A DNA stretch of 64,000 nt from a virus, in IMG/VR virus record IMGVR_UViG_3300017779_004709, positions 1-64,000 of that record; one strand, given 5' to 3'. A model generated the notes under the pieces. That model had not been told where the DNA came from. It saw only the letters and a program-made list of their open reading frames with translations, and ran no database searches. The translations under genes and the position numbers were made by a program. Positions 1-64,000 of the stretch are shown one piece after another. Every line of letters begins with the position of its first letter. Positions within the stretch are counted from its first letter, which is position 1.

Positions 1-663
1 GCACAAGGATATGATGGTGGTAGTTTAACTGGAACAACAGAAACATTTAGTGGTGAAGATTTTAGAATACAATTAGCAGATAATGTTCAACAATTTAACG
101 GAACAGCTTGGGTTACTACATTTGCATTAGGTCAGTTAGGGGATTATGACTTACAAGTTAAACCAGGATTTTTGGTAGATCCAGGCGGAACATATAGATA
201 TTGGCATCCTTCGGGATATGGTAGTGGAACTTACAAATATTATATTAGAAGATTTCAAACAAGTGGAACAAAGTCAAGTATGACTGTAAATTTAAATAAT
301 ACAACATTAGTGGCTTGGAATTCTACAAGTAATGGAATAGCATGTGCAATATTATTTAAGAGTTCAGGAAAGGGAAGTGGTACGAATAGTGAATTATCAA
401 CTGCAAGAATATATGACCCGACAGCAACAACAAGTAACTTGATTGAAGCAGATATATCAAATGATAATCATAAGAATCCATTCACTACTGCAATAAGTTT
501 ATATGGAAATAGTGGTGGTAGTATTTCAAGTAATACCTATACCGTACCTATAAGAAATGCAGATGGTATGTTTTTAGATTCAAGTGATAACGAACTTTAC
601 ATAATCGTCAGATATAAAGGTGATCCAGCACCTTTAGATGACATAACATTAACTTTTAGTTAG
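1..663 (+). CDS. Tail fibre / structural protein, 5'-truncated by window start
   Basis: The reading frame is open from base 1, so the true start lies upstream; a TTG at 172 is internal. The visible 220 residues are rich in Gly, Ser, Thr and Asn with short beta-strand-like stretches and no Cys, as is usual in phage tail fibre or virion decoration proteins. No enzymatic motif is visible. It is followed 9 nt later by another fibre-like gene and lies upstream of the tail sheath gene, so a tail or fibre role is inferred from position and composition only. The exact product is unknown. Confidence 0.6.
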   Translation, partial: AQGYDGGSLTGTTETFSGEDFRIQLADNVQQFNGTAWVTTFALGQLGDYDLQVKPGFLVDPGGTYRYWHPSGYGSGTYKYYIRRFQTSGTKSSMTVNLNNTTLVAWNSTSNGIACAILFKSSGKGSGTNSELSTARIYDPTATTSNLIEADISNDNHKNPFTTAISLYGNSGGSISSNTYTVPIRNADGMFLDSSDNELYIIVRYKGDPAPLDDITLTFS

Positions 664-672
664 AGATAAGAA

Positions 673-1548
673 ATGGGATTAATAGATTCAGGTTCAAAGT
701 CAAGTAGACTATTAGGTTCGAGAAGATATACTCACAATACCTTTACGACTGCTCAAGAAGCATTTACGGATGTATTAGATTTAGGTTCATCCGAAATCTA
801 TACTCAAGCGGAGAAAATTCCATCAAGTGCATTACCATTTAGTTCAAGTGCAGATAGTGGTTCTGTGTATCAATATAATGGTCAAAATTTAATGAAGTAT
901 TGGTATAGACATTCACTTACAAAATCAAACACTAATAATGAAGTTTGGTTTTTTGTAAGTCCGTCTGGTAGTACGAGTGGAATCGGAGCTCAGTTGATTG
1001 ATTCTAACCAAGAAACAAATTTTATATCACCAAAATATTCAACTTCAGCTTTAGCCACTTCTACAACTGAAGATTCTACACCAGGATATTTGGCAGTTCT
1101 TTATAAAGCAACACACGCTACATCCGAATCATTAGATAGTGGTGATATTGTTTCTACGAATGATTATGTATTTGATTATAAAACTGGAGTAGTTCAATTT
1201 TTAAATGCGGATAAGGACCCAAGTGATAGCGAATATGTTTATATGACTGCTTATCAATATGTTGGTAAAACATTATCCACAGGACTTGAAATAGGTTCTA
1301 CAAGTTGGAGAGAAACAAGTGGGACTAATGAACTTACTGGTTCATCTTGGACATTTCGTTCAGATGTAGGAAGTGGTGATTTATTTAAATTAACAGATGA
1401 TTTGAACCAAACTTTATTTAAGGTTCAACAAGATAAAGTAATAGTATTTAACGCAGTATCAGAATCAGCACCAACCGCGGTAGCTGGTGGGATGTATTAT
1501 TCTGGTTCTGATGAATGGTTTCTTGGATATGAAACTGCACCAACTTAA
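673..1548 (+). CDS. Putative tail fibre-associated structural protein
   Basis: A 291-residue protein with many Ser, Thr, Gly and Tyr and almost no charged clusters, typical of extended beta-rich virion proteins. It starts with ATG at 673 after 'gataagaa', a weak ribosome site, 9 nt after the preceding structural gene. The last 40 residues (AVAGGMYYSGSDEWFLGYE) resemble the short terminal fibre motifs of marine T4-like phages in which a small residual domain reports a displayed value. No catalytic motif is seen. Assigned to the tail fibre group by composition and by its place between two fibre-like genes; the specific role is unknown. Confidence 0.5.
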   Translation: MGLIDSGSKSSRLLGSRRYTHNTFTTAQEAFTDVLDLGSSEIYTQAEKIPSSALPFSSSADSGSVYQYNGQNLMKYWYRHSLTKSNTNNEVWFFVSPSGSTSGIGAQLIDSNQETNFISPKYSTSALATSTTEDSTPGYLAVLYKATHATSESLDSGDIVSTNDYVFDYKTGVVQFLNADKDPSDSEYVYMTAYQYVGKTLSTGLEIGSTSWRETSGTNELTGSSWTFRSDVGSGDLFKLTDDLNQTLFKVQQDKVIVFNAVSESAPTAVAGGMYYSGSDEWFLGYETAPT

Positions 1549-1562
1549 AATTAACAATTATT

Positions 1563-1593
1563 TAGAATGTATATATTTATTAACGACATTCTA
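1563..1593 (+). promoter_or_regulatory. Inverted repeat enclosing a TATTTAT late-type motif
   Basis: TAGAATGT (1563-1570) and ACATTCTA (1586-1593) are perfect inverted repeats with a 15-nt loop. The loop contains TATTTAT at 1574-1580, a motif that recurs upstream of several tail genes in this window. It lies 31 nt before the ATG of the fibre gene at 1611, which has the ribosome site 'aggag'. It could be a late promoter region, an mRNA 5' hairpin, or both. Confidence 0.4.
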
Positions 1594-1610
1594 TACATAG
1601 GAGAATAATA

Positions 1611-3287
1611 ATGGCAAAATGGCAAAAAATCGTAGTTTCAGGGAGTTCAGCTCACTTAAATCACGTTACCGCATCAGGTAATATTAGTAGCTCACTTGCT
1701 GGAACGGGTTCGTTTGGGAGAGTACAAGCAACCACTATAACGGGTGATGGAAGTGGTATCACGAACCTTACGGCAGCAGCCATTAGTTCATATACCAACT
1801 CGGGTAACAATAGAGTCGTAACTTCAGTAGACGGAAGTACGGTAAACTCAGAAGCAAATTTAGAATTTGATGGTACTAATTTATTAATTAAATCAGCTGG
1901 TAAATTATATTTAAATGACGCTGGTGGTGAACATCTATCGAGTAATGGTGATATATTATCTATAGCAGGTGGAAACGAGATAGATTTAACAGCAACTGCC
2001 ATTGATATGAATGGTACAGTAGATATAAGTGGTGATTTAACATTTGTTGATGGAGTTGGAACAACAATTAGTGGTTCTTATATATCATCAAGTAACGATA
2101 TAGAATCACAAGGAAGTTTAATTGGTGCAGCAATTAGTTCAAGTGGAAACATAACTGGTTCTGATGTATTTGCAAGTAGTGGAATCTACGGAACATTACA
2201 AACTGTAGCACAAACAAATATTACAAGTGTTGGAGCTCTTGATGGTGGAAGCATTACAAGTAACTTCGGAACAATTAATAATGGTGGTTCGGCAATCACC
2301 ACAACAGGATTAATTAGTGGTGGTTCATTAGATATAGATGATGTTGTAATCAATGCCACTACAATCGGACACACCGATGATAGTGATTTATTAACTTTAG
2401 CAGATGGTGTACTAACGGTAGCAGGTGAAACAAATACTACGACATTAATCGCAACATCCACGATTTCAAGTTCTTTTATATCAGCAAGTAATGATATAGA
2501 AGCAATAGGAAGTGTAACAGCCGCTGAGTTTCATGGTGGTGGAACTAATATAACATTTCCTGATGGAACTGCTGTAGTAGGAGATGAATTAGTATTTGTA
2601 GATGCAGATGGTGGAACTAAAAGAGAAACCGTAGCTGATTTTGTTACTTTACTCGCAGGTGATGGTATTCGAAATGCATCTAATAAATTTGCATTTGATG
2701 CAAGTGATATAGCTGGAACTGGTTTAACTGATAATAGTGAAAATTTAGATGTATCATCAGCACAAACTGGTATTCAGACAATATACAACACATCATTAAT
2801 TATTGGTAGAGCCAACAATGACACAACAATCGATTTTAATGCAGATGATACCATAGTATTCGACGCCGGATCAAGTGAAAGATTAAAAGTTACCACATCT
2901 GGAATTGAAGTTACTGGTAACGCAGTAGTGAGTGGTGATTTAACCATAAACGGCACCACAACCACATTATCCACGACTAATTTAGCAGTTGGAGATTCTT
3001 TTATATTCTCAGCAACTGGTTCAGCTGGTACAAATGTTGATGGTGGATTAGTTGTACAAAGTGGTTCAGTAGCAGATAGTGGTTCAGCACTATATCACGA
3101 TGTCGATGATGAAAGATGGGCAGTTGCACAAGGAGTAGCCGCTTCAGCAACGAGTGTTACACCATTACAGCATGTTGTTACGGTATCGGGTTCAGTCGCA
3201 ACTAATCCAAATAGTACATCGGGTTCATACGGAGTCGGTGAAATGTGGATAACAGACGCAGAAGAAATTTGGATACGAACTTCATAA
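1611..3287 (+). CDS. Long tail fibre-like protein with shared N-terminal attachment module
   Basis: A 558-residue low-complexity beta-rich protein. It begins MAKWQKIVVSGSSAHL, nearly the same as the N-terminus of the S74 fibre protein encoded at 3644, which suggests a common docking module. The body has repeated 'SSSGNI', 'ISSS' and 'DGSGITNL' stretches. Around residues 440-500 there is a segment of the type 'SGDLTINGTTTTLSTTNL', a motif I know from tail fibres of marine T4-like phages. The ribosome site is 'aggag' 8 nt before ATG. There is no chaperone domain here, unlike the later fibre protein. Function as a distal or side fibre is inferred. Confidence 0.65.
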   Translation: MAKWQKIVVSGSSAHLNHVTASGNISSSLAGTGSFGRVQATTITGDGSGITNLTAAAISSYTNSGNNRVVTSVDGSTVNSEANLEFDGTNLLIKSAGKLYLNDAGGEHLSSNGDILSIAGGNEIDLTATAIDMNGTVDISGDLTFVDGVGTTISGSYISSSNDIESQGSLIGAAISSSGNITGSDVFASSGIYGTLQTVAQTNITSVGALDGGSITSNFGTINNGGSAITTTGLISGGSLDIDDVVINATTIGHTDDSDLLTLADGVLTVAGETNTTTLIATSTISSSFISASNDIEAIGSVTAAEFHGGGTNITFPDGTAVVGDELVFVDADGGTKRETVADFVTLLAGDGIRNASNKFAFDASDIAGTGLTDNSENLDVSSAQTGIQTIYNTSLIIGRANNDTTIDFNADDTIVFDAGSSERLKVTTSGIEVTGNAVVSGDLTINGTTTTLSTTNLAVGDSFIFSATGSAGTNVDGGLVVQSGSVADSGSALYHDVDDERWAVAQGVAASATSVTPLQHVVTVSGSVATNPNSTSGSYGVGEMWITDAEEIWIRTS

Positions 3288-3308
3288 TAATAAATAATAG
3301 GTTATAAC

Positions 3309-3563
3309 ATGGGAATAAAAAGTAAAGGTGGTACTAAGGTAGTAGAAGAAGAAATATCCAAACTTGAAAAGGTTGATATAGAGTTTTTAATGAATTGTAT
3401 TAAGAATGGTATGATTCCTGGAAAACATATTGATTTGGCAAGTGAGGTGGTAAAGAAATTAAAAACTCAATATGCTCTAATTGACAAAAAACCAACAGAA
3501 GTCAATAAAGTTCTTTCTAAGTACAAGGAAGAAAACGGAAGTGTTTGGGTAAAGAATAAGTAA
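3309..3563 (+). CDS. Small hypothetical protein in fibre region
   Basis: An 84-residue, Lys/Glu-rich, probably helical protein (residues 12-65 carry regular hydrophobic spacing) with no recognised domain. It starts with ATG at 3309 after 'aggttataac' and sits between two fibre genes that share their N-terminal module. By position it could be a fibre assembly factor or chaperone, but nothing in the sequence proves this. Confidence 0.55.
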   Translation: MGIKSKGGTKVVEEEISKLEKVDIEFLMNCIKNGMIPGKHIDLASEVVKKLKTQYALIDKKPTEVNKVLSKYKEENGSVWVKNK

Positions 3564-3572
3564 CTAATGTTG

Positions 3573-3604
3573 GCCCATCTCTTGGCAGATGATGGGAAGT
3601 GGGC
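3573..3604 (+). promoter_or_regulatory. Intergenic RNA hairpin before S74 fibre gene
   Basis: GCCCA (3573-3577) can pair with TGGGC (3600-3604), enclosing an alternative pairing of CATCT (3576-3580) with AGATG (3587-3591). There is no T-run after it, so a simple terminator is unlikely. It lies 40 nt ahead of the next ATG, which has 'aggag' as ribosome site. Confidence 0.35.
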
Positions 3605-3643
3605 TTCGATAGAAGTAACCAACCGCAATAGGAGATAAATTAA

Positions 3644-4375
3644 ATGCCAAATTGGAAAAAAGTCGTAGTATCGGGCAGCACCGCCCATCTCAACCAAGTA
3701 ACAGCAAGTAATGGCATAAAACTACCAGATGATGCTAAAATTAATTTTGGTGATGCAAATGATTTACAAATTCATCACGATGGTAGTAATAGTTACATAA
3801 AAGATGCTGGAACAGGAAATATATTTTATAGGTCAGGAACACAGACATTTCAAAATGCAGCTGGTTCTAAGACTATGTTGGTTTTAAACGCAGCAAATTC
3901 AGTTGATTTAAATTATAACAATAGTACAAAATTTCAAACCACACCTACTGGTATATCCGTAACTGGTAATGTTATACCAACGGGTAATGTAAGTGGTTCA
4001 ATATCTTCTCACCTTACTATGGCACAGATATCATCAAGTGGTGATATAGTAGCAGATGGTGATGTTGTAGCATATAATTCATCAGATGAAAGACTTAAAG
4101 ATAATATACAAAATATTAAAGGTTCATTGGATAAAATAGGTGAGATTAGAGGAGTTGAGTTTGATTGGAATGATAAATCACCTGGATGGGCACAAGAAAG
4201 AGGACACGATGTTGGAGTTGTTGCTCAAGAAGTTCAAAAAATATTACCTGAAATTGTAGTAGAGAGAAAAAATGGTTATTTAGGGGTAGATTATAAAAGA
4301 ATCGTTCCATTATTGATAGAATCAATTAAAGAATTAAAACAAGAGGTAGAAATTCTCAAGAAAAAAGTGAATTAG
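3644..4375 (+). CDS. Tail fibre/spike with C-terminal peptidase S74 chaperone
   Basis: A 243-residue protein. Residues 1-20 (MPNWKKVVVSGSTAHL) match the N-terminus of the fibre encoded at 1611. Residues 25-75 carry a short beta-repeat ('LQIHHDGSNSYI') common in phage fibres. From about residue 146 there is a clear intramolecular chaperone of the peptidase S74 (endosialidase-type) family: 'SSDERLKDNI', 'VEFDW', 'VGVVAQEVQKILPEIV' and a C-terminal coiled coil. In this family the domain folds the trimeric fibre and then cuts itself off at the Ser of the SDERLK motif; Ser and Lys are both present. The passenger part is short, so this may be a small spike or fibre tip. Confidence 0.85.
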   Translation: MPNWKKVVVSGSTAHLNQVTASNGIKLPDDAKINFGDANDLQIHHDGSNSYIKDAGTGNIFYRSGTQTFQNAAGSKTMLVLNAANSVDLNYNNSTKFQTTPTGISVTGNVIPTGNVSGSISSHLTMAQISSSGDIVADGDVVAYNSSDERLKDNIQNIKGSLDKIGEIRGVEFDWNDKSPGWAQERGHDVGVVAQEVQKILPEIVVERKNGYLGVDYKRIVPLLIESIKELKQEVEILKKKVN

Positions 4376-4445
4376 AGAATTCTACTTGATATATATATAC
4401 ATAATATAAGTTATAATATAAACAACAAAAATAGGAGATAAAGTT

Positions 4446-4787
4446 ATGGCTGTAACAGAAGAATCTAACTTGGCAAAAAAAGTAGAAAATCAAACATCTG
4501 AAGTAAAATTTACAGATGATGAATTGAAGGCACTACGAGATTTACAAGACGGATACCAAGAAAAACAGGCACAATTTGGTCAGTTGAGAGTACAAAAAAT
4601 TCTACTTAATCAACAAGTAGAGGCACTTGAAAAAACTGAAGAACAATTTGAAAAAGATTATGTTTCTTTACAAGAAAAGGAACAAGAAATTGTTAAGCAG
4701 TTAAATGAAAAGTACGGACCTGGATCATTAGATCCACAGACTGGTGTATTTACACCTACTTCAACTGCACCTTCAGAAACTGCTTAA
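4446..4787 (+). CDS. Small coiled-coil structural protein
   Basis: A 113-residue acidic protein. Residues 20-90 form a predicted long coiled coil rich in Glu, Gln, Lys and Leu; the tail (residues 91-113) is Pro/Thr/Ser-rich and probably flexible. The ribosome site is 'aggag' 8 nt before ATG. It lies between the S74 fibre and the tail sheath genes, so it is probably a virion or tail assembly protein. I recognise no family. Confidence 0.55.
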   Translation: MAVTEESNLAKKVENQTSEVKFTDDELKALRDLQDGYQEKQAQFGQLRVQKILLNQQVEALEKTEEQFEKDYVSLQEKEQEIVKQLNEKYGPGSLDPQTGVFTPTSTAPSETA

Positions 4788-4797
4788 AATAATCTCC

Positions 4798-4816
4798 CCC
4801 AAACCAATCGTTTGGG
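4798..4816 (+). terminator. Hairpin after coiled-coil gene, weak terminator
   Basis: CCCAAAC (4798-4804) pairs perfectly with GTTTGGG (4810-4816) across a CAATC loop. No T-run follows, so this is a weak or factor-assisted terminator, or an RNA end-protecting hairpin. The loop-stem string ATCGTTTGGG recurs at 35914-35922 in another candidate terminator. Confidence 0.4.
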
Positions 4817-4828
4817 AAAGTTATAAGA

Positions 4829-4870
4829 TATTTATATTAAATATTTAAATCCCTACATGGGATTAAAAGT
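4829..4870 (+). promoter_or_regulatory. TATTTAT motif and leader hairpin before tail sheath
   Basis: TATTTAT lies at 4829-4835 within GATATTTATATT. Downstream, AATCCC and GGGATT (about 4846-4866) form a hairpin with a TACAT loop. Both lie in the 116-nt gap before the sheath gene, one of the most highly expressed genes expected in a myovirus. The motif is a candidate late promoter element and the hairpin a candidate mRNA leader. Confidence 0.35.
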
Positions 4871-4903
4871 TATTTAAATCATAACATTAATAGGAGAAAA
4901 TAA

Positions 4904-7339
4904 ATGGCAGAACGAATCGTAAGTCCGGGTGTATTTACGAGAGAACGTGATTTATCATTTCTACCTGCTGGAATTGCAGCTATTGGAGCGGCAATTGTAG
5001 GACCAACTGTAAAAGGTCCTGCTTTTGTACCAACAATAGTAAGTAATTTTAGTGAGTTTGAAGAAATGTTTGGATCTACGGACAAAAATATATACACGCC
5101 GTACGCAGTAGAACAATACCTAAGAAGTGCAGGAACCGTAACAATAGTTCGTGTTCTTAATACAGGTGGATATTCTGCTGATTTAGTACAAATTAACTTA
5201 ACGGGTAGTGTGGGTGCAGCATCAGAAGTTGGTGTAACAACTCAAACTATGGCCGTTGTAGCACCATCAAGAGGTGGTTCAGATGGAACTGTAAGATTAA
5301 ACGAAGTTTCAGTAACACAACCTGCGGTTGGTACTGGAGCTTATTCTAAATTTACTTTGACCGCAAGTGGAAGTAACTTTGGAGCAAAGAGTGTTACGGC
5401 ATTCTCAGCTACGGTTTCATTCAACACATCAAGTGCAGATTACATCGATGTAGCATTAAGTGGTGATCCACAAGTACAAAAATCAGGAACATCAACCGTA
5501 CCAATTTACTTGTATAAAAACTTCAAACATGCACAAAGTAATTTGACAAGTACATACACGACAGATTTAACAAATACAACTGCTTCGATTGTAAGTGCTT
5601 CATATAATGCAGTTGATTTTACATCAGCAGCTTATAACCACGCTTCAACACCTTTTATACAATCACAATTAGTTAATAAATCGAGATATAACTTATTTAA
5701 AGTTAATACTCGTTCACATGGTACAAATGTGAATAACAAATTCAAGATTGCTATACTAAGTGTTAAGAAGGCAGGTACAATAGCAGGTAGTGATTATGGT
5801 TCATTTTCATTACAAGTTAGACAGACTGGATTAGATGATAACAATTTGACTAAGGATAATGTCTTAGAACAATTTGATAATCTAAATTTAGATCCAACAA
5901 GTCCTAATTACTTTGCAAGAAGAATTGGTGATAGATATGTAACAATAGATGCTAATGGTAAACTCACTTACAATGGTGATTGGGATAATAGGTCAAGACA
6001 TATTTACCTATCAGATTTTGGTGATATTGCCGAAAACTCTATACCAAAATCTCTTGTTCCTATGGGACACGCAGCAATAACTAATCCTACACCTGGAGGA
6101 ACAGACATACCAGTATGGGCGTTCAATCAGAGTCAGTCTAATGCACAAGGTACTTTTGACCACAATATTTTATTTGGTCATGATTTTGGTAACGCAGATG
6201 CAAATCAGTATTTGTCACCATTACCAAATAACGCAGGAGCTGGTAGTCATGTGACTATGAGTCTTGAAGATATTAATGGTAGTGCAGATGCAAGTGTAAC
6301 AGGAACTACATTCTCAGATGGTACTGAAAAGATAACACTTATCTTATCTAACATCAAACAGAGAAAGTTTGTTGTTCCATTTCAAGGTGGATTTGACGGA
6401 GAGAATCCTGCTAATCCAAAGAAAACTGGAAGTGACATAGTAGCATCGAATACACAAGGGTTTGATATTTCAAGTGCAACAGCAGCTGGAGCAGTAGCTT
6501 ATAAGAAAGCTATTAACGCAATCAGTAATCCTGATGAATTTGATATCAATATGTTAGTAACACCTGGTGTTATCCACGATTTACATCCGAAGATTACAAA
6601 TCACGCAATCTCTAAATGTGAAGAACGTGGTGATGCATTCTATATCTTGGATAGTAGCATATATGGTGGTTCTATATCATCAGTAACAGCAGCTATACAA
6701 GCACTCGATACTAATTACGCAGCAACATATTATCCTTGGGTAAAGATTGTTGATAGAAACACAGCCTTACCAGTATGGGTCCCACCATCAGTAGTATTAC
6801 CTGGAGTAATCGCATTTACTGATAAAGTGGCACACGAATGGTTCGCACCAGCTGGTCTAAATCGTGGTGGTTTAACTACGGTATTAGAAGCACAAACTCG
6901 TTTGACACACGATGAACGAGATGAGTTGTATGAAGCAAGGGTTAATCCAATCGCTTCATTCCCAGGTCAAGGTGTATGTGTTTGGGGACAAAAAACCTTA
7001 CAAGGTCGTCCATCAGCACTCGATAGGGTTAATGTTCGTAGATTGTTGATTAGATTGAAGAAGTTTATCGCATCTTCTTCAAGATACTTAGTATTTGAAC
7101 AGAACACATCAGCAACGAGAAATCGTTTCTTAAATATTGTGAATCCGTTCTTAGAATCAGTACAAGCAAATAGTGGTCTATCCGCATTTAAGGTAGTTAT
7201 GGATGATACCAATAACACACCTGATGTGATTGATAGAAATCAACTTGTTGGTCAGATATTTATCCAACCTACAAGAACCGCTGAATTTATTGTATTGGAC
7301 TTCGTAGTATTACCAACAGGAGCTACATTCCCAGCGTAA
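4904..7339 (+). CDS. Contractile tail sheath protein (gp18-like)
   Basis: An 811-residue protein. Its N-terminus 'SPGVFTRERD' and the following 'GAAIVGPTVKGPAFVPTIV' are the classic start of T4-type sheath monomers. The C-terminal third carries the conserved sheath domain: 'PPSVVLPGVIAFTDK', 'EWFAPAGLNRGG', 'NPIASFPGQGVCVWGQKTLQ', 'DRVNVRRLLIRLKKFI' and 'FIVLDFVVLPTGATF'. The length is somewhat above T4 gp18 (about 660), with the extra mass in the variable middle domain (about residues 90-330). Sheath subunits surround the tail tube and contract to drive it into the cell. The ribosome site is 'aggag'; a strong terminator follows, then the tube gene, as in T4. Confidence 0.95.
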   Translation: MAERIVSPGVFTRERDLSFLPAGIAAIGAAIVGPTVKGPAFVPTIVSNFSEFEEMFGSTDKNIYTPYAVEQYLRSAGTVTIVRVLNTGGYSADLVQINLTGSVGAASEVGVTTQTMAVVAPSRGGSDGTVRLNEVSVTQPAVGTGAYSKFTLTASGSNFGAKSVTAFSATVSFNTSSADYIDVALSGDPQVQKSGTSTVPIYLYKNFKHAQSNLTSTYTTDLTNTTASIVSASYNAVDFTSAAYNHASTPFIQSQLVNKSRYNLFKVNTRSHGTNVNNKFKIAILSVKKAGTIAGSDYGSFSLQVRQTGLDDNNLTKDNVLEQFDNLNLDPTSPNYFARRIGDRYVTIDANGKLTYNGDWDNRSRHIYLSDFGDIAENSIPKSLVPMGHAAITNPTPGGTDIPVWAFNQSQSNAQGTFDHNILFGHDFGNADANQYLSPLPNNAGAGSHVTMSLEDINGSADASVTGTTFSDGTEKITLILSNIKQRKFVVPFQGGFDGENPANPKKTGSDIVASNTQGFDISSATAAGAVAYKKAINAISNPDEFDINMLVTPGVIHDLHPKITNHAISKCEERGDAFYILDSSIYGGSISSVTAAIQALDTNYAATYYPWVKIVDRNTALPVWVPPSVVLPGVIAFTDKVAHEWFAPAGLNRGGLTTVLEAQTRLTHDERDELYEARVNPIASFPGQGVCVWGQKTLQGRPSALDRVNVRRLLIRLKKFIASSSRYLVFEQNTSATRNRFLNIVNPFLESVQANSGLSAFKVVMDDTNNTPDVIDRNQLVGQIFIQPTRTAEFIVLDFVVLPTGATFPA

Positions 7340-7368
7340 GTTTAATCAATAGATTAACTAAACAAAAT

Positions 7369-7394
7369 AACCCCTCTTTTTTGAGGGGTTTTTT
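7369..7394 (+). terminator. Intrinsic terminator after tail sheath
   Basis: AACCCCTC (7369-7376) pairs perfectly with GAGGGGTT (7383-7390) around a T6 loop, and the 3' arm runs into TTTTTT (7389-7394). A textbook Rho-independent terminator, 30 nt after the sheath stop codon. Confidence 0.9.
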
Positions 7395-7405
7395 GTTGCC
7401 GTGTA

Positions 7406-7487
7406 TATTTATATATGAGGTTGAAATAAAACTTCAAAAAAACTATGAAAAATGATTATGTTGTTTTTTTAATAATTTGATATTTAT
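7406..7487 (+). promoter_or_regulatory. Two TATTTAT motifs before tail tube gene
   Basis: TATTTAT occurs at 7406-7412 (in GTGTATATTTATATATGAGG) and at 7481-7487 (in TTTGATATTTATAGTTGAG). Both lie in the 181-nt gap between the sheath terminator and the tube ATG, so a new transcript probably starts here. The second copy is 34 nt before the ATG. No good -35 box is visible, consistent with a phage late promoter; this is inference from recurrence and position. Confidence 0.4.
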
Positions 7488-7520
7488 AGTTGAGAAAAAT
7501 ATAATTTATGGAGAATAAAG

Positions 7521-8012
7521 ATGCCAGACTTATTAGATCCGAGTGAGATAATGTTCACACCGTTTGAACCAAAAACAAAAAATCGGTACATTATGTACAT
7601 CGAGGGTATACCAGCTTATCTTATAAAGACAGCTAACAGACCGACAATAGCCTTTGAAACAATCGAACTTGACCACATTAATGTTAAGAGATACATTAAA
7701 GGTAAGGGAGCTTGGGAAGAATTAGAAATTAGTTTATACGATCCTGTTGTTCCATCAGCAGCACAAGCCGTTATGGAATGGGTTCGTTTATCACATGAGT
7801 CTGTTACTGGTAGAGATGGGTACTCAGATTTTTACAAAAAAGATATAACTTTTAATGTTTTAGGACCAGTAGGTGATAAAGTAGAGGAGTGGACACTAAA
7901 AGGTGCGTTTATTACTAACGCTACATTTGGTGATTTAGATTGGGCAAATACAACTGATCCAGTTGATATAACCCTAACACTCAGATACGATTACGCTATC
8001 CTACAATTCTAA
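7521..8012 (+). CDS. Tail tube protein (gp19-like)
   Basis: A 163-residue protein whose size matches T4 gp19. It starts right after a sheath gene and has the typical tube features: N-terminal 'FEPKTKNRYIMYIEGIPAYLIKTA', central 'RYIKGKGAWEELEISLYDP', and C-terminal 'DLDWANTTDPVDITLTLRYDYAIL', the ending shared by T4-like tube proteins. Tube monomers stack as hexamers inside the sheath to make the DNA channel. The ribosome site 'ggag' lies 9 nt before ATG. Confidence 0.9.
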   Translation: MPDLLDPSEIMFTPFEPKTKNRYIMYIEGIPAYLIKTANRPTIAFETIELDHINVKRYIKGKGAWEELEISLYDPVVPSAAQAVMEWVRLSHESVTGRDGYSDFYKKDITFNVLGPVGDKVEEWTLKGAFITNATFGDLDWANTTDPVDITLTLRYDYAILQF

Positions 8013-8038
8013 ATTAATAATAATACAAGGAGTTTATT

Positions 8039-8233
8039 ATGGAAGTCATTGCAGATAAAGCATGGTGGAAATCAAAGACCATATGGACATCAGTAGTAGC
8101 TGGTGTTGTTGGTGTTCTTCAAGCAGCAGGGGTTGTAGATCAAGTACCTGAATTAGCTTGGACACTATTAGCATCTTTCGGTCTTTATTCCGTCAGAGAC
8201 GCTGTAGGGAAATCAAATCCCGAAGTAAAGTAA
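8039..8233 (+). CDS. Small membrane protein, holin-like
   Basis: A 64-residue protein with two hydrophobic segments (about residues 15-32 and 38-53) between a short charged N-terminus (MEVIADKAWWKSK) and a charged tail (SVRDAVGKSNPEVK). The 'WWKSKTIWTSVVAGVVGVLQ' start resembles small phage holins that begin with a WKSKT-type motif before the first helix. Holins form membrane lesions that time lysis. No endolysin is seen next to it, so the holin call rests on topology and the N-terminal motif. The ribosome site is 'aagg' at 8028-8031. Confidence 0.5.
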   Translation: MEVIADKAWWKSKTIWTSVVAGVVGVLQAAGVVDQVPELAWTLLASFGLYSVRDAVGKSNPEVK

Positions 8234-8241
8234 ATAAATTA

Positions 8242-8267
8242 GCTGGGTATTTTAACCGATACCCAGC
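8242..8267 (+). terminator. Stem-loop after holin-like gene
   Basis: GCTGGGTAT (8242-8250) pairs perfectly with ATACCCAGC (8259-8267) around an 8-nt loop. The following 'cttatagtttta' has only short T-runs, so termination would be partial. It separates the holin-like gene from the gp26-like gene. Confidence 0.55.
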
Positions 8268-8337
8268 CTTATAGTTTTATAAAATTGGTTATATTGTATA
8301 AAATACAATTAAATACATAATACAGAGGAGACAAAAA

Positions 8338-9117
8338 ATGGCAGAAGAAAAACGCCGGTTTCCAACAGAGGTAGTTGATTTACCTTCTAAAGGCTTACTA
8401 TATCCAAAAGATTCACCACTGGCAGGTGGAACTATTGAGTTAAAGTACATGACCGCAAAAGAAGAAGATATTTTAACCTCACGAAATCTTATTCAAAAAG
8501 GAGTGGTTTTGGATAAGTTGTTGGAATCAGTTATTATAGATGATAACGTTTCACTTGATGATTTATTATTAGGTGATAAGAATGCAATTATGATTGCAAC
8601 AAGAGTACTTGGGTATGGTAAGGACTATTCAGTTCAACTTACAGATCCATCTACGGGTGATAAACAAAAAGAAACTTTTGATTTAACCTTAATCAAGGAT
8701 AAAGAAATCAATACCAAACTTTTCAAGGGTGGTAAAAATGAGTTTGATTTTGAATTACCTGCATCTAAAACAAAAATCACATTTCGTCTTTTAACCCACA
8801 AGGAAGAAAAAGAAATAGAGGCCGAATTAAAGGCACTAAAGAAATTTCAGAAAGATTCTGGAATTACTTCAGAGATTACTACAAGATTGAAAAAGGCAGT
8901 CTTGAGTGTCAATGGGGATAATTCTACTAAGAGGATAGTTGAATTTGTAGATAACGAATTGTTATCAAGAGATTCATTAGCACTTAGAGAGCATCTTACC
9001 GAAATAACACCTGATGTTGATATGTCATTTACCTTCACGAGCGATACTACTGGTGAAGATACGACTATGGATATCCCATTAGATGTTGAGTTTTTTTGGC
9101 CTGCGGGCAGAAGATAA
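8338..9117 (+). CDS. Baseplate hub assembly protein, gp26-like (T4_baseplate family)
   Basis: A 259-residue protein. The N-terminal pattern 'VVDLPSKGLLYPKDSPL' followed by 'ELKYMTAKEEDILTSRNLIQKG' is what I associate with T4 gp26-like baseplate proteins of marine myoviruses. In T4 the order is 26 then 51, and here a gp51-like gene overlaps its end by 35 nt and is followed by the tape measure, which supports the call. The last codons run through a T7 tract (9091-9097) inside the overlap. The ribosome site is 'gaggag'. An analogous role as a tape-measure chaperone (lambda G-like) is possible. Confidence 0.65.
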   Translation: MAEEKRRFPTEVVDLPSKGLLYPKDSPLAGGTIELKYMTAKEEDILTSRNLIQKGVVLDKLLESVIIDDNVSLDDLLLGDKNAIMIATRVLGYGKDYSVQLTDPSTGDKQKETFDLTLIKDKEINTKLFKGGKNEFDFELPASKTKITFRLLTHKEEKEIEAELKALKKFQKDSGITSEITTRLKKAVLSVNGDNSTKRIVEFVDNELLSRDSLALREHLTEITPDVDMSFTFTSDTTGEDTTMDIPLDVEFFWPAGRR

Positions 9118-9322
9118 GCCCGCGATACACGACCAAATCTTCTCACTCTGTTTTCACGGAAAGGGGGGATTTAATTTCACAGAAGTGTACAACATGCCAA
9201 CCTATCTGCGCCGATTTTACATTCAAAAGGCATCTCAGTTTTACAAAGAAGAAAAAGCGGCATATGATAAACAAGGTAAAAAATCTTCAGGTATTTCACG
9301 ACCTGGTATCAGCAGAGGATAA
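9083..9322 (+). CDS. Tail/baseplate assembly chaperone, gp51-like
   Basis: A 79-residue protein in the +1 frame relative to the preceding gene, with ATG at 9083 inside that gene. The core 'FNFTEVYNMPTYLRRFYIQKASQFYKEEK' matches the short 'MP-x-YLRxFY' signature of T4-like gp51 hub assembly factors and of lambda GT-type tail chaperones. It is shorter than T4 gp51 (about 249). No clear ribosome site precedes 9083, so it may be made by translational coupling or by frameshifting at the T7 tract within the overlap. It lies directly upstream of the tail assembly/tape measure genes. Confidence 0.6.
   Translation: MLSFFGLRAEDKPAIHDQIFSLCFHGKGGFNFTEVYNMPTYLRRFYIQKASQFYKEEKAAYDKQGKKSSGISRPGISRG
9091..9097 (+). 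promoter_or_regulatory. T7 slippery tract in gene overlap
   Basis: A run of seven T (codons GAG-TTT-TTT-TGG in the upstream frame) lies inside the 35-nt overlap of the gp26-like and gp51-like genes. The downstream gene is in the +1 frame, and the upstream gene stops 20 nt later. A shift here would fuse the two products, as in the G/GT chaperones of other tailed phages. Only the sequence layout is seen; frameshifting is not shown. Confidence 0.35.
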
Positions 9323-9341
9323 CCTTTTTTTCTATATTTGA

Positions 9342-9348
9342 TATTTAT
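9342..9348 (+). promoter_or_regulatory. TATTTAT motif before tape-measure operon
   Basis: TATTTAT within TTTGATATTTATTAATGAG, in the 91-nt gap 66 nt before the next ATG. The flanks match those of the copy before the tail tube gene (TTTGATATTTAT in both), which strengthens the idea of a shared late promoter element. Confidence 0.4.
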
Positions 9349-9413
9349 TAATGAGTTATAACATCCTGTTTTATAACAGAAAATCATAATTAGTACTATT
9401 AAAGGAGAAGAAA

Positions 9414-9632
9414 ATGGCTTCATCAAAACCATTAACAGAAGAACAATTACAAGAAAATATCTTCGGAAAAATTATGCATAATATAATGAAGGGTAGATTC
9501 AATAGAGTTGCTAGTGCACTCGATGATAATCCACGATTGAAAAAGGCAGCAAAAGAGGCTGATAATGCAATTAAAGATTTTGAAAAGGTGTTCAAAAAGC
9601 ATACCAAAGGTAGAAAAGTAACCATAAAGTAA
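9414..9632 (+). CDS. Small hypothetical protein before tape measure
   Basis: A 72-residue basic, helical protein with a strong ribosome site ('aaaggag' 8 nt before ATG). It is rich in Lys and Ala with no known motif. It ends 4 nt before the tape measure gene, so the two are co-transcribed. Proteins in this position are often tape-measure chaperones or tail initiators; that role is only a guess here. Confidence 0.6.
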   Translation: MASSKPLTEEQLQENIFGKIMHNIMKGRFNRVASALDDNPRLKKAAKEADNAIKDFEKVFKKHTKGRKVTIK

Positions 9633-9636
9633 TATA

Positions 9637-12600
9637 ATGGCAGACCGTGAAAATGTAAAATTAGCTAAAGAATTATTAGAGCTAAAGGCGAAAATCAAAA
9701 AAGAAGAAAAGATTATTGCCGACATGGGCGAAAAAGTCAATCAGAAAAATGTTCAGAGATTAGAAACACTAAAAAGAAAACAAGCAGAACTTAATAAAAT
9801 AAAATCTACTGGTGATAAGGAAGCACTTGAATCCGCAATGGAGCAAATGACCTTAGACCAATTAAAGTTAGATTTAAGTAAAAAGTTTTTCAAAATGGAA
9901 AAAAAGGGTAATGAAACTATCCTCTCAAGAACCAAAGAATATTTCAAACAAGGAAATGCTCTTCATGGGTTTTTGGAAACCACTCATAATTTTGGTAAAC
10001 AATACATACTATTAAACGAAAGAATTAAAGGTGCCAATAGTTTACTAAGTGATGATATGCCACAAGCACTTCAAAATGCTGGATTAGATTTACAAGATAT
10101 GGTGAGTCATCAGAGTGATAATTTAGATTTATCACAGCAGTTAGCAAACCAATATGATGATATGGGAAAGGATTCATTTTCTGATTTAACCAAACAGGCA
10201 GAAAAACAAGAAGAATTGGTACGGAGACAAGGTGATTATGTAAAACAAAGATTGTTACCAGATTTACAAAAACAGCTTGAATTGGCAAAGAAGTACGGTA
10301 AAGATACTACAGGAATTACTACGGCCATACAACAAATTACAAAATCACAAAGAGAGTCAAATGCAGTAGCTAAACAAAATGTAAAAATAGCAAATGAACA
10401 GAGGATAAATAATGCACAAACAGCTGCAGCAGCAGAATTAATACTGGATCCTATGAATAAGGCGAAAAGTTTATTGGAATCGACCAAGGCAGGTAAACTT
10501 GCATCAGAGTTGGTTGGTGTGGGAGATGCAACAGAACATTTTAGTGACACAATGAAAAGTTATATAACTAATTCTCTTGATAAAAAGAATCCTATGAATT
10601 TTGGATTGGCTATGACTAAGATGTTCAATCAGACGGATAAAAACGGAAGGGTAACACGAGGTCAATTTCAAATTATGTTTGATAAGATGGGAGAAGGTTT
10701 CGAAAGTATGAAGAAAATCTTTGGTGGTATAAATGGTGCTATGGGTGGAATGTTAGGACCTGCACTGGCAGTAGTTGCAATCTTAATGATAGCAAAGAAA
10801 GCAGCAGAAATGTTCTATGGTGGTATGTTGGAAACTCGTAAGGAGTTTGGAATAACAGCCACAGAGGCCGCTGGATTACAAAATACCCTTAACACCACAG
10901 CAATGGAAATGAAGTTTCTTGGTGTAAGTGCAGAAGATGTGAAGGCGGGAGCTCAAGGTATTATGGATAATATGGGTGGGATAGGACAACTTACCAACGA
11001 GAATGTAAAATCAATGGCCAGATTAAATGGATTATATGGTATTAGTGGTGAAAACTTAGGAATACTTAGAGCTCAAATGGGGGCAGTTGGTGTATCAAGT
11101 CAAGAAGCTTTCGATTCACAATTAGGTTCAGTAGCGGCACTATCACAAGCTGGTGGAGTTGCACCCGCAGCAATTATGAATGATGTGGCAAGTAATAGTG
11201 AGGCATTTGCTAAATTTGCTGGAGAAGGTGGAGATAATGTATTCAAGGCCGCTGTAGCAGCAAGACAACTTGGTTTAGATATGGCTTCAGTTGAAAAGAT
11301 AGCTGATAGCTTGTTAGATTTTGAATCATCCATAAATTCTCAAATGGAAGCAAGTATGTTACTCGGTAGAAGTATTAATACTGATAAAGCAAGAGAGATG
11401 GCACTCAATGGTAATTTGGAAGGTATGCAAAAAGAGATTACCAAACAGATTGGAACAGCAGCAGATTTTGAAAGATTAAATGTCGTACAGAGAAAATCTT
11501 TAGCAGATGCATTTGGTGTTAGTGTATCTGAATTAGGTAAGATGGTTACAAATCAAGATAAACTAAATAGTATGACAGAGGGAGAGAGAAAAAGACGAGA
11601 TTTAATAACAGGAGCTATGGAACAAATGGGTAAAGTTTTTACAAGTTTCATGGGTATCTTTAAAGCAGCCATACCATTAGCTTTAGCATTTCTTTCACCA
11701 TTTATAATATTGGGAGGTACGATAATTGGGATACTTGCTCTTTTTTCCGAATTCATACAATTTTTAAATAAAGCAAATGTACTTGGTGTTGGATTGGGTG
11801 ATGTTATTATGTTTGCCGCAGGTGCAGCTTTATTATTTAGGACAAACCTAATGGGTGGTGGAATCATGGGTTTTCTTAAAAGTACAAAAGATATGATTTT
11901 TTCAATGGGTGGAAAACTCAAAGGTATGGGTGGAATGCTTGGTGGTGGAGGCCAAACGGCAACGGGTGGAAAACCTGGAACGAAAGTTACGGCTAATAAA
12001 AAACCAGCTATTCCTCAACGCGGAAAAGGTGGTGGAGGTCCACTTGGTGGTATGTTCGAAAAATTTGACGCAAAGAAAGCACTCGGTGGAGCAGCGGCAC
12101 TATTAATTATATCAGCCGCTTTATTCGTTACAGCAAAAGCATTACAAGAATTTTCAAAAGTAAGTTGGAGTGATATGGGTAAGGCAGGAGTTGCATTACT
12201 TGCACTAACTCTAACATTGGCCGCTATTGGAGCAATAATGATGAGTGGAGTTGGAGCACTTGCAATAATCGCAGGAGCTGGAGCTATGTTGGTAATGGCA
12301 GCCGCACTACTCGTATTAGGAGTCGCCATACAGGCAATAGGTAAGGGTTTTGATATGTTGGCACAAGGATTCAGTTCCTTTGTACCGATAATTCAGACCT
12401 TAGCACCAATGGCCAGTTCTATATTCCTATTGGCTGGAGCATTTACTGCATTAGGAGTGAGTATGGGAGCTATGGCACTTGGAGCACTTGCATTAATACC
12501 AGCACTACCTGTATTGTTGGCATTAGGAGCAGTTGGGGCACTTGGAGGATTGGTTACTGGCGGAGAATCATCTACTGCTGAAACTACTGAAAATCCTGTT

Positions 12601-12738
12601 GAACTAAAACTCGATAGTACTAATAAAAAATTAGACGAATTAATAGTATTGTTAGGTGATGGTGGTACTCTGGCCGAAAACTTACACGGAATTAAAAGAA
12701 ATACTGGTGATTTTACAGATTCTATATTAACAGCATAA
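9637..12738 (+). CDS. Tail tape measure protein (gp29-like)
   Basis: A 1033-residue protein with the architecture of a tape measure. Residues 1-290 are helical coiled coil rich in Lys, Glu and Gln. A hydrophobic Gly/Ala segment follows near residues 358-390, a helical Ala-rich middle, then several long hydrophobic helices (about 665-730 and 805-965) of the 'GALALIPALPVLLALGAVGALGG' kind. It ends with a short charged tail. It is much longer than T4 gp29 (590), suggesting a longer tail if the length rule holds. It fills the tail lumen, sets tail length and is ejected with DNA. It sits between the chaperone-like genes and baseplate genes. Confidence 0.85.
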   Translation: MADRENVKLAKELLELKAKIKKEEKIIADMGEKVNQKNVQRLETLKRKQAELNKIKSTGDKEALESAMEQMTLDQLKLDLSKKFFKMEKKGNETILSRTKEYFKQGNALHGFLETTHNFGKQYILLNERIKGANSLLSDDMPQALQNAGLDLQDMVSHQSDNLDLSQQLANQYDDMGKDSFSDLTKQAEKQEELVRRQGDYVKQRLLPDLQKQLELAKKYGKDTTGITTAIQQITKSQRESNAVAKQNVKIANEQRINNAQTAAAAELILDPMNKAKSLLESTKAGKLASELVGVGDATEHFSDTMKSYITNSLDKKNPMNFGLAMTKMFNQTDKNGRVTRGQFQIMFDKMGEGFESMKKIFGGINGAMGGMLGPALAVVAILMIAKKAAEMFYGGMLETRKEFGITATEAAGLQNTLNTTAMEMKFLGVSAEDVKAGAQGIMDNMGGIGQLTNENVKSMARLNGLYGISGENLGILRAQMGAVGVSSQEAFDSQLGSVAALSQAGGVAPAAIMNDVASNSEAFAKFAGEGGDNVFKAAVAARQLGLDMASVEKIADSLLDFESSINSQMEASMLLGRSINTDKAREMALNGNLEGMQKEITKQIGTAADFERLNVVQRKSLADAFGVSVSELGKMVTNQDKLNSMTEGERKRRDLITGAMEQMGKVFTSFMGIFKAAIPLALAFLSPFIILGGTIIGILALFSEFIQFLNKANVLGVGLGDVIMFAAGAALLFRTNLMGGGIMGFLKSTKDMIFSMGGKLKGMGGMLGGGGQTATGGKPGTKVTANKKPAIPQRGKGGGGPLGGMFEKFDAKKALGGAAALLIISAALFVTAKALQEFSKVSWSDMGKAGVALLALTLTLAAIGAIMMSGVGALAIIAGAGAMLVMAAALLVLGVAIQAIGKGFDMLAQGFSSFVPIIQTLAPMASSIFLLAGAFTALGVSMGAMALGALALIPALPVLLALGAVGALGGLVTGGESSTAETTENPVELKLDSTNKKLDELIVLLGDGGTLAENLHGIKRNTGDFTDSILTA

Positions 12739-12750
12739 TAGAGAAAATAA

Positions 12751-15700
12751 ATGGCATTAAAAGACTTAGTAACAGACTTATCGAATTTTAGATATACAGA
12801 TTATGATAACGCTGGGGCTAACCAATCACAGATAGAAGGAAGGTTCGGTGGAACAATAGGACCTACACCAGCACAACCACCACTTTCTGATGAACACACA
12901 AAGTTTGATGATGGAGTGGGGAGAGGAGCGATGCCAAATGACGATCCACAGACATTTAATGTTCGAGGATATACGGTTACTGGTAATAAAAGATTTTATA
13001 TTGGATATCAAGGTGATATCATTCCAAATGACGAATCTGTTTATGGAATAGGACCTTTTAATAGTATTGCAGGTGTATTTGACCACACTCAGATTAGAGA
13101 TAGGTTAAGAAAAACATATACAAATTATGGTAATAATGAATTTAGTACTGATGGTTCTATTCATATAGGTTCTCAAGATACGGCAGGTGTTGTTGGTGGT
13201 GGAGTTGATTATTATGGAAGTTTAGTAACCATATCTCCACGAGGTTCTTTATATCGTGATTCAAGTGGTAATTATCAAGTTCCACAAGATGGTAGAAATA
13301 CAAATCCACCTGGTGGAATTAGTAATATACCAGAATTTACAAAAACACAGATAACATTTAATATCCCACAGCATACTTCAACAGGACCTACTCAGTTTAC
13401 AATACAACCATTAAACACCACATCACTAATACCTGATTTACATGATAGTGATTTTATGACACGACCATCTTATACAAGTCAGATAGGTACGGATACTGCT
13501 ACACATAATGTGAGTATGATTACCCTAACAGGACCAACTACACAAGATTATCAAACAACAATTAATCTCGATAAGATAGCAGAGGGGGCACACGGAAGTG
13601 ATTTTCAAACCACACCAATAGAAGCATTTAGTAGTAGATTTGCCACGACAGATGGATTATTGATGGACACGGTTCATATTTCAGGATTTAATCGTGGTGA
13701 TATGTATATGCAAAATGCACCCGAACCAACTATTCCTGAATTTAAAGTTTTCACTCAAAGTGATAAATCATTAAAACCATTTTCTGAATGGAGTCCACAA
13801 AAATATGGTTCTAATTTTGTAGATACTATATACACTTTTTTCGGTGGAGAACAAAAAGAATATAGGTTTGATGATAGACTACCTTACAATATTCCAGCCA
13901 GAGACGATAGTGCAGTTGGATTTGACCAACCATTTATTTTAAGACCGATTGGAAACACTTGGGGATTTGATAAACCAAATGGTGATGGATTCTTTTCAAA
14001 GGTTGGTGGATTTTTAAATGAAATAGATTCTGCAGTAGGTGATATCACAAGAGGGGCACCAGGATTTACAGGATTGGTTTCAAGAACTCTACACGACGCG
14101 GTTAGACTTGGTAAATTTGCACTTACAACAAAAGGAATATTCTTTGTTGCTAAACAATATGGATTACAATTATTAAATCCAAGACCTGAAACAAGAGTTT
14201 ATAATCCATTATCATTAGGTTCAATAGCACCAATCGTTCATATGGACAGACATCTTGATGGTGGAACTTATGAAGATGCACTTGGTAGTGGTGGAGAAGA
14301 ATCAATACTTACTGGATATGGAAACGCCTTAACGGATCCAAAGACTGCATTACAAGGTGGTAAGATAGCATTTCAAACTGCTAGACGAGTTACATTAGCC
14401 CATGTGACGGCTATGGTACCAGGAGCTGGTGGTAAGGTATCATTCGGAGCTCTACCTGAAATAGGATTTGATTTAACTGCAGGTGGAAGTGGAAATATAA
14501 ACGCATTTTCAAGAAATATAGTTGGAATTGATAAGTACAATAGAAATAAACGATACACCACGACAGATGGAACACCAATTATTCCAGCAAGAAATCCTGA
14601 AGCTGGATATAAATCAGGTATATTGGCTAGTAGATATGCTGGTTCACCACTCACGGAAATGTTCATTACCGAAGAAGGTATCAGACAGGCTGGTACTAAT
14701 GTGGGTTATCCATCAGCGGCAATTACAGATGCAGTAATCAAACCTGAAATTTTTGAAGGTAATTCAGACGATATTGATAGTCCTTATTTTGGTAATAGTA
14801 ATACTAATAGTAATTTTGGTGTAGATAAAGACACCAATAAAGTTGAAGTTTTAAGAAATGTTAATTTTGTAAATATTGGTAATCCGTTAAATCCGATTCA
14901 TAACCGATTGACTCCAACTGATAAGGTTGGACAACTTGACTTTACACAACAATTAATATATAATCCATTATCTGAGAATTATCCTTCAGAACTAAGATTG
15001 GCAAAGGAAGGGGTTTATACAGGTGATTTATACGATAGGTCTAATGCTTATGCTCCAATTGAGATACCAGATAAAATTCAAGATAAATTAGGTGTATTGA
15101 GTACAAGAGAAGAAAGACTTCAAAAGGGAACAATTCAACTCGGCGATTTCGCAATATATAAAAAGAGATACTTTCATTCGTTTAGTGGTCAAGGACCAGT
15201 TGTATCAATTGGTGGTCGAGATACATTGAGCCTTAATGGATACATGATAGAGAATAGTAAAACTCGTATTAGAATAAAAAGAGGACGGAGGTGGAGAAGT
15301 GATTTATATGATAAAGATAATACTTATTCACTTGAATCTCGATTAACTATAAATGATGATTCAGAACCACAACTTGAATTTAGTCTACCATATAATAATT
15401 TAGACTCACCTACCACAGCAAAAAATATTCGTTCTTTGTCTGTCAATTTGACGACTCGAACAGGAGAAATTAGAAATAAAAAAGTACAACTTTCTGATTA
15501 TAAAGATTTTACTTGGTCTACCACCCATCTCGTAGGTACATCGGTAGAAGGTATGAAGTTTGTTGGAAATAAATATGGACCTGCAGGTTCAAAACGATAT
15601 GGTAACATATCTTATTCAGATAGTAAAGGGTATTGGGGTAAAATACCAGGTACGGGTGATGGTGATCCAGAAACAGGAGTTTACGATTGGTCAGATTTAG

Positions 15701-17022
15701 ATGTCGGAGATTCAGTTGGTGGATTAACTATGGTGTCCAAAACAGAACAAGTACCCGATAAGAGAAATGTAAGAAGTGAACCTACCAAAAAAGGTACTCA
15801 GGCTGGACTAATTCAACCAAAACAAGTAGAGGTAAATAGACCACCTGATGGTTCTCAATTTGAAAATTTAAAAGTTGATATTGATGGTGAAAAACAAGAA
15901 ATTCCAACCGTAGTCAAGACAAAGATAACTCAAGATGATAATGCACCACCTGGTATAGAACAAAATCCAGATGTTGCTATAAATGACAAACCAGCGGTAA
16001 TTAGTGTTCCAGCAACTTCTGTTACTAAGAAAAGTAATAACGAAGATATTCAAGACTCACCGACTGGTACCAAAGAAGCATTAAAGAGATACAAAACATT
16101 GAGTTATGGGGATTTGGGAGAAGGTAGTGCAAAAAGATATAATCAACAATGGTTAAGTGGTGGAGAAACGGATGAAGAAGATTCACGCCGTAAAGCTTTA
16201 TTTGAAAAAATATCCGAAGAAAGGAAATCCGAAAATAAATTAGTTTATAGGTTAGGTAATCCTGGACAACCTGGTGTTATGGCGGTATACGATGAACAAT
16301 TGATGGGTAAGATAAAACCAGCAGCAATGGCTGATGATAAAGTTACAAGTTATAATGGTGATCTTCAAGATAAAATTAATATGACACCTTACGGAGAAGA
16401 TTCAGCTCAACCTGATTTTGTAAAATTTAAATTTTATGATATGGTAAATCAAAAATATATTATATTTAGAGCAACACTTAGTGGAATAAGTGAAACACTT
16501 TCACCTGAGTGGTCATCGGAAAGATACATTGGTAGACCTGATAATGTTCATGTTTATCAAGGAGTTGATAGGGCATTAAGTTTCAATTTTATAGTTGCAC
16601 CAACTTCACGACAAGAATTACCGATATTGTGGGAAAAATTAAATTATCTTGTAGGTTTAACCTATCCTCATTGGAATCCACAATCGGCTGGTGGTAAACG
16701 AATGGAATCACCATTTATAAACTTAACAATAGGTGATATGTACAATGAAGTTCCAGGATATTTAAGTGGTCTTAGTGTTGAAGTAGAGGACCAATCTACT
16801 TGGGAAATAACAGATGGGTTTCAGTTACCAAAGGTAATAAATGTGAGTTGTGAATTTGCACACATAGGACAACATCCATTAGCATCACAAGGTATACATT
16901 ATGACTTCGGTGGAAAAGACAAAACTTGGTTAAAACCATATAGTACAGAAACAGGAGAAATGGGTGACCGACCTGATAAATGGAATGACTTTTATAGTAA
17001 AATAGGTGCCGCTAATGAGTAG
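12751..17022 (+). CDS. Very large baseplate/tail-tube cap protein
   Basis: A 1423-residue protein starting at ATG 12751 after 'gagaaaat'. The long N-terminal part (residues 1-950) is beta-rich with no known motif. Residues 950-1150 are Lys/Asp/Pro-rich and probably a linker. The C-terminal 230 residues ('KFKFYDMVNQKYIIFRATLSGISE', 'SERYIGRPDNVHVYQGVDRALSFNF', 'YLVGLTYPHWNP') look like a compact tube-proximal baseplate domain, as in tube-cap or hub proteins of marine myoviruses. It overlaps the LysM-type baseplate gene by 8 nt. The precise T4 equivalent (gp48, gp54 or hub) cannot be decided from sequence alone. Confidence 0.6.
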   Translation: MALKDLVTDLSNFRYTDYDNAGANQSQIEGRFGGTIGPTPAQPPLSDEHTKFDDGVGRGAMPNDDPQTFNVRGYTVTGNKRFYIGYQGDIIPNDESVYGIGPFNSIAGVFDHTQIRDRLRKTYTNYGNNEFSTDGSIHIGSQDTAGVVGGGVDYYGSLVTISPRGSLYRDSSGNYQVPQDGRNTNPPGGISNIPEFTKTQITFNIPQHTSTGPTQFTIQPLNTTSLIPDLHDSDFMTRPSYTSQIGTDTATHNVSMITLTGPTTQDYQTTINLDKIAEGAHGSDFQTTPIEAFSSRFATTDGLLMDTVHISGFNRGDMYMQNAPEPTIPEFKVFTQSDKSLKPFSEWSPQKYGSNFVDTIYTFFGGEQKEYRFDDRLPYNIPARDDSAVGFDQPFILRPIGNTWGFDKPNGDGFFSKVGGFLNEIDSAVGDITRGAPGFTGLVSRTLHDAVRLGKFALTTKGIFFVAKQYGLQLLNPRPETRVYNPLSLGSIAPIVHMDRHLDGGTYEDALGSGGEESILTGYGNALTDPKTALQGGKIAFQTARRVTLAHVTAMVPGAGGKVSFGALPEIGFDLTAGGSGNINAFSRNIVGIDKYNRNKRYTTTDGTPIIPARNPEAGYKSGILASRYAGSPLTEMFITEEGIRQAGTNVGYPSAAITDAVIKPEIFEGNSDDIDSPYFGNSNTNSNFGVDKDTNKVEVLRNVNFVNIGNPLNPIHNRLTPTDKVGQLDFTQQLIYNPLSENYPSELRLAKEGVYTGDLYDRSNAYAPIEIPDKIQDKLGVLSTREERLQKGTIQLGDFAIYKKRYFHSFSGQGPVVSIGGRDTLSLNGYMIENSKTRIRIKRGRRWRSDLYDKDNTYSLESRLTINDDSEPQLEFSLPYNNLDSPTTAKNIRSLSVNLTTRTGEIRNKKVQLSDYKDFTWSTTHLVGTSVEGMKFVGNKYGPAGSKRYGNISYSDSKGYWGKIPGTGDGDPETGVYDWSDLDVGDSVGGLTMVSKTEQVPDKRNVRSEPTKKGTQAGLIQPKQVEVNRPPDGSQFENLKVDIDGEKQEIPTVVKTKITQDDNAPPGIEQNPDVAINDKPAVISVPATSVTKKSNNEDIQDSPTGTKEALKRYKTLSYGDLGEGSAKRYNQQWLSGGETDEEDSRRKALFEKISEERKSENKLVYRLGNPGQPGVMAVYDEQLMGKIKPAAMADDKVTSYNGDLQDKINMTPYGEDSAQPDFVKFKFYDMVNQKYIIFRATLSGISETLSPEWSSERYIGRPDNVHVYQGVDRALSFNFIVAPTSRQELPILWEKLNYLVGLTYPHWNPQSAGGKRMESPFINLTIGDMYNEVPGYLSGLSVEVEDQSTWEITDGFQLPKVINVSCEFAHIGQHPLASQGIHYDFGGKDKTWLKPYSTETGEMGDRPDKWNDFYSKIGAANE

Positions 17023-17320
17023 ATATAGATTCACAGGAATTAAAATAGATAAAAATACTGGCAATAGAGTGCAAAAAACAACACTTTATCCTCAAATAAA
17101 AATAGAGGATGGTGACCAATTTATATATCCATTAGATGGTGATAGAATGGAAAGTATAGCATATAGATTTTATGGTGATTCTACTTTGTGGTGGATTATA
17201 GCAAAGGCAAATGGTATCCGTGATGGTTCATTTGGATTAAAACCAGATGAAAAGATAAGAATACCAAGTAATGTTCCACAGATACTAAGTGATTTACGAG
17301 CAATAAATGAAGATGTGTAA
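17015..17320 (+). CDS. LysM-like baseplate wedge protein (gp53-like)
   Basis: A 101-residue protein starting at ATG 17015, overlapping the previous gene by 8 nt (a GTG at 17006 is an alternative). The pattern 'MESIAYRFYGDSTLWWIIAKANGI' followed by 'LKPDEKIRIPSN' is the LysM-like fold typical of T4 gp53 and P2 gpX-type baseplate proteins, in which it binds neighbouring tail proteins or peptidoglycan. It is about half the size of T4 gp53. Its place among baseplate genes supports the call. Confidence 0.75.
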   Translation: MSRYRFTGIKIDKNTGNRVQKTTLYPQIKIEDGDQFIYPLDGDRMESIAYRFYGDSTLWWIIAKANGIRDGSFGLKPDEKIRIPSNVPQILSDLRAINEDV

Positions 17321-17325
17321 AGGTT

Positions 17326-19929
17326 ATGATAAATTTAGCCCCAATTCATAAAAAAATAAGAAAAACATTACATCGTAAGAGTGAAGCCGTTTCAAGGACT
17401 TATGATGGAGATATGCTTGATCCTCAAAGTGGATTAAAAGATACATATACAAAAACAACTTGGGTAAGAATGTATTCTCCTGTCGATGGTACTTTGGATA
17501 AACTCGGTAAAGAGGCAAAAGGAATGAACACCACAATGATAATGGGTGGTGAAGTTAATGCAGATAGCAAAAATCCATTGTTTGGATTTGATGAGTTATA
17601 TTTACAGAGTGATAAGGGTGGTGGAGTATTTGCTCCGCAAACTGGTACTGAACCAAAAACTCGTAGACCAATACCAGGAATAAAAGATATTACCGTTTCA
17701 TACGAAGGTGGTTTATCAGCTCTAAGAAAGGCAACCATAAATTGGACTTGCTGGAGTTTTGAAGATTTAGAAAGATTTACTCCACATTTTATGTCACATG
17801 GTATGGGAGTATTATTAGAATGGGGATGGAATACACCAGAAGTACAACAATTTCAAAAGTTTAGTCAAGAAGAAATGGTAAACGGACAGGCTTATTCAAA
17901 ACTACAAAATACAATACTTGACTTGGGTGGAGATTATGATGGTATGGCTGGTATTATTAATAATTGGGAATGGTCATTACGAGATGATGGTGGGTTTGAT
18001 GTAACCACGACTATTGTTGCACGAGGTGTTAATGTTCTTAGTGCAGACATATCTGGAACTGGTGTACCAAAGAAAGGTAAAAATCAACCTTTACCTACAA
18101 TGAAAGAATTTGCAGCAGCATTAAAAGAAGTTTTATATAGTATGTCTACTGAAGGGGGGTTGTGGTTACTCGATTCGGCTGAAAACAAAAAACCATCAAA
18201 GGCAAATGTACAAAATTGGTCAGAGAGTGATGGTACACAACCACCTGGTGTTTTAGTAATGATTCATGACAATTGGTTTAGTACCGTAAAGGCAGGACCT
18301 TATGTGACTTGGGGATTTTTTGAAGATAATATTTTAAGTAAATTTGTGGGTAGAGTTGATGAGAAAGGTAGAACTATCAATTCTTTTAGGAGTATATCAC
18401 CATTGTTCAATAAGGCGGATGGTAATAGTGAACTTCCATATTTAAAAAGTGATAAGAGAACTCCTACTGATAAAATATATGAGGCTGGATTTCAATCCGT
18501 TGTTATTAGAAATAATAATTATCTATACACACCATTTATGAAAAGGTGGATTTTACCTGGACAATTTCCAGCAACTGAAGTGGCAAGAGATGCAATGGAT
18601 CTCACCGATAATAATGAAGAATTCGTAAAAGAGGTTTCAAAGTACGCACAGGATCATAGTTATTATAGAAGATTTGCTATAAATGAAGGAAATTGGACTG
18701 ATGGTGGGTATATAAGAAACATATTAATATCATATGATTTGATAACAACCGCATTTGAAAATGCAAATACTTTAAGAGAGGGTATGCAACTTTTATTTGA
18801 TGAGATTAATAAAGATGTGGATGGATTTTGGAAATTTGAAGTTGTAATGGATCCATATATTGATGGTAATGTTAAAGTAATAGATGTTAATTCAACTCCT
18901 GAAAATGCACAAACATTACTTGAAGATAGAGTAGGTAAAGAAAATCCAGAAAGTAAATTATTTACCTTTCCATCTTGGGGTGAGAAAAGTATTGTTAAAT
19001 CTCAAACTCTTAATTCAAAAGTACCAAGTTCTATGGCAGTATCTGCAATGTATGCTGGAACTGCTAAAGAAGGTGAAGAACCTGATAACGCTCCAATTGA
19101 ATCAAGGGCAGTATCAGAGGTACAGAATCCTGGTAGTAAAGATAAATCACAACCAGCAGTAAGTATGGCAAATAGATTGGGTACTGAAAATCCCTTTGGT
19201 AGTAAAAACCCATACGGAGATAGTGATGATGGTATAACAATAAAAAGTGATGAAAATGGAGCGACTAACATACCGTCAGAAAATAACTTTGGAAAGGGTA
19301 GGGGAATAGCATTTGAAGGTATTACTTTAGAAGATATAATCAAGTGGTACGAAGAACGAGATGAAGATGAGATGACCGAAGATGATAAAAAAAGACAAGC
19401 GGCTGCAAAAGAACAACAAGAAGAAAAGACAGCATCTGGTATAGAGGCAAAACAGCGTTTTAAAGCTGCAGCAGGTGGTACAGGAAAATTAGCTAAAACT
19501 TCACCAATACAAACATTTACTAAATCTCGACCTTGGTGGCCAGGAGATGATAGTGAATTTTTTTCTCTTTACAATCAAGAAGGTGAATTGTCAAGTGATT
19601 CATCTTTTAATGTTTTGTTTAGACGAACTATGTTAGATTATATACATGGTAATGCAGATGATTTGAGTGATGAGGAAAGAGAAGAAATAGTAGTCGATCC
19701 TATAATTCCATTAGAATTGGAAATAGTGATAGATGGGTGTGGTGGTATCATACCTGGAAATGCTTTCCATGTTGATTATATAACTCAAAGATATAAAGAC
19801 TATGTTGTATTTCAGACTTTAACTTTAAGTCATACGGTTTCTTCTGCAGGATGGAGTATGAATTTAAAAGGTCAACCGAGAGTAGCAATGAATAAGATTT
19901 ATAAAGATAAACGAGATAGTGATGGCTAG
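17326..19929 (+). CDS. Large baseplate hub-like structural protein
   Basis: An 867-residue protein. Residues 120-180 carry 'IKDITVSYEGGLSALRKATINW' and 'HFMSHGMGVLLEWGW', which I know from large uncharacterised baseplate or hub proteins of marine T4-like phages. The C-terminal segment 'LELEIVIDGCGGIIPGNAFHV' with 'FQTLTLSHTVSSAGWSMNLKGQPRVAMN' resembles the end of tail hub proteins. Between them (about 600-760) is a charged, low-complexity linker. It starts 5 nt after the LysM protein and overlaps the next gene by 8 nt. The role is inferred from location and resemblance; the symbol is left open. Confidence 0.6.
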   Translation: MINLAPIHKKIRKTLHRKSEAVSRTYDGDMLDPQSGLKDTYTKTTWVRMYSPVDGTLDKLGKEAKGMNTTMIMGGEVNADSKNPLFGFDELYLQSDKGGGVFAPQTGTEPKTRRPIPGIKDITVSYEGGLSALRKATINWTCWSFEDLERFTPHFMSHGMGVLLEWGWNTPEVQQFQKFSQEEMVNGQAYSKLQNTILDLGGDYDGMAGIINNWEWSLRDDGGFDVTTTIVARGVNVLSADISGTGVPKKGKNQPLPTMKEFAAALKEVLYSMSTEGGLWLLDSAENKKPSKANVQNWSESDGTQPPGVLVMIHDNWFSTVKAGPYVTWGFFEDNILSKFVGRVDEKGRTINSFRSISPLFNKADGNSELPYLKSDKRTPTDKIYEAGFQSVVIRNNNYLYTPFMKRWILPGQFPATEVARDAMDLTDNNEEFVKEVSKYAQDHSYYRRFAINEGNWTDGGYIRNILISYDLITTAFENANTLREGMQLLFDEINKDVDGFWKFEVVMDPYIDGNVKVIDVNSTPENAQTLLEDRVGKENPESKLFTFPSWGEKSIVKSQTLNSKVPSSMAVSAMYAGTAKEGEEPDNAPIESRAVSEVQNPGSKDKSQPAVSMANRLGTENPFGSKNPYGDSDDGITIKSDENGATNIPSENNFGKGRGIAFEGITLEDIIKWYEERDEDEMTEDDKKRQAAAKEQQEEKTASGIEAKQRFKAAAGGTGKLAKTSPIQTFTKSRPWWPGDDSEFFSLYNQEGELSSDSSFNVLFRRTMLDYIHGNADDLSDEEREEIVVDPIIPLELEIVIDGCGGIIPGNAFHVDYITQRYKDYVVFQTLTLSHTVSSAGWSMNLKGQPRVAMNKIYKDKRDSDG

Positions 19930-20818
19930 AAAGAAAAGAATAAAGAGTAAAAAATCAGCAAATAAAATGTTTAATAAAGTGTATGGTGATGCCTTATCAT
20001 CATTAAAGGGATTGTTTGAAAGTTCAAAACAGACTATTTTAACTGATAGACTTTCAAAAGTTTATGATTTAAATAAAATGATATCTGATGAAAATACAGA
20101 CAGAGTTATACATGATGCTGGAGTGGTTGAGAGATATGGAGATTTTACATATCAAGATGGGGCAAATGTTCCTGTTGGTGAATCCTATCATATTCATTAT
20201 TCAAGAATCGGAAAGACTGAAATTTATATGACGGGTGAAAAACATGATAAGACTTCTTTGATTATAAACAGAGTGAGAGGTAATACGGTTTTTGGTCAAT
20301 ATATGGATGCAAAACCAAATGCAAAAGGATATAACTATTTAAGTGAATTTGTTTTTAAGATTACGAATAAACATCGTAAGGTGGGGGTGGCTAGACGATA
20401 TTTTGCTAAAGAAGTAAATCGTTCAAATTCTCGTATATTTGAAATAGAAAAACCAGACTTTACAAAAGTAACACCATTATATACAAAAACACAATTAAAG
20501 TGGACTCTTAGTGATAATAAAGAATTGATGGAAAAGAAAAACATAGAACAGATAAACAATGCAGTACTTAAAGGATTTGTCTCATTAGAATATGCATTAA
20601 ATCCAATAGAGGGTTATATCGGTAAAAGTGTTTCTACAAAAGAGGAACTTGCTGAAAAACTTAAAGGTATAGTATCATCAGATGAAGTATCATCAGAACC
20701 GAAGAAAAAGAAAAGGAAAAGGAAAAGGAAAAAGAAATCATCTACTCCATCAACTTCGTCACCAAGTACAACTACAAGTGCACCACCATCTCAAAATAGT
20801 GGTCAAGGTGCATATTAA
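19922..20818 (+). CDS. Structural protein with basic, disordered C-terminal tail
   Basis: A 298-residue protein starting at ATG 19922 (a GTG at 19919 is an alternative). Residues 1-15 and 256-272 are runs of Lys and Arg, and residues 273-298 are Ser/Thr/Pro-rich. The central 220 residues look folded but I recognise no family. The basic tail is encoded by a DNA tract of AAAAGG units (20711-20728) that keeps frame. As the last gene of the tail block it is probably a virion or baseplate protein; a role at the DNA-facing or membrane-facing side would fit the charge but is speculative. Confidence 0.55.
   Translation: MARKKRIKSKKSANKMFNKVYGDALSSLKGLFESSKQTILTDRLSKVYDLNKMISDENTDRVIHDAGVVERYGDFTYQDGANVPVGESYHIHYSRIGKTEIYMTGEKHDKTSLIINRVRGNTVFGQYMDAKPNAKGYNYLSEFVFKITNKHRKVGVARRYFAKEVNRSNSRIFEIEKPDFTKVTPLYTKTQLKWTLSDNKELMEKKNIEQINNAVLKGFVSLEYALNPIEGYIGKSVSTKEELAEKLKGIVSSDEVSSEPKKKKRKRKRKKKSSTPSTSSPSTTTSAPPSQNSGQGAY
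20711..20728 (+). repeat. Hexanucleotide repeat (AAAAGG)x3
   Basis: Three perfect AAAAGG units followed by a near copy (AAAAAG). They encode alternating Lys-Arg in the basic tail of the structural protein. Because the unit is 6 nt, slippage would change tail length without breaking the frame. Confidence 0.7.
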
Positions 20819-20867
20819 TCTACATTTTGAAATTTTAGATAGATATATATTAGAAAGGTTATAGTAA

Positions 20868-21302
20868 ATGGTTATATGGTTCACAGGCCAACCTGGCAGT
20901 GGTAAAACAACATTATGTAAGGCATTAAAAGAACAATGGTCGTTTTGGAAACATCAATGTGTTCATATTGATGGAGATGACATCCGAGAAATATTCAGTA
21001 ATAAAAATTACAATTTTGATGGTAGAGTGAATAACATCAAAACTGCTCAAAATATTGCAAGATTTTTACATAACAAACGTTATAGGGTTTTAGTTTCATT
21101 GGTTTCACCCTATAAAAAATTACGAGAAGAATTAAGAGGTCAAGATATTTATCAAGTTTATTGCCATACAACAGAAATTCGTGGTAGAGAAGAATATTTT
21201 GTGGATAATTATGAACCACCAACCGAAAATTTTATAGATATGGACACAACAAATAAATCAGTTAAGGAGTGCGTAGATGAAATACTCAATGTTTGTAGGT
21301 AG
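20868..21302 (+). CDS. Adenylylsulfate kinase-like P-loop kinase
   Basis: A 144-residue protein. Residues 7-15 are the Walker A loop GQPGSGKTT; residues 35-40 are DGDDIR, matching the 'DGDNIR' of APS kinases (CysC). 'VNNIKTAQNIARF' and 'VLVSLVSPYKKLREELR' match the following conserved blocks. APS kinase phosphorylates adenylylsulfate to PAPS. The family also contains small P-loop kinases with other substrates, and the length is below the usual ~200 residues, so the substrate is uncertain. It opens a run of overlapping nucleotide and sugar genes after a short gap with 'gaaaggttat' before ATG. Confidence 0.75.
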   Translation: MVIWFTGQPGSGKTTLCKALKEQWSFWKHQCVHIDGDDIREIFSNKNYNFDGRVNNIKTAQNIARFLHNKRYRVLVSLVSPYKKLREELRGQDIYQVYCHTTEIRGREEYFVDNYEPPTENFIDMDTTNKSVKECVDEILNVCR

Positions 21303-21621
21303 ATGGCAAGGATTACACGATGGTCATAGATGGTTATTTGACCAGCAACTTAAAAAGGGAAAGAATATATTGATTTGTATTCGTGATTGTCCTTTAGATG
21401 ATCCTGATGAAGAAAATGAATTTATAGCAGAAGAAATAATGGGGCACTTGTCTGAAGAATATCGTGATGAGATATTAGAGGGTAAGGTAAAGGTGATGAT
21501 TATTCCTGATGTAGAAAGTATTAATTATGGTAGAGAAGTTGGTTATGAAATAATAGAACATAAACCACCTGAAGAAATCAGAAACATTCATGGTAGGGAG
21601 TTGAGAAGAAATGAAAATTGA
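21277..21621 (+). CDS. Nucleotidyltransferase with HxGH motif
   Basis: A 114-residue protein starting at ATG 21277 after 'aaggag', overlapping the kinase gene by 26 nt. Residues 5-20 (MFVGRWQGLHDGHRWL) contain HDGH at 14-17, the HxGH signature of the cytidylyltransferase/NMNAT/PPAT superfamily that transfers nucleotides from NTPs. It is shorter than most members and lacks an evident C-terminal ISSTxxR motif, so it may be a minimal enzyme. Coupling to an APS-kinase-like gene suggests joint handling of an activated intermediate, but the substrate is unknown. Confidence 0.7.
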   Translation: MKYSMFVGRWQGLHDGHRWLFDQQLKKGKNILICIRDCPLDDPDEENEFIAEEIMGHLSEEYRDEILEGKVKVMIIPDVESINYGREVGYEIIEHKPPEEIRNIHGRELRRNEN

Positions 21622-22315
21622 TGTATTGGATAAGGGATACATAGAATTAGTTGATACTCTTGGTGACGATTTAACACCTGTAAATGCAGCTCGTGTATCA
21701 TTTGGTGGTCGTTCAGAAGAATTTACCAACAAGGATAAAAGATTATCCAAGTTCTTAATCAAACATAAACATTTTAGTCCATTTAGACATCAACACATTA
21801 TGGTGATTATCAAGGCACCTGAATTCGTGATGAGACAATGGTATAAGCATGTTGTTGGGATAGAAACCACATCATCAAGTGCCAGTAAAGACCATGCTTG
21901 GAATGAGATAAGTGGTCGGTATGTTGAGGTTGAAGATTATTATTATCCTGAAGTGTGGAGAAAACAATCAGAGGATAACAAACAGGCTAGTGATGGTGTA
22001 TTGGATGATTTACAACAAAAGAGAATGACATCTTTTTACAACGAGTATATGAGACAAGTCGAGATGACTTACGATAGGATGATTGAAGCTGGAATGGCAA
22101 AAGAACAGGCTCGTATCGTATTACCATTATCACAATACACACAAGTTTGGTGGACAGCATCATTTCAATCGGTAATGAACTTTATTGAATTAAGAGATGA
22201 ACCAACATCACAGGTAGAAATACAAGAATATGCAAGAGCATTAAAAACAATTATGATGGAATCATTTCCTGAAACCACTAAGTTATGGAGTGAAATTTAT
22301 TTGAATGAGGATTAA
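21611..22315 (+). CDS. thyX: Flavin-dependent thymidylate synthase ThyX
   Basis: A 234-residue protein of the ThyX family, which methylates dUMP to dTMP using FAD and methylenetetrahydrofolate. The family blocks are present: 'NAARVSFGGRS' (25-34), 'HFSPFRHQHIMVIIKAPEFVMRQWYKH' region (54-80), 'WNEISGRYVEV' (97-107) and 'PLSQYTQVWWTASFQSVMNFIELR' (C-terminal). The canonical RHRxxSxNExSxRY motif is altered: a 'WYKHVVGIETTSSSASKDHAW' insertion stands where RHR-xx-S usually lies, a form known in other phage ThyX. It overlaps both neighbours by about 10 nt. It supplies dTMP beside the class II ribonucleotide reductase further on. Confidence 0.9.
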   Translation: MKIDVLDKGYIELVDTLGDDLTPVNAARVSFGGRSEEFTNKDKRLSKFLIKHKHFSPFRHQHIMVIIKAPEFVMRQWYKHVVGIETTSSSASKDHAWNEISGRYVEVEDYYYPEVWRKQSEDNKQASDGVLDDLQQKRMTSFYNEYMRQVEMTYDRMIEAGMAKEQARIVLPLSQYTQVWWTASFQSVMNFIELRDEPTSQVEIQEYARALKTIMMESFPETTKLWSEIYLNED

Positions 22316-22976
22316 GAGTAATACCTATGAAAAAGTATGTCATTTGATAGCATCAAATATTCGTGATTTAGTAAAACATCACGAGTTTTCCGTATTAGGA
22401 TTATCAACAGGTTCAACACCCATTGGTATCTATAAGGAATTATCTAAAATGAGAGATACAAATTTTTCTCGTACTCTCACTTATAATCTTGATGAATATG
22501 TAGGGTTGGAAAAAACCCATCCACAATCGTACCATTACTTTATGAGAAAACATCTGTTTGGTAATTTAACATTTCATTCTAATCATTTCCCAACAGAAAA
22601 ACTTCTTCCTTATTACGATAGTATGATTGATAATTCTGATGGTATTGATATACAGATACTTGGTATTGGAACGAATGGTCATATAGCATTTAACGAACCA
22701 GGAACACCAAGAGATTCAAAAACTCGTATAGTTGATTTGACAGAAAACACTATAAAAGATAATAGTAGATTTTTTGATTCAATAGACGAAGTACCTACTC
22801 AGGCAAGAACTATGGGAATAGAAACCATAATGAAAGCCAAAAGAATTTATTTAGTGGTACATGGTAGTCATAAAAAAGAAATTTTAGAGAGGGCAGTAAA
22901 TGGAGATATAACTTCTGATGTTCCTGCTTCATTTTTACAAGAACATCCAAACTGTGAGGTATATTATAGTGAATGA
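22305..22976 (+). CDS. nagB: Glucosamine-6-phosphate deaminase (NagB-like)
   Basis: A 223-residue protein with all NagB signatures: 'LGLSTGSTPIGIYKEL' (31-46), 'NLDEYVGL' (61-68) with the catalytic Asp63, 'GIGTNGHIAFNEPG' (120-133) with His126 and Glu131, and 'ASFLQEHPNCEV' at the C-terminus. The enzyme converts glucosamine-6-phosphate to fructose-6-phosphate and ammonia. Asn124 occupies the position that is Asp in the E. coli enzyme, a change I believe also occurs in some bacterial NagB. It overlaps the thyX gene by 11 nt and is followed by a PIG-L deacetylase, so the pair could process amino sugars. Confidence 0.9.
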   Translation: MRIKSNTYEKVCHLIASNIRDLVKHHEFSVLGLSTGSTPIGIYKELSKMRDTNFSRTLTYNLDEYVGLEKTHPQSYHYFMRKHLFGNLTFHSNHFPTEKLLPYYDSMIDNSDGIDIQILGIGTNGHIAFNEPGTPRDSKTRIVDLTENTIKDNSRFFDSIDEVPTQARTMGIETIMKAKRIYLVVHGSHKKEILERAVNGDITSDVPASFLQEHPNCEVYYSE

Positions 22977-23472
22977 TATTAATAAAATAATGATTGTGGC
23001 ACATCCAGATGATGAAGCGTTATTTGGGGGAGCTGAATTACTATCCCACCCGAATGAATATAAAGTAGTGGTTTTAGATGAATATCATAACGATATCAGA
23101 CGGAGAGAGTTTTTGGATAGTATGAGATTTATTGGTATTCACGAATATGAACATTGGACAGGATATAAAGGTAAGGAAGATTATTTTAGAGAGAAGTTGA
23201 TATATGAATTATTAAGAGTATTGAGGGAAAGGGATTATGAAAAGATAGTAACTCACAATGTTCAAGGCGAATATGGACATCCAAGACATCGGGCATGTCA
23301 TGATGTACTGGCACATCTTAGACCTGAAAAATTATGGTGTTTTGCTAGAGGAAAAAAATTAACAAGTGAGATGATAAATAAAAAAACGGAATTGTTAAAG
23401 TGTTATCGTAGTCAAAAAGAGGTATTGGAGTGGTTTAATCCATTCCACGAAACTATAAAAAAGTTTAAGTGA
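22969..23472 (+). CDS. PIG-L (LmbE) family N-acetylglucosaminyl deacetylase
   Basis: A 167-residue protein starting at GTG 22969, chosen because 'gaggt' lies 8 nt upstream and the frame overlaps the NagB gene by 8 nt. Residues 11-16 are AHPDDE, and residues 101-111 are EYGHPRHRACH, together the zinc site of the PIG-L/LmbE family. These enzymes remove N-acetyl groups from GlcNAc-containing substrates such as GlcNAc-PI, mycothiol precursors or bacillithiol precursors. Beside NagB it suggests release and use of GlcNAc, or preparation of glucosamine for transfer. The substrate is unknown. Confidence 0.85.
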   Translation: MNDINKIMIVAHPDDEALFGGAELLSHPNEYKVVVLDEYHNDIRRREFLDSMRFIGIHEYEHWTGYKGKEDYFREKLIYELLRVLRERDYEKIVTHNVQGEYGHPRHRACHDVLAHLRPEKLWCFARGKKLTSEMINKKTELLKCYRSQKEVLEWFNPFHETIKKFK

Positions 23473-23491
23473 AAAAATAAAATAGGTTATA

Positions 23492-24763
23492 ATGATAATA
23501 GAAAACCCAACGGAGTTTGAGAGTTTTTTAGAGAAATACAGACAATCAGATTGTATTATAATTCCAATATTATCTGATACTAATTTACATACTTTAGAAA
23601 ACACATTGTGTGCCATTTATATTAAATTGATAGATGGTGATGAGTATATTTTGCCATTTAATCACGGAGAATCAACAAATCTCGATGTATCATTATTTAA
23701 CAAGTTAAATTCAGATCATAAGAAATATGTTTACGATAAAAAACAATTCAATCATATAGCAAAATGGGATAATGTTGTGGATATTAACCTACAATATTAT
23801 ATGGAATACAATCAATCATTACCAATTGAGGAAATTACCACAAATTCACACGATTATTTTAATAGAAAATATTATAAGACAAAAAATGTTAATCGTGTAA
23901 TTCCTATATTGAAACATTTAGAATTATGTAGAAAACTATCTAATGAATATCAAAAATATATTGATTTGGAAGTTCATCAAGAATATAATGATGAAATAAT
24001 TGATAATCTAACCTATATAGAAAGTGCTGGACTAAGACATAATGATAAAATAGTATATTCAGAGTATAATCCATATACGAGTACAGGTAGACCAAGTAAT
24101 AGGTTCGGTGGTATCAATTTTGCAGCCCTAAACAAATCAGATGAATCGAGAAAACCATTTTGTAGTAGATTTGAAAAGGGTATGTTAGTTGAGTTTGACT
24201 ATGATGCATATCACTTACGATTGATTGGAAATTTGTTAAATTATTCATTTCCAAGTGGTTCAGTTCACGAACATATGGGAGAATTTTACGGATGTGATTA
24301 TCAAGAGTCTAAAAATAGGTCTTTTAAGTACTTATATGGTCATATTCCTCCTGAAGTGATAAAAACTAACCCATTCTTTGAAAAAGTACATACTTATATT
24401 AATAATACTTGGAAATTGTATAAAAATCAAAAATTTATACAATCTGATATTTATAGTAAGAAGATATATAGAAAAAATCAGGCCGATATGAATCGTAATA
24501 AGATATTTAATTATATGATTCAATTAATGGAAACTGAAAATAATATGAAGATACTAACTAATCTTATACCGTTTATGAAACAATATAAGAGTAAGCTAAT
24601 ATTATATAGTTATGATTCTTTTCTATTCGACTTTAACTTAGAAGATGGAGTTGAGTTTTTGAAAAAAGTTAAAAAAATTATTGAGAGTAATGGGTTATTT
24701 CCTACTAAAACAGGTAAGGGGACTAACTACCATGAAATGGTTGATATAACGGAGAGATTATGA
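23492..24763 (+). CDS. Short, divergent family A DNA polymerase-like protein
   Basis: A 423-residue protein. Residues 196-250 ('STGRPSNRFGGINFAALN..ESRKPFCSRFEKGMLVEFDYDAYHLRLIGNLL') match the family A polymerase palm, with motif A Asp236. Residues 274-283 (KNRSFKYLYG) align with the O-helix 'KAINFGLIYG', keeping Lys, Phe, Tyr and Gly. Residues 370-380 (ILYSYDSFLFD) match motif C, with Asp375 but Ser in place of the usual Glu. Residues 75-110 faintly resemble a 3'-5' exonuclease remnant without obvious acids. The thumb is very short. It may be a minimal or inactive polymerase; a full family B enzyme is encoded at 45570. Confidence 0.75.
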   Translation: MIIENPTEFESFLEKYRQSDCIIIPILSDTNLHTLENTLCAIYIKLIDGDEYILPFNHGESTNLDVSLFNKLNSDHKKYVYDKKQFNHIAKWDNVVDINLQYYMEYNQSLPIEEITTNSHDYFNRKYYKTKNVNRVIPILKHLELCRKLSNEYQKYIDLEVHQEYNDEIIDNLTYIESAGLRHNDKIVYSEYNPYTSTGRPSNRFGGINFAALNKSDESRKPFCSRFEKGMLVEFDYDAYHLRLIGNLLNYSFPSGSVHEHMGEFYGCDYQESKNRSFKYLYGHIPPEVIKTNPFFEKVHTYINNTWKLYKNQKFIQSDIYSKKIYRKNQADMNRNKIFNYMIQLMETENNMKILTNLIPFMKQYKSKLILYSYDSFLFDFNLEDGVEFLKKVKKIIESNGLFPTKTGKGTNYHEMVDITERL

Positions 24764-26727
24764 AAAATTGGGATAAAATATTAAAAGATTTTTCACACAA
24801 ATGTAAAGGTGGTGCACCAGATTTAAAGAATCCAACACACCTTCAGTTTTTAAGAGAATCATTGATTAAATTTGGTTGGAAAGAAAATGCCACGAATGAA
24901 TTTATTGGTAATTTAAGGGAAGATAAAAAAGAAGATTGGTGGTCAAAGTTAACACCACCAGAACAGGCAGATTATATTAAAAAACATCCTGGTTCAAAAA
25001 AGGCGATTCAAGCTAAAAAAGAAAAAGAGAAACAAAAAAAATCACAAAAATCAGGTAAAGGTCAAAGTGAAAGTGAAAGTGCTAATGTAACACAACCAAC
25101 AAAAGAACAATCATCTAAAGAGTCATCAAAGGCCAAACGGATGGAAACGATGGTTGATCTTATTTCAAGAGAAAAATCTATTACAGATGAGGCTGGTAGT
25201 AGTTCGTTGAATGAGGAAGATGCACGAAAGTATTCCGATTATTTAGAAACAATTAATACACCTGAAGGATTTGATGCTTGGGTTAAGGAAGAAAAACAAC
25301 GGAGACAAGATTTAGTAAATAAACACGGTGCAGTAAACAATAAAACAATAAATAAGTTGGATGACGACCTTAGAGAAGAATTGTGTGGAACGAGTGGTAA
25401 GGTTTCTACTCGTGGTGTCCATCAAGGAAAAAAGAATTGTCCAGAGTTTACAAAATTATATAATTCAGTATCAACAAAAGGAGGCCCACCTGATAATGCA
25501 GTAACAGGTAATTATCCTGATGATATGGTATATCCAGAAGGACATTCGAAATCAGGTCAACCACATCCATATGCTGGTAAATCAAAAAAGGGAGTTAGGT
25601 ATCAAAATGTTTTAAAGGCCTATTTGGAAACTGGTGGGGTATGTCCTATAACAAAAGAAGTTGTTCCATTACAAGATATGCAATTAGACCATATAGTATC
25701 ATTGGATAATGGTGGAAAAGATGAACCTGGTAATTGGATGTTTACTAAGACGAATATTAATCAGTTTAAATCTTCAAAGGAAAATCCAGCAATTCAAGCA
25801 GATTTAGAAGAAATATTGAATATGACAGACGAAGAATGGGAATCAAAAGAAGCTGAAAATAAATTTAAAAATTATAAAAAGAACGAACAAAGAGCATTTT
25901 GGAGATCACAATTTGAAAGTGGAGCAGCCCATCCAACTGAAGAACAATTAAATAAAATGAACAAAGATGAAGTGGATGCTTTTGTTTATGCGTATAATGA
26001 AACAGCTTCAGAGGACGAGCAGATATCAAGATATGGAACTCAGAAAAAACAAGTAACATTAGATAATGGTGAAAAGGTAGACCTTACTTACGCAAGAGGT
26101 GAGGGTGGAAATGCTATAAGACCATTAGAAAATAAGCCTGAAACTTGGGGACTTTATGTTGATGAAGATACGGGTGAAGTAAAACAAGATAAATCAGTCA
26201 AATCATATAAAGATGCAGCAAAAAGATATAAGGCAGCACGAGGTAGTGGTGGTAGAGGTAAAGGGAAACAAGGTTTGGTAGATGCAATTGTATCTAAGGG
26301 ATTGGTTACAAGACTTAAAGATGACAAAGCTACTAATGAAATAGTAGATGAGGCTTTGGATAATCACAGAAAAGGAATTGTAGATTCACCTGAAAAACAA
26401 AGACTTGATAGAGCAAAAGAAAAGATTAAAAAATTATCAGCTGGTGGAAAGACTACTGGTATTCAGATGAAAAAGAAGGTTGACTCACAAATGAAACAAT
26501 GGAATGTAGATAATCCACCACCAACTACGGAAAAAGTCAAAACTGGTGAGGATGAATCTGGTAATCCAATTTTTACAGATAAGAAATTACCAGTTGGAAA
26601 GAATGGTAAAATTACCAAGGCAGGTAAAAGGTCAAAGGCATATAAAGATTACGAAAAGAAAAGAGATGAACAGGAGTATCGTTATTATAGACAAGAATTC
26701 TATAATACATTAGGTCAGGAAGTTTAG
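24760..26727 (+). CDS. HNH endonuclease-domain protein, large and modular
   Basis: A 655-residue protein overlapping the polymerase-like gene by 4 nt (ATGA). Residues 15-55 ('CKGGAPDLKNPTHLQFLRESL', 'FGWKENATNEFIGNL') and 60-80 ('WWSKLTPPEQADYIKKHPGSK') form an N-terminal module that I associate with marine phage proteins. Residues 290-335 carry an HNH nuclease motif: Cys295, Asp310-His311, Asn325 and Asn332. Residues 85-125 and 470-655 are Lys/Glu-rich and disordered. It is far too large for a simple homing endonuclease. Roles in DNA packaging, host DNA cutting or virion-carried nuclease are all possible. Confidence 0.65.
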   Translation: MKNWDKILKDFSHKCKGGAPDLKNPTHLQFLRESLIKFGWKENATNEFIGNLREDKKEDWWSKLTPPEQADYIKKHPGSKKAIQAKKEKEKQKKSQKSGKGQSESESANVTQPTKEQSSKESSKAKRMETMVDLISREKSITDEAGSSSLNEEDARKYSDYLETINTPEGFDAWVKEEKQRRQDLVNKHGAVNNKTINKLDDDLREELCGTSGKVSTRGVHQGKKNCPEFTKLYNSVSTKGGPPDNAVTGNYPDDMVYPEGHSKSGQPHPYAGKSKKGVRYQNVLKAYLETGGVCPITKEVVPLQDMQLDHIVSLDNGGKDEPGNWMFTKTNINQFKSSKENPAIQADLEEILNMTDEEWESKEAENKFKNYKKNEQRAFWRSQFESGAAHPTEEQLNKMNKDEVDAFVYAYNETASEDEQISRYGTQKKQVTLDNGEKVDLTYARGEGGNAIRPLENKPETWGLYVDEDTGEVKQDKSVKSYKDAAKRYKAARGSGGRGKGKQGLVDAIVSKGLVTRLKDDKATNEIVDEALDNHRKGIVDSPEKQRLDRAKEKIKKLSAGGKTTGIQMKKKVDSQMKQWNVDNPPPTTEKVKTGEDESGNPIFTDKKLPVGKNGKITKAGKRSKAYKDYEKKRDEQEYRYYRQEFYNTLGQEV

Positions 26728-27159
26728 ATGAGAACACAACTACTATGTACATTCACAAAACGAAACAGACTCTACGAAACCGTAGGCTTAATCATTGAGT
26801 GCCACGATATTGTATTCAATAAAGTTTATGTGTTTCAAAATGAGGATGACCACCATTCGTTAATCTGTACATATAATATACCACAGAATCAAGATAATTT
26901 TATCGAAGGTATAGATACGATAGCACTTCATAGAAAGAAACAAACCAATACACTTTATACTATTAATTCATTAAATGAGATTATCAGAGAAAAGAATAAT
27001 GGTGTATTGGATAAGACATTTCCTGTACCTTGGGAAGAATATCAGAACACCCTATTATTAGTAAATGATGAGGGATTAAATAAAATTCATACACGAATTT
27101 ACACCATTGTAAACGTGGATACTTGGGAGAATGACCAAAAATTAAAAGATGAATTATAG
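26728..27159 (+). CDS. Hypothetical protein
   Basis: A 143-residue protein beginning right after the stop of the HNH gene, with 'aggaag' 5-10 nt upstream of the ATG. It has a mixed alpha/beta composition, many His and Asn, and no motif I recognise. It overlaps the GH6-like gene by 11 nt, so it is translated in the same operon; no function can be assigned. Confidence 0.6.
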   Translation: MRTQLLCTFTKRNRLYETVGLIIECHDIVFNKVYVFQNEDDHHSLICTYNIPQNQDNFIEGIDTIALHRKKQTNTLYTINSLNEIIREKNNGVLDKTFPVPWEEYQNTLLLVNDEGLNKIHTRIYTIVNVDTWENDQKLKDEL

Positions 27160-27985
27160 GTTTTATTATCCAGATTGGAATAGTAGAGAAGATGTTTGTA
27201 AAAAACATCCACAAATAAAAGAAATTACAAAAGAACCCATAGCTTTTTGGTATGGAGTTGGGCCTAAGAGAACAATTAGGAAAACCAAACATTCCATACA
27301 AAGATTACTCAAACGGGCACATCCATATTTACCAGTATTGGTAATATATTCAATACCATACAGAGATTTAGGACATCATTCAAAAGGTGGTGCAGATTCA
27401 GATGATGAATACTTGGAATTCATACAAGAGTTTTGTAGTTCACTTGGAGATAAATCACCAATCGTAATATACGAACCTGATTGTATTCCACACATGGAAC
27501 AAATGGGTGTGGTTGATGGGTTGGATAGGATGAGGTTGATTAAGGCAAGTATTGAGTTGTTAAGTAGGACAAATGCATCAGTTTATATAGACATAGGACA
27601 CCCAAAATGGTTAAGTGTTCCTAAGGCAGTAAGTTATTTAGGATTATGTGATATTCACAAGGTAAAAGGATTTGCACTAAACACGAGTAACTATTATGCC
27701 ACTACAACTTGTTATGAATATGGAAAGAAGATTTCAAAACGACTTAATAATACTCATTTTGTAATAGACACCTCAAGAAATGGTAATGGAGCTAATTCAG
27801 AACATTTCAATCCGTTTGGTCGTTCAATTGGTGAATATCCAACCACACAAACTTGTGATGAAATAGTAGATGCTTACTTGTGGGTAAAGGTGCCTGGTGA
27901 AAGTGATGGAAGGGTTAATGGAGGTCCTAAGGCTGGGAGATTTAGTCATGGATTGGCATTAGACTTGATACATAATAAGAAATGA
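27149..27985 (+). CDS. GH6 cellulase-like glycoside hydrolase
   Basis: A 278-residue protein matching glycoside hydrolase family 6 (cellobiohydrolase/endoglucanase). Residues 63-73 'VLVIYSIPYRD' match the active-site segment with the general-acid-region Arg72-Asp73; residues 105-111 'IVIYEPD' contain the EPD catalytic Asp111; 'YIDIGHPKWL' (146-155), 'GFALNTSNYY' (174-183), 'VIDTSRNGNG' (205-214) and 'LWVKVPGESDG' (244-254) with Lys247, Glu251 and Asp253 follow in family order. GH6 cleaves beta-1,4-glucan with inversion. There is no signal peptide or carbohydrate-binding module. It overlaps both neighbours. It may act on host or algal glucans after lysis, or on bacterial cellulose. Confidence 0.8.
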   Translation: MNYRFYYPDWNSREDVCKKHPQIKEITKEPIAFWYGVGPKRTIRKTKHSIQRLLKRAHPYLPVLVIYSIPYRDLGHHSKGGADSDDEYLEFIQEFCSSLGDKSPIVIYEPDCIPHMEQMGVVDGLDRMRLIKASIELLSRTNASVYIDIGHPKWLSVPKAVSYLGLCDIHKVKGFALNTSNYYATTTCYEYGKKISKRLNNTHFVIDTSRNGNGANSEHFNPFGRSIGEYPTTQTCDEIVDAYLWVKVPGESDGRVNGGPKAGRFSHGLALDLIHNKK

Positions 27986-28668
27986 AACAAGGTTATGAAA
28001 TAGTAAATGATTTTCTTACAGAAGAAGAACATAAACATTATTTAAGTGTATCGGAACAACGATATATAGATTCCCAAAAAAATGATAGTGAATATTACTC
28101 TTGGAATGGAAAAAATAATTTAAATAAAATTGAGGGTGCATGTAACTTTGAACCAGAGTTTTTAAAATTAGCATCCCATCCCACATTAGTAAATAAGGCA
28201 AGAGAATTATTAAATACAGAGGATAGTATTGATGTTTATATTAGTAAATTCTTTCCGATGATTCCAAGAGTAGGAAAATCTACATTTATGCATCAAGATA
28301 ATTATTACTTTAATGGTAATCCAAAAAAGATAGTAAGTTGCGCAGTTTACCTACAAGATACCACGAAAGAAAATGGTTGTTTACGAGTAGTTGAAGATTC
28401 ACACAATCAAGGTATATTTCCACATGATTTAGAAAGTGAAATACCATATGTGAAGTGGATTGATAAAAAATTGTTAAAGGATTACAATATAATTGATTTG
28501 GAGTTAAAATCACCATATGCAGTATTTTTTAATATCAATATGGTACATGGTTGTTATAAAAATAAATCAAATGATACACGATTTAGTTTGGCATGGGAGT
28601 ATATTGAAACATCAAATCGAGATGTTCAAATGTCTGATGAATTGTGGTGTGATAGGAATACCATATGA
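27982..28668 (+). CDS. Phytanoyl-CoA dioxygenase-like Fe(II)/2OG oxygenase
   Basis: A 228-residue protein of the PhyH type. His104 and Asp106 in 'FMHQDNYYF' and His189 in 'NINMVHGCYKN' form the HxD...H iron site, and Arg200 in 'DTRFSLAWEY' fits the 2-oxoglutarate-binding position. Family members hydroxylate small molecules, lipids or modified bases. It overlaps the GH6 gene by 4 nt (ATGA) and the next methyltransferase by 4 nt. The substrate is unknown. Phage members of this family are common in marine genomes. Confidence 0.8.
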   Translation: MKQGYEIVNDFLTEEEHKHYLSVSEQRYIDSQKNDSEYYSWNGKNNLNKIEGACNFEPEFLKLASHPTLVNKARELLNTEDSIDVYISKFFPMIPRVGKSTFMHQDNYYFNGNPKKIVSCAVYLQDTTKENGCLRVVEDSHNQGIFPHDLESEIPYVKWIDKKLLKDYNIIDLELKSPYAVFFNINMVHGCYKNKSNDTRFSLAWEYIETSNRDVQMSDELWCDRNTI

Positions 28669-29273
28669 AAAATTTATACACACAGAGATTTAATCCAGAT
28701 CCTAAATGGTGGATGGATGGATACCACGATTACAATAAATATTTTGTTGGATTTATTCATATGCTAAACGACCTATGGGGAGATTGGAATACCTACGCAG
28801 ATAAAAAGAAGTGGAATATGATTGAAATCGGTAGTTATATGGGAGAATCAATTCTATTGTTTAATTCTATTGGTATCTTTAACGAGATACATTCGATAGA
28901 ACCATTTGAAGGACACGAACAGCACATGGTAGATTATGGATATGATTGGGATTTTGTTAAAGAAGAATTTAAAACCAATACAAGATTATGTAAGAATATT
29001 ATCCAATATGAAGATTATAGTTATAATGTTGTTGATAATTTTGAAGATAATTCAATTGATTTTATTTATATAGATGGTGACCATTCATATGCGGGTGTGA
29101 AACGAGATGTAGAATTATTTATACCAAAGGTTAAAAATGGTGGTTTTATTGGAGGTCATGATTATGACCATCAAGAATGGATGGGTGTGTGTGATGGTGT
29201 AGATGATGCATTACTTGGTAAACCAACTAAAACCTATCTCGACACGAGTTGGATTAAAAAAATAGTTAAATAA
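28665..29273 (+). CDS. Class I SAM-dependent methyltransferase (Methyltransf_24-like)
   Basis: A 202-residue protein. Residues 54-62 (EIGSYMGES) are motif I; the acidic 'IEPFEG' follows at the end of strand 2; 'IDFIYIDGDHSYAGVKRDVELF' and 'VKNGGFIGGHDY' are the features of the small-molecule or sugar methyltransferase group Methyltransf_24. It sits at the end of an overlapping operon with the dioxygenase and GH6-like genes. The stop is followed by a strong sigma-70-like promoter. The target is unknown. Confidence 0.8.
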   Translation: MKNLYTQRFNPDPKWWMDGYHDYNKYFVGFIHMLNDLWGDWNTYADKKKWNMIEIGSYMGESILLFNSIGIFNEIHSIEPFEGHEQHMVDYGYDWDFVKEEFKTNTRLCKNIIQYEDYSYNVVDNFEDNSIDFIYIDGDHSYAGVKRDVELFIPKVKNGGFIGGHDYDHQEWMGVCDGVDDALLGKPTKTYLDTSWIKKIVK

Positions 29274-29285
29274 TTAAAAAAACAC

Positions 29286-29315
29286 TTGACTTGTATAGGT
29301 TTTTCGTGTTAAGAT
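29286..29315 (+). promoter_or_regulatory. Sigma-70-like promoter P1
   Basis: TTGACT (29286-29291), 18-bp spacer, TAAGAT (29310-29315), followed by the shared string CAAGTATGA. The next ATG is at 29321, only 6 nt after the -10 box, so the expected transcription start is at or within 1-2 nt of the start codon. Confidence 0.8.
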
Positions 29316-29320
29316 CAAGT

Positions 29321-29821
29321 ATGAAAAAGAAACCACAGCATATTGAATTGATTCCATCTCGTGGTGTTAAAATAAATAAGAAAAAATATGGTCGAAGAAT
29401 TCAACAACTCGAACATATACTTAATGATAAGACATATATTACAGAAGATAATTACAACTCATATCACGAGTTTATTCGTAGTATGCATGGGGCATTAGTA
29501 AAGGGTAGAAAGATTACATATAAAATGGAATCAGCAATTACCAAGATTGTTAAAACTTACTCAAAACACATCAAACCAGAATATCAAATAAAACGATTAG
29601 AATATATTGAGAAAACTCTAAAGAAGGTACAATCAATTCGTGTTCTTTTAGATAAATGTAACTATTTACCTGATTATAGGTATGGAAAGGATATGTTCTT
29701 GGATTCCATAGAGAATCAAGTCAAAAGAAGAGCGTATTTAAGTAAAAAACAAAGGGTATATCTAAATAAATTTCATCAACAATTTACAAAAAAAGTTAAA
29801 AAAAATGAAAAAAAGACTTGA
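29321..29821 (+). CDS. Hypothetical basic protein, possible leaderless gene
   Basis: A 166-residue, Lys/Arg-rich, helical protein starting at ATG 29321. No Shine-Dalgarno sequence is visible, and the promoter -10 box ends 6 nt before it, so the mRNA may be leaderless; a TTG at 29291 is another possible start but lies inside the promoter. I recognise no domain. It is the first gene of an apparently early-transcribed block. Its stop codon overlaps the -35 box of the next promoter. A DNA- or RNA-binding role would suit its charge. Confidence 0.6.
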   Translation: MKKKPQHIELIPSRGVKINKKKYGRRIQQLEHILNDKTYITEDNYNSYHEFIRSMHGALVKGRKITYKMESAITKIVKTYSKHIKPEYQIKRLEYIEKTLKKVQSIRVLLDKCNYLPDYRYGKDMFLDSIENQVKRRAYLSKKQRVYLNKFHQQFTKKVKKNEKKT

Positions 29822-29846
29822 CTTTAACGCAAATTCTTCGTAAGAT
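29818..29846 (+). promoter_or_regulatory. Sigma-70-like promoter P2 overlapping a stop codon
   Basis: TTGACT (29818-29823), 17-bp spacer, TAAGAT (29841-29846), then CAAGTATGA. The TGA stop of the upstream gene (29819-29821) lies inside the -35 box. It drives the VWA-domain gene. Confidence 0.85.
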
Positions 29847-29869
29847 CAAGTATGAATGAGAGAGAAAAT

Positions 29870-32065
29870 ATGAACAAAATCAAACACTTTAATCCAATGG
29901 CACTTCGTGAGAAGTATTCTGTTGGTAATCTTAATAAGAAGAACAATTATAGTTCTTTTTGGTTAGGTAATGATTGGGATACCACATCAACTTTTGATGA
30001 TGAGGATAATAAACCCAAAGGTCCTGACCTAATTCAATTAGCGTCTTACAGACGAGCAATCGCTAACTTTGTTAATATCGTAACGAGTCAAGATGTTCCT
30101 GTTACTTTCAACGCGACAGGAGATAGTTATACTGATGGTAAAAAAGTAGTTATCTCATCTAAGTTAGATGACAAACTATTTGATTCAACCGTAGGTTTAG
30201 CACTTCACGAAGGAAGTCATATCAAACTTTCTGATTTTGATTTCTTAAAGAATTTAGAAAATAACATCCCACAAGAATACTTTATTCGTAGTAAGAAAAA
30301 AGGTTATTCTAAAAATGATGTTATGTCTTATGTTAAAAATTTACTTAACTATGTAGAAGATAGGAGAATTGATTTTCATATCTTTTCTAACGCTCCAGGA
30401 TATAAGGGGTATTATCATTCTATGTATGACAAGTATTTTTACTCAAAAGTAATTGATAAAGCACTTGGTACTGATGAGTACACCGAAGAAAATATGGATT
30501 CTTATATGTTCCGTATTATCAACCTTACTAATAAAAATACTGATTTATCTAAACTTAATGGTTTAAGAGATGTTTGGAAAGTTCTTGATATTAAGAATGT
30601 TTCTCGACTAACCAATACTGAATCAGCTTTCAATACCGCACTTGATATTTACAATGTTATTCTTAACAACCTTCCTGATGGTGTTGAGAAAACTGATGAC
30701 AATGGTAATACATCATATGATAGACAAGATGGAAGTGGTAATTCAGAAGAATCTACTGAGGGTAGTGGTTCATCACCTAAGAGTGGTGGTCAAGAAGAAT
30801 CTCGTGAGATTACTGATACAGAATTTGAATCACTTCTTGATTCTATCGAGAAAGGTGAATCAGAAGAAAGTCAAAGTGGTGGTTCCGCAGTTGATACAAG
30901 TGGTATGGATTTACCTGAGTCTAAGAAGAAAGAAAGTAATTCCAAACCAACTTCTCTAAATACTCTATCAGACGCACAGAAGAAAACTCTTGAAAACGCA
31001 ATCAAGAAACAAAAGAAATTTATGGATGGAGATATCCAAAAGAACAAACTTTCTAAGAAAGACAAACAAGCTATTGATTCTATTGACCAAAGTGGAATGT
31101 CTTATAAGGAAGTTGGTAAAGACCTCAAGAAAGATTCTGAGTATGGTAGAAGTGTAAAGTCTACCAAGTGTATCTTGGTTAAGAATTTCAATAAAGCATT
31201 GGTTGATTCTGATACTATTGGAATGATTAGTACTTCTCGTTGGTATAGAGAAGATACAGAAGAAGCAGTAAAAGAAGGTTTAAGACTTGGACAAGTTCTT
31301 GGTAGAAAACTTTCCGTTAGAACTGAATCAAGAGATACCAAGTATACAAGAAAGAACACAGGAAGAATCGACAAGAGATTAATTTCTGAGTTAGGTTTTG
31401 GAAATACTGATGTATTCCAACAGACTTTTGTTGATACTTTTCCAGACGCTTTCCTTCACATCTCAGTAGACGCGAGTGGTTCTATGGGTGGTTCAAAGTG
31501 GACTAACACAATGAAGTCTGTAACCGCTATGGTAAAAGCAATTGATATGATTGAAGGTGTAGATGTGGTTGTGAGTTTCCGTTCCACACAAAATAGTGGT
31601 GGTCATACTCGTAGAAGTTCTACTTACAGACCAATTATGTTAATCGCCTATGATTCTCGTAAGGATAGTTTGGTTAAAGTAAAAACTCTTTTCAAGTATC
31701 TACAACCAAGTGGAACTACTCCTGAAGGTTTATGTTACGAAGCAGTTATGGATGAAATGGTTGAAGGTATGAAAGATAGAGAATCATACTTCCTAAATTT
31801 TTCCGATGGGATGCCGATGTTTCAAAATGATGACTTAGATTATTATCACGGAACAGCTACCAACCATACCAAGAAAATGGTTAAGGAACTTCGTAATCGT
31901 GGAATCAAAGTTTTGAGTTATTTCGTTGGAGATTCAGATTATGACAGAGATAGAAGTATGAGTGATTTCAAAAAAATGTATGGTAAGGATTCTCAATACA
32001 TCGATATAACTTCTGTAACAGCAGTTTCAAGAACTATGAACAAGAAATTCTTGGAAAAGAATTAA
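29870..32065 (+). CDS. CobT-like VWA protein with HExxH motif
   Basis: A 731-residue protein. I chose ATG 29870, which has 'gagagagaaaat' upstream; ATG 29852 has no ribosome site and lies at the expected transcript start. Residues 113-117 are HEGSH, an HExxH zinc-peptidase-type motif within 'GLALHEGSHIKLS'. Residues 270-420 are acidic, Ser-rich and disordered. Residues 534-538 are DASGS, the MIDAS metal site of a von Willebrand A domain that fills the C-terminal 200 residues. The gene precedes an AAA+ ATPase of CobS/MoxR type; such AAA-VWA pairs act as remodelling machines. 'CobT' in phages does not prove cobalamin synthesis. Confidence 0.8.
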   Translation: MNKIKHFNPMALREKYSVGNLNKKNNYSSFWLGNDWDTTSTFDDEDNKPKGPDLIQLASYRRAIANFVNIVTSQDVPVTFNATGDSYTDGKKVVISSKLDDKLFDSTVGLALHEGSHIKLSDFDFLKNLENNIPQEYFIRSKKKGYSKNDVMSYVKNLLNYVEDRRIDFHIFSNAPGYKGYYHSMYDKYFYSKVIDKALGTDEYTEENMDSYMFRIINLTNKNTDLSKLNGLRDVWKVLDIKNVSRLTNTESAFNTALDIYNVILNNLPDGVEKTDDNGNTSYDRQDGSGNSEESTEGSGSSPKSGGQEESREITDTEFESLLDSIEKGESEESQSGGSAVDTSGMDLPESKKKESNSKPTSLNTLSDAQKKTLENAIKKQKKFMDGDIQKNKLSKKDKQAIDSIDQSGMSYKEVGKDLKKDSEYGRSVKSTKCILVKNFNKALVDSDTIGMISTSRWYREDTEEAVKEGLRLGQVLGRKLSVRTESRDTKYTRKNTGRIDKRLISELGFGNTDVFQQTFVDTFPDAFLHISVDASGSMGGSKWTNTMKSVTAMVKAIDMIEGVDVVVSFRSTQNSGGHTRRSSTYRPIMLIAYDSRKDSLVKVKTLFKYLQPSGTTPEGLCYEAVMDEMVEGMKDRESYFLNFSDGMPMFQNDDLDYYHGTATNHTKKMVKELRNRGIKVLSYFVGDSDYDRDRSMSDFKKMYGKDSQYIDITSVTAVSRTMNKKFLEKN

Positions 32066-32241
32066 TGATTAAATGGTTTCTCTCAAAGTGGTATAAACAT
32101 AGTCCGACCTGTAATTGTGGTTGGACTATGAAACCCACACAAGTAAGACGAGAGGAATATAGTTGGATATGTATATGGAAAAAATGTGGATGGGAAACCT
32201 ACCAATCGAGTAATGGTAGATTACATTGGTATAGAAGATGA
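32065..32241 (+). CDS. Small Cys/Trp-rich protein
   Basis: A 58-residue protein whose ATG overlaps the preceding stop (TAATG). Cys16, Cys18, Cys36 and Cys41 with seven Trp suggest a small zinc-ribbon-like or redox fold. It is basic and has no family I recognise. Translational coupling to the VWA gene suggests linked function. Confidence 0.5.
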   Translation: MIKWFLSKWYKHSPTCNCGWTMKPTQVRREEYSWICIWKKCGWETYQSSNGRLHWYRR

Positions 32242-32271
32242 AAAAAAACTTAAAAAAAGTGAAAAAAACAC

Positions 32272-32300
32272 TTGACTTTTACAAAAATTATTCGTAAGAT
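32272..32300 (+). promoter_or_regulatory. Sigma-70-like promoter P3
   Basis: TTGACT (32272-32277), 17-bp spacer, TAAGAT (32295-32300), then CAAATATAA. It precedes a 30-residue membrane peptide gene. Confidence 0.8.
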
Positions 32301-32323
32301 CAAATATAATCAAAGGGAATTAA

Positions 32324-32416
32324 ATGAAAAACTTACTTTATACAATAGCAGAATTTTTAACAATGGTTTGGATATTCTTTGTATTCGGATTATTAATGGT
32401 ATTGGGAAATATTTAA
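32324..32416 (+). CDS. Tiny single-span membrane peptide
   Basis: A 30-residue peptide with a good ribosome site ('aaaggg' 7 nt before ATG) and its own promoter 24 nt upstream. After MKNLLYTIAEF, residues 11-28 are hydrophobic (LTMVWIFFVFGLLMVLG), enough for one transmembrane helix. It could regulate a membrane enzyme or host process; the function is unknown. It is below usual gene-calling cut-offs, but the promoter and ribosome site support it. Confidence 0.55.
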   Translation: MKNLLYTIAEFLTMVWIFFVFGLLMVLGNI

Positions 32417-32444
32417 ATTATTTTGAAAATAATGAAAAAAAGAC

Positions 32445-32474
32445 TTGACTTATATACACTTTTTGTTGTAAGAT
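32445..32474 (+). promoter_or_regulatory. Sigma-70-like promoter P4
   Basis: TTGACT (32445-32450), 18-bp spacer, TAAGAT (32469-32474), then CAGGTATGA. It precedes the AAA+ ATPase gene with a 50-nt leader. Confidence 0.85.
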
Positions 32475-32525
32475 CAGGTATGAGAAATGAGAGATTAACT
32501 AACTTAATAAAGGGAAAAAAAAGTT

Positions 32526-33683
32526 ATGAATAATACAATAGTAAAAATAGAGATGTCGGGTAACCGATATAACGCTTGGGATATTGATGGTAATAAACTT
32601 ACCTCAGAAATCTCAACTTCCACAAGGAAATCAGCTTATGAAGCTGGTATGTGTTTGGAAAAACGAAGTGGAAAAAATGATAGGACTTATTGGTGGAAAG
32701 TTCCAATGAGTAAATTTGACGAGATGTCAGCTCCTGTCATTGATGTTTCATCAGTTGATGTTCCATCAGACCACGCTGAAATGTTGAATTTCATTCATAG
32801 TTCTTATCAACTTAAACCTAAAGGTTTGGTTATGAAAGAACTGAATTGGAAATATTTGGTTAGAGGAGCGGTTCGTGGAAAGAATCTTCTGATGACAGGA
32901 CCCGCTGGTTGTGGTAAAACAATGGCAGCTAAGTCATTGGTAAACGCTTTGGATAGACCTGACTTCTACTTTAACTTAGGAGCGACTCAAGATCCTCGTT
33001 CAACTTTAATTGGTAATACTCACTTTGATAAGAAGAAAGGAACTTACTTTTCTGAATCATTGTTTGTTACCGCAATCAAGACACCAAACGCTGTGATTCT
33101 ACTTGATGAGTTATCAAGAGCTCATCCAGACGCTTGGAATATTCTGATGACCGTTTTAGATAGTGGTCAAAGATATTTGAGAATTGATGAATCAGATGGT
33201 TCTGAAACCGTACCTGTCGCTGAAGGTGTTACATTCGTCGCGACCGCTAATATCGGTAACGAATACACTTCTACTCGTGTTATGGATAAAGCACTTATGG
33301 ATAGATTCACTATCGTAGAAATGGATGTTCTTTCTGATGAAGAAGAATATGGTCTTTTGACTTATATGTTTCCTCATGTCGATCCTGACTTACTAAAGTC
33401 TGTTTCAGAAATCGCCCATCAAACTCGTTCCGAGTCTAAGAACGATAGTGGTAGAATCTCCAATGGAATCTCCACGAGAACTTCTGTGGAAATCGCAGGA
33501 TTACTCTATGATGGTTTTGGTTTAGATGAAGCCGCTGAAGTTACGGTTTACCCTCAGTTTTCTGAGGATGGTGGAATGGAGTCCGAGAGAACTTATGTGA
33601 AACAGCTCGTTCAGAAGTATGTTTCCGATGGAAGTTCTGATGACTTATTCAATGAAGAAGAAATCGAAAACGCTAATCTCTAA
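32526..33683 (+). CDS. CobS/MoxR-like AAA+ ATPase
   Basis: A 385-residue protein. Residues 125-132 (GPAGCGKT) are Walker A; 191-196 (ILLDEL) are Walker B, followed by 'SRAHPDAWNILMTVLDSGQRYLRI', the helix 2 insert and pre-sensor region typical of MoxR/CobS; 'VTFVATANIGNEY' is sensor 1. The first 75 residues are an added domain with a WWK motif that may bind the partner. It follows the VWA/HExxH gene, and the pair resembles CobS-CobT and MoxR-VWA chaperone systems. 'aaaggg' lies about 12 nt before ATG. Confidence 0.85.
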   Translation: MNNTIVKIEMSGNRYNAWDIDGNKLTSEISTSTRKSAYEAGMCLEKRSGKNDRTYWWKVPMSKFDEMSAPVIDVSSVDVPSDHAEMLNFIHSSYQLKPKGLVMKELNWKYLVRGAVRGKNLLMTGPAGCGKTMAAKSLVNALDRPDFYFNLGATQDPRSTLIGNTHFDKKKGTYFSESLFVTAIKTPNAVILLDELSRAHPDAWNILMTVLDSGQRYLRIDESDGSETVPVAEGVTFVATANIGNEYTSTRVMDKALMDRFTIVEMDVLSDEEEYGLLTYMFPHVDPDLLKSVSEIAHQTRSESKNDSGRISNGISTRTSVEIAGLLYDGFGLDEAAEVTVYPQFSEDGGMESERTYVKQLVQKYVSDGSSDDLFNEEEIENANL

Positions 33684-33696
33684 GATTAGTATCAAA

Positions 33697-33726
33697 GAAG
33701 AAACCGCTTTAAATAGTGGTTTCTTC
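33697..33726 (+). terminator. Hairpin terminator after AAA+ gene
   Basis: GAAGAAACC (33697-33705) pairs perfectly with GGTTTCTTC (33718-33726), and the helix can extend inward to a TTAAAT loop. It lies 14 nt after the stop codon; the downstream sequence 'tatatcattt' is only mildly T-rich. A smaller hairpin CTAATC/GATTAG overlaps the stop codon. Confidence 0.65.
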
Positions 33727-33763
33727 TATATCATTTAACTACTTATTATAAGGATAATAAATA

Positions 33764-33973
33764 ATGGATAAAACCCTAAAAAAGAAATTGGACAAACTTA
33801 CAGATCAAGATTTGTTTATGAACGAAGATGTAAGATTGACTTATATTGAAAATGTTGTAAGGAAACTAAAACAAGGTGTGTATCCTACATCCAATTTAAA
33901 GCGTCTTGACTATTTGATTAAACGACATAATCGAATTAAAGAGATGAAAAAAGATTTGAAAAAAAGAGGTTAG
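33764..33973 (+). CDS. Small hypothetical basic protein
   Basis: A 69-residue helical, Lys/Arg-rich protein with 'aagga' upstream of ATG. No domain is recognised. It lies between two hairpins (33697-33726 and 33969-34045), so it may be its own short transcript unit. The last codons overlap the outer arm of the downstream structure. Confidence 0.55.
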   Translation: MDKTLKKKLDKLTDQDLFMNEDVRLTYIENVVRKLKQGVYPTSNLKRLDYLIKRHNRIKEMKKDLKKRG

Positions 33974-34045
33974 TTCCTCTCTCTCAGAGGTGGTATCATT
34001 CCCCTTTATTGGTATCACCTCGCATTTTTAGGAAAGGGAACTAAC
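33969..34045 (+). terminator. Nested RNA structure / terminator
   Basis: Outer arm GTTAGTTCC (33969-33977) pairs perfectly with GGAACTAAC (34037-34045). Inside, GAGGTG (33987-33992) pairs with CACCTC (34016-34021), with further wobble pairing inwards, and is followed by ATTTTTA. The inner hairpin plus T5 could terminate transcription; the outer stem would sequester the leader of the next gene. Confidence 0.5.
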
Positions 34046-34064
34046 ACAAACTATGGGAGTGCAT

Positions 34065-34529
34065 ATGAAAAGGATAATAGAAGGTGTGTTAGAAGATTTA
34101 GTTGGTAGTGAATTAAATTTTGAATCAAAAACTGCAAGAGATACAATTACAAAATTAGTAACATCAGCATTAAGAAGTGAAGGTACTTATATTAAAAATA
34201 ATGAAATAAAATCAACACCAAATGATTTAAAACTTGGTGGTAAAGTACGAGAACTTAGTAATCAAATTTACAGAGAAATGACAGCAGATGGATTACCAAT
34301 TGGTGGAGATGTAGAGGCAGTATTGGAATCACAGAGGTTAGCAGAAGAAATAGTAAATGGGAAAAATGACGATTGGATATATGAATCACCAGATGGTGGA
34401 GAAACTGTATTCAGAAGAAAATTCGAGGATTATAATCCTGAAAATAAGGAACATATAGATTGGGAAACCAAAGAACCAACGGGCAAAACTTTTTTAGAGT
34501 ATCCGTGGCACAAGAAAGATGAAAGATAA
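34065..34529 (+). CDS. Hypothetical acidic protein
   Basis: A 154-residue protein. ATG 34065 is preferred over ATG 34053 because 'gggag' lies 5 nt upstream. It is acidic, with a helical first half (residues 1-100) and a C-terminal part rich in Trp, Glu and Pro. I recognise no family. It overlaps the next small gene by 11 nt. Confidence 0.55.
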   Translation: MKRIIEGVLEDLVGSELNFESKTARDTITKLVTSALRSEGTYIKNNEIKSTPNDLKLGGKVRELSNQIYREMTADGLPIGGDVEAVLESQRLAEEIVNGKNDDWIYESPDGGETVFRRKFEDYNPENKEHIDWETKEPTGKTFLEYPWHKKDER

Positions 34530-34704
34530 ATGTGTAACTTGTGGAGTTGATAGTATCTTTGATTTGAAAGAACACATAAAATTTAGAATAGGTTATATTC
34601 GAGGAGTAGGTCAATTGTGTTTGGGGTGTTATGATGAAATTTATTTTAAATCAAAAACCGAAAAGGAAATGAAAAATGAAAATGGAACAATGGTCAGGCT
34701 TTGA
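34519..34704 (+). CDS. Small zinc-ribbon protein
   Basis: A 61-residue protein with two CxxC knuckles (Cys5/Cys8 and Cys34/Cys37), the usual four-Cys zinc-ribbon layout. It overlaps both neighbours. Such small phage zinc ribbons often bind nucleic acid or host transcription proteins; this is inference. Confidence 0.6.
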   Translation: MKDKCVTCGVDSIFDLKEHIKFRIGYIRGVGQLCLGCYDEIYFKSKTEKEMKNENGTMVRL

Positions 34705-34984
34705 TAAGTACTGCGTAATGTTAAACGGAGAAGGTTCTACTGCAAAGGGAGCAAGAATGGGATATCAGGCATACTTAGACTTTAAAAGAGTAAAAGAAGC
34801 TTTACATCAGATATCAAAGTCAGATAGTGGTTATTCTTATGATGGTAATATTTATAGTAAGAGTATTACATCCTCAAGGGCCACACAAATTTTAATGAAA
34901 TTAGAAGAAGCCAAATGGGATGATGATATAATTATAGTAGCTAAACAAATAGGTGCTGACAGCATGTTATCACCGAGACGATAG
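34676..34984 (+). CDS. Hypothetical protein
   Basis: A 102-residue protein with 'aagga' upstream of ATG 34676 and a 29-nt overlap with the zinc-ribbon gene. Mixed alpha/beta character with no motif I recognise. It lies in an apparently early-transcribed block of small proteins. Confidence 0.5.
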   Translation: MKMEQWSGFDKYCVMLNGEGSTAKGARMGYQAYLDFKRVKEALHQISKSDSGYSYDGNIYSKSITSSRATQILMKLEEAKWDDDIIIVAKQIGADSMLSPRR

Positions 34985-35022
34985 GGGAAACTTATTTCTC
35001 TTATCGGTATAGGAGAAATAAA

Positions 35023-35508
35023 ATGGCAAAGAAACCAGCGTCGTTTGAGTATAACGGCACACTTGTTAAAGTTTTAGATGGAGATACAATCGATTGTTAT
35101 ATTGATTTGGGTTTCGATTTAAAAATTAAAAAAAGAATTAGATATATGGGTATTGATACTTGGGAAAGTAGAACTCGTGATTTAGATGAAAAGAAAAAAG
35201 GACTAGCAGCCAAAGCTCGTAACAAAGAGTTATTAGAGGCTGGTACTTTCAAGATAGTTTCACATGGAACTGGTAAGTTCGGTAGAGTATTGGGTGAGAT
35301 ATTTGTTTCACCAGATGCAGTAGGACACGAAGTATCAGAAAATGTTGATAAATCATCTGATGGATTGGTTAGTATTAATGATATACTGATCAATGAAGGA
35401 CACGCTTACGAGTACGATGGTGGTAAGAAAAAGAAATTTGTCGCTGAAATACAAACAGAAAAGGCAGCTAAGAAAGAAGATTTAGTTGATAAACCAGCAG
35501 AGGAATAA
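35023..35508 (+). CDS. Staphylococcal-nuclease-like (SNase) protein
   Basis: A 161-residue protein of the thermonuclease family. 'VKVLDGDTIDCYIDLGF' holds the metal-binding Asp pair; 'RIRYMGIDTWESRT' matches the catalytic Arg/Asp/Glu segment; 'AKARNKELL', 'GKFGRVLGEIF' (second catalytic Arg) and 'INDILINEGHAYEYDG' follow. The enzyme cuts DNA and RNA with calcium. No signal peptide is present, so it acts in the infected cell, perhaps in host DNA breakdown. The ribosome site is 'aggag'; a 30-residue Lys/Glu tail is added at the C-terminus. Confidence 0.85.
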   Translation: MAKKPASFEYNGTLVKVLDGDTIDCYIDLGFDLKIKKRIRYMGIDTWESRTRDLDEKKKGLAAKARNKELLEAGTFKIVSHGTGKFGRVLGEIFVSPDAVGHEVSENVDKSSDGLVSINDILINEGHAYEYDGGKKKKFVAEIQTEKAAKKEDLVDKPAEE

Positions 35509-35509
35509 A

Positions 35510-35587
35510 ATGACATACGAAATAGTAGTAAGTTACTCTACTGAAAACACTACCCAGCTATACAAGTATTATTACTGGGAAGAATAA
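35510..35587 (+). CDS. Possible 25-residue peptide
   Basis: A 25-codon reading frame with ATG 35510 right after the nuclease stop and 'gagg' 9 nt upstream. It is rich in Tyr and Thr. The next gene starts 2 nt after its stop, which supports translation; size alone keeps confidence low. Confidence 0.35.
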   Translation: MTYEIVVSYSTENTTQLYKYYYWEE

Positions 35588-35589
35588 AA

Positions 35590-35736
35590 ATGAATAAGTG
35601 GGATAGAGTAGAGAAGAAACCAAAAAGAATTAAGTATACCAAACAAGATGAACTTTTTGATTATCTAAAAATGGGATTAATTATTTTGGTGGGATATCTA
35701 TTCTTCCACTTTATAATAATGGGATGGACATTATGA
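35590..35736 (+). CDS. Small single-span membrane protein
   Basis: A 48-residue protein. Residues 1-27 are basic and soluble, residues 28-48 hydrophobic (MGLIILVGYLFFHFIIMGWTL), consistent with one transmembrane helix at the C-terminus. Its stop overlaps the next ATG by 4 nt (ATGA). The function is unknown. Confidence 0.5.
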   Translation: MNKWDRVEKKPKRIKYTKQDELFDYLKMGLIILVGYLFFHFIIMGWTL

Positions 35737-35900
35737 AATATAAGGTTATAAAAGACTATCCAACAGCAAATGGTATTCTTTATAAAGATGAGTTAGTTAA
35801 TGAAGCAGGTAACTCTACTTTAAAGGGGCATATCAGAGTTAAGGATAATATGGGCCGAATTTGGTTCGTACCGAAACAAACAATAAAAAAAATAAAATAG
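35733..35900 (+). CDS. Small hypothetical protein
   Basis: A 55-residue protein overlapping the membrane peptide gene by 4 nt. It has a beta-rich pattern ('YKVIKDYPTANGILYKDELV', 'RVKDNMGRIWFVPKQTI') like a small SH3-type barrel. It is followed by a terminator-like hairpin, ending this gene block. Confidence 0.5.
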   Translation: MKYKVIKDYPTANGILYKDELVNEAGNSTLKGHIRVKDNMGRIWFVPKQTIKKIK

Positions 35901-35903
35901 CAT

Positions 35904-35929
35904 AAAAAACCTATCGTTTGGGATTTTTT
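35904..35929 (+). terminator. A-run/T-run hairpin terminator
   Basis: AAAAAACC (35904-35911) pairs with GG...TTTTTT (35921-35929) with a small bulge, giving a U-run-ended hairpin 4 nt after the last small gene. It separates this block from the gene-free RNA region. Confidence 0.55.
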
Positions 35930-35952
35930 GTGTATATATATATTATGTCTTT

Positions 35953-36523
35953 CGGGACAAAAGTTTTTTGACAAATTGAAAATGGAAAGTAGAGAGACTA
36001 ATTATCTCTCTATGGGATTGACCGAACAATGAGTGACTTCGAAGCTCATAAGGTAATCCGCTCTTAGACTCGTGGTGAGTTGGTATTCGGGTAAATGTTC
36101 AAAATACCTTGCGACAGCATTAAGAGAATGTACTTTCAGATAAAATTAAGAACGCGATTCTTAGACCTTGTTATGGGTAAGGGTAAAACCGAAATCCCAT
36201 CTTGTGACCGAATAAACTAAACTCAGAGAGTTAAGGTAATGGCACAGAGGTTGTACTCACTTTGACGATGACTAACCATCATTGAGGAGAACCAAAGTAA
36301 CTTTTGGGTGTTAGGTACAAGGTAAAAAAAATCTGAGTCTGAAAGTTGTAGGTATTCGCAAATCCTACATCCCCAAATTTTCATTTTTGGAAGGTATCTT
36401 TACAGATTGAAAAGATGAGAAGGGTGTTATTGTATTCCCTAACTTTCCATTTATTTAGGTGGTGAGGCTTTCTTACATATACCCGATAATTTTAATTATC
36501 TAAAACTCACCACCTTTTTTTTT
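35953..36523 (+). ncRNA. Candidate large structured RNA, ~570 nt
   Basis: The 732-nt stretch 35901-36632 has no credible gene. AAATGGAAAGT (35980-35990) is perfectly complementary to ACTTTCCATTT (36442-36452), closing a 451-nt domain. Inside are many local stems: 35990-35997/36005-36012, 36029-36033/36045-36049, 36061-36066/36121-36126 enclosing 36082-36087/36103-36108, 36147-36152/36158-36163, 36173-36177/36196-36200, 36220-36224/36228-36232 and 36348-36352/36364-36368. A module TGACCGAA-hairpin-AAGGTAAT occurs twice. Three hand-counted 60-nt rows are 38-43% G+C, above nearby genes. A possible promoter TTGGGA (35918-35923) - 17 bp - TATTAT (35941-35946) lies upstream; the 3' end is a T9 terminator. 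The 5' end is uncertain. No match to RNase P, tmRNA or group I intron cores was seen. Confidence 0.65.
36457..36523 (+). terminator. Strong double-hairpin terminator of the RNA
   Basis: AGGTGGTGAG (36457-36466) pairs perfectly with CTCACCACCT (36506-36515), followed by a run of nine T (36515-36523). Inside, GATAAT (36485-36490) pairs with ATTATC (36495-36500). The T-run lies only on the + strand side, which fixes the direction of transcription. Confidence 0.9.
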
Positions 36524-36538
36524 AGCAAAAAATTTGTG

Positions 36539-36632
36539 TTGTTTTTAAAACAAACCAATACTTATAGTTGTACAGAAAAATATGTACAATTACAAAATAA
36601 CAAATAAACATAAACAAATAAGGAGATAACAA
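36539..36632 (+). promoter_or_regulatory. SSB gene promoter/leader with possible autoregulatory hairpin
   Basis: A candidate promoter TTGTTT (36539-36544) - 18 bp - TATAGT (36563-36568) is followed by TTGTAC (36568-36573) and GTACAA (36584-36589), an inverted repeat. The rest of the leader is A-rich and unstructured up to 'aaggag' before ATG. T4 gene 32 represses its own translation by binding an A/U-rich leader after a folded element, so a similar control is plausible. Confidence 0.45.
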
Positions 36633-37403
36633 ATGGATATTGAAGCCGTAAGAAAGCGACTAAACCAGTTACAAACCTCAACTACAAGAACAACAAACTT
36701 GTGGAAACCTCAACCAGGAAAGACACAAATCCGTCTTTTACCTTACAAACTAAATCAAGAAGTTCCTTTTATCGAACTATTCTTTCATTATGATTTAGGT
36801 GGAAAGTCTTATCTTTCACCAATCTCATTTGGTAGACCAGATCCGATTGAAGAATTTGCTGAAAAACTAAAGTCAAGTGGAAATCGTGAAGATTGGAGAC
36901 TTGGTAAGAAGTTAGAAGCAAAACTCAGAACTTTTGCACCAGTTTGTGTTCGTGGTGAAGAAAACCAAGGCTCTAAGTTTTGGGGATTTGGTAAAACCGT
37001 ATATCAAGAACTACTATCAATTATAGCAGATCCTGATTATGGTGATATTAGTGATCCAGTTAATGGACGCGATGTAGTGGTTGAATTCCTAACAGCTGAA
37101 GAAACAGGAGCGTCGTTTCTTAAGACTAACATCCGTGTTAAACCAAACCAAACACCAGTTACAGAAGATAAAGCAGTTTTATCTACATTACTTGATGACC
37201 AAAAAGATATCCGTGAGGTATATAATGAGTTAAGTTATGATGAACTTGCAGAAGCTTTACAAGATTGGTTAAACCCAAGTGAAGATGGTGAAGATAAAGG
37301 CTCAGACAATTCCGTACCAGCATCAACAACAAAGAAATTAGAAAGTGCAGTAACAAACACTTCTAATGTTAGTGATGCTTTTGATGACCTGTTTAATAAA
37401 TAG
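36633..37403 (+). CDS. Single-stranded DNA-binding protein (gp32-like)
   Basis: A 256-residue protein matching T4 gp32 in plan. An N-terminal helical stretch with basic residues (LBD-like) is followed by the core: 'LWKPQPGKTQIRLLPY', 'PFIELFFHYDLGGKSYLSP', 'FAPVCVRGEENQGSKFWGFGKTVYQELL'. An acidic, Ser-rich tail ends in 'SDAFDDLFNK'. The zinc ligands of T4 gp32 are not evident. The protein coats ssDNA and recruits UvsX and the polymerase. The next gene is uvsX-like, as expected for a replication-recombination operon. Ribosome site 'aaggag'. Confidence 0.9.
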   Translation: MDIEAVRKRLNQLQTSTTRTTNLWKPQPGKTQIRLLPYKLNQEVPFIELFFHYDLGGKSYLSPISFGRPDPIEEFAEKLKSSGNREDWRLGKKLEAKLRTFAPVCVRGEENQGSKFWGFGKTVYQELLSIIADPDYGDISDPVNGRDVVVEFLTAEETGASFLKTNIRVKPNQTPVTEDKAVLSTLLDDQKDIREVYNELSYDELAEALQDWLNPSEDGEDKGSDNSVPASTTKKLESAVTNTSNVSDAFDDLFNK

Positions 37404-37417
37404 AAAAGGAGACATAT

Positions 37418-38524
37418 ATGTCTATATCAGCAAAAGATGAACTTGCACAAGTTCTTGCCGATAACCTTAATAAGCAGTTCAAGGATACGAAAGTAGCCTA
37501 TTTCTTAGATGGTTCAAATGCTACACCAACAGATGTAAAGGAATTTATATCAACTGGTTCATCAATTTTAGATCTAGCAATCTCCAATCGTCCTAATGGT
37601 GGAATAGCCGTAGGACGAATTACGGAGATAAATGGTTTAGAATCAAGTGGTAAATCTCTAATAGGAACTCACATTCTTTCAGAAACTCAGAAGAAAGGTG
37701 GTATAGCAGTTTATATCGATACCGAAACTTCTGTTAGTAGAGAATGGTTAGAAACTATTGGTGTTAATGTTCAAGACTTGTTATATCTTCATGTCGAAAC
37801 CGTAGAAGATATATTTCAATGTATTGAAAACATTGTTACCAAGATTAGGGAATCAGATAGAGATAGGTTAGTTACAATCCTCGTGGATAGTTTAGCAGGG
37901 GCATCGACCAAAGTAGAGATGGAAGCCGATTTCGAGAAAGATGGATGGGCAACAAGTAAAGCAATTATCGTTTCTAAAGCGATGAGGAAGGTTACACAAA
38001 TGATTGGTAGAGAAAGAATAGCTCTTGTCTTTACTAATCAACTCAGACAGAAACTCGGAGTAATGTTCGGTGATCCTTGGACAACAAGTGGTGGTAAGGC
38101 ATTACCATTTCACTCATCAACTCGTATTCGTTTAAAGAATATGGGACAAATCAAAGATACAGCAAAAAATGTATTGGGTATGAAAACTCGATGTCAGATT
38201 ATCAAGAATCGTTTAGGCCCACCATTACGACATGCCGATTTCAATTTATACTTCGATAGTGGTATAGATGATATGGGAAGTTGGTTAACGGTCCTGAAAG
38301 AACACAAACTCTTGAAAGTTGCTGGAGCTTGGTACACTTTAGAATATAAAGGTAAGGATATCAAATTTCAATCTAAAGACTTTGATAAGAAGTTGAAAGA
38401 AACTGATGGACTACAAGAACACCTTTATGATTTAATCTGTGAAGCATCCATACTGAAATACCAATCAAAAGATTTAGGTATTGATGATGTGGTTTACACA
38501 GATGAAGTGATTGGTGATGAATAA
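37418..38524 (+). CDS. uvsX: RecA-like recombinase UvsX
   Basis: A 368-residue RecA/UvsX protein. Residues 73-80 (GLESSGKS) are Walker A, 'VTILVDSLAG' is Walker B, and 'ALVFTNQLRQKLGVMFGDPWTTSGGKALPFHSSTRIRL' covers the L2 region and C-terminal core of T4-type UvsX. It forms filaments on ssDNA for strand exchange and replication restart. Its length is close to T4 UvsX (391). The ribosome site is 'aaaggag'. It overlaps the next gene by 8 nt. Confidence 0.95.
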   Translation: MSISAKDELAQVLADNLNKQFKDTKVAYFLDGSNATPTDVKEFISTGSSILDLAISNRPNGGIAVGRITEINGLESSGKSLIGTHILSETQKKGGIAVYIDTETSVSREWLETIGVNVQDLLYLHVETVEDIFQCIENIVTKIRESDRDRLVTILVDSLAGASTKVEMEADFEKDGWATSKAIIVSKAMRKVTQMIGRERIALVFTNQLRQKLGVMFGDPWTTSGGKALPFHSSTRIRLKNMGQIKDTAKNVLGMKTRCQIIKNRLGPPLRHADFNLYFDSGIDDMGSWLTVLKEHKLLKVAGAWYTLEYKGKDIKFQSKDFDKKLKETDGLQEHLYDLICEASILKYQSKDLGIDDVVYTDEVIGDE

Positions 38525-39575
38525 TGGCAAATACCTTTCTATTCTTGACGAAATAAAGAAGCACGGCGGTGAAACTAACACATCAAATCCCAATGAAAAA
38601 GTACTGATAATAGATGGCTTAAATACCTTTATTAGAGTATTCTCAGTTATACCAACTACTAATGATGATGGAATTCACATTGGTGGAATAGTTGGTTTTC
38701 TTAAATCAGTTGGTTACGCAATTAAGATGTTAGCTCCTACCCGCACTATCATTACTTTTGATGGTAAAGGTGGGAGTAACCGCCGCCGTAAACTTTATCC
38801 TGAATATAAAGCGAAACGAAGAACAGGCAAAATTAGACTCAATCGTGTAAACGATTTTGAAAATATCGAAGATGAACGACACTCAATGATGATGCAATTA
38901 TCTCGTTGTGTGGAATACTTAGAGAAGTTACCTGTAAGTATAATGTCTATTGATGGTATTGAGGCAGATGACGCTATAGGATATGTATCAAAGCAAATAT
39001 TACCAAATAGTAATGTTGTTATCATGTCCACCGATAAAGATTTCTTACAATTAGTAAATGACAGAATTTCAGTTTGGTCACCTACTAAGAAGAAGTTGTA
39101 TAATCCTGAAATGGTATTAGAGGAATATAATGTAACATCAGAAAATCTATTATTGAGTAGAGTTTTTGAAGGTGATACTTCCGATAATATAAAAGGGGTA
39201 AAAGGTATTGGTGCTAAAACCTTACTAAAACACTTTCCTGATTTAGGCACAGAAGGAAAGGTTATGTCGTATGATGATGTAATCAAAGAGGCACAGAAAC
39301 ATCAAGGAGAGAGATTTTACAATCTAATACTTGATAACCAAGACACCATAGATATTAATCACAGATTGATGCAATTATCAGATGTGGATATTAGTGGTGG
39401 TGCTAAATTAAAGATTAACCGAATAGTAAATGGTAAGATACCTGAACTGAATAAAGTAATCTTTCAGAAGATGTTTATTGAGGATAGAATGTTTGGTGCC
39501 TTACCAAATATGGATAGTTGGATAATGCAAACTTGGACTCAACTCAATAGGTTTGCTAAAATAAACAATGGGTAG
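38517..39575 (+). CDS. 5'-3' exonuclease / flap endonuclease (T4 RNase H-like)
   Basis: A 352-residue protein starting at ATG 38517 inside the uvsX end. Conserved acids of the FEN family are in 'VLIIDGLNTFIRVF', 'RTIITFDGKGGSNRRRKLYPEYKAKR', 'IDGIEADDAIGYV', 'VVIMSTDKDFLQLV' and 'VFEGDTSDNIKGVKGIGAKTLLKHF', the last including the helix-hairpin-helix. The enzyme removes RNA primers and flaps from lagging strands. It partners with gp32 and the polymerase. Confidence 0.9.
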   Translation: MNNGKYLSILDEIKKHGGETNTSNPNEKVLIIDGLNTFIRVFSVIPTTNDDGIHIGGIVGFLKSVGYAIKMLAPTRTIITFDGKGGSNRRRKLYPEYKAKRRTGKIRLNRVNDFENIEDERHSMMMQLSRCVEYLEKLPVSIMSIDGIEADDAIGYVSKQILPNSNVVIMSTDKDFLQLVNDRISVWSPTKKKLYNPEMVLEEYNVTSENLLLSRVFEGDTSDNIKGVKGIGAKTLLKHFPDLGTEGKVMSYDDVIKEAQKHQGERFYNLILDNQDTIDINHRLMQLSDVDISGGAKLKINRIVNGKIPELNKVIFQKMFIEDRMFGALPNMDSWIMQTWTQLNRFAKINNG

Positions 39576-39750
39576 AAAAAAGAAATATTATACCGAAAAG
39601 GAAAAACTCGAAGCCCAACGAAAGTGGCAGATGGATCACTATGAGCGCAATAAAGAGAGGATTCTAAAAAAGGCTAAAGAAAGGTATAGATTGAAAAAAC
39701 TCGAAGAACGAAGAAGGGAAAAAAGGAGAAAAATGTATGGCGACCAGTAA
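39568..39750 (+). CDS. Small highly basic helical protein
   Basis: A 60-residue protein in which about half the residues are Lys or Arg, with continuous helical pattern (residues 8-55). It overlaps both neighbours (8 and 14 nt). No family is recognised; the charge suggests nucleic-acid binding, perhaps helping the methyltransferase or exonuclease. Confidence 0.55.
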   Translation: MGRKKKYYTEKEKLEAQRKWQMDHYERNKERILKKAKERYRLKKLEERRREKRRKMYGDQ

Positions 39751-41053
39751 AACAATCAATGGGGATTGTTTAGAGGAACTAAAGAAACTCGATGATAATT
39801 CAATAGATTTACTTTGTACAGATCCACCATACGGATATGGATTTATGGGGAAACATTGGGATACATTTCAAGAAAAACAATCTACCAAATCCCAAACCGT
39901 AGGTTGGATGAGTCCTGGTATGAAGAAATCCACATATGGGATGAAAGAGTTTTTTGTTCCTATTTGGGAAGAAGCATTACGAGTACTAAAACCTGGTTCA
40001 TTTTCATTCGTGATGAGTGCACCAAGAAGTGATGTTCAGATGGTTATGTTACAGACATTACAAGAGGCAGGATTTGATGTTAGTTTCACACCAATCTATT
40101 GGACATATGCTACAGGTTTTCCAAAGGCTATGAATGTTGGTAAGAAAACCGAAAAGGAAAATCTTGAAGGAAGTTACGCTGGATACCAACCAAAACCCGC
40201 TGTAGAAATCGTCATAGTCGCAATGAAACCATTAGACCAAAAAACTTATGTAGGTCAGGCACTTAATAATCAAAAAGGTGTAACTTGGTTAGATGATTGT
40301 AGAATACCATTCGGTGATATGAACGATAAAGAACAATTTGATAAAGACAATGTGGCTGGACAAGTGAACTTCGATGGTAGATACGAAAAGGATAGTGGTA
40401 AAATGTATGAAGGTGGTTGGGATAAACCTATGAGAAAAACCACCAAGAGAAAACCAAGAGAAGAAAATACGGTATTCAAGACAAGTGGATTTAAGAGTGA
40501 AGATAATGATACAGCGGAAGCATCACCATTTGGTAGATTTGCAGCAAACCTATTAATAAGTGATGATATATTAGAAAAAGATTTTAGTAGATTTTATAGT
40601 TTAGATTCGTGGTGGGAAGATAGATTGACTAAATTACCAGATGAAATTAAAAGAACATTTCCATTTTTAGCAGTTCCAAAACCAAGTAAATCAGAAAAGA
40701 ATAATGGGTTGGGTAGATTTGAAAAACAAGAAAAAATATTTAATGGTCAAAGTGATAAACCGAGTAAAGATATGAAAGGTGTGGAACAGAAATTCACAAC
40801 ACAACCATCAGCAAATAATCATCCAACCGTAAAACCAACAACCTTAATGAGCTACTTAATTACACTTGGTAGTCGTAAAGGTGATGTCGTATTAGATCCA
40901 TTCGCAGGTAGTGGAACAACAGCAATTAGTTGTGTGTTTTCAGAGCGAAATTACCTACTTATTGAAAGAGAAAAAGAGTATTATAAAATACTAAAAGCTC
41001 GAATTAAGAAGGCAGAAAATCCTGCAGGAATCGTACAACATGAGTGGTTTTAA
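39737..41053 (+). CDS. DNA methyltransferase (N6-adenine/N4-cytosine, beta class)
   Basis: A 438-residue protein with motif IV TDPPYG at about residues 30-35 and, near the C-terminus, 'VLDPFAGSGTTAISCVFSERNYLLIERE', the SAM-binding motif I. The IV-before-I order defines the beta class of amino methyltransferases. The middle carries the target-recognition region, longer than in minimal enzymes. The methylation protects phage DNA or alters regulation; the target site is not visible. Ribosome site 'aaaggag'. A second, different methyltransferase is encoded at 51871. Confidence 0.85.
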   Translation: MATSKTINGDCLEELKKLDDNSIDLLCTDPPYGYGFMGKHWDTFQEKQSTKSQTVGWMSPGMKKSTYGMKEFFVPIWEEALRVLKPGSFSFVMSAPRSDVQMVMLQTLQEAGFDVSFTPIYWTYATGFPKAMNVGKKTEKENLEGSYAGYQPKPAVEIVIVAMKPLDQKTYVGQALNNQKGVTWLDDCRIPFGDMNDKEQFDKDNVAGQVNFDGRYEKDSGKMYEGGWDKPMRKTTKRKPREENTVFKTSGFKSEDNDTAEASPFGRFAANLLISDDILEKDFSRFYSLDSWWEDRLTKLPDEIKRTFPFLAVPKPSKSEKNNGLGRFEKQEKIFNGQSDKPSKDMKGVEQKFTTQPSANNHPTVKPTTLMSYLITLGSRKGDVVLDPFAGSGTTAISCVFSERNYLLIEREKEYYKILKARIKKAENPAGIVQHEWF

Positions 41054-41055
41054 AA

Positions 41056-42423
41056 ATGAGTGATAAATCAACTTTATCCCAATTCGGTCATGTCTTTCAA
41101 TCAAAGACAATATCATCTTTATTATCAGATAAGAAATTTATACAAACTATATCAGACATACTTGAACCAGAGTATTTTGATAGTGATGCCAACAAATGGA
41201 TATGTAAGGAAATAAGAGATTATTTCTTTGAGTATAAAACTCCACCAACACTTGAAGTGATGAAAGTTAAGATTGATGATATGGAGAATGAGGTTTTACA
41301 AGTTTCAGTAGTGGAGAATCTCAAGGAAGCTTGGAGAAATGTAAAATCAACTGATTTAAAATTTGTTCAAGAACAAACATTAGAGTTTTGTAAAAATCAA
41401 GTTATGAAACAGGCTATTATGAATAGTGTGGATTTGATTGAGGTTGGTCAATATGACCAAATCAAAAAACTCGTGGATAATGCTATGAAGGCTGGTTCTG
41501 ATAGAGATTTAGGACATGATTATATTATTGGAATAGAAGAAAGATTAACTCAATCATCAAGGGTTACGGTAAAAACAGGTTGGGATCCGATAGATGAGGT
41601 TATGGATGGTGGATTGGGTGCAGGAGAACTTGGAGTTGTAGTGGCACCAGCTGGTATTGGTAAGTCTTGGTGTTTACAAACAATTGGTTCTGCAGCAGTT
41701 AAAGAAGGATTGAATGTAGTTCATTATACTTTGGAGTTGAATGAGAATTATGTTGGACTTCGTTATGATACGGTTTTTAGTGGAGTTACCACATCAGATA
41801 TACAATTTTATCAAGAGGATGTCAAGAAAAAAATAGACTCACTCAAGGGAACATTACTGATTAAGTATTTCCCCACAAAAAGTGCTTCAGTTCAAACCTT
41901 AACTTCACATCTAAGTCAGATAGAAATTCAGAATCAAAAACCTGATTTAATATTAGTTGATTATGCAGATATTCTTAAAGGTGTGGGTAGTGAGAAACGG
42001 CATGTATTAGAAAATATCTACGAGGATTTAAGAGGATTAGCAGGTGAATTAGATTGTCCAATATGGACAGCCTCACAGGCAAATCGTAGTTCATTGGAAG
42101 AAGAAGTGATTGACGCTACAAAGGTCGCAGAAGCTTATAGTAAAGTAATGATAGCAGATTTTGTAGTATCGGTTAGTAGAAAAGTAGAGGATAAAATAGC
42201 AAACACAGGTAGGTTTCATGTAATAAAAAATAGATTCGGTCCTGATGGAATTACGTTTCCATCAAGTATTAATACTAATATTGGTAAGATAGATGTTTAT
42301 GAAGCCAATACACAAGATGGTCAAAGTACTCAAGGAAAAATGGATAACAGCCAAGAGTATTTGAGAAAAACTTTAGCAAACAAATATAACAATTCTCAGA
42401 AAGATACCGATGGCTTCGAATAA
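41056..42423 (+). CDS. DnaB-like replicative helicase (gp41-like)
   Basis: A 455-residue protein. ATG 41056 is chosen 2 nt after the methyltransferase stop; a GTG at 41044 is an alternative. Residues 30-150 form the helical N-terminal domain. Residues 197-204 (APAGIGKS) are Walker A, 'DLILVDYADILKG' Walker B, 'CPIWTASQANRSS' the H3-type motif, and 'FHVIKNRFGPDGITFP' the C-terminal arginine-finger region. The hexamer unwinds DNA at the fork. Spacing to the RNR gene leaves a 55-nt leader. Confidence 0.9.
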   Translation: MSDKSTLSQFGHVFQSKTISSLLSDKKFIQTISDILEPEYFDSDANKWICKEIRDYFFEYKTPPTLEVMKVKIDDMENEVLQVSVVENLKEAWRNVKSTDLKFVQEQTLEFCKNQVMKQAIMNSVDLIEVGQYDQIKKLVDNAMKAGSDRDLGHDYIIGIEERLTQSSRVTVKTGWDPIDEVMDGGLGAGELGVVVAPAGIGKSWCLQTIGSAAVKEGLNVVHYTLELNENYVGLRYDTVFSGVTTSDIQFYQEDVKKKIDSLKGTLLIKYFPTKSASVQTLTSHLSQIEIQNQKPDLILVDYADILKGVGSEKRHVLENIYEDLRGLAGELDCPIWTASQANRSSLEEEVIDATKVAEAYSKVMIADFVVSVSRKVEDKIANTGRFHVIKNRFGPDGITFPSSINTNIGKIDVYEANTQDGQSTQGKMDNSQEYLRKTLANKYNNSQKDTDGFE

Positions 42424-42459
42424 AAATCTATATATATCATACTTATATGAGGTAAAGTT

Positions 42460-42510
42460 ATGGAAAGCAAATTAAAAAATGGGAGAAATCGTGAAGATGG
42501 AAAAGTTTAA
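42460..42510 (+). CDS. Possible leader peptide before RNR gene
   Basis: A 16-codon frame (MESKLKNGRNREDGKV) with an excellent ribosome site ('gagg' 7 nt before ATG 42460) that overlaps the start of the RNR gene in another frame. The RNR start itself has a weak site. It may couple or tune RNR translation, or be a chance remnant. Confidence 0.3.
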   Translation: MESKLKNGRNREDGKV

Positions 42511-44512
42511 GTTATCAGAAAATTTTATTAATAAGTACAAAAGAAGAAAAGCTCCCTTTGGTTTTAACGGATTAGGTGAGTTAGTTTATATGAGAACCTA
42601 TTCTCGAATCAAAGAGGATGGTAAAAATGAGAGATGGTGGGAAACCGTTCAACGAGTTGTTGAAGGTACTTACACTATGCAAAAAAATTGGATTGATTCA
42701 CATCAATTAGGGTGGAATCCGTGGCAAGCTCAAGCGTCCGCACAGGATATGTATGAGCGAATATTCACTATGAAATTCTTGCCACCCGGCCGAGGTCTTT
42801 GGGCAATGGGAACAGCCGTTACCGAAGAAAAAGGTTTGTACGCCGCCCTAAACAATTGTGCATTTGTATCAACTAAAACACTAAAAGAAGATTACTCGAA
42901 ACCATTTTGTTTCCTTATGGATGCAAGTATGTTAGGAGTGGGTGTTGGATTTGATACAAAGGGTGCTGGAGAAATAGTAGTTAAAGGAGTGGACAAGGAT
43001 AGAGATGTACAGACATTTGAAATACCTGATACTCGTGAGGGTTGGGTAGAATCTTTAAAACTACTATTAGAAGCTTACTTTCATGGTCAAGCGCCAATCG
43101 AGTTTGACTATTCAAAAGTCAGACCAGCTGGAGTACCAATCAAAGGTTTTGGTGGAGTTAGTTCAGGTCCTGAACCATTAGAAGAAGTTCATGTGGATAT
43201 CAAAGGGGTATTAGAAAAGAATAGTGGAGAACCAATTACCGTAACAACGATTGTAGACATAATGAACCTTATTGGTAAATGTGTCGTGGCAGGTAATGTA
43301 AGACGAACAGCAGAGATTGTATTTGGTGATCCTTATGATGAGGAATACTTAGATTTAAAGAATTATAAAGTAAATCCACATCGTGACCAATATGGTTGGA
43401 CTTCTAATAATTCAATATTCGCAGAACTTGGTATGGATTATACGGAAGCATCTGAAAGAATTAATGACAACGGAGAACCAGGATTTGCATGGTTAGAAAA
43501 CATGAGAAAATATTCTCGTATGAAAAATGGTGGAGATGATAAAGACCATAGAGTTATGGGTGGTAATCCTTGTTTGGAACAATCATTAGAAAGTTATGAA
43601 TTATGTTGTTTAGTAGAGACATTTCCAAATAACCACGATTCATTAGAGGACTATCAAAGAACACTTAAATATGCTTATCTGTATGCCAAATCAGTAACAT
43701 TAGGTAAGACACATTGGAGTGATACCAATCGAGTTATGTTGAGAAACAGAAGAATTGGATGTAGTGTGAGTGGAGTTGCTCAGTTTATTACTCAACGAGG
43801 ATTACACGAATTAAAAAATTGGTTAGAGGAAGGATACGACACAATACAAGAATGGGATAAGATGTATTCTGATTGGTTCGCAATTCCAAAGTCAATTAAA
43901 ACCACAAGTGTAAAACCAAGTGGAACGGTTTCGTTATTAGCAGGAGCAACACCAGGATTACACTATCCTGAATCAAGATTCTATATCAGAAGAATTAGGG
44001 TTTCAAAACATTCAGAATTATTAGAACCTATGAAAAAGGCTGGATATAAAGTTGAACCAGCTTTCGGTTCAGAGGACACAACAATGGTTGTTGAAGTTCC
44101 TGTTGATGTGGGAGAAGGAATTAGAACCGTGGGTGAGTTATCCATATGGGAACAATTCAGTTTAGCTGCATTTATGCAAAGACATTGGGCTGATAATCAA
44201 GTTAGTTGTACCGTAACATTCAATCCTGAAACAGAGGGTGAAATGATACCACAAGTATTAAACTATTTCCAATATCATCTAAAAGGTATAAGTTTATTAC
44301 CACGACATGAATTGGGTGCATATAAACAAATGCCATATGAGTCGATTGACGAAAAGGAATATAAGAAGCAAGTTAAAAAACTTGGTAAGTTATCTTTTGG
44401 GGTTATACATAAAGAAGAAGCCAATATAGAAAAGTTTTGTGATGGTGATTTTTGTGATGTAGAAATAATACCCACAACAGGAGATAATGACGACCAAGAA
44501 TATGCAAATTAA
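42479..44512 (+). CDS. nrdJ: Class II (B12-dependent) ribonucleotide reductase
   Basis: A 677-residue protein matching the monomeric adenosylcobalamin-dependent reductase (RTPR type). 'LPPGRGLWAMGTAV', 'ALNNCAFVST' (first redox Cys), 'MDASMLGVGVGFD', 'NPCLEQSLESYELCCLVET' (active-site loop), 'VKPSGTVSLLAGATPGLHYPES' and a short Cys-containing C-terminus fit the family. It reduces NTPs to dNTPs and needs host B12. ATG 42479 lacks a good ribosome site; ATG 42497 is the alternative. It supplies precursors together with ThyX. Confidence 0.9.
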   Translation: MGEIVKMEKFKLSENFINKYKRRKAPFGFNGLGELVYMRTYSRIKEDGKNERWWETVQRVVEGTYTMQKNWIDSHQLGWNPWQAQASAQDMYERIFTMKFLPPGRGLWAMGTAVTEEKGLYAALNNCAFVSTKTLKEDYSKPFCFLMDASMLGVGVGFDTKGAGEIVVKGVDKDRDVQTFEIPDTREGWVESLKLLLEAYFHGQAPIEFDYSKVRPAGVPIKGFGGVSSGPEPLEEVHVDIKGVLEKNSGEPITVTTIVDIMNLIGKCVVAGNVRRTAEIVFGDPYDEEYLDLKNYKVNPHRDQYGWTSNNSIFAELGMDYTEASERINDNGEPGFAWLENMRKYSRMKNGGDDKDHRVMGGNPCLEQSLESYELCCLVETFPNNHDSLEDYQRTLKYAYLYAKSVTLGKTHWSDTNRVMLRNRRIGCSVSGVAQFITQRGLHELKNWLEEGYDTIQEWDKMYSDWFAIPKSIKTTSVKPSGTVSLLAGATPGLHYPESRFYIRRIRVSKHSELLEPMKKAGYKVEPAFGSEDTTMVVEVPVDVGEGIRTVGELSIWEQFSLAAFMQRHWADNQVSCTVTFNPETEGEMIPQVLNYFQYHLKGISLLPRHELGAYKQMPYESIDEKEYKKQVKKLGKLSFGVIHKEEANIEKFCDGDFCDVEIIPTTGDNDDQEYAN

Positions 44513-44523
44513 GGAGTAAGGTT

Positions 44524-45510
44524 ATGTATAAATTGGAATATCTATGGTTGGATGGATGTACACCAACTCAAATTAGGTATAAAACAAAAGTTGTAAAAGA
44601 ACCATTAAAAGTACCTGAATGGGGATTCGATCCTATTTGGGGATTTGATGGTAGTTCTACTGAACAGGCAGATGGTGGTAGTTCTGATTGTCAATTAAAA
44701 CCAGTAAGGGTTTATCCAAATCCATTAGAAGAAGATAGTTCTATCGTATTGTGTGAAGTCTATAATGTAGACGATACACCACACAAATCTAATACGAGAA
44801 GATTATTAGAAGAAACTATACCTGATGGTATTGATGAATGGGTTGGCTTTGAACAAGAATACACATTATTTAAAAATGATAGACCATTAGGTTGGCCAGG
44901 ACATGGTGAACCAGCTCCACAAGGAGATTATTATTGTGGTAGAAATATCGGTGAAAATATTTCAAGAGAACATTTAAATGCTTGTATCAAAGCTGGTATT
45001 AGTATTTGTGGAACAAACGCAGAGGTAATGTTAGGACAATGGGAATATCAGATTGGTGCAGGTGGTTCAATCAATATGAGTGATGACTTATGGGTTGCTC
45101 GTTGGTTATTAGAAAGAATCTGTGAGAAGAATGGAGTTTCAGTATCACTACATCCAAAACCAATTGAAGGTGATTGGAATGGTGCAGGATGTCATACCAA
45201 TTTTTCTACGAAATATATGAGAGATGAAGGTGGATATATAGAAATTATAAATGCCTGTGAAAAGTTATCAAAAAATCCACAAGAACATATTGATGTGTAT
45301 GGTCAAGATAATGACAAAAGACTTACAGGAGAACATGAAACTTGTTCTATTGAAGAATTTCGTTATGGTGTTTCAGATAGAGGAGCATCTATCCGTATTC
45401 CGTGGCAGGTGGAAAGGGACGGTAAAGGTTATTTAGAAGATAGACGACCATCTTCAAATTGTGATCCATATGTGGTTTCACAAAAACTAATTCAAACAAT
45501 TTGTAGCTAA
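44524..45510 (+). CDS. Type II glutamine synthetase
   Basis: A 328-residue protein of the eukaryote-like GSII class. 'WGFDGSSTEQADG' (39-51), 'GFEQEYTL' (108-115), 'GWPGHGEPAPQGDYYCG' (123-139), 'NAEVMLGQWEYQIG' (165-178), 'DWNGAGCHTNFST' (217-229), 'RGASIRIP' (286-293) and 'EDRRPSSNCDPY' (305-316) cover the glutamate, metal and ATP sites. The enzyme makes glutamine from glutamate, ammonia and ATP. The length is that of a complete, minimal GSII. It lies 11 nt after nrdJ with 'aaggag'. Its role in infection is likely nitrogen or nucleotide supply. Confidence 0.95.
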   Translation: MYKLEYLWLDGCTPTQIRYKTKVVKEPLKVPEWGFDPIWGFDGSSTEQADGGSSDCQLKPVRVYPNPLEEDSSIVLCEVYNVDDTPHKSNTRRLLEETIPDGIDEWVGFEQEYTLFKNDRPLGWPGHGEPAPQGDYYCGRNIGENISREHLNACIKAGISICGTNAEVMLGQWEYQIGAGGSINMSDDLWVARWLLERICEKNGVSVSLHPKPIEGDWNGAGCHTNFSTKYMRDEGGYIEIINACEKLSKNPQEHIDVYGQDNDKRLTGEHETCSIEEFRYGVSDRGASIRIPWQVERDGKGYLEDRRPSSNCDPYVVSQKLIQTICS

Positions 45511-45516
45511 AAAGTA

Positions 45517-45546
45517 TTAGGAATTATCAAATATTATTAGTAAGAT
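45517..45546 (+). promoter_or_regulatory. Sigma-70-like promoter P5 before DNA polymerase
   Basis: TAAGAT (45541-45546) followed by CAAGTATAA, the same string as at the four promoters near 29-32 kb. The -35 region TTAGGA (45517-45522, 18-bp spacer) is weaker than TTGACT. Confidence 0.65.
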
Positions 45547-45569
45547 CAAGTATAAATTAAGAGGTTATA

Positions 45570-48077
45570 TTGTACCAAAACATATATTACGAAAGTCGTA
45601 AGAATAAAGTACATATATGGGATGACAAGAGTGGTCATGTAATCGTGCCTTACAAAAGGTATGCTTATATAAAAGACGGATACGGAACTCATGTTTCCCT
45701 ATATGGTGATAGGTTAAAAAAGACATATAAGTGGGATAAATCCGTAGAAGGATTACACGAAAGTGATATTAATCCTGAAACGAGAACTCTCATTGATATG
45801 TATACTAATAGTGATGAACCATCAGTAGGTCATCGTATTATGATAATCGATATAGAGGTAGAAGTAACCGAAGGTTTCCCAAGTCCACAAAAGGCAGAAA
45901 ACAAGATTACTTCCATCGCGATTCACGATAGTGAAACCGACCATTATTGGTGTTTTGTTCTTGATGAACAAGAAAAACTGATACCAGATGAATGGGGTAA
46001 AAATGTAACCGTAGAAACTTTCAAAAAAGAGTACGAGTTACTACAAAGGTTTTACGCTAAATATTTAGAAATGCGACCAACCATTATAACAGGTTGGAAC
46101 ATAGATGGTTTTGATATTCCCTACCTTTACAATCGTTCAGCTCAGATAGTCGGTAAGAATGTTGCAGATTGTCTTTCTCCAATATCCAATGTCTATTGGA
46201 ATAAATACAGAGAACGATTTATGATAGCAGGTGTGAGTTGCTTAGATTACTTAGCCCTATATAAAAACTTTACATTTAGTTCAAAACCATCATATCGATT
46301 GGACGATATCGGTGCCTCAGAGGTTGGAACAAATAAAATTTCATACGAAGGAACACTAAATGACCTATACGAGAATCACTTAAATGACTTTGTGAAATAT
46401 AACATTCACGATGTTAGGATTGTTAAGAAGTTAGATGATAAGTTAGACTTTATTGATGTCGCTCGAGGGATTTGTCATGTAGGTCATGTTCCATATGAAG
46501 ATATACAATATGACTCTCGATTTTTGGAAGGGGCTATATTGGTGTACCTGAAAAAACTCGGAGTTGTAGCTCCAAACAAGACACCACGAGATGATGTGAA
46601 GAAAGATGGTAAATTCACAGGAGCTTATGTACAGGACCCACAAAAAGGAAAACACGATTGGGTTTATGATTTGGATATTACGAGTATGTATCCGTCAATC
46701 ATTATGAGTTTAAATATATCACCTGAAACTAAGATTGGTAAAATCGAAGGGTGGAGTCCAAAGGAGTTTATTGCTGGTAGAAATAAAACCTACTCTATTA
46801 TTATGAATGGTAAGAAAAAAGGACAATTTACCGAAACAGAATTAAAAGATTTCTTTGATAAGAATCAAGTATCTGTATCTAACAATGGTATCATATACAG
46901 AACAGATAAACAAGGATTAATTCCAACTCTATTATCAGAGTGGTTTGATAAACGAAAAGAGTTTAGAAAACTAGCAAAGAAGTTCGGTGATGCTGGAGAT
47001 GACGACCAATATGGATACTTCAATAGACGACAACACATTCAGAAGATTGTGTTGAACTCCATGTATGGTGTTTTGGGTTTACCTGTATTTAGGTTTTACG
47101 ATTTGGATAACGCTGAAGCCACCACAAAGACAGGCCAAGAGTTAATTAAATTCACAAAGAAAATTGGTAATCATTTCTACAATAAAGAGTTGGGAACAGA
47201 AAAGGACTATTGTATCTATATTGATACAGATTCAGTTTTCTATTCAGCAGTTCCTTTAATTGAACATAGATTTCCAAATCAAGAGTTAAGTGATGTTATG
47301 AAAACTCAACGGATTAATGAGATAGCTACAGAAGTACAGAAATATCTAAACGATAGTTATCATTACTTCGCCAAGAAGTTCTGTAATCTTGATGTTCATA
47401 GATTTGAGATTAAACAAGAAATTGTAGCTAAGGCTGGTTTGTTCATTGTGAAGAAAAGATATGGTATGAAGATTATATCGGATAATGGTGTTCAAGTTAA
47501 TAAAACTATGGTAAAGGGTTTGGATACGGTTCGTAGTAACTTCGCCCCATTGTTCAGAAAACTATTGTCTGATGTGTTGGATGATATTCTGGCAAGTGTT
47601 CCAAAGGATAAAATAGATCATAGGATAACAAGATTTAAGAAGAATATGAAATACAACGAACTCGATGATATCTCATCACCAACAGGTGTCAAGGGAATAT
47701 GGAAGTATATGGAAAAGAAGGACAAGGAAAATAGTTCAGTATTTACCACATTCAAAAAAGGGTGTCCTGTTCATGTAAAAGCAGCAATAGCATATAATGA
47801 TTTGGTTAGGTATTTTAAACAAGATAAGAAATATCAATTCATCAATAATGGTGATAAGATTCGTTGGGTGTATTTGAAGAACAATACATTAGGATTAAAT
47901 GCAGTTGCTTACAAAGGACACGAGGACCCACCTGAAATAATGGAATTTATAAATAAAAATATTAACCATGATAAGATATATGGACAGGCACTAACCAAAA
48001 AGTTACAAATGTTCTATGATTGTTTGGATTGGGGAAAGCCAGTAGATGAAGAACAGAGTATCGAAAGGTTTTTTTAG
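45570..48077 (+). CDS. Family B DNA polymerase (gp43-like)
   Basis: An 835-residue protein. TTG 45570 is chosen because 'gagg' lies 5-6 nt upstream. Residues 93-96 (IDIE) hold the ExoI acids Asp94 and Glu96, and 'TGWNIDGFDIPYL' is ExoII. Palm motif A is 'DLDITSMYPSII' from Asp367, motif B 'KIVLNSMYGVLG', and motif C Asp552-Thr-Asp-Ser ('YIDTDSVF'). The C-terminal end 'LDWGKPVDEEQSIERFF' resembles a clamp-binding tail. It is slightly shorter than T4 gp43 (898). It is followed by SGNH-like genes and then the sliding clamp. Confidence 0.95.
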   Translation: MYQNIYYESRKNKVHIWDDKSGHVIVPYKRYAYIKDGYGTHVSLYGDRLKKTYKWDKSVEGLHESDINPETRTLIDMYTNSDEPSVGHRIMIIDIEVEVTEGFPSPQKAENKITSIAIHDSETDHYWCFVLDEQEKLIPDEWGKNVTVETFKKEYELLQRFYAKYLEMRPTIITGWNIDGFDIPYLYNRSAQIVGKNVADCLSPISNVYWNKYRERFMIAGVSCLDYLALYKNFTFSSKPSYRLDDIGASEVGTNKISYEGTLNDLYENHLNDFVKYNIHDVRIVKKLDDKLDFIDVARGICHVGHVPYEDIQYDSRFLEGAILVYLKKLGVVAPNKTPRDDVKKDGKFTGAYVQDPQKGKHDWVYDLDITSMYPSIIMSLNISPETKIGKIEGWSPKEFIAGRNKTYSIIMNGKKKGQFTETELKDFFDKNQVSVSNNGIIYRTDKQGLIPTLLSEWFDKRKEFRKLAKKFGDAGDDDQYGYFNRRQHIQKIVLNSMYGVLGLPVFRFYDLDNAEATTKTGQELIKFTKKIGNHFYNKELGTEKDYCIYIDTDSVFYSAVPLIEHRFPNQELSDVMKTQRINEIATEVQKYLNDSYHYFAKKFCNLDVHRFEIKQEIVAKAGLFIVKKRYGMKIISDNGVQVNKTMVKGLDTVRSNFAPLFRKLLSDVLDDILASVPKDKIDHRITRFKKNMKYNELDDISSPTGVKGIWKYMEKKDKENSSVFTTFKKGCPVHVKAAIAYNDLVRYFKQDKKYQFINNGDKIRWVYLKNNTLGLNAVAYKGHEDPPEIMEFINKNINHDKIYGQALTKKLQMFYDCLDWGKPVDEEQSIERFF

Positions 48078-48787
48078 TGAACACGGAAGAAATAAAAAAA
48101 TTAGTAAAAACTCATGTGGATATTACTGATAAAGAATTAGATGATTTAGATAGGGAAACTAATTTCGAGGGGGTTTTAACTAAAAGAAAACCTAAGACAA
48201 TTATTACCAAATACAATACCACAGATAATATTAATGAATACGGATATAGGTCAGATTCATTTGATGATGATACAGATGGTTTTATGTTTTTGGGATGTTC
48301 GCTAACAGCAGGAGTTGGATTAGAGGAACACGAAACATGGCCTTGGATGGTGGGAAAACATTTTGATGTGAGGGTTTGGAATCTATCCCAAAATGGTAGG
48401 GGAGATGATTTATGTTTTATGAATGCTGTTAGGTGGATTCCAAAATTAAAACCTAAAGTTGTTAGTGTTCTACTTCCAACAGCAGGTAGATTTCAATTCT
48501 TCGACTATGATAACGATAAATTATCTAACGAATTTTATATATACAATTTACCCAAGAAACCTAAGTTCCCTTGGCTGTATAATTCTAAGCATTTATATCT
48601 ATCAGTATTAAAAAATGTCATGGGAATTAAATTGATTTGTGATGAATATAATATACCTTTTATAGTAGAATCTTCTACTGAAATTTTGGATTGGCCAGAT
48701 AAAGCAAGAGATGACTCACATCCAGGCCCTAAGTGGCAAAAAATAGTATCTAATTTATATATAGAAAGTATAGAAAGGTTCTTCTAA
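48077..48787 (+). CDS. SGNH/GDSL hydrolase-like protein
   Basis: A 236-residue protein starting at GTG 48077 that overlaps the polymerase stop (TAGTG). 'FMFLGCSLTAGVGLEEHETWPWMV' resembles block I of SGNH esterases, with Ser as candidate nucleophile; 'LSQNGRGDD' fits block II/III, and 'DDSHPGPKWQKI' near the C-terminus fits the Asp-x-x-His pair. Such enzymes cleave acyl or acetyl groups, for instance on sugars. The substrate is unknown. The C-terminus 'SIERFF' matches the end of the polymerase, perhaps a shared clamp-binding peptide. Confidence 0.65.
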   Translation: MNTEEIKKLVKTHVDITDKELDDLDRETNFEGVLTKRKPKTIITKYNTTDNINEYGYRSDSFDDDTDGFMFLGCSLTAGVGLEEHETWPWMVGKHFDVRVWNLSQNGRGDDLCFMNAVRWIPKLKPKVVSVLLPTAGRFQFFDYDNDKLSNEFYIYNLPKKPKFPWLYNSKHLYLSVLKNVMGIKLICDEYNIPFIVESSTEILDWPDKARDDSHPGPKWQKIVSNLYIESIERFF

Positions 48788-48788
48788 A

Positions 48789-49583
48789 ATGTTTAAACTT
48801 GCCTATTTAAATGGTTGTAGTTTTGTGGATGGATTTAAAGGACTTGATGATTCAATTGTTAAAACAGAACTTGATATTAAAAAAATTATTAATAATGCTT
48901 CACATGGATGTGGTAATGATAAAATCAGAAGGACAACGATAGATTTTCTTTTAAAGAATAAAAATTTGTGGGAAGATTTATTGGTTGTGATTGGTTGGAC
49001 TCAATTTACACGATTTGAATTGTGGGATGAGTTTAAAAACAAGAATGGGAAAGAATCATCAAGTTTTATACAGTTGAATTCTAAATTAGTACACAATAAA
49101 AAAAAGAGTACTGATTTTTTAGAACGAATGGATTCATCTCAAGCTTTTCCTTCTCCAGAAAAGTCACTAATTAGATTTGGTCTGAAAAAAGATATTCATG
49201 GTAATGATATGTCAGATAAGTTTTGGAAGTGGTTTATGGTAAGACATTACAATGTTAGAGACAGATATGATAAATATTTAGATAACATTTTGTATTTACA
49301 GATGTTTTTAAAGACTAATAATATTAAGTATGTGATGTTTGATAGTTTATGGAGTATAAACGAAACTAAGTTATCAGATAAGTACAAATTTAAATATAAT
49401 GAAATAGATTTTGATAGATGGGTGTGGGGTGATGATAAAACGAGTTGGTCAGAATACCTAACTGATATAGATCCATCTCATACCGAAACAAGAATCAGTA
49501 ATACTGATGACCATCCAAACGAAAATGGTCAAAAAATATGGCTTAAAATTATATCTAATAAGGTAAAAGAATTATATGAATAA
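48789..49583 (+). CDS. SGNH-like phage protein (NGCSF family)
   Basis: A 264-residue protein beginning 'LAYLNGCSFVDGF', which parallels the start 'LYTNGCSFVWGD' of the protein encoded at 56289. 'NNASHGCGNDKIRRTTIDFLL' and the C-terminal 'DDHPNENGQKIWLKII' (Asp-His pair) fit a divergent SGNH fold. It starts 1 nt after the preceding gene with 'gaaagg' upstream. The function is unknown; esterase activity is inferred from fold-like motifs only. Confidence 0.6.
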   Translation: MFKLAYLNGCSFVDGFKGLDDSIVKTELDIKKIINNASHGCGNDKIRRTTIDFLLKNKNLWEDLLVVIGWTQFTRFELWDEFKNKNGKESSSFIQLNSKLVHNKKKSTDFLERMDSSQAFPSPEKSLIRFGLKKDIHGNDMSDKFWKWFMVRHYNVRDRYDKYLDNILYLQMFLKTNNIKYVMFDSLWSINETKLSDKYKFKYNEIDFDRWVWGDDKTSWSEYLTDIDPSHTETRISNTDDHPNENGQKIWLKIISNKVKELYE

Positions 49584-49621
49584 TAATGTCAAAGATTTTT
49601 TTGATTTTGAGAAATAAGTTT

Positions 49622-49639
49622 GATATATATGTATATATC
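49622..49639 (+). promoter_or_regulatory. Palindrome before sliding clamp gene
   Basis: GATATATA (49622-49629) and TATATATC (49632-49639) are a perfect inverted repeat with a TG centre, 26 nt before the clamp ATG. Similar TATATATC strings lie before the RNR leader at 42431. It could be part of a middle promoter or an operator. Confidence 0.35.
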
Positions 49640-49664
49640 ATATTAACATAAGGAGAAATGATAA

Positions 49665-50384
49665 ATGAATAAATACAAATTAACTCGATTCATTGACAAG
49701 TACCATTTAGGTGGTAATGTTAATGCAGTAGTTATCAACAGCAAGAGTGATAAATTATCTACTCGATTCATTACTGGTGATAAAGCACTACTCGGAGAAT
49801 TGAAGATGAATAATTGGACATTCGAGGATTCCGAATTGGGAGTTTATGATACAGAACAACTTAGTAGATTACTTGGTGTTTTGGATGATGATGTAACCCT
49901 TAATTTGACTCAGGCGGGTGATAAGGCAATCGCCGTTGAGATTTCTGATGCACTATCCAAAGTCAACTTTATGTTGTCGGATAAATCAGTTATCAATCAA
50001 CCACCGCCACTAAAACAACTTCCTGAATTTCAGGTAGAGATTAAAGTGGATTCCAATTTCATTAATAGATTCATTAGTGGTAAATCTGCATTACCAGATA
50101 CAGATACCTTTACGGTAATAGCTGATGATGATGGAGTGAAACTTGTAATAGGTTATTCTTCAATCAACACAAACAGAGTTACAATTCCTGTTGAGACTAC
50201 AGCAACATCTAAAATAGAAAATGTATCTTTTAACGCAAATCTATTTAAGGATGTTCTTACAGCAAATAAAGAATGTGAAAGTGCAACACTATATGTTAGT
50301 GAACAAGGGTTATCAAAAATCAACTTCAAGGTTGATGATTATGATGCTACTTACTTTCTTGTAGCCGTTCAAGACGTTGATTGA
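49665..50384 (+). CDS. Sliding clamp (gp45-like)
   Basis: A 239-residue protein whose size and beta-rich two-domain pattern match T4 gp45 (228). The N-terminal 'DKYHLGGNVNAVVINSKSDKLSTRFIT', the central 'DALSKVNFMLSDKSVINQPP' and the ending 'KINFKVDDYDATYFLVAV' are the blocks I recognise. The trimer encircles DNA, tethers the polymerase and in T4 also activates late transcription. Ribosome site 'aaggag'. The last codons overlap the next gene by 8 nt. Confidence 0.85.
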   Translation: MNKYKLTRFIDKYHLGGNVNAVVINSKSDKLSTRFITGDKALLGELKMNNWTFEDSELGVYDTEQLSRLLGVLDDDVTLNLTQAGDKAIAVEISDALSKVNFMLSDKSVINQPPPLKQLPEFQVEIKVDSNFINRFISGKSALPDTDTFTVIADDDGVKLVIGYSSINTNRVTIPVETTATSKIENVSFNANLFKDVLTANKECESATLYVSEQGLSKINFKVDDYDATYFLVAVQDVD

Positions 50385-51351
50385 TTTTGACAACTTCCCA
50401 ACTTTTAGTGAAGAACATTTTAATACTTGGATAAACGAATTAACACCAATAGAGGAACATAATGGTTACTTGGTTAAACGAGACGACCTTTTCAATCTTG
50501 GTGGTGTTAGTGGTGGAAAAGTTAGACAATGTTCTAAACTTGTCTATGATAATTTAGACCATATACTCAACGAGTGTAATGGTGGAATACTTACAGCTGC
50601 TGGAATACCATCTCCACAGAGTTGTATAACTTCGGCAGTTGCAAAGTATTTTGGGTTGAAATGTTTGGTTACAATACCACATTATCCCGACCATATCAAA
50701 GATAGTTATAGAGTAAATGCTTCACTATCTCAAAAGTTTGGTGCCAAAATGTATGGGGTGGGAAACCCTAATATATCGGGTCCCGAACTTGATGCCAAAA
50801 AACTCGTTGGTGAAACAGGTTATTTCCAAATAAAATTTGGAATGAATGGAAAACAAGTGATGGAAACCATTGCCCAACAAGTGAAAAATATTCCTGACTG
50901 TGTAGAGACTGTCGTGGGAATAGCTGGGAGTGGATTATCTATGCTAGGTGTAGCATTAGGGTGTAAGTTGTATAACAAAAATGTTAAAGTTATACATCCT
51001 GTAGCATTAAGTGGATATGTGTATAAAAATAAGAAAACTTGGTATGATCGTCTCCTTCCCAAAGACCAATTTGACGGAGAATTTCATGTGGTACAATCTG
51101 ATTATCCATATCAACACAAACTTAAATTAGATGAATCATTACCGCTTGACCAAACATACGAAGCTAAGGCTTGGGATTGGATGACCAAAAATCTAAAACC
51201 ATCTGAAAAGGTGTTGTTTTGGGATGTTGGTATTAAAGAATATGACTTGGATTACATTGAACCTATCAAGTGGCACAAATCAGAATATGAAATGATTATC
51301 GATAGAGAACTGAGAAGGAAACATGAGCAAGTCAAACACGACTTTTTCTAA
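50377..51351 (+). CDS. PLP-dependent ACC deaminase / D-cysteine desulfhydrase-like enzyme
   Basis: A 324-residue protein starting at TTG 50377 in the clamp gene end. 'GYLVKRDDLFNLGGVSGGKVRQC' matches the fold-type II family with the PLP Lys at position 48; 'GGILTAAGIPSPQSCITSAVAKYFGLKCLVTIP' is the Ser/Asn binding region, and 'ETVVGIAGSGLSMLGVALG' the phosphate cup. Members split ACC, D-Cys or related amino acids into keto acids and ammonia. The exact substrate is unclear. It opens the accessory block after the clamp. Confidence 0.8.
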   Translation: MIDFDNFPTFSEEHFNTWINELTPIEEHNGYLVKRDDLFNLGGVSGGKVRQCSKLVYDNLDHILNECNGGILTAAGIPSPQSCITSAVAKYFGLKCLVTIPHYPDHIKDSYRVNASLSQKFGAKMYGVGNPNISGPELDAKKLVGETGYFQIKFGMNGKQVMETIAQQVKNIPDCVETVVGIAGSGLSMLGVALGCKLYNKNVKVIHPVALSGYVYKNKKTWYDRLLPKDQFDGEFHVVQSDYPYQHKLKLDESLPLDQTYEAKAWDWMTKNLKPSEKVLFWDVGIKEYDLDYIEPIKWHKSEYEMIIDRELRRKHEQVKHDFF

Positions 51352-51871
51352 GGCCTGGTTAGAAAAGAAAATAATGTGTGGGTTATGTAACTTTGGTTGC
51401 TGTAACCACAATTCTTTTCATGTAGAGATTACTGAGGAAGAACAAGAAAAATACAAAAAACAATTTGGACTTGATTTAGAATTGGAATGGCCACAAGATG
51501 GTTGTTGTGATTTACTAAGTAAGGATGGAACGGGTTGTAGTTTGGGTGATGAACGACCTGTATTCTGTAAAACATATCCATTAGTGGAGAACAAAACAGG
51601 TCGTGTGGTGATTAATAATTGGGCATATTTACATTGTCCAAAGCCTGAGAATTACGAGTTAGATAGAGAAGTGGATGGTAAGTATCATTACAAGTTGAAA
51701 AAGAAACATAAGAACAAACGAGATGAATTGATATTAGATGATAAGATAGAAAATGTAGTTAAACAAATATGGTTACAATCCAAAGAGGCACTTGTCGAAA
51801 CATACGGACAAGAGTTTTACGAAAAGATAAAAATAGAAATGAAACAAACAATTAAACACGGATTCTTTTAA
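51323..51871 (+). CDS. YkgJ-family cysteine-cluster protein
   Basis: A 182-residue protein with Cys19, Cys22, Cys26-Cys27, Cys62-Cys63, Cys73 and Cys83 in the pattern CxxCxxxCC ... CC ... C ... RPxxCxxYP. This matches the YkgJ family (putative zinc- or iron-chelating domain). The ribosome site is 'aaggaa' before ATG 51323, overlapping the PLP gene by 29 nt. Biochemical role is unknown; metal handling or an Fe-S-based modification is possible. Confidence 0.8.
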   Translation: MSKSNTTFSKAWLEKKIMCGLCNFGCCNHNSFHVEITEEEQEKYKKQFGLDLELEWPQDGCCDLLSKDGTGCSLGDERPVFCKTYPLVENKTGRVVINNWAYLHCPKPENYELDREVDGKYHYKLKKKHKNKRDELILDDKIENVVKQIWLQSKEALVETYGQEFYEKIKIEMKQTIKHGFF

Positions 51872-53091
51872 TGTATATAGATTACTTTGATAAATTTTAC
51901 AATATGAAACCCTATCTCGAAATTGATGAAAAGGATTGGGAGTACATTAAAGAAACATTTGATAAAGATGATGTTAAGGAAAGTCTTGCAAAAGTAGCAA
52001 TGACATACCCACTTCCATATCCTGATTTAACCGAAAAGAGAGCATACAAGGATTTCCAAAAACTCAAGGGTATGAAATGGAATGAAATTATGGTAGAGGG
52101 TGAGTGGTATGCTAGAGAAGGAACAGAATATACCTATAATTTAAATTATGATAAAAAACAATTATATTTTAGAAGATTAAATGCTGGTAATGAGGCAAGT
52201 AACTACTTTCAGATAGAAAATCGTTGGTCAGTTGATGGTTCGGTTTCACCAGGTCCTAAACGAACTTGGGGAAGTCATAAGTTTATGACCACACTTATGG
52301 GAAGTGCTTACTCGTTGAAGATGCCCAAGATAAACAAGAACATATTGAGAACTATGATTGGGTTGAGAAAATATATTTGTTCTCAGTTCAAACCAAATGT
52401 GGCAAAGATAATTTACGATATGTTTAAGTCAGAAAACATATTAGACTTTTCGATGGGGTGGGGTGATAGGTTGGCTGGATTTTACGCAAGTGAATATGGT
52501 AAACACTATGTTGGTTTAGATCCAAGAGGAGAGAATCACCCTATCTACAAGGAACAATCTGAATTCTATGAAAAACATTTGGGATTCTTTGAACACGATA
52601 GAAAGTCTGAGTTTCATTGTAGTCCAGCAGAAGATTTTGACTTCGCCCCGTACAACGAACATTTTGACATGGTATTTACAAGTCCACCATACTTTAGCGT
52701 GGAGCGTTATAGTTACGATGATACACAAAGTTGGGTTAGATACAAAGATATAAACGATTGGAATAAGGATTTTCTACAATCGACCTTGGGTAACTTATGG
52801 GGAAGTATAAAAAAAGGTGGATATTTATTAGTGAATATATCAGATGTCTATACAAATTCAAAATGGTCAACCGAAAGAGGTTGGTTGGAGATTTGTAATC
52901 CTATGAATGACTACTTATCCAAGATGGGAGAGTATCAAGGTTGTATTGGAATGGAGATGGCCAAACGACCTAATAGTGGTGGAGCTGGAACGGCTAAAAG
53001 TTACGAGGGTTCTGTGTGGACGGAGAAATCATTAGAGAACAAACAGGATAAGAAGTTTGGAGAACCAATATGGGTATGGAAAAAGTTGTAA
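51871..53091 (+). CDS. DNA methyltransferase with TSPPY motif
   Basis: A 406-residue protein. 'NILDFSMGWGDRLAGFYA' is a motif I-like SAM site and 'DMVFTSPPYFSVERYSYD' motif IV, of the TSPPY type common in N4-cytosine enzymes, in I-before-IV order. The N-terminal 180 residues form a separate domain. Its order differs from the methyltransferase at 39737, so the two are not simple duplicates. It overlaps neighbours at both ends. The target is unknown, and RNA or protein cannot be excluded. Confidence 0.7.
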   Translation: MYIDYFDKFYNMKPYLEIDEKDWEYIKETFDKDDVKESLAKVAMTYPLPYPDLTEKRAYKDFQKLKGMKWNEIMVEGEWYAREGTEYTYNLNYDKKQLYFRRLNAGNEASNYFQIENRWSVDGSVSPGPKRTWGSHKFMTTLMGSAYSLKMPKINKNILRTMIGLRKYICSQFKPNVAKIIYDMFKSENILDFSMGWGDRLAGFYASEYGKHYVGLDPRGENHPIYKEQSEFYEKHLGFFEHDRKSEFHCSPAEDFDFAPYNEHFDMVFTSPPYFSVERYSYDDTQSWVRYKDINDWNKDFLQSTLGNLWGSIKKGGYLLVNISDVYTNSKWSTERGWLEICNPMNDYLSKMGEYQGCIGMEMAKRPNSGGAGTAKSYEGSVWTEKSLENKQDKKFGEPIWVWKKL

Positions 53092-54098
53092 GTAGTAATA
53101 ATGAATGGGATACCTTAAAAGAAGTTTATGTTGGTATTATAGATAATCCAAATAATCCTGACCACGATGTAGACTTACATTGTATAAATTATGCCGATAG
53201 GGATGAGATGTTAGGTGTGGAGGAAGGATTATATCCCAAACAAGTAATTGAAGAAACTCAAGAAGATTTAGAAGGATTGGTTTCTATTCTTAAATCACTT
53301 GGTGTAAAGGTAAAACGACCTCAACCACAGGATAACCAATCACATTTTGCAACACTTGATTGGTGTACAAATGGATATTACAATTATTGTCCACGAGATA
53401 GTGTGGTGGTTGTAGGAGATACAATTATAGAATCACCTATGACTTTAAGGTCAAGGTACTTTGAAACATTTTCATTTCGTGATGATTTCATTGATTATAT
53501 GAAAAAGGGTGCAAGGTGGGTTTCAGCACCAAAACCAAGATTAAGAGATGATTGTTATCAAAGAGACGATTTAGATAAATTAACATTAACAGAAGTAGAA
53601 CCCATATTTGATGCAGCAAATATTCTTAGATGTAACGATGATATATTATATTTGGTTTCAAACACGGGCAACAAGTTAGGTGCACAATGGTTACAGAATT
53701 TTCTTGGAAGTAAATATAAGGTACATACTTTAGAAAATATGTATAGTTATGTTCATTTAGATTCGACTATATCCCTATTAAGAGAAGGATTGTGTTTGTT
53801 AAATCCTGAAAGGGTGAATGAAGATAATATACCCGAACCATTAAAATCTTGGGATAAGATTTGGTGTCCTGATATGGTGGATATAGGACATTATCCTAAT
53901 TACAATCACGCTTCAGTTTGGATTGGTATTAATTTATTGTCTCTGAATGAAAATTTGGTTATATGTGATGAAAATCAAACAGAGTTACATAAGGAACTAT
54001 ATAAAAATAATATAGAAGTCATTCCTATGAAATTAAGACATGCAAGAACACTTGGTGGTAGTTTTCATTGCACTACTTTGGATATTTGTCGTGGATAA
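53070..54098 (+). CDS. Glycine/inosamine amidinotransferase-like protein
   Basis: A 342-residue protein resembling the amidinotransferase (AGAT/StrB) family. 'CPRDSVVVVGDTIIESPM', 'EPIFDAANILRCNDDILYLVSNTGNKLGAQWLQ', 'SYVHLDSTISLL' (catalytic His) and 'LGGSFHCTTLDICRG' with Cys334 follow in the family order. The enzyme moves the amidino group of arginine to an amine such as glycine or an inosamine. ATG 53070 has 'ggag' 7 nt upstream. In a block of sugar genes it could amidinate an aminosugar. Confidence 0.85.
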   Translation: MGMEKVVSSNNEWDTLKEVYVGIIDNPNNPDHDVDLHCINYADRDEMLGVEEGLYPKQVIEETQEDLEGLVSILKSLGVKVKRPQPQDNQSHFATLDWCTNGYYNYCPRDSVVVVGDTIIESPMTLRSRYFETFSFRDDFIDYMKKGARWVSAPKPRLRDDCYQRDDLDKLTLTEVEPIFDAANILRCNDDILYLVSNTGNKLGAQWLQNFLGSKYKVHTLENMYSYVHLDSTISLLREGLCLLNPERVNEDNIPEPLKSWDKIWCPDMVDIGHYPNYNHASVWIGINLLSLNENLVICDENQTELHKELYKNNIEVIPMKLRHARTLGGSFHCTTLDICRG

Positions 54099-54882
54099 AT
54101 CATATGTAAAGTTTGTAAATTTTAAAAAAAATGCAGGACTTTGGCATCACACATATAATCTAAAAGTAATTTTAAAATATGCATATCACAATAATAAAAT
54201 ACCAATAATCCCTATGTTTGAATTTGGAGAACCAGAGGGATTAGGATCAGAAAGAATATTTGATACAAATTTAAGTCAGTACTATGATTATTCTAAATTA
54301 AAAATCGATGGAAAACCATATGAAGTTGTATTAGATAATGAGTTCGAAAATAGTAGGACAGAAGTTTTTGATTTCTATAAAACACATTTAGGAAAACAAG
54401 GTAAATATGTTGGTTATTTTCCTGATATTGAAGAATTAATGGTTGATGGAAATGTTGATATTGAATTACCATTTCATCAACATTTAGTAGACATTTCTTC
54501 TAATGTAATAAATCATTTGGGTAAATATGTATGTGTTCATGTGAGACGAGGAGATGTTTTAAGTCAATATTCAGATACAGATGAGGCCACTCAATCAGAA
54601 AATATTTTGAAGGTTTTGGACGAGTTAGTTGATGATTCTTATAAGGTTTATATTATGACGAATGAGGAAGATTTAACCTTATTTGATAAGATAACTCAAA
54701 AATATGATACTTATTTTTGGATAGACTTTGATGTATTGACGGAGTGGTATAATAAAGACAATTATTTATTATTTTGTATAGAGTTATTAATAATGAAAAG
54801 TGCAAATAAAAAAGTTTCAACTTTTGAAAGAAATTATATACACAATATTAACCAATGTGATAGGTGGTTATATGAAAGTTAA
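54091..54882 (+). CDS. Fucosyltransferase-like glycosyltransferase
   Basis: A 263-residue protein starting at GTG 54091, overlapping the previous gene by 8 nt. 'YVCVHVRRGDVLSQYSD' carries the HxRRGD motif of the GT11/GT23-type fucosyltransferase superfamily, and 'YKVYIMTNEEDLTLFD' with 'CIELLIMKSANKKVSTF' fit the donor-binding C-terminal part. The family uses GDP-fucose and inverts. The donor here is uncertain. It begins a set of adjacent glycosyltransferases. Confidence 0.7.
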   Translation: MDKSYVKFVNFKKNAGLWHHTYNLKVILKYAYHNNKIPIIPMFEFGEPEGLGSERIFDTNLSQYYDYSKLKIDGKPYEVVLDNEFENSRTEVFDFYKTHLGKQGKYVGYFPDIEELMVDGNVDIELPFHQHLVDISSNVINHLGKYVCVHVRRGDVLSQYSDTDEATQSENILKVLDELVDDSYKVYIMTNEEDLTLFDKITQKYDTYFWIDFDVLTEWYNKDNYLLFCIELLIMKSANKKVSTFERNYIHNINQCDRWLYES

Positions 54883-55492
54883 TGGATTTTGGATTGGTGA
54901 GTTGGGTGAGATACAATATGAATGTATCAATTCTTGGGAAAAGAATGGTTATGAATTTAAGTTATGGAATGAAAAAGATTATCACGAGATAGTTGACTCT
55001 GATGAATATTTTACATATCAACACGGACATTCAAAAGGTACACCGATTGCATTTTCAAATCTGTTTAGATCAGAATTGTTATATCAACGAGGTGGGTTGT
55101 ATGTTGATTTGGATATGTTATGTTTGAAACCATATGAGTTCAATAGACGATTTGTATTTTCAGAGCAGATAGATAGTGGTTGGGATTATCATGTTGCAAC
55201 TTGTATTATATATAGTGAGAGTAGTGGGGAACAAATTTTTAAAGATTGGGCAAATCGTATACGAAAGATTGGTGAGAATTCTACACACGGAGATTTAGGA
55301 CCTAATTTAATCACACCATTGGTTGAGCAATATGGTTATGAAGATTATGTATTACCTAAAAAGTATTTTTGTTCAGTAGATTGGCAATCATATGAAGATG
55401 TTTTTACATATGATGGTGATTCGTATGGAATACATTTGTTTACGAGTCTATGGAATGAAGAAGATTATAAAAATATAAATAAATTAAAATGA
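54872..55492 (+). CDS. GT32-type glycosyltransferase with DXD motif
   Basis: A 206-residue protein starting at ATG 54872 with 'aggtgg' upstream. 'IAFSNLFRSELLYQRGGLYVDLDMLCLKP' is the family GT32 (capsule/mannosyltransferase sugar-binding DXD) core with DLD as metal site. Length is that of a minimal GT-A domain. It overlaps the fucosyltransferase-like gene by 11 nt and the next gene by 4 nt. Acceptor unknown. Confidence 0.8.
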   Translation: MKVNGFWIGELGEIQYECINSWEKNGYEFKLWNEKDYHEIVDSDEYFTYQHGHSKGTPIAFSNLFRSELLYQRGGLYVDLDMLCLKPYEFNRRFVFSEQIDSGWDYHVATCIIYSESSGEQIFKDWANRIRKIGENSTHGDLGPNLITPLVEQYGYEDYVLPKKYFCSVDWQSYEDVFTYDGDSYGIHLFTSLWNEEDYKNINKLK

Positions 55493-56292
55493 GAATAGAA
55501 CAGGCATATATTTCACCATCGTTATCACATTTCAAAAATGAATTTTTGGAATGTTGGAATTTAAAAGATTATGATAATTCAGAAGAACCTGCACTATTTT
55601 GGGGATTATATCCTGATTGGGATGGAGAGTTAGAATGTGAGAAAAATTCTTCATCAGATGTAGATGTCTATAACAATCACATCGGTTTTAAAGTTTTAAT
55701 TCCTGGTGGGGTTGAATGGACACGAGGTATGTTTGATCTAATAGATACTGAAAATATTAATTTGGTAGCTGTTGATGAGATTGAAATCGATTTAAATAAA
55801 AAGTATAATCTTCCACATAAATTTTTAAAAATCCCATACTTTGATTTTGAGAAATACGAACCTACGATTTTGGGTGATAAGATATATTCTCATATACCAC
55901 TAAGAGAAAATAGTGGAGATTGGGGAAAAAATTTTGAAAAAATGTTTCATTATGATAAATTGATGAATTTATTTGGAGAGGATAGGTTTTGTTTTCCCAA
56001 AGAATGGGTAACGCCACAAGAATGTATTAAATATTTTAATCAGAGTTTTGTTAACATAAAACCACATCTAATTAGAGGATTTAATACATCTTGGAAGTTG
56101 GGAAGTATGGGTAGAAATACAATTACTACCAATATAACGAGTGCACCAAATTATTTACATTATGATTCTGATGATGAATTAAAAAGATTAGTAGATGAAG
56201 AATCAAAAAAGATTGGAACTATACAAGAGAATAAATTGTGGGATTACTTTCATCAATCCGATGATTGGTTAAACGAGGAGTATTGGAAATGA
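55489..56292 (+). CDS. Hypothetical protein, possible glycosyltransferase partner
   Basis: A 267-residue protein with ATGA overlap to the preceding glycosyltransferase. The end 'FVNIKPHLIRGFNTSWKLGSMGRNTITTNITSA' loosely resembles the C-terminal donor site of GT-B glycosyltransferases. No convincing motif elsewhere. Its placement between glycan genes suggests, but does not prove, a role in sugar transfer. Confidence 0.5.
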   Translation: MRIEQAYISPSLSHFKNEFLECWNLKDYDNSEEPALFWGLYPDWDGELECEKNSSSDVDVYNNHIGFKVLIPGGVEWTRGMFDLIDTENINLVAVDEIEIDLNKKYNLPHKFLKIPYFDFEKYEPTILGDKIYSHIPLRENSGDWGKNFEKMFHYDKLMNLFGEDRFCFPKEWVTPQECIKYFNQSFVNIKPHLIRGFNTSWKLGSMGRNTITTNITSAPNYLHYDSDDELKRLVDEESKKIGTIQENKLWDYFHQSDDWLNEEYWK

Positions 56293-57017
56293 AATTATAC
56301 ACTAATGGATGTAGTTTTGTTTGGGGAGACGAATTAAAGGATAGAGAAAACGAAGCTTTTCCATTTTTATTACAAAAGAGGTTAGGATGTGAATTGTTAC
56401 AAGAATCATCTTGTGGTTCAAACAACCAACGAATACTTAGGAGTACAATAGGATTACCAGATCATAGGGCACGTGAAGAAAGTGATAGAGATTATAAACT
56501 TCACGAGAAATTTACAAAGGATGATTTTGTGATAATCGGTTGGAGTTCAATATATAGATATGAATATTATTCAGATGAGTTATGGAATGAAGTTATACCA
56601 TTTAATGGTGAGAAATTTAAAGTTATAAAGTATTTTAAGGAAGAATGGTTTATTGTAAATTTTCTCAATCAAGTTTTAGCATTACAGAATTATTTAAAAT
56701 ATCATAATATTCCATTCTTCTTTTTTCTATCTTTTGCAGGTGCACCTGTTTATGGTGTAAAAGATTATGGGTATGATGAAAGAAATGCAGTTTTTCCTGA
56801 TAAACCAATAGTGGATTGGGTGGATTATTATAGTGAGTTTTTTGAATTGGTAGACAGAGAAACATTTCCAAGTCTATTTAATAATGATTTGGTTTTTAGG
56901 GATTATTGTTTTGGACACGGAGAAGAAATGGTATCTGGACTCGATGGACACCCTACAAAAGAATCACATAAATTATGGGCAGATTATTTATATGAAAATA
57001 GCGGCATCGCAAAGTAA
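56289..57017 (+). CDS. SGNH-like phage protein (NGCSF family), second copy
   Basis: A 242-residue protein from ATG 56289 with 'gaggag' upstream. 'LYTNGCSFVWGDELKDRENEAFPFLLQKRLG' and 'ESSCGSNNQRILRSTI' match the protein at 48789 in layout, and 'GHPTKESHKLWADYL' gives the C-terminal Asp/His segment. Known marine phage proteins of this type are uncharacterised SGNH-like proteins. It overlaps the next gene by 26 nt. Confidence 0.65.
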   Translation: MKLYTNGCSFVWGDELKDRENEAFPFLLQKRLGCELLQESSCGSNNQRILRSTIGLPDHRAREESDRDYKLHEKFTKDDFVIIGWSSIYRYEYYSDELWNEVIPFNGEKFKVIKYFKEEWFIVNFLNQVLALQNYLKYHNIPFFFFLSFAGAPVYGVKDYGYDERNAVFPDKPIVDWVDYYSEFFELVDRETFPSLFNNDLVFRDYCFGHGEEMVSGLDGHPTKESHKLWADYLYENSGIAK

Positions 57018-57618
57018 TTATTTACCTTGGACAGGAATGTTCGAGCTAATCAACTCAGTTGATAAGTTTGTATTTTTTGATACATTACAATTTACAAAGA
57101 AGGATTGGAGAACAAGAAATCTAATAAAGTCTACTCATGGCGAAATGTGGTTGAATGTACCAGTTCATAAAGAAAATATAAATACTAATATTATAGACAT
57201 AAAAATAGATAATGGACAGAAATGGCGTGAAAAACATTATAAGAGTTTTTACAATTTTTATTCTCGGTCTAAGTATTTTAGTGAGTATAAGTATTTATTA
57301 GATTATTTAAAAATGGATTGGAAATTTTTATATGACTTAAATAGATATACTATGGAATCAATTTGTGATGCACTTGAAATAAAAACAGAGATATATTATT
57401 CAGAGAAAATTAATTTAAAATCCAATGATAAAAATGGTAGAATATTGGAAGTGGTAAAGGAACTTGATGGGGATCATTATATAACAGGACCAAAGGCAAA
57501 AAATTATATTGATGAGGGATTATTTGGTAATGTTGAATTAGAATATATGAAATATAAAACAAAAAACAATTTTACAGTATTAGATAATATTTTTAATAAT
57601 GGAGTAAATATATTATGA
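56992..57618 (+). CDS. WbqC-like family protein
   Basis: A 208-residue protein starting at ATG 56992. 'IAASQSNYLPWTGMFELINSVDKFVFFDTLQFTKKDWRTRN' matches the start of the WbqC family ('QPxYLPWxGYF...FDxVQF'), found in O-antigen and polysaccharide clusters where they help make modified sugars. The biochemistry of the family is not established. It overlaps the SGNH-like gene by 26 nt and the DegT-like gene by 4 nt. Confidence 0.85.
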   Translation: MKIAASQSNYLPWTGMFELINSVDKFVFFDTLQFTKKDWRTRNLIKSTHGEMWLNVPVHKENINTNIIDIKIDNGQKWREKHYKSFYNFYSRSKYFSEYKYLLDYLKMDWKFLYDLNRYTMESICDALEIKTEIYYSEKINLKSNDKNGRILEVVKELDGDHYITGPKAKNYIDEGLFGNVELEYMKYKTKNNFTVLDNIFNNGVNIL

Positions 57619-58208
57619 ATCCGTATGAAGCAGTAAGAGAGTTCGAATCTCAATTAAGTGATTACACAGGTGCACCTTATGTGGTTTGTGTGGATAGTTC
57701 AACTGATGCATTATTTCTATGTTGTTACAGATTGAAAGTTGATGTTGTTACAATTCCTAAACACACATATTTATCTGTTCCTATGTCAGTTATTCATTCG
57801 GGTGGTCAAGTAGAGTTTGAGGATTTAGAGTGGAGTGGTATTTACCAACTTAAACCATATCCAATATGGGATTCTGCCAAAAGAATGAAAAGGAATATGT
57901 ATGTTAAAGGTAGTTATATGACATTATCTTTTCATATACAAAAACATATTCCTATTGGAAAGGGTGGGGCGATTCTATGTGATAATAAGGATGATTATGA
58001 ATGGTTTAAGAAGGCACGATATGAAGGTAGAAGTGAAGTCTCATATCACGAAGATGATATAGAATTTTGTGGTTGGAATATGTACATGACACCACAAGAG
58101 GCAGTTCGTGGTATGGAATTACTTCGAGGTCTGCCCGATGATAGTGACGATTTGGTAGAAAATCCACCATATAGGGATTTGACCACATTCAAGGTTTTTA
58201 AAAAATGA
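57615..58208 (+). CDS. Short DegT/DnrJ/EryC1-type sugar aminotransferase
   Basis: A 197-residue protein with the PLP core of sugar aminotransferases: 'YVVCVDSSTDALFLC' (22-36), 'TIPKHTYLSVPMSVIHSGG' (46-64), 'PIWDSAKR' with Asp86, and 'LSFHIQKHIPIGKGGAILCD' with Lys110 as the PLP lysine. Family members are about 370 residues; here the C-terminal domain is largely missing. It may be a compact variant, a partner subunit or a degraded copy. Stop codon and overlap to the next gene (ATGA) look intact. Confidence 0.75.
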   Translation: MNPYEAVREFESQLSDYTGAPYVVCVDSSTDALFLCCYRLKVDVVTIPKHTYLSVPMSVIHSGGQVEFEDLEWSGIYQLKPYPIWDSAKRMKRNMYVKGSYMTLSFHIQKHIPIGKGGAILCDNKDDYEWFKKARYEGRSEVSYHEDDIEFCGWNMYMTPQEAVRGMELLRGLPDDSDDLVENPPYRDLTTFKVFKK

Positions 58209-59191
58209 TAATACTACATAGAGACAATAATATTTATGATGTACCGAAAGGGTGGTTGGTAGACAATCGATACAATTGGGATTTATGTGGATTTTATCAC
58301 GAAAAATTTGAAGCATATTTTGCAAACGCTAACATTGATTATAGATTATCTTATTACGAAGATTATCCAAATGTAGATGGTTCACATTTTATTGGTAGGT
58401 TTGCACATGAACGAGGTGATAAAGAATTACATCAAAAATATTATTATGAATTGGAAAAGAGATTTGATAACATCTGGCCCAATTTCATGACATATAGATT
58501 GTATGATGATAAACCAAGAGAAATGGAATATTTGGATTCTATCGGATACTCAAAGTATACTGATTATAAAGTTGTAAATAATATAGATGAGTTGTGTGAT
58601 GTTGTTCAAGTTGGAGATATCGTAAAATCACATACAGGTGCAAGTAGTGATAATGTATTTTGTGTTACAGAAAAGAAATATTGTGAGTATGGTGAGTTGG
58701 TAAATATATTAAACGATACATACTCTAAAGTTGATAATTTTTTTCCAGCCATTATTCAACCTTATTTTGAAGGCCTAATGTATAAAATTCATTTGACTAA
58801 TTATGGGATACATTCGAAAGTATTTGATTATGAACAAGATTTATCACATCCATTAAATTTTGGTGTTGGTAATCCAAAAGTAGATTGGAAATCACGATAT
58901 AATTATAGTTCTGAAAGATGTTATTGTATATCTGAAAGTAGATTAAAAAATATGGATATTATTTTTGATTTACTCGAAATAAAAAAAATTATGAATACAC
59001 CTAATATAACATTCGATGTTATTGATAATAAAATATTAGAATTCACTTATCTGTGGTCACCAAGTTTACCACATAAAAATGAGTATGGTTTTTATAATCT
59101 CGATACTCGTAAGTTTGAAACAATAGAAGAAGAACAATATTTTCTCGGTCATGAACAAGTTAATTCTGTAATCAAGGAGTTTAATTTATGA
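58205..59191 (+). CDS. Hypothetical protein, possible ATP-grasp-like fold
   Basis: A 328-residue protein overlapping the DegT-like gene by 4 nt. Around residues 135-200 'GDIVKSHTGASSDNVFCV' and 'FPAIIQPYFEGLMYKIHL' loosely follow the ATP-grasp pattern (K-x-x-x-G-S...Q-P-y-f-x-G), and 'KILEFTYLW' may be the acidic metal strand. The match is weak. A ligase joining an amino acid to a sugar or nucleotide would fit the context. Confidence 0.5.
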   Translation: MIILHRDNNIYDVPKGWLVDNRYNWDLCGFYHEKFEAYFANANIDYRLSYYEDYPNVDGSHFIGRFAHERGDKELHQKYYYELEKRFDNIWPNFMTYRLYDDKPREMEYLDSIGYSKYTDYKVVNNIDELCDVVQVGDIVKSHTGASSDNVFCVTEKKYCEYGELVNILNDTYSKVDNFFPAIIQPYFEGLMYKIHLTNYGIHSKVFDYEQDLSHPLNFGVGNPKVDWKSRYNYSSERCYCISESRLKNMDIIFDLLEIKKIMNTPNITFDVIDNKILEFTYLWSPSLPHKNEYGFYNLDTRKFETIEEEQYFLGHEQVNSVIKEFNL

Positions 59192-60348
59192 TAGGTCAAA
59201 GATACTACATTGCTGAAATATCATATTCAAAAATAAAAGAACAACAAGAGAAATATAATATAACAGAATTAAATATATTTTGGGAAAAGGGTAATCCAAC
59301 AAATATGAGATTTTTTGAAATATATGACAAGGGTGAGTTGGTTTCGTTCTTTAGACTCAGAAATAAACATGGTATTACTATGGTTGGAAATGTGTTTACC
59401 TTTCCACAACATAGAAGAAAGGGTTATTCAAAAATACTGCATTATATTATTATAAAAATTGTTAAAGATTTGTACCCTAAGACCGAAATCTTAGCCACAC
59501 AAACAGAAACGGATAATATTAATAATATAACAGCAACGAGAATTTGGGGTGAAGAAAATCGTAGAGAGGAAACCAACGAACCTAACAGATTTGGTATTAT
59601 TGATTGGGCATATGAACCACCGAAAGGATTTGTGGATTACATTTACTATGATGATTTATCAAACATATATAATCGTAATGTAGACGATATAACAGAGTTA
59701 TGGGATGAATTACCATTAGATAACTTGGTTAAACTGGCTTTAAATCCAATTCCGAGGTTACAACACGAAAATGCACCAAAAGATGTAGAACAAGAATTAA
59801 TAAAAAAATATGGTATTCAACAATATGGATATGGAACTGTCCCTGCAAAAGTTTTAGATATTTTCTTTTTGAAACTCCTTATTACTAAAGATGATGTTTT
59901 TTACGATTTGGGTTCTGGATCTGGACTCGTATTAATTCATTTTTCACAAAATACACAGGCCAAAGGAATTGGAATTGAGATAGTACCTGATAGAGTTGTA
60001 GAATCCAATAAACATAAGGATAGGTTAAAATTAGAAAATATTTATTTTAAACAAGGAAATGTTTTGGATTATGATATTTCTGATGGTAATATTTTTTTTA
60101 TGTTTAATCCATTTACAATTGAAATTCTAAAAAAGGTAAATGAAAAGTTAAAGAAAATTTCAAAACAAAAATTTATTAAACTTGCGGTTTTTGGAACTCC
60201 TTGTGTAGATTTTTTTAAAAGTCAAGATTGGTTAGAAACAACTTTTCGTACAGAAACTAATTGTGTTGGAAATACAGAACCTATATTTATATTTGAATCT
60301 CTTACATATTTTACAAAATCAGAATATAAAAAAAAGTACAGAAAATGA
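59188..60348 (+). CDS. GNAT acetyltransferase-methyltransferase fusion
   Basis: A 386-residue two-domain protein. Residues 40-130 carry a GNAT core, with 'VGNVFTFPQHRRKGYSKILHYIII' (67-88) as the acetyl-CoA loop. Residues 215-350 form a class I methyltransferase with 'DVFYDLGSGSGLVLIHF' (motif I DLGSGSG at 240-246), 'GIGIEIVPDRV' and 'GNVLDYDI'. Such a fusion could modify one acceptor at two sites. It overlaps both neighbours by 4 nt. Confidence 0.75.
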   Translation: MIGQRYYIAEISYSKIKEQQEKYNITELNIFWEKGNPTNMRFFEIYDKGELVSFFRLRNKHGITMVGNVFTFPQHRRKGYSKILHYIIIKIVKDLYPKTEILATQTETDNINNITATRIWGEENRREETNEPNRFGIIDWAYEPPKGFVDYIYYDDLSNIYNRNVDDITELWDELPLDNLVKLALNPIPRLQHENAPKDVEQELIKKYGIQQYGYGTVPAKVLDIFFLKLLITKDDVFYDLGSGSGLVLIHFSQNTQAKGIGIEIVPDRVVESNKHKDRLKLENIYFKQGNVLDYDISDGNIFFMFNPFTIEILKKVNEKLKKISKQKFIKLAVFGTPCVDFFKSQDWLETTFRTETNCVGNTEPIFIFESLTYFTKSEYKKKYRK

Positions 60349-60977
60349 AATATTTATTCGTAATTTATACTGATTTAGAGTATAATAAACATTTAGACAA
60401 TTTTAAAACCCAAGAGTTTTATAAACAAATTTGTGATGATCCGAATATAGAGGTTATGGAGTGGGGTTCAGATTTTCATACAGATTATAAAGATTTACCA
60501 TCCAAAACTCAAAAAATGATGAAGTGGTGTAGTGAAAATAAGGAATATGATTATTTGATAAAATGTGATGATACCATTTTTGAAGATAAGTGGAATTTCT
60601 ATGAACCTAAACTTACATATGAGAATATTTTTGTTAATGGTAGGGATGGTAATTCTTATTCATGTCCCTCATATGGACATGATGGTGGAGAGTGGATAGT
60701 TGTTGGTAAAGATACTAATAAAGATTATTGGGGTATTAATTGTTTACAATTAGGAGAGAAAGATTGGAAAAACTATGTAAAATCTCATGATGATATTGAA
60801 AAATTAGATTTTGGTTTTATTAAAAATGACATTCCATTTTTTGAGGGAAAATTTTATGTAGTTTCAAAAGATTTTAGTATATTTATAGGTGGACAGGAAA
60901 GTTTCGCGAAAGAATATCAAAAGAACATGCCCGGTATTGAGGATTTTATGGTGGGTTATTTAGCAGAGTTATTTTAA
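60345..60977 (+). CDS. GT-A-like glycosyltransferase
   Basis: A 210-residue protein. 'EYDYLIKCDDTIFEDKWNFY' gives the DDx metal site with the preceding strand pattern of GT31-like galactosyltransferases, and 'YGHDGGEWIVVGKD' and 'FFEGKFYVVSKDFSIFI' resemble the acceptor-side blocks ('GGxGYVLS'). The call is from these motifs and from the next gene, also a glycosyltransferase, which begins at its stop codon. Confidence 0.6.
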   Translation: MKYLFVIYTDLEYNKHLDNFKTQEFYKQICDDPNIEVMEWGSDFHTDYKDLPSKTQKMMKWCSENKEYDYLIKCDDTIFEDKWNFYEPKLTYENIFVNGRDGNSYSCPSYGHDGGEWIVVGKDTNKDYWGINCLQLGEKDWKNYVKSHDDIEKLDFGFIKNDIPFFEGKFYVVSKDFSIFIGGQESFAKEYQKNMPGIEDFMVGYLAELF

Positions 60978-61771
60978 TGAAAAAGGTTTTTGTAGCATTA
61001 GCAGATAAAAAATTTATAGAACACACTAAGAGTTTGTTTCATAGTGCCAAAGTAGATGGTGAGTGGGATGGTGATTTTGTGCTGATTGTTCCTGAAGAAG
61101 ATAGAGGTACATTTGATGAAAAAGAATTTACGGACAAGGGAGTAGAAATTTTTTTTGGTAAAAACTTACCTGGTAATCCAAGTGCACATTATTACAAATA
61201 TTATTTGTGGACAGAGTATTTTAAAAAATGGGATTGGATTTTCTATTGTGATGTAGATGTATTATTTTTTAATAAGATAAATTTTGATTTAACTAATAGA
61301 AAAAAAGATATTTTATATACCAACGATTGTAATGGAACTAAACTTAATGAACAATTTAAAAAAGATGAGATGACCGATAAGTGGTCAGATTTACCATCCT
61401 TTCAGAGTTGTTTTATGTTATTTCATAAGAATCTAATACAAGATAATATATTTGATAACTTATTAAAATTACATTATGAATATTATGTTTATTATGATTT
61501 AATATTGGATGGGTTGACCGAAGAACAATCTATTTTAAATGTAGGATTTTTAGATAAATGGGAAGAGCTTGGGGGTGAGTTTTTAAATGCTTATCCAAGA
61601 GCACAAGAAGTGAAATGGGAAACAGAGAAAATGAAAACTCCCTATCAAGACACGAGAGATTATAAATCTGAAGGTGTTACTGCATTACATTTTTATCAAT
61701 TTTTTCAACCTTGGTCGGAACATAATTTAAGATTTAATCCGATATGGAAAAAGTATAATGAACAATTTTGA
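60977..61771 (+). CDS. GT8-like glycosyltransferase
   Basis: A 264-residue protein. 'KVFVALADKKFIEHTKSLFHSA' starts a GT8-type Rossmann-like fold, 'DWIFYCDVDVLFFNKI' contains the DxD metal site, 'TEEQSILNVGF' the acceptor/donor block, and 'ALHFYQFFQPWSEHN' the HxxxxxxPW motif. GT8 enzymes are retaining galactosyl- or glucosyltransferases in LPS synthesis. It overlaps the following MORN protein by 14 nt. Confidence 0.75.
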   Translation: MKKVFVALADKKFIEHTKSLFHSAKVDGEWDGDFVLIVPEEDRGTFDEKEFTDKGVEIFFGKNLPGNPSAHYYKYYLWTEYFKKWDWIFYCDVDVLFFNKINFDLTNRKKDILYTNDCNGTKLNEQFKKDEMTDKWSDLPSFQSCFMLFHKNLIQDNIFDNLLKLHYEYYVYYDLILDGLTEEQSILNVGFLDKWEELGGEFLNAYPRAQEVKWETEKMKTPYQDTRDYKSEGVTALHFYQFFQPWSEHNLRFNPIWKKYNEQF

Positions 61772-63461
61772 TAATCATATCATAAGTTTAGAGAGTCGTG
61801 ATCACGAGTATTATCATCCAAATGGTGAAGTGTGGCAAAAATATTCAGTTATAAATGGTGTTTTAGAAGGAGAATATTCAGAATTCCATGCTAATGGTAA
61901 TATAATGAAAAATGGTATTTATGAGAATGGTAAAAAACAAAGAAGATGGACTTGTTGGCACGACAACGGAAAGATTTGGTATATAAATTCGTATTTAGAT
62001 GGTATATTACATGGAGAGTGTAGTTCATATAGAGGTGATGGTGGGATAGAGTTTAAAGGTGAATACAATAACGGAATAAAATGTGGAGAATGGGAAATAA
62101 ATCACGATAATGGTAATAGAGATGAACATGGAAGTTTTAAAGACGGATTAAAAGATGGGGTATGGCATAGATATCACTATGAAACAGGTAACAAATACTA
62201 CGAATCAGAATTTGTAAAGGATAAAGAAATAGGACTGAAAACAGAGTATTACTTGGGTGGAGAATTAAGAAGGAAGTTTTATATAGAAGATTCTATAAAA
62301 AATGGGGAATACATTGAGTATGATAAAACAAGTGGTAAGGTTTGTCAAGAGGGATTTTACAAAAACGATAAAATAAGCGGTGAATGGAAAGTTTATTATT
62401 CACACAATAATATTTGTTCCATACAAAATTATACTGAAGGTATTTTGAATGGAGACTCAACTGAATTTTATGAAACAGGTGAAAAGAGACTTGAATCATT
62501 TTATGTGTTTGGAAAGTTAACTAATGATTGGATTCACTTTTATGAAAGTGGTGCAATTAGAGAAAAGACTACTTATAAAAATAATAAGATTCACGGAGAT
62601 TATATATCTTTCCACGAAAATCGTGCTGAATGGCAAAAAACGAAATATGAAAATGGAAAAATTGTAGGTCAGTATTTGGAGTTTTTTCCAAATGGGGTTT
62701 TAAATGCAGAGGGAAATTATCATAATGGGCGGAAAACAGGTGAATGGACTTTTCATTATGACGATGGTGATGTTCAAAGTATAAGTAATTATGAAGATAA
62801 CAAAAGGAATGGATTGACAACAAATTATCATCGAGACTCAAAGAAATCATCTGAGGGTGAGTATAAAAATGGTAAAAAGGTAGGAGAGTGGGAATACATA
62901 TCTTGGGATGATGAGGTTGATACTAAAAATTATGTTAATGGAATACAGGTAGGTAAATGGAGAAGTTTAGATAGTGATGGAAAATTATTGTTTTCAGGTT
63001 TGTTAGATTCGGATGGGGTAGAGTTAGAGAAAACCACATATCATTTACACAACCAACAAGTTCACATACAAGAAAAGAAAAAACGAATTAACAAGTCAGG
63101 AAAAAGTAAGTTGGTAATGAGAGAAGAATATAATTCAACTGGAGTTAGAACAGAATTATTAAAGGTTGATTTGAAAACCGATACATCAAATCATAAATCT
63201 TGGTTTAATCACGGAGTACTAAAAAAAGAACACAAAATAAAAAACGGTAAATATATAGGTAACTATTTAGAAAAATTTGCTAACGATACTACCAGAGGAA
63301 AGGGTGTTATGAAAGATGGAGAAATGGATGGTAAATGGACATTTTGGCACCACAATGGACAAAAAGAGTGTGAGGTTATCTGTAAAAATGGAGAACTTAT
63401 TAAGGGCACAGTTTGGGACGATGATGGGAATGTGAAAGAAGGCACAAGGTTTAATTTCTAA
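61758..63461 (+). CDS. MORN-repeat protein (YwqK-like)
   Basis: A 567-residue protein built from about 20 copies of a 22-24 residue MORN_2 unit of the type 'GNIMKNGIYENGKKQRRWTCWHDNGKIWY' and 'NGIKCGEWEINHDNGN'. Such beta-hairpin repeats make a long solenoid that binds proteins or membranes. Members of the YwqK family have been annotated as antitoxins but that is not evident here. No signal peptide or catalytic motif is present. A second MORN protein follows 1 nt later. Confidence 0.85.
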   Translation: MNNFDNHIISLESRDHEYYHPNGEVWQKYSVINGVLEGEYSEFHANGNIMKNGIYENGKKQRRWTCWHDNGKIWYINSYLDGILHGECSSYRGDGGIEFKGEYNNGIKCGEWEINHDNGNRDEHGSFKDGLKDGVWHRYHYETGNKYYESEFVKDKEIGLKTEYYLGGELRRKFYIEDSIKNGEYIEYDKTSGKVCQEGFYKNDKISGEWKVYYSHNNICSIQNYTEGILNGDSTEFYETGEKRLESFYVFGKLTNDWIHFYESGAIREKTTYKNNKIHGDYISFHENRAEWQKTKYENGKIVGQYLEFFPNGVLNAEGNYHNGRKTGEWTFHYDDGDVQSISNYEDNKRNGLTTNYHRDSKKSSEGEYKNGKKVGEWEYISWDDEVDTKNYVNGIQVGKWRSLDSDGKLLFSGLLDSDGVELEKTTYHLHNQQVHIQEKKKRINKSGKSKLVMREEYNSTGVRTELLKVDLKTDTSNHKSWFNHGVLKKEHKIKNGKYIGNYLEKFANDTTRGKGVMKDGEMDGKWTFWHHNGQKECEVICKNGELIKGTVWDDDGNVKEGTRFNF

Positions 63462-63462
63462 A

Positions 63463-64000
63463 ATGAATTATAAAAAAATTCCTGATAACGATAATGCTAT
63501 AATGATAGATGGAAAAGTCGTGATGTCATTTGATCCACGATACAAAGAATATCTGAAATGGAAAAATGATAATCCAGAACTTGAAGAGCAATTAGTTGAT
63601 GAATTAGATTTAAAGATAGGTATAGCTAAACGATATAATAATGGTGCACCACATAAAGAGGATTCACCATTACAAAAGTTATTTTCTCATAGTGTTCAAG
63701 TTTGGACTTGGTATGACAAGGGTGGTAATTTAATTTTAAAGTCTGAAATGCAAAGGGATGTAAATCATGGAAAGCAATATGCATATTTCTCCAATGGTAA
63801 TCTTAAATCTGAAATAGAATACATCGAAGGTAAGAAGAATGGTAAGTTTATCGAATGGAATTCTGAAAAAGTAAAAATTATGGAAGGGGAATATAAAAAT
63901 GAAAAACGAGTGGGTGAGTGGTTGTTTAATTATGACTCTGGTAAGCCAAAATGGATAGGTCAGTATAAAAATGATGTTATAGTTGAGGAATTGATACAAT
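63463..64000 (+). CDS. Second MORN-repeat protein, cut by window end
   Basis: The frame opens at ATG 63463 and stays open to the last base, so the 3' end lies outside the window. The first 75 residues are a non-repeat domain ('DNAIMIDGKVVMSFDPRYKEYLKWK'); after about residue 88 come MORN units ('WYDKGGNLILKSEM', 'FSNGNLKSEIEYIEGKKNGKFIEW', 'GEYKNEKRVGEWLFNYDSGK'). It is a tandem relative of the preceding gene with a different N-terminal part. Confidence 0.75.
   Translation, partial: MNYKKIPDNDNAIMIDGKVVMSFDPRYKEYLKWKNDNPELEEQLVDELDLKIGIAKRYNNGAPHKEDSPLQKLFSHSVQVWTWYDKGGNLILKSEMQRDVNHGKQYAYFSNGNLKSEIEYIEGKKNGKFIEWNSEKVKIMEGEYKNEKRVGEWLFNYDSGKPKWIGQYKNDVIVEELIQ

Follow-up and report, generated by a model that had tools for sequence, protein, structure and literature searches.

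The stretch of virus DNA analyzed here (64,000 nt, hereafter the window) is predicted to encode a structured RNA, spanning approximately positions 35946–36523, whose 3′ part is manA RNA (RF01745). What is new, judged from sequence comparison, is an expanded manA architecture and its arrangement as an apparent separate transcription unit, and not a wholly new RNA family. The features of the RNA and its neighbor are listed in Table 1.

Table 1. Predicted features of the expanded manA RNA locus (window coordinates; percentages refer to alignment cells that pair)
Feature	Position	Strand	Basis or remark
Promoter-like AT-rich box (TGTGTATATATATATTATG), putative promoter	35929..35947	+	just upstream of RNA
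5′ hairpin P1 (TGTC..GACA), putative transcript start	35946..35959	+	by eye; weak
Linker AAGTTTTTTGA	35961..35971	+	GTTTTTTGA nearly invariant in 44-row alignment
Closing helix P2, 5′ strand	35977..35983	+	partner 36377-36383; register in window uncertain
Hairpin P3, in place of manA first hairpin (copy 1)	35989..36013	+	99.3% paired; 4/7 pairs change on both sides
GGGAU, manA outer helix 5′ strand	36014..36018	+	with AUCCC 36369-36373; 100% paired (n = 44); 2/5 both-sided
Copy 1 core motif, UGACCGAAyAA-hairpin-UAAGGUAAU	36019..36057	+	Rfam manA match in L191; R1 match in 7 relatives
P6 arm of 5′ extension	36061..36126	+	helix 195-199:275-279; 5/5 pairs change on both sides
Long-range helix CUUUCAG:CUGAAAG, 5′ strand	36133..36139	+	with 36339-36345; 91.5% paired; 6/7 both-sided
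Pseudoknot PK1	36154..36159	+	with terminal hairpin loop 36354-36359; 89.6% paired; 2/6 both-sided
manA RNA, copy 2 of core	36172..36373	+	RF01745, 67.7 bits
Copy 2 core motif, UGACCGAAUAAACU-hairpin-UAAGGUAAU	36205..36240	+	motif comparison
Pseudoknot PK2, loop CUCAGA	36222..36227	+	with UCUGAG 36332-36337; 100% paired (n = 44); 2/6 both-sided
Terminal hairpin of manA core	36348..36368	+	100% paired; 2/4 pairs change on both sides
Exchangeable 3′ hairpin module (TGGAAGGT..ACTTTCCA)	36388..36449	+	8-9 bp in 11/11 aligned sequences
Intrinsic terminator GGTGGTGAG..CTCACCACC-T9, putative RNA 3′ end	36458..36523	+	terminator before gp32 in 42/43 sequences
Promoter-like sequence of gp32	36558..36573	+	by eye; past RNA terminator
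gp32-like single-stranded-DNA-binding protein, neighbor outside RNA	36633..37403	+	PF08804 E 3.8e-11; PHROG 1192, 224

A preliminary description made from the sequence alone had proposed a large structured noncoding RNA of about 570 nt in a 732-nt gene-free gap (35901–36632). That proposal is supported: covariation is strong, the 44 aligned sequences show no sign of a hidden conserved ORF, and a promoter-like box and the described T9 terminator are present on the + strand. The longest stop-free runs in these sequences have a median of 62 codons against a shuffled median of 59, with 4 of 44 above the shuffled 95% point of 92. The + strand of 35953–36523 also folds at −148 kcal/mol (z = −3.39), beating 100 of 100 dinucleotide shuffles. 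The gap is indeed the largest between + strand ORFs of at least 50 aa in the 64-kb window; the next gaps measure 539 nt at the window end (63462–64000), 215 nt (35509–35723, containing shorter ORFs), and 181 nt. Neither the reported G+C contrast nor the reported closing stem survived. The region has 36.4% G+C against 36.3% in gp32 and 36.0% in uvsX, and low G+C near it is limited to the small gene at 35724–35900 (30.5%). The 11-bp complement between 35980–35990 and 36442–36452 exists but is weak evidence, since 69 of 500 dinucleotide shuffles of this 732-nt stretch contain a distant perfect complement of 11 bp or more. Nor is it conserved. The comparison covered the window and 10 relatives, which are the 14 sequences with the 3′ module less three near-copies: the match is 11 bp in the window alone, 8 bp in 4, and 5–7 bp in 6. 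In all 11, its 3′ strand pairs locally instead, with 36388–36395, over 8–9 bp.

A cmscan search of the whole window returned a single match at the gathering threshold, manA RNA, covering the full model (positions 1–192) and exceeding the cut-off of 55.2 bits. It is the sole manA match within the 91,360-base virus record, which is possibly a fragment. By the preliminary description's own rule, a match to a known family makes the core described rather than new. The other families named there found no support: GOLLD, ROOL, HEARO, group I/II introns, and RNase P are absent from the five Rfam matches up to E 10, and tmRNA was ruled out because neither ARAGORN nor Rfam gave a match in the window. 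GOLLD and ROOL are large ornate RNAs in phage genomes; the RNA described here is likewise a large ornate phage RNA, and as compared by Rfam alone, it matches neither. The wcaG, manA, and abiF RNAs lie within about 800 nt of each other in cyanophage S-CREM1 (Table 4 of Zheng et al. 2023), which gave rise to the idea of wcaG as the 5′ domain. This was ruled out, as Rfam found no wcaG match in the window or in 20 loci.

We collected relatives from viral contigs by several routes. A manA-core pattern gave at least 120 stretches; of 20 submitted to Rfam, 19 scored 152–197 bits (cyanophage-type manA) and the remaining one (L008) 73 bits. The pattern TGACCGAAYAN{4,30}TAAGGTAAT, taken from a motif present twice in the window RNA, gave 101 stretches (a complete listing), many of which carry both motif copies, spaced about 185–195 nt. 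A scan for gp32 homologues added the best 80 of at least 599 loci, 79 of the 80 being new. Before alignment, we left out L129, L140–L142, L185, L190, and L198, which match the pattern and are other than this RNA, as well as L117 as unrelated. A profile of the RNA matched over its full length in 104 loci, from which we kept a non-redundant set of 44 rows, the window plus 43 relatives. In 123 loci the match extends into the 3′ part of the profile; these comprise 6 core-only cyanophage matches and 117 loci with the RNA (78 distinct sequences including the window). In the reverse profile search, too, cyanophage manA was matched over the core only. When RF01745 was searched in 11 other records, 7 matched at E ≤ 0.001: four of these exceed the cut-off, and the other three score 53.1 bits. 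The four records lacking a match include L224, in which the RNA is absent, and two named phages retrieved because of their gp32. Microcystis phage Mel-JY01 and Flavobacterium phage immuto_3-5A have gaps of 107–116 nt upstream of gp32 and no manA match in their records. A blastn search of the stretch against named phages and a search of genome contigs with a DNA pattern of copy 1 gave no match.

The core of the window RNA shares with RF01745 the internal loop CUGAAUAA-hairpin-UAAGGUGAU, the terminal GGUA..AAUCC hairpin, the multi-branch arms, and an outer GGGA:UCCC helix. It departs from the model in several respects. The outer helix GGGAG:CUCCC is altered, in that the corresponding window strand, GGGAU, lies ~190 nt upstream, and the Rfam alignment of the window leaves both outer-helix strands as gaps. 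The arm guagcgac..gucgcu (approximately model 140–160) has five pairs flagged as non-pairing in the window; in relatives, its bases pair instead in PK2 and in a long-range helix that is missing from the Rfam model and present in the window clade. Finally, the window RNA is about 570 nt long with a terminator, whereas manA is about 190 nt, and it adds a 5′ copy of the first third. Since not all Rfam manA helices are found, we file the RNA as a variant rather than a plain manA member. The manA figure of Weinberg et al. (2010) carries the label “pseudoknot?”, and manA is one of the RNAs for which a 2020 method paper (PMC7657543) notes that covarying pairs are absent from the database structure.

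The 5′ extension of roughly 190 nt contains, judging by the order and placement of its elements, a degenerate duplicate of the first third of manA. Its order, hairpin–GGGAU–UGACCGAAyAA-hairpin-UAAGGUAAU, matches that of the manA first third, hairpin–GGGAG–UGACUGAAUAA-hairpin-UAAGGUGAU. The hairpin stems within the core motif vary among GAG/CTC, GGG/CCC, and GTG/CAC across relatives, and in L191 the Rfam model aligns its first hairpin with P3. A second Rfam manA match was found in 2 of the 11 records, at 37 and 28.4 bits, overlapping the first by about 30 nt, and isolated 5′ stretches matched at 25.9 bits (L191) and 16.3 bits (L164). The window's own copy 1 gave no Rfam match up to E 10. We also built a model (R1) of the 5′ third of cyanophage manA from 36 of 68 distinct sequences. 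In the 377,180 bases of the window and 43 loci, R1 has 21 matches, 14 at copy 2, 7 at copy 1, and none elsewhere. The matches are individually weak (E 0.037–0.92 overall and 0.17–0.84 at copy 1 in the 7 relatives), and their evidential weight is in their placement, not in single E-values. A GGGAG strand is missing from the 3′ copy. Its place is taken in all 44 sequences by GGGAU in the 5′ copy, which pairs with the AUCCC that ends the 3′ copy; the two copies would therefore close into a single fold, with a 7-bp long-range helix and two pseudoknots as additional ties.

Covarying stems were indeed found among the homologues. RNAalifold on the 44-row alignment gave 75 pairs, 54 of which change on both sides. 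Against a tree-based null of 40 simulations, in our own implementation modelled on R-scape and not R-scape itself, 24 column pairs reached E ≤ 0.05. Four of these (260:278, 196:217, 215:260, and 215:224) are not complementary, pairing in 39–68% of rows, and 218:244 and 220:245 fall outside the final structure. Three groups of covarying columns pointed to contacts missed by RNAalifold, namely, the 7-bp long-range helix, PK1, and PK2. With these added and the RNAalifold pair 201:214 omitted, the final structure has 93 pairs in 20 helices, with 97.4% of 4066 cells paired and 64 pairs changing on both sides over the 44 sequences, as counted on the same alignment that was used to choose the structure. 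Both-sided change occurs in 693 cells versus 187 when shuffled, and pairing falls to 36–45% when partners are slid by 1–3 columns. Taken by themselves, the three added helices are paired in 93.7% of cells and show both-sided change in 107 cells, versus 26 when shuffled. Further pair types were not above shuffles, either for the 93 pairs (143 versus 138.4, with 57 of 500 shuffles as high) or for the three added helices (22 versus 22.1). PK1 is the weakest of the three, with one of its six pairs mismatched in the window; PK2 occurs as CUCAGA:UCUGAG, CUUGGA:UCCAAG, and CUCUGA:UCAGAG. A closing helix (P2) outside GGGAU:AUCCC is supported, although its register in the window is uncertain. Over the 44 sequences, its mean best run is 7.98 Watson-Crick pairs versus 4.67 with letters shuffled (maximum of 200: 5.16), and swapping the 3′ strands between sequences lowers it to a mean of 6.92 (maximum 7.43). 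The consensus with pseudoknots should be good enough for structure work and better searches.

In 42 of 43 sequences, including the window, a terminator separates the RNA core from gp32. Two kinds with no sequence likeness are used: GGGTTC..GAACCC with its variants, which covaries by eye, and the GGTGGTGAG..CTCACCACC of the window. The stem begins 17–32 nt past the core in 27 of 43, beyond the closing helix, and we saw by eye no alternative anti-terminator pairing between core and terminator. Upstream of the RNA, a box matching TATA[TCA][AT]TA[TA], a pattern composed after inspecting the sequences, is present in 38 of 44 (including the window) versus 5.0 expected in mononucleotide shuffles. With a terminator in 42/43 and a promoter-like box in 38/44, the RNA appears to be transcribed as a separate unit, which sets it apart from most cyanophage manA. 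The same box pattern occurs upstream of gp32 in 19 of 43 versus 5.5 expected, and the window is not among the 19. For the P1 hairpin, a scan run without a null detected a stem of 6 bp or more, counting G-U pairs, no more than 7 nt before the next element in 39 of 43, and the best stem of that scan in the window differs from TGTC..GACA. Part of the 3′ module (36415–36465), besides forming a hairpin, is readable as a 16-residue peptide, MRRVLLYSLTFHLFRW, and similar readings are seen by eye in relatives.

The gene downstream is gp32, found on the same strand within 1500 nt in 115 of the 117 RNA loci; in the other two, the contigs end. Because 28 of the 117 loci were reached via gp32, this association is partly by design; the rest were reached via RNA patterns. 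A gp32 tree was built from 70 sequences, of which 29 carry the RNA and 41 have more than 700 nt upstream and no match; the loci from the gp32 scan are a sample, the best 80 of at least 599. On this tree, where “no match” means none upstream of gp32 and the RNA may lie elsewhere in the genome, presence of the RNA requires at least 7 gains or losses (6–7 across bootstrap trees), and well-supported branches force 4 of these. One relative with a 93% identical gp32 (L222) lacks window positions 35946–36457 and keeps both flanks, i.e., it is an empty site, with the promoter-like box and terminator retained despite the lost RNA body. Another (L221) has a different short element of about 75 nt in place of the body, ~88% like one found right behind gp32 in L267, L276, L280, L283, and L290. 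The 3′ module of the window (36388–36449) likewise has kin behind gp32, and its loop occurs there in relatives without the module at the RNA locus. From these comparisons, the site upstream of gp32 looks like a slot for swapped structured elements.

Relatives carry two kinds of small, apparently structured element immediately after the gp32 stop codon, one in L288 (3780–3840) and L150 (1490–1555) and the other in L290, L283, L280, L276, and L267; each has kin at the RNA locus, either in the window or in L221. Among the best 80 of at least 599 gp32 loci, seven have a Ro60-like protein upstream of gp32 (L224:1282–2892, L223, and L227–L231), three full length and four cut by contig ends. The L224 protein has TROVE and Ro60 vWA domains, and in several of these loci an ORF that appears cold-shock-like by eye lies between the Ro60-like gene and gp32. 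YrlA/Y RNAs are associated with Ro60. We ruled out a Y RNA for a phage Ro60 protein, as the RNA and the TROVE gene do not co-occur: none of the seven loci has an RNA match, and the window's 91,360-base record, possibly a fragment, has no TROVE match.

Weinberg et al. (2010) described manA, found in marine metagenomes, cyanophages, and two gamma-proteobacteria and located in possible 5′ UTRs, as a candidate riboswitch, and both that study and Rfam class it as cis-regulatory. Zheng et al. (2023) report one in S-CREM1 and describe its regulatory role as still awaiting verification. In the openly readable literature we searched, we found no description of an expanded or gp32-linked manA, and we therefore take the expanded form as new. 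Among the cyanophage manA matches listed, a promoter-like sequence (TTGAC-N16-20-TAW) lies just upstream in 86 of 97. Of 105 such matches, 64 are followed by an ORF within 80 nt, 23 by a terminator before any ORF, and 18 by neither. The terminator count is probably low, since some loci with the ACCTAAGATGCAA..GGGCAGATGGT element described below were not scored. The next ATG ORF belongs to the gp32 cluster in 25 of 99 and to the transaldolase cluster in 13 of 99, named by cluster representatives, which include gp32, transaldolase, Hsp20, and endonuclease V or 2OG-Fe(II) oxygenase. In the window clade, the terminator parts the RNA from gp32 in 42/43, which is not the 5′ leader of the Rfam type. 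An enlarged, closed manA core cut off from the next gene by a terminator offers a direct test of the cis-regulatory label, and the association with gp32 in two distant T4-like phage groups narrows the search for a manA role.

We favor a separate, trans-acting RNA over a gp32 attenuator, and we consider it somewhat probable that the RNA works in this way rather than as a gp32 leader. Transcription would start at the promoter at about 35929–35947 and run through the 5′ hairpin and the body to the terminator, ending near 36523; the resulting RNA of about 570 nt would be made during infection as its own transcript and would act in trans, with a phage or host protein as its probable binding partner. 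The terminator and promoter-like box point to this reading, as do the distance to gp32 (in 10 of 43, over 350 nt separate its start from the RNA core), a terminator stem placed beyond the closing helix, and the exchange of the body, absent from L222 with box and terminator kept and replaced in L221. A cis role would fit the position of gp32 behind the RNA in 115/117 loci and again behind cyanophage manA (25/99 of the matches listed), and the layout of RNA plus terminator is also that of an attenuator, in which the folded RNA would sense a ligand or the gp32 protein and decide passage through the terminator into gp32. Cyanophage manA, moreover, reaches an ORF without a prior terminator in 64/105 of the matches listed. 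Against the trans-acting reading also stands the fact that no more than 19 of 43 sequences show the promoter-like box before gp32. An attenuator nevertheless seems unlikely, given two terminators of unrelated sequence, no alternative core-terminator pairing (by eye only), a promoter-like box of gp32's own in 19/43, the greater gp32 distance in some relatives, and near relatives that do without the RNA. The T4 gene 32 translational operator is a structured RNA in the gp32 leader, close to the start codon; it shares with the present RNA the place upstream of gp32, but in the window clade a terminator intervenes.

The remaining readings concern what the fold itself may do. We know of no ligand for manA, and the genes beside cyanophage manA differ widely by cluster representative, which argues against one metabolite; a riboswitch-like or ribozyme domain with the same small-molecule or catalytic role in cyanophage leaders and in the window clade is thus quite improbable. 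Its compact fold with two pseudoknots and a long-range helix, its invariant internal-loop letters, and the place of manA among the riboswitch candidates of Weinberg et al. (2010) are nonetheless what such a domain would look like. A leader or spacer of unusual stability and nothing more, which neither acts in trans nor senses but serves, e.g., mRNA protection or timing, would agree with the at least 7 gains or losses and with the swapped and missing bodies of L221 and L222, but we regard it as very unlikely, since covariation and invariant positions over a body of roughly 400 nt far exceed the needs of stability alone. Extending the trans-acting reading, we tentatively propose as one possible view that manA is a phage RNA module able to be free and trans-acting, not a leader family at heart, which here may have grown by internal duplication, with its own promoter and terminator, and been kept beside gp32, working with a protein partner in phage replication or takeover.

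Several smaller observations accompany these results. A conserved hairpin, ACCTAAGATGCAA..GGGCAGATGGT, often followed by a T-run, lies behind manA in 29 of 105 cyanophage loci among the matches listed (e.g., L011, L013, L021, L033, L038, and L044) and was found nowhere else in the loci examined; in four loci where it is visible by eye (L011, L014, L021, and L038), it has no Rfam match. Cyanophage manA also lies within 150 nt of tRNA genes, downstream in 3 of 103 and upstream in 3 of 106 among the matches listed (L037, L003, L095, L024, L098, and L005). In the window itself, two similar promoter-like repeats (CTTGACTT-N-GTAAGATC) precede small ORFs at 32270–32310 and 32440–32480, and their kin occur in several copies in relatives.
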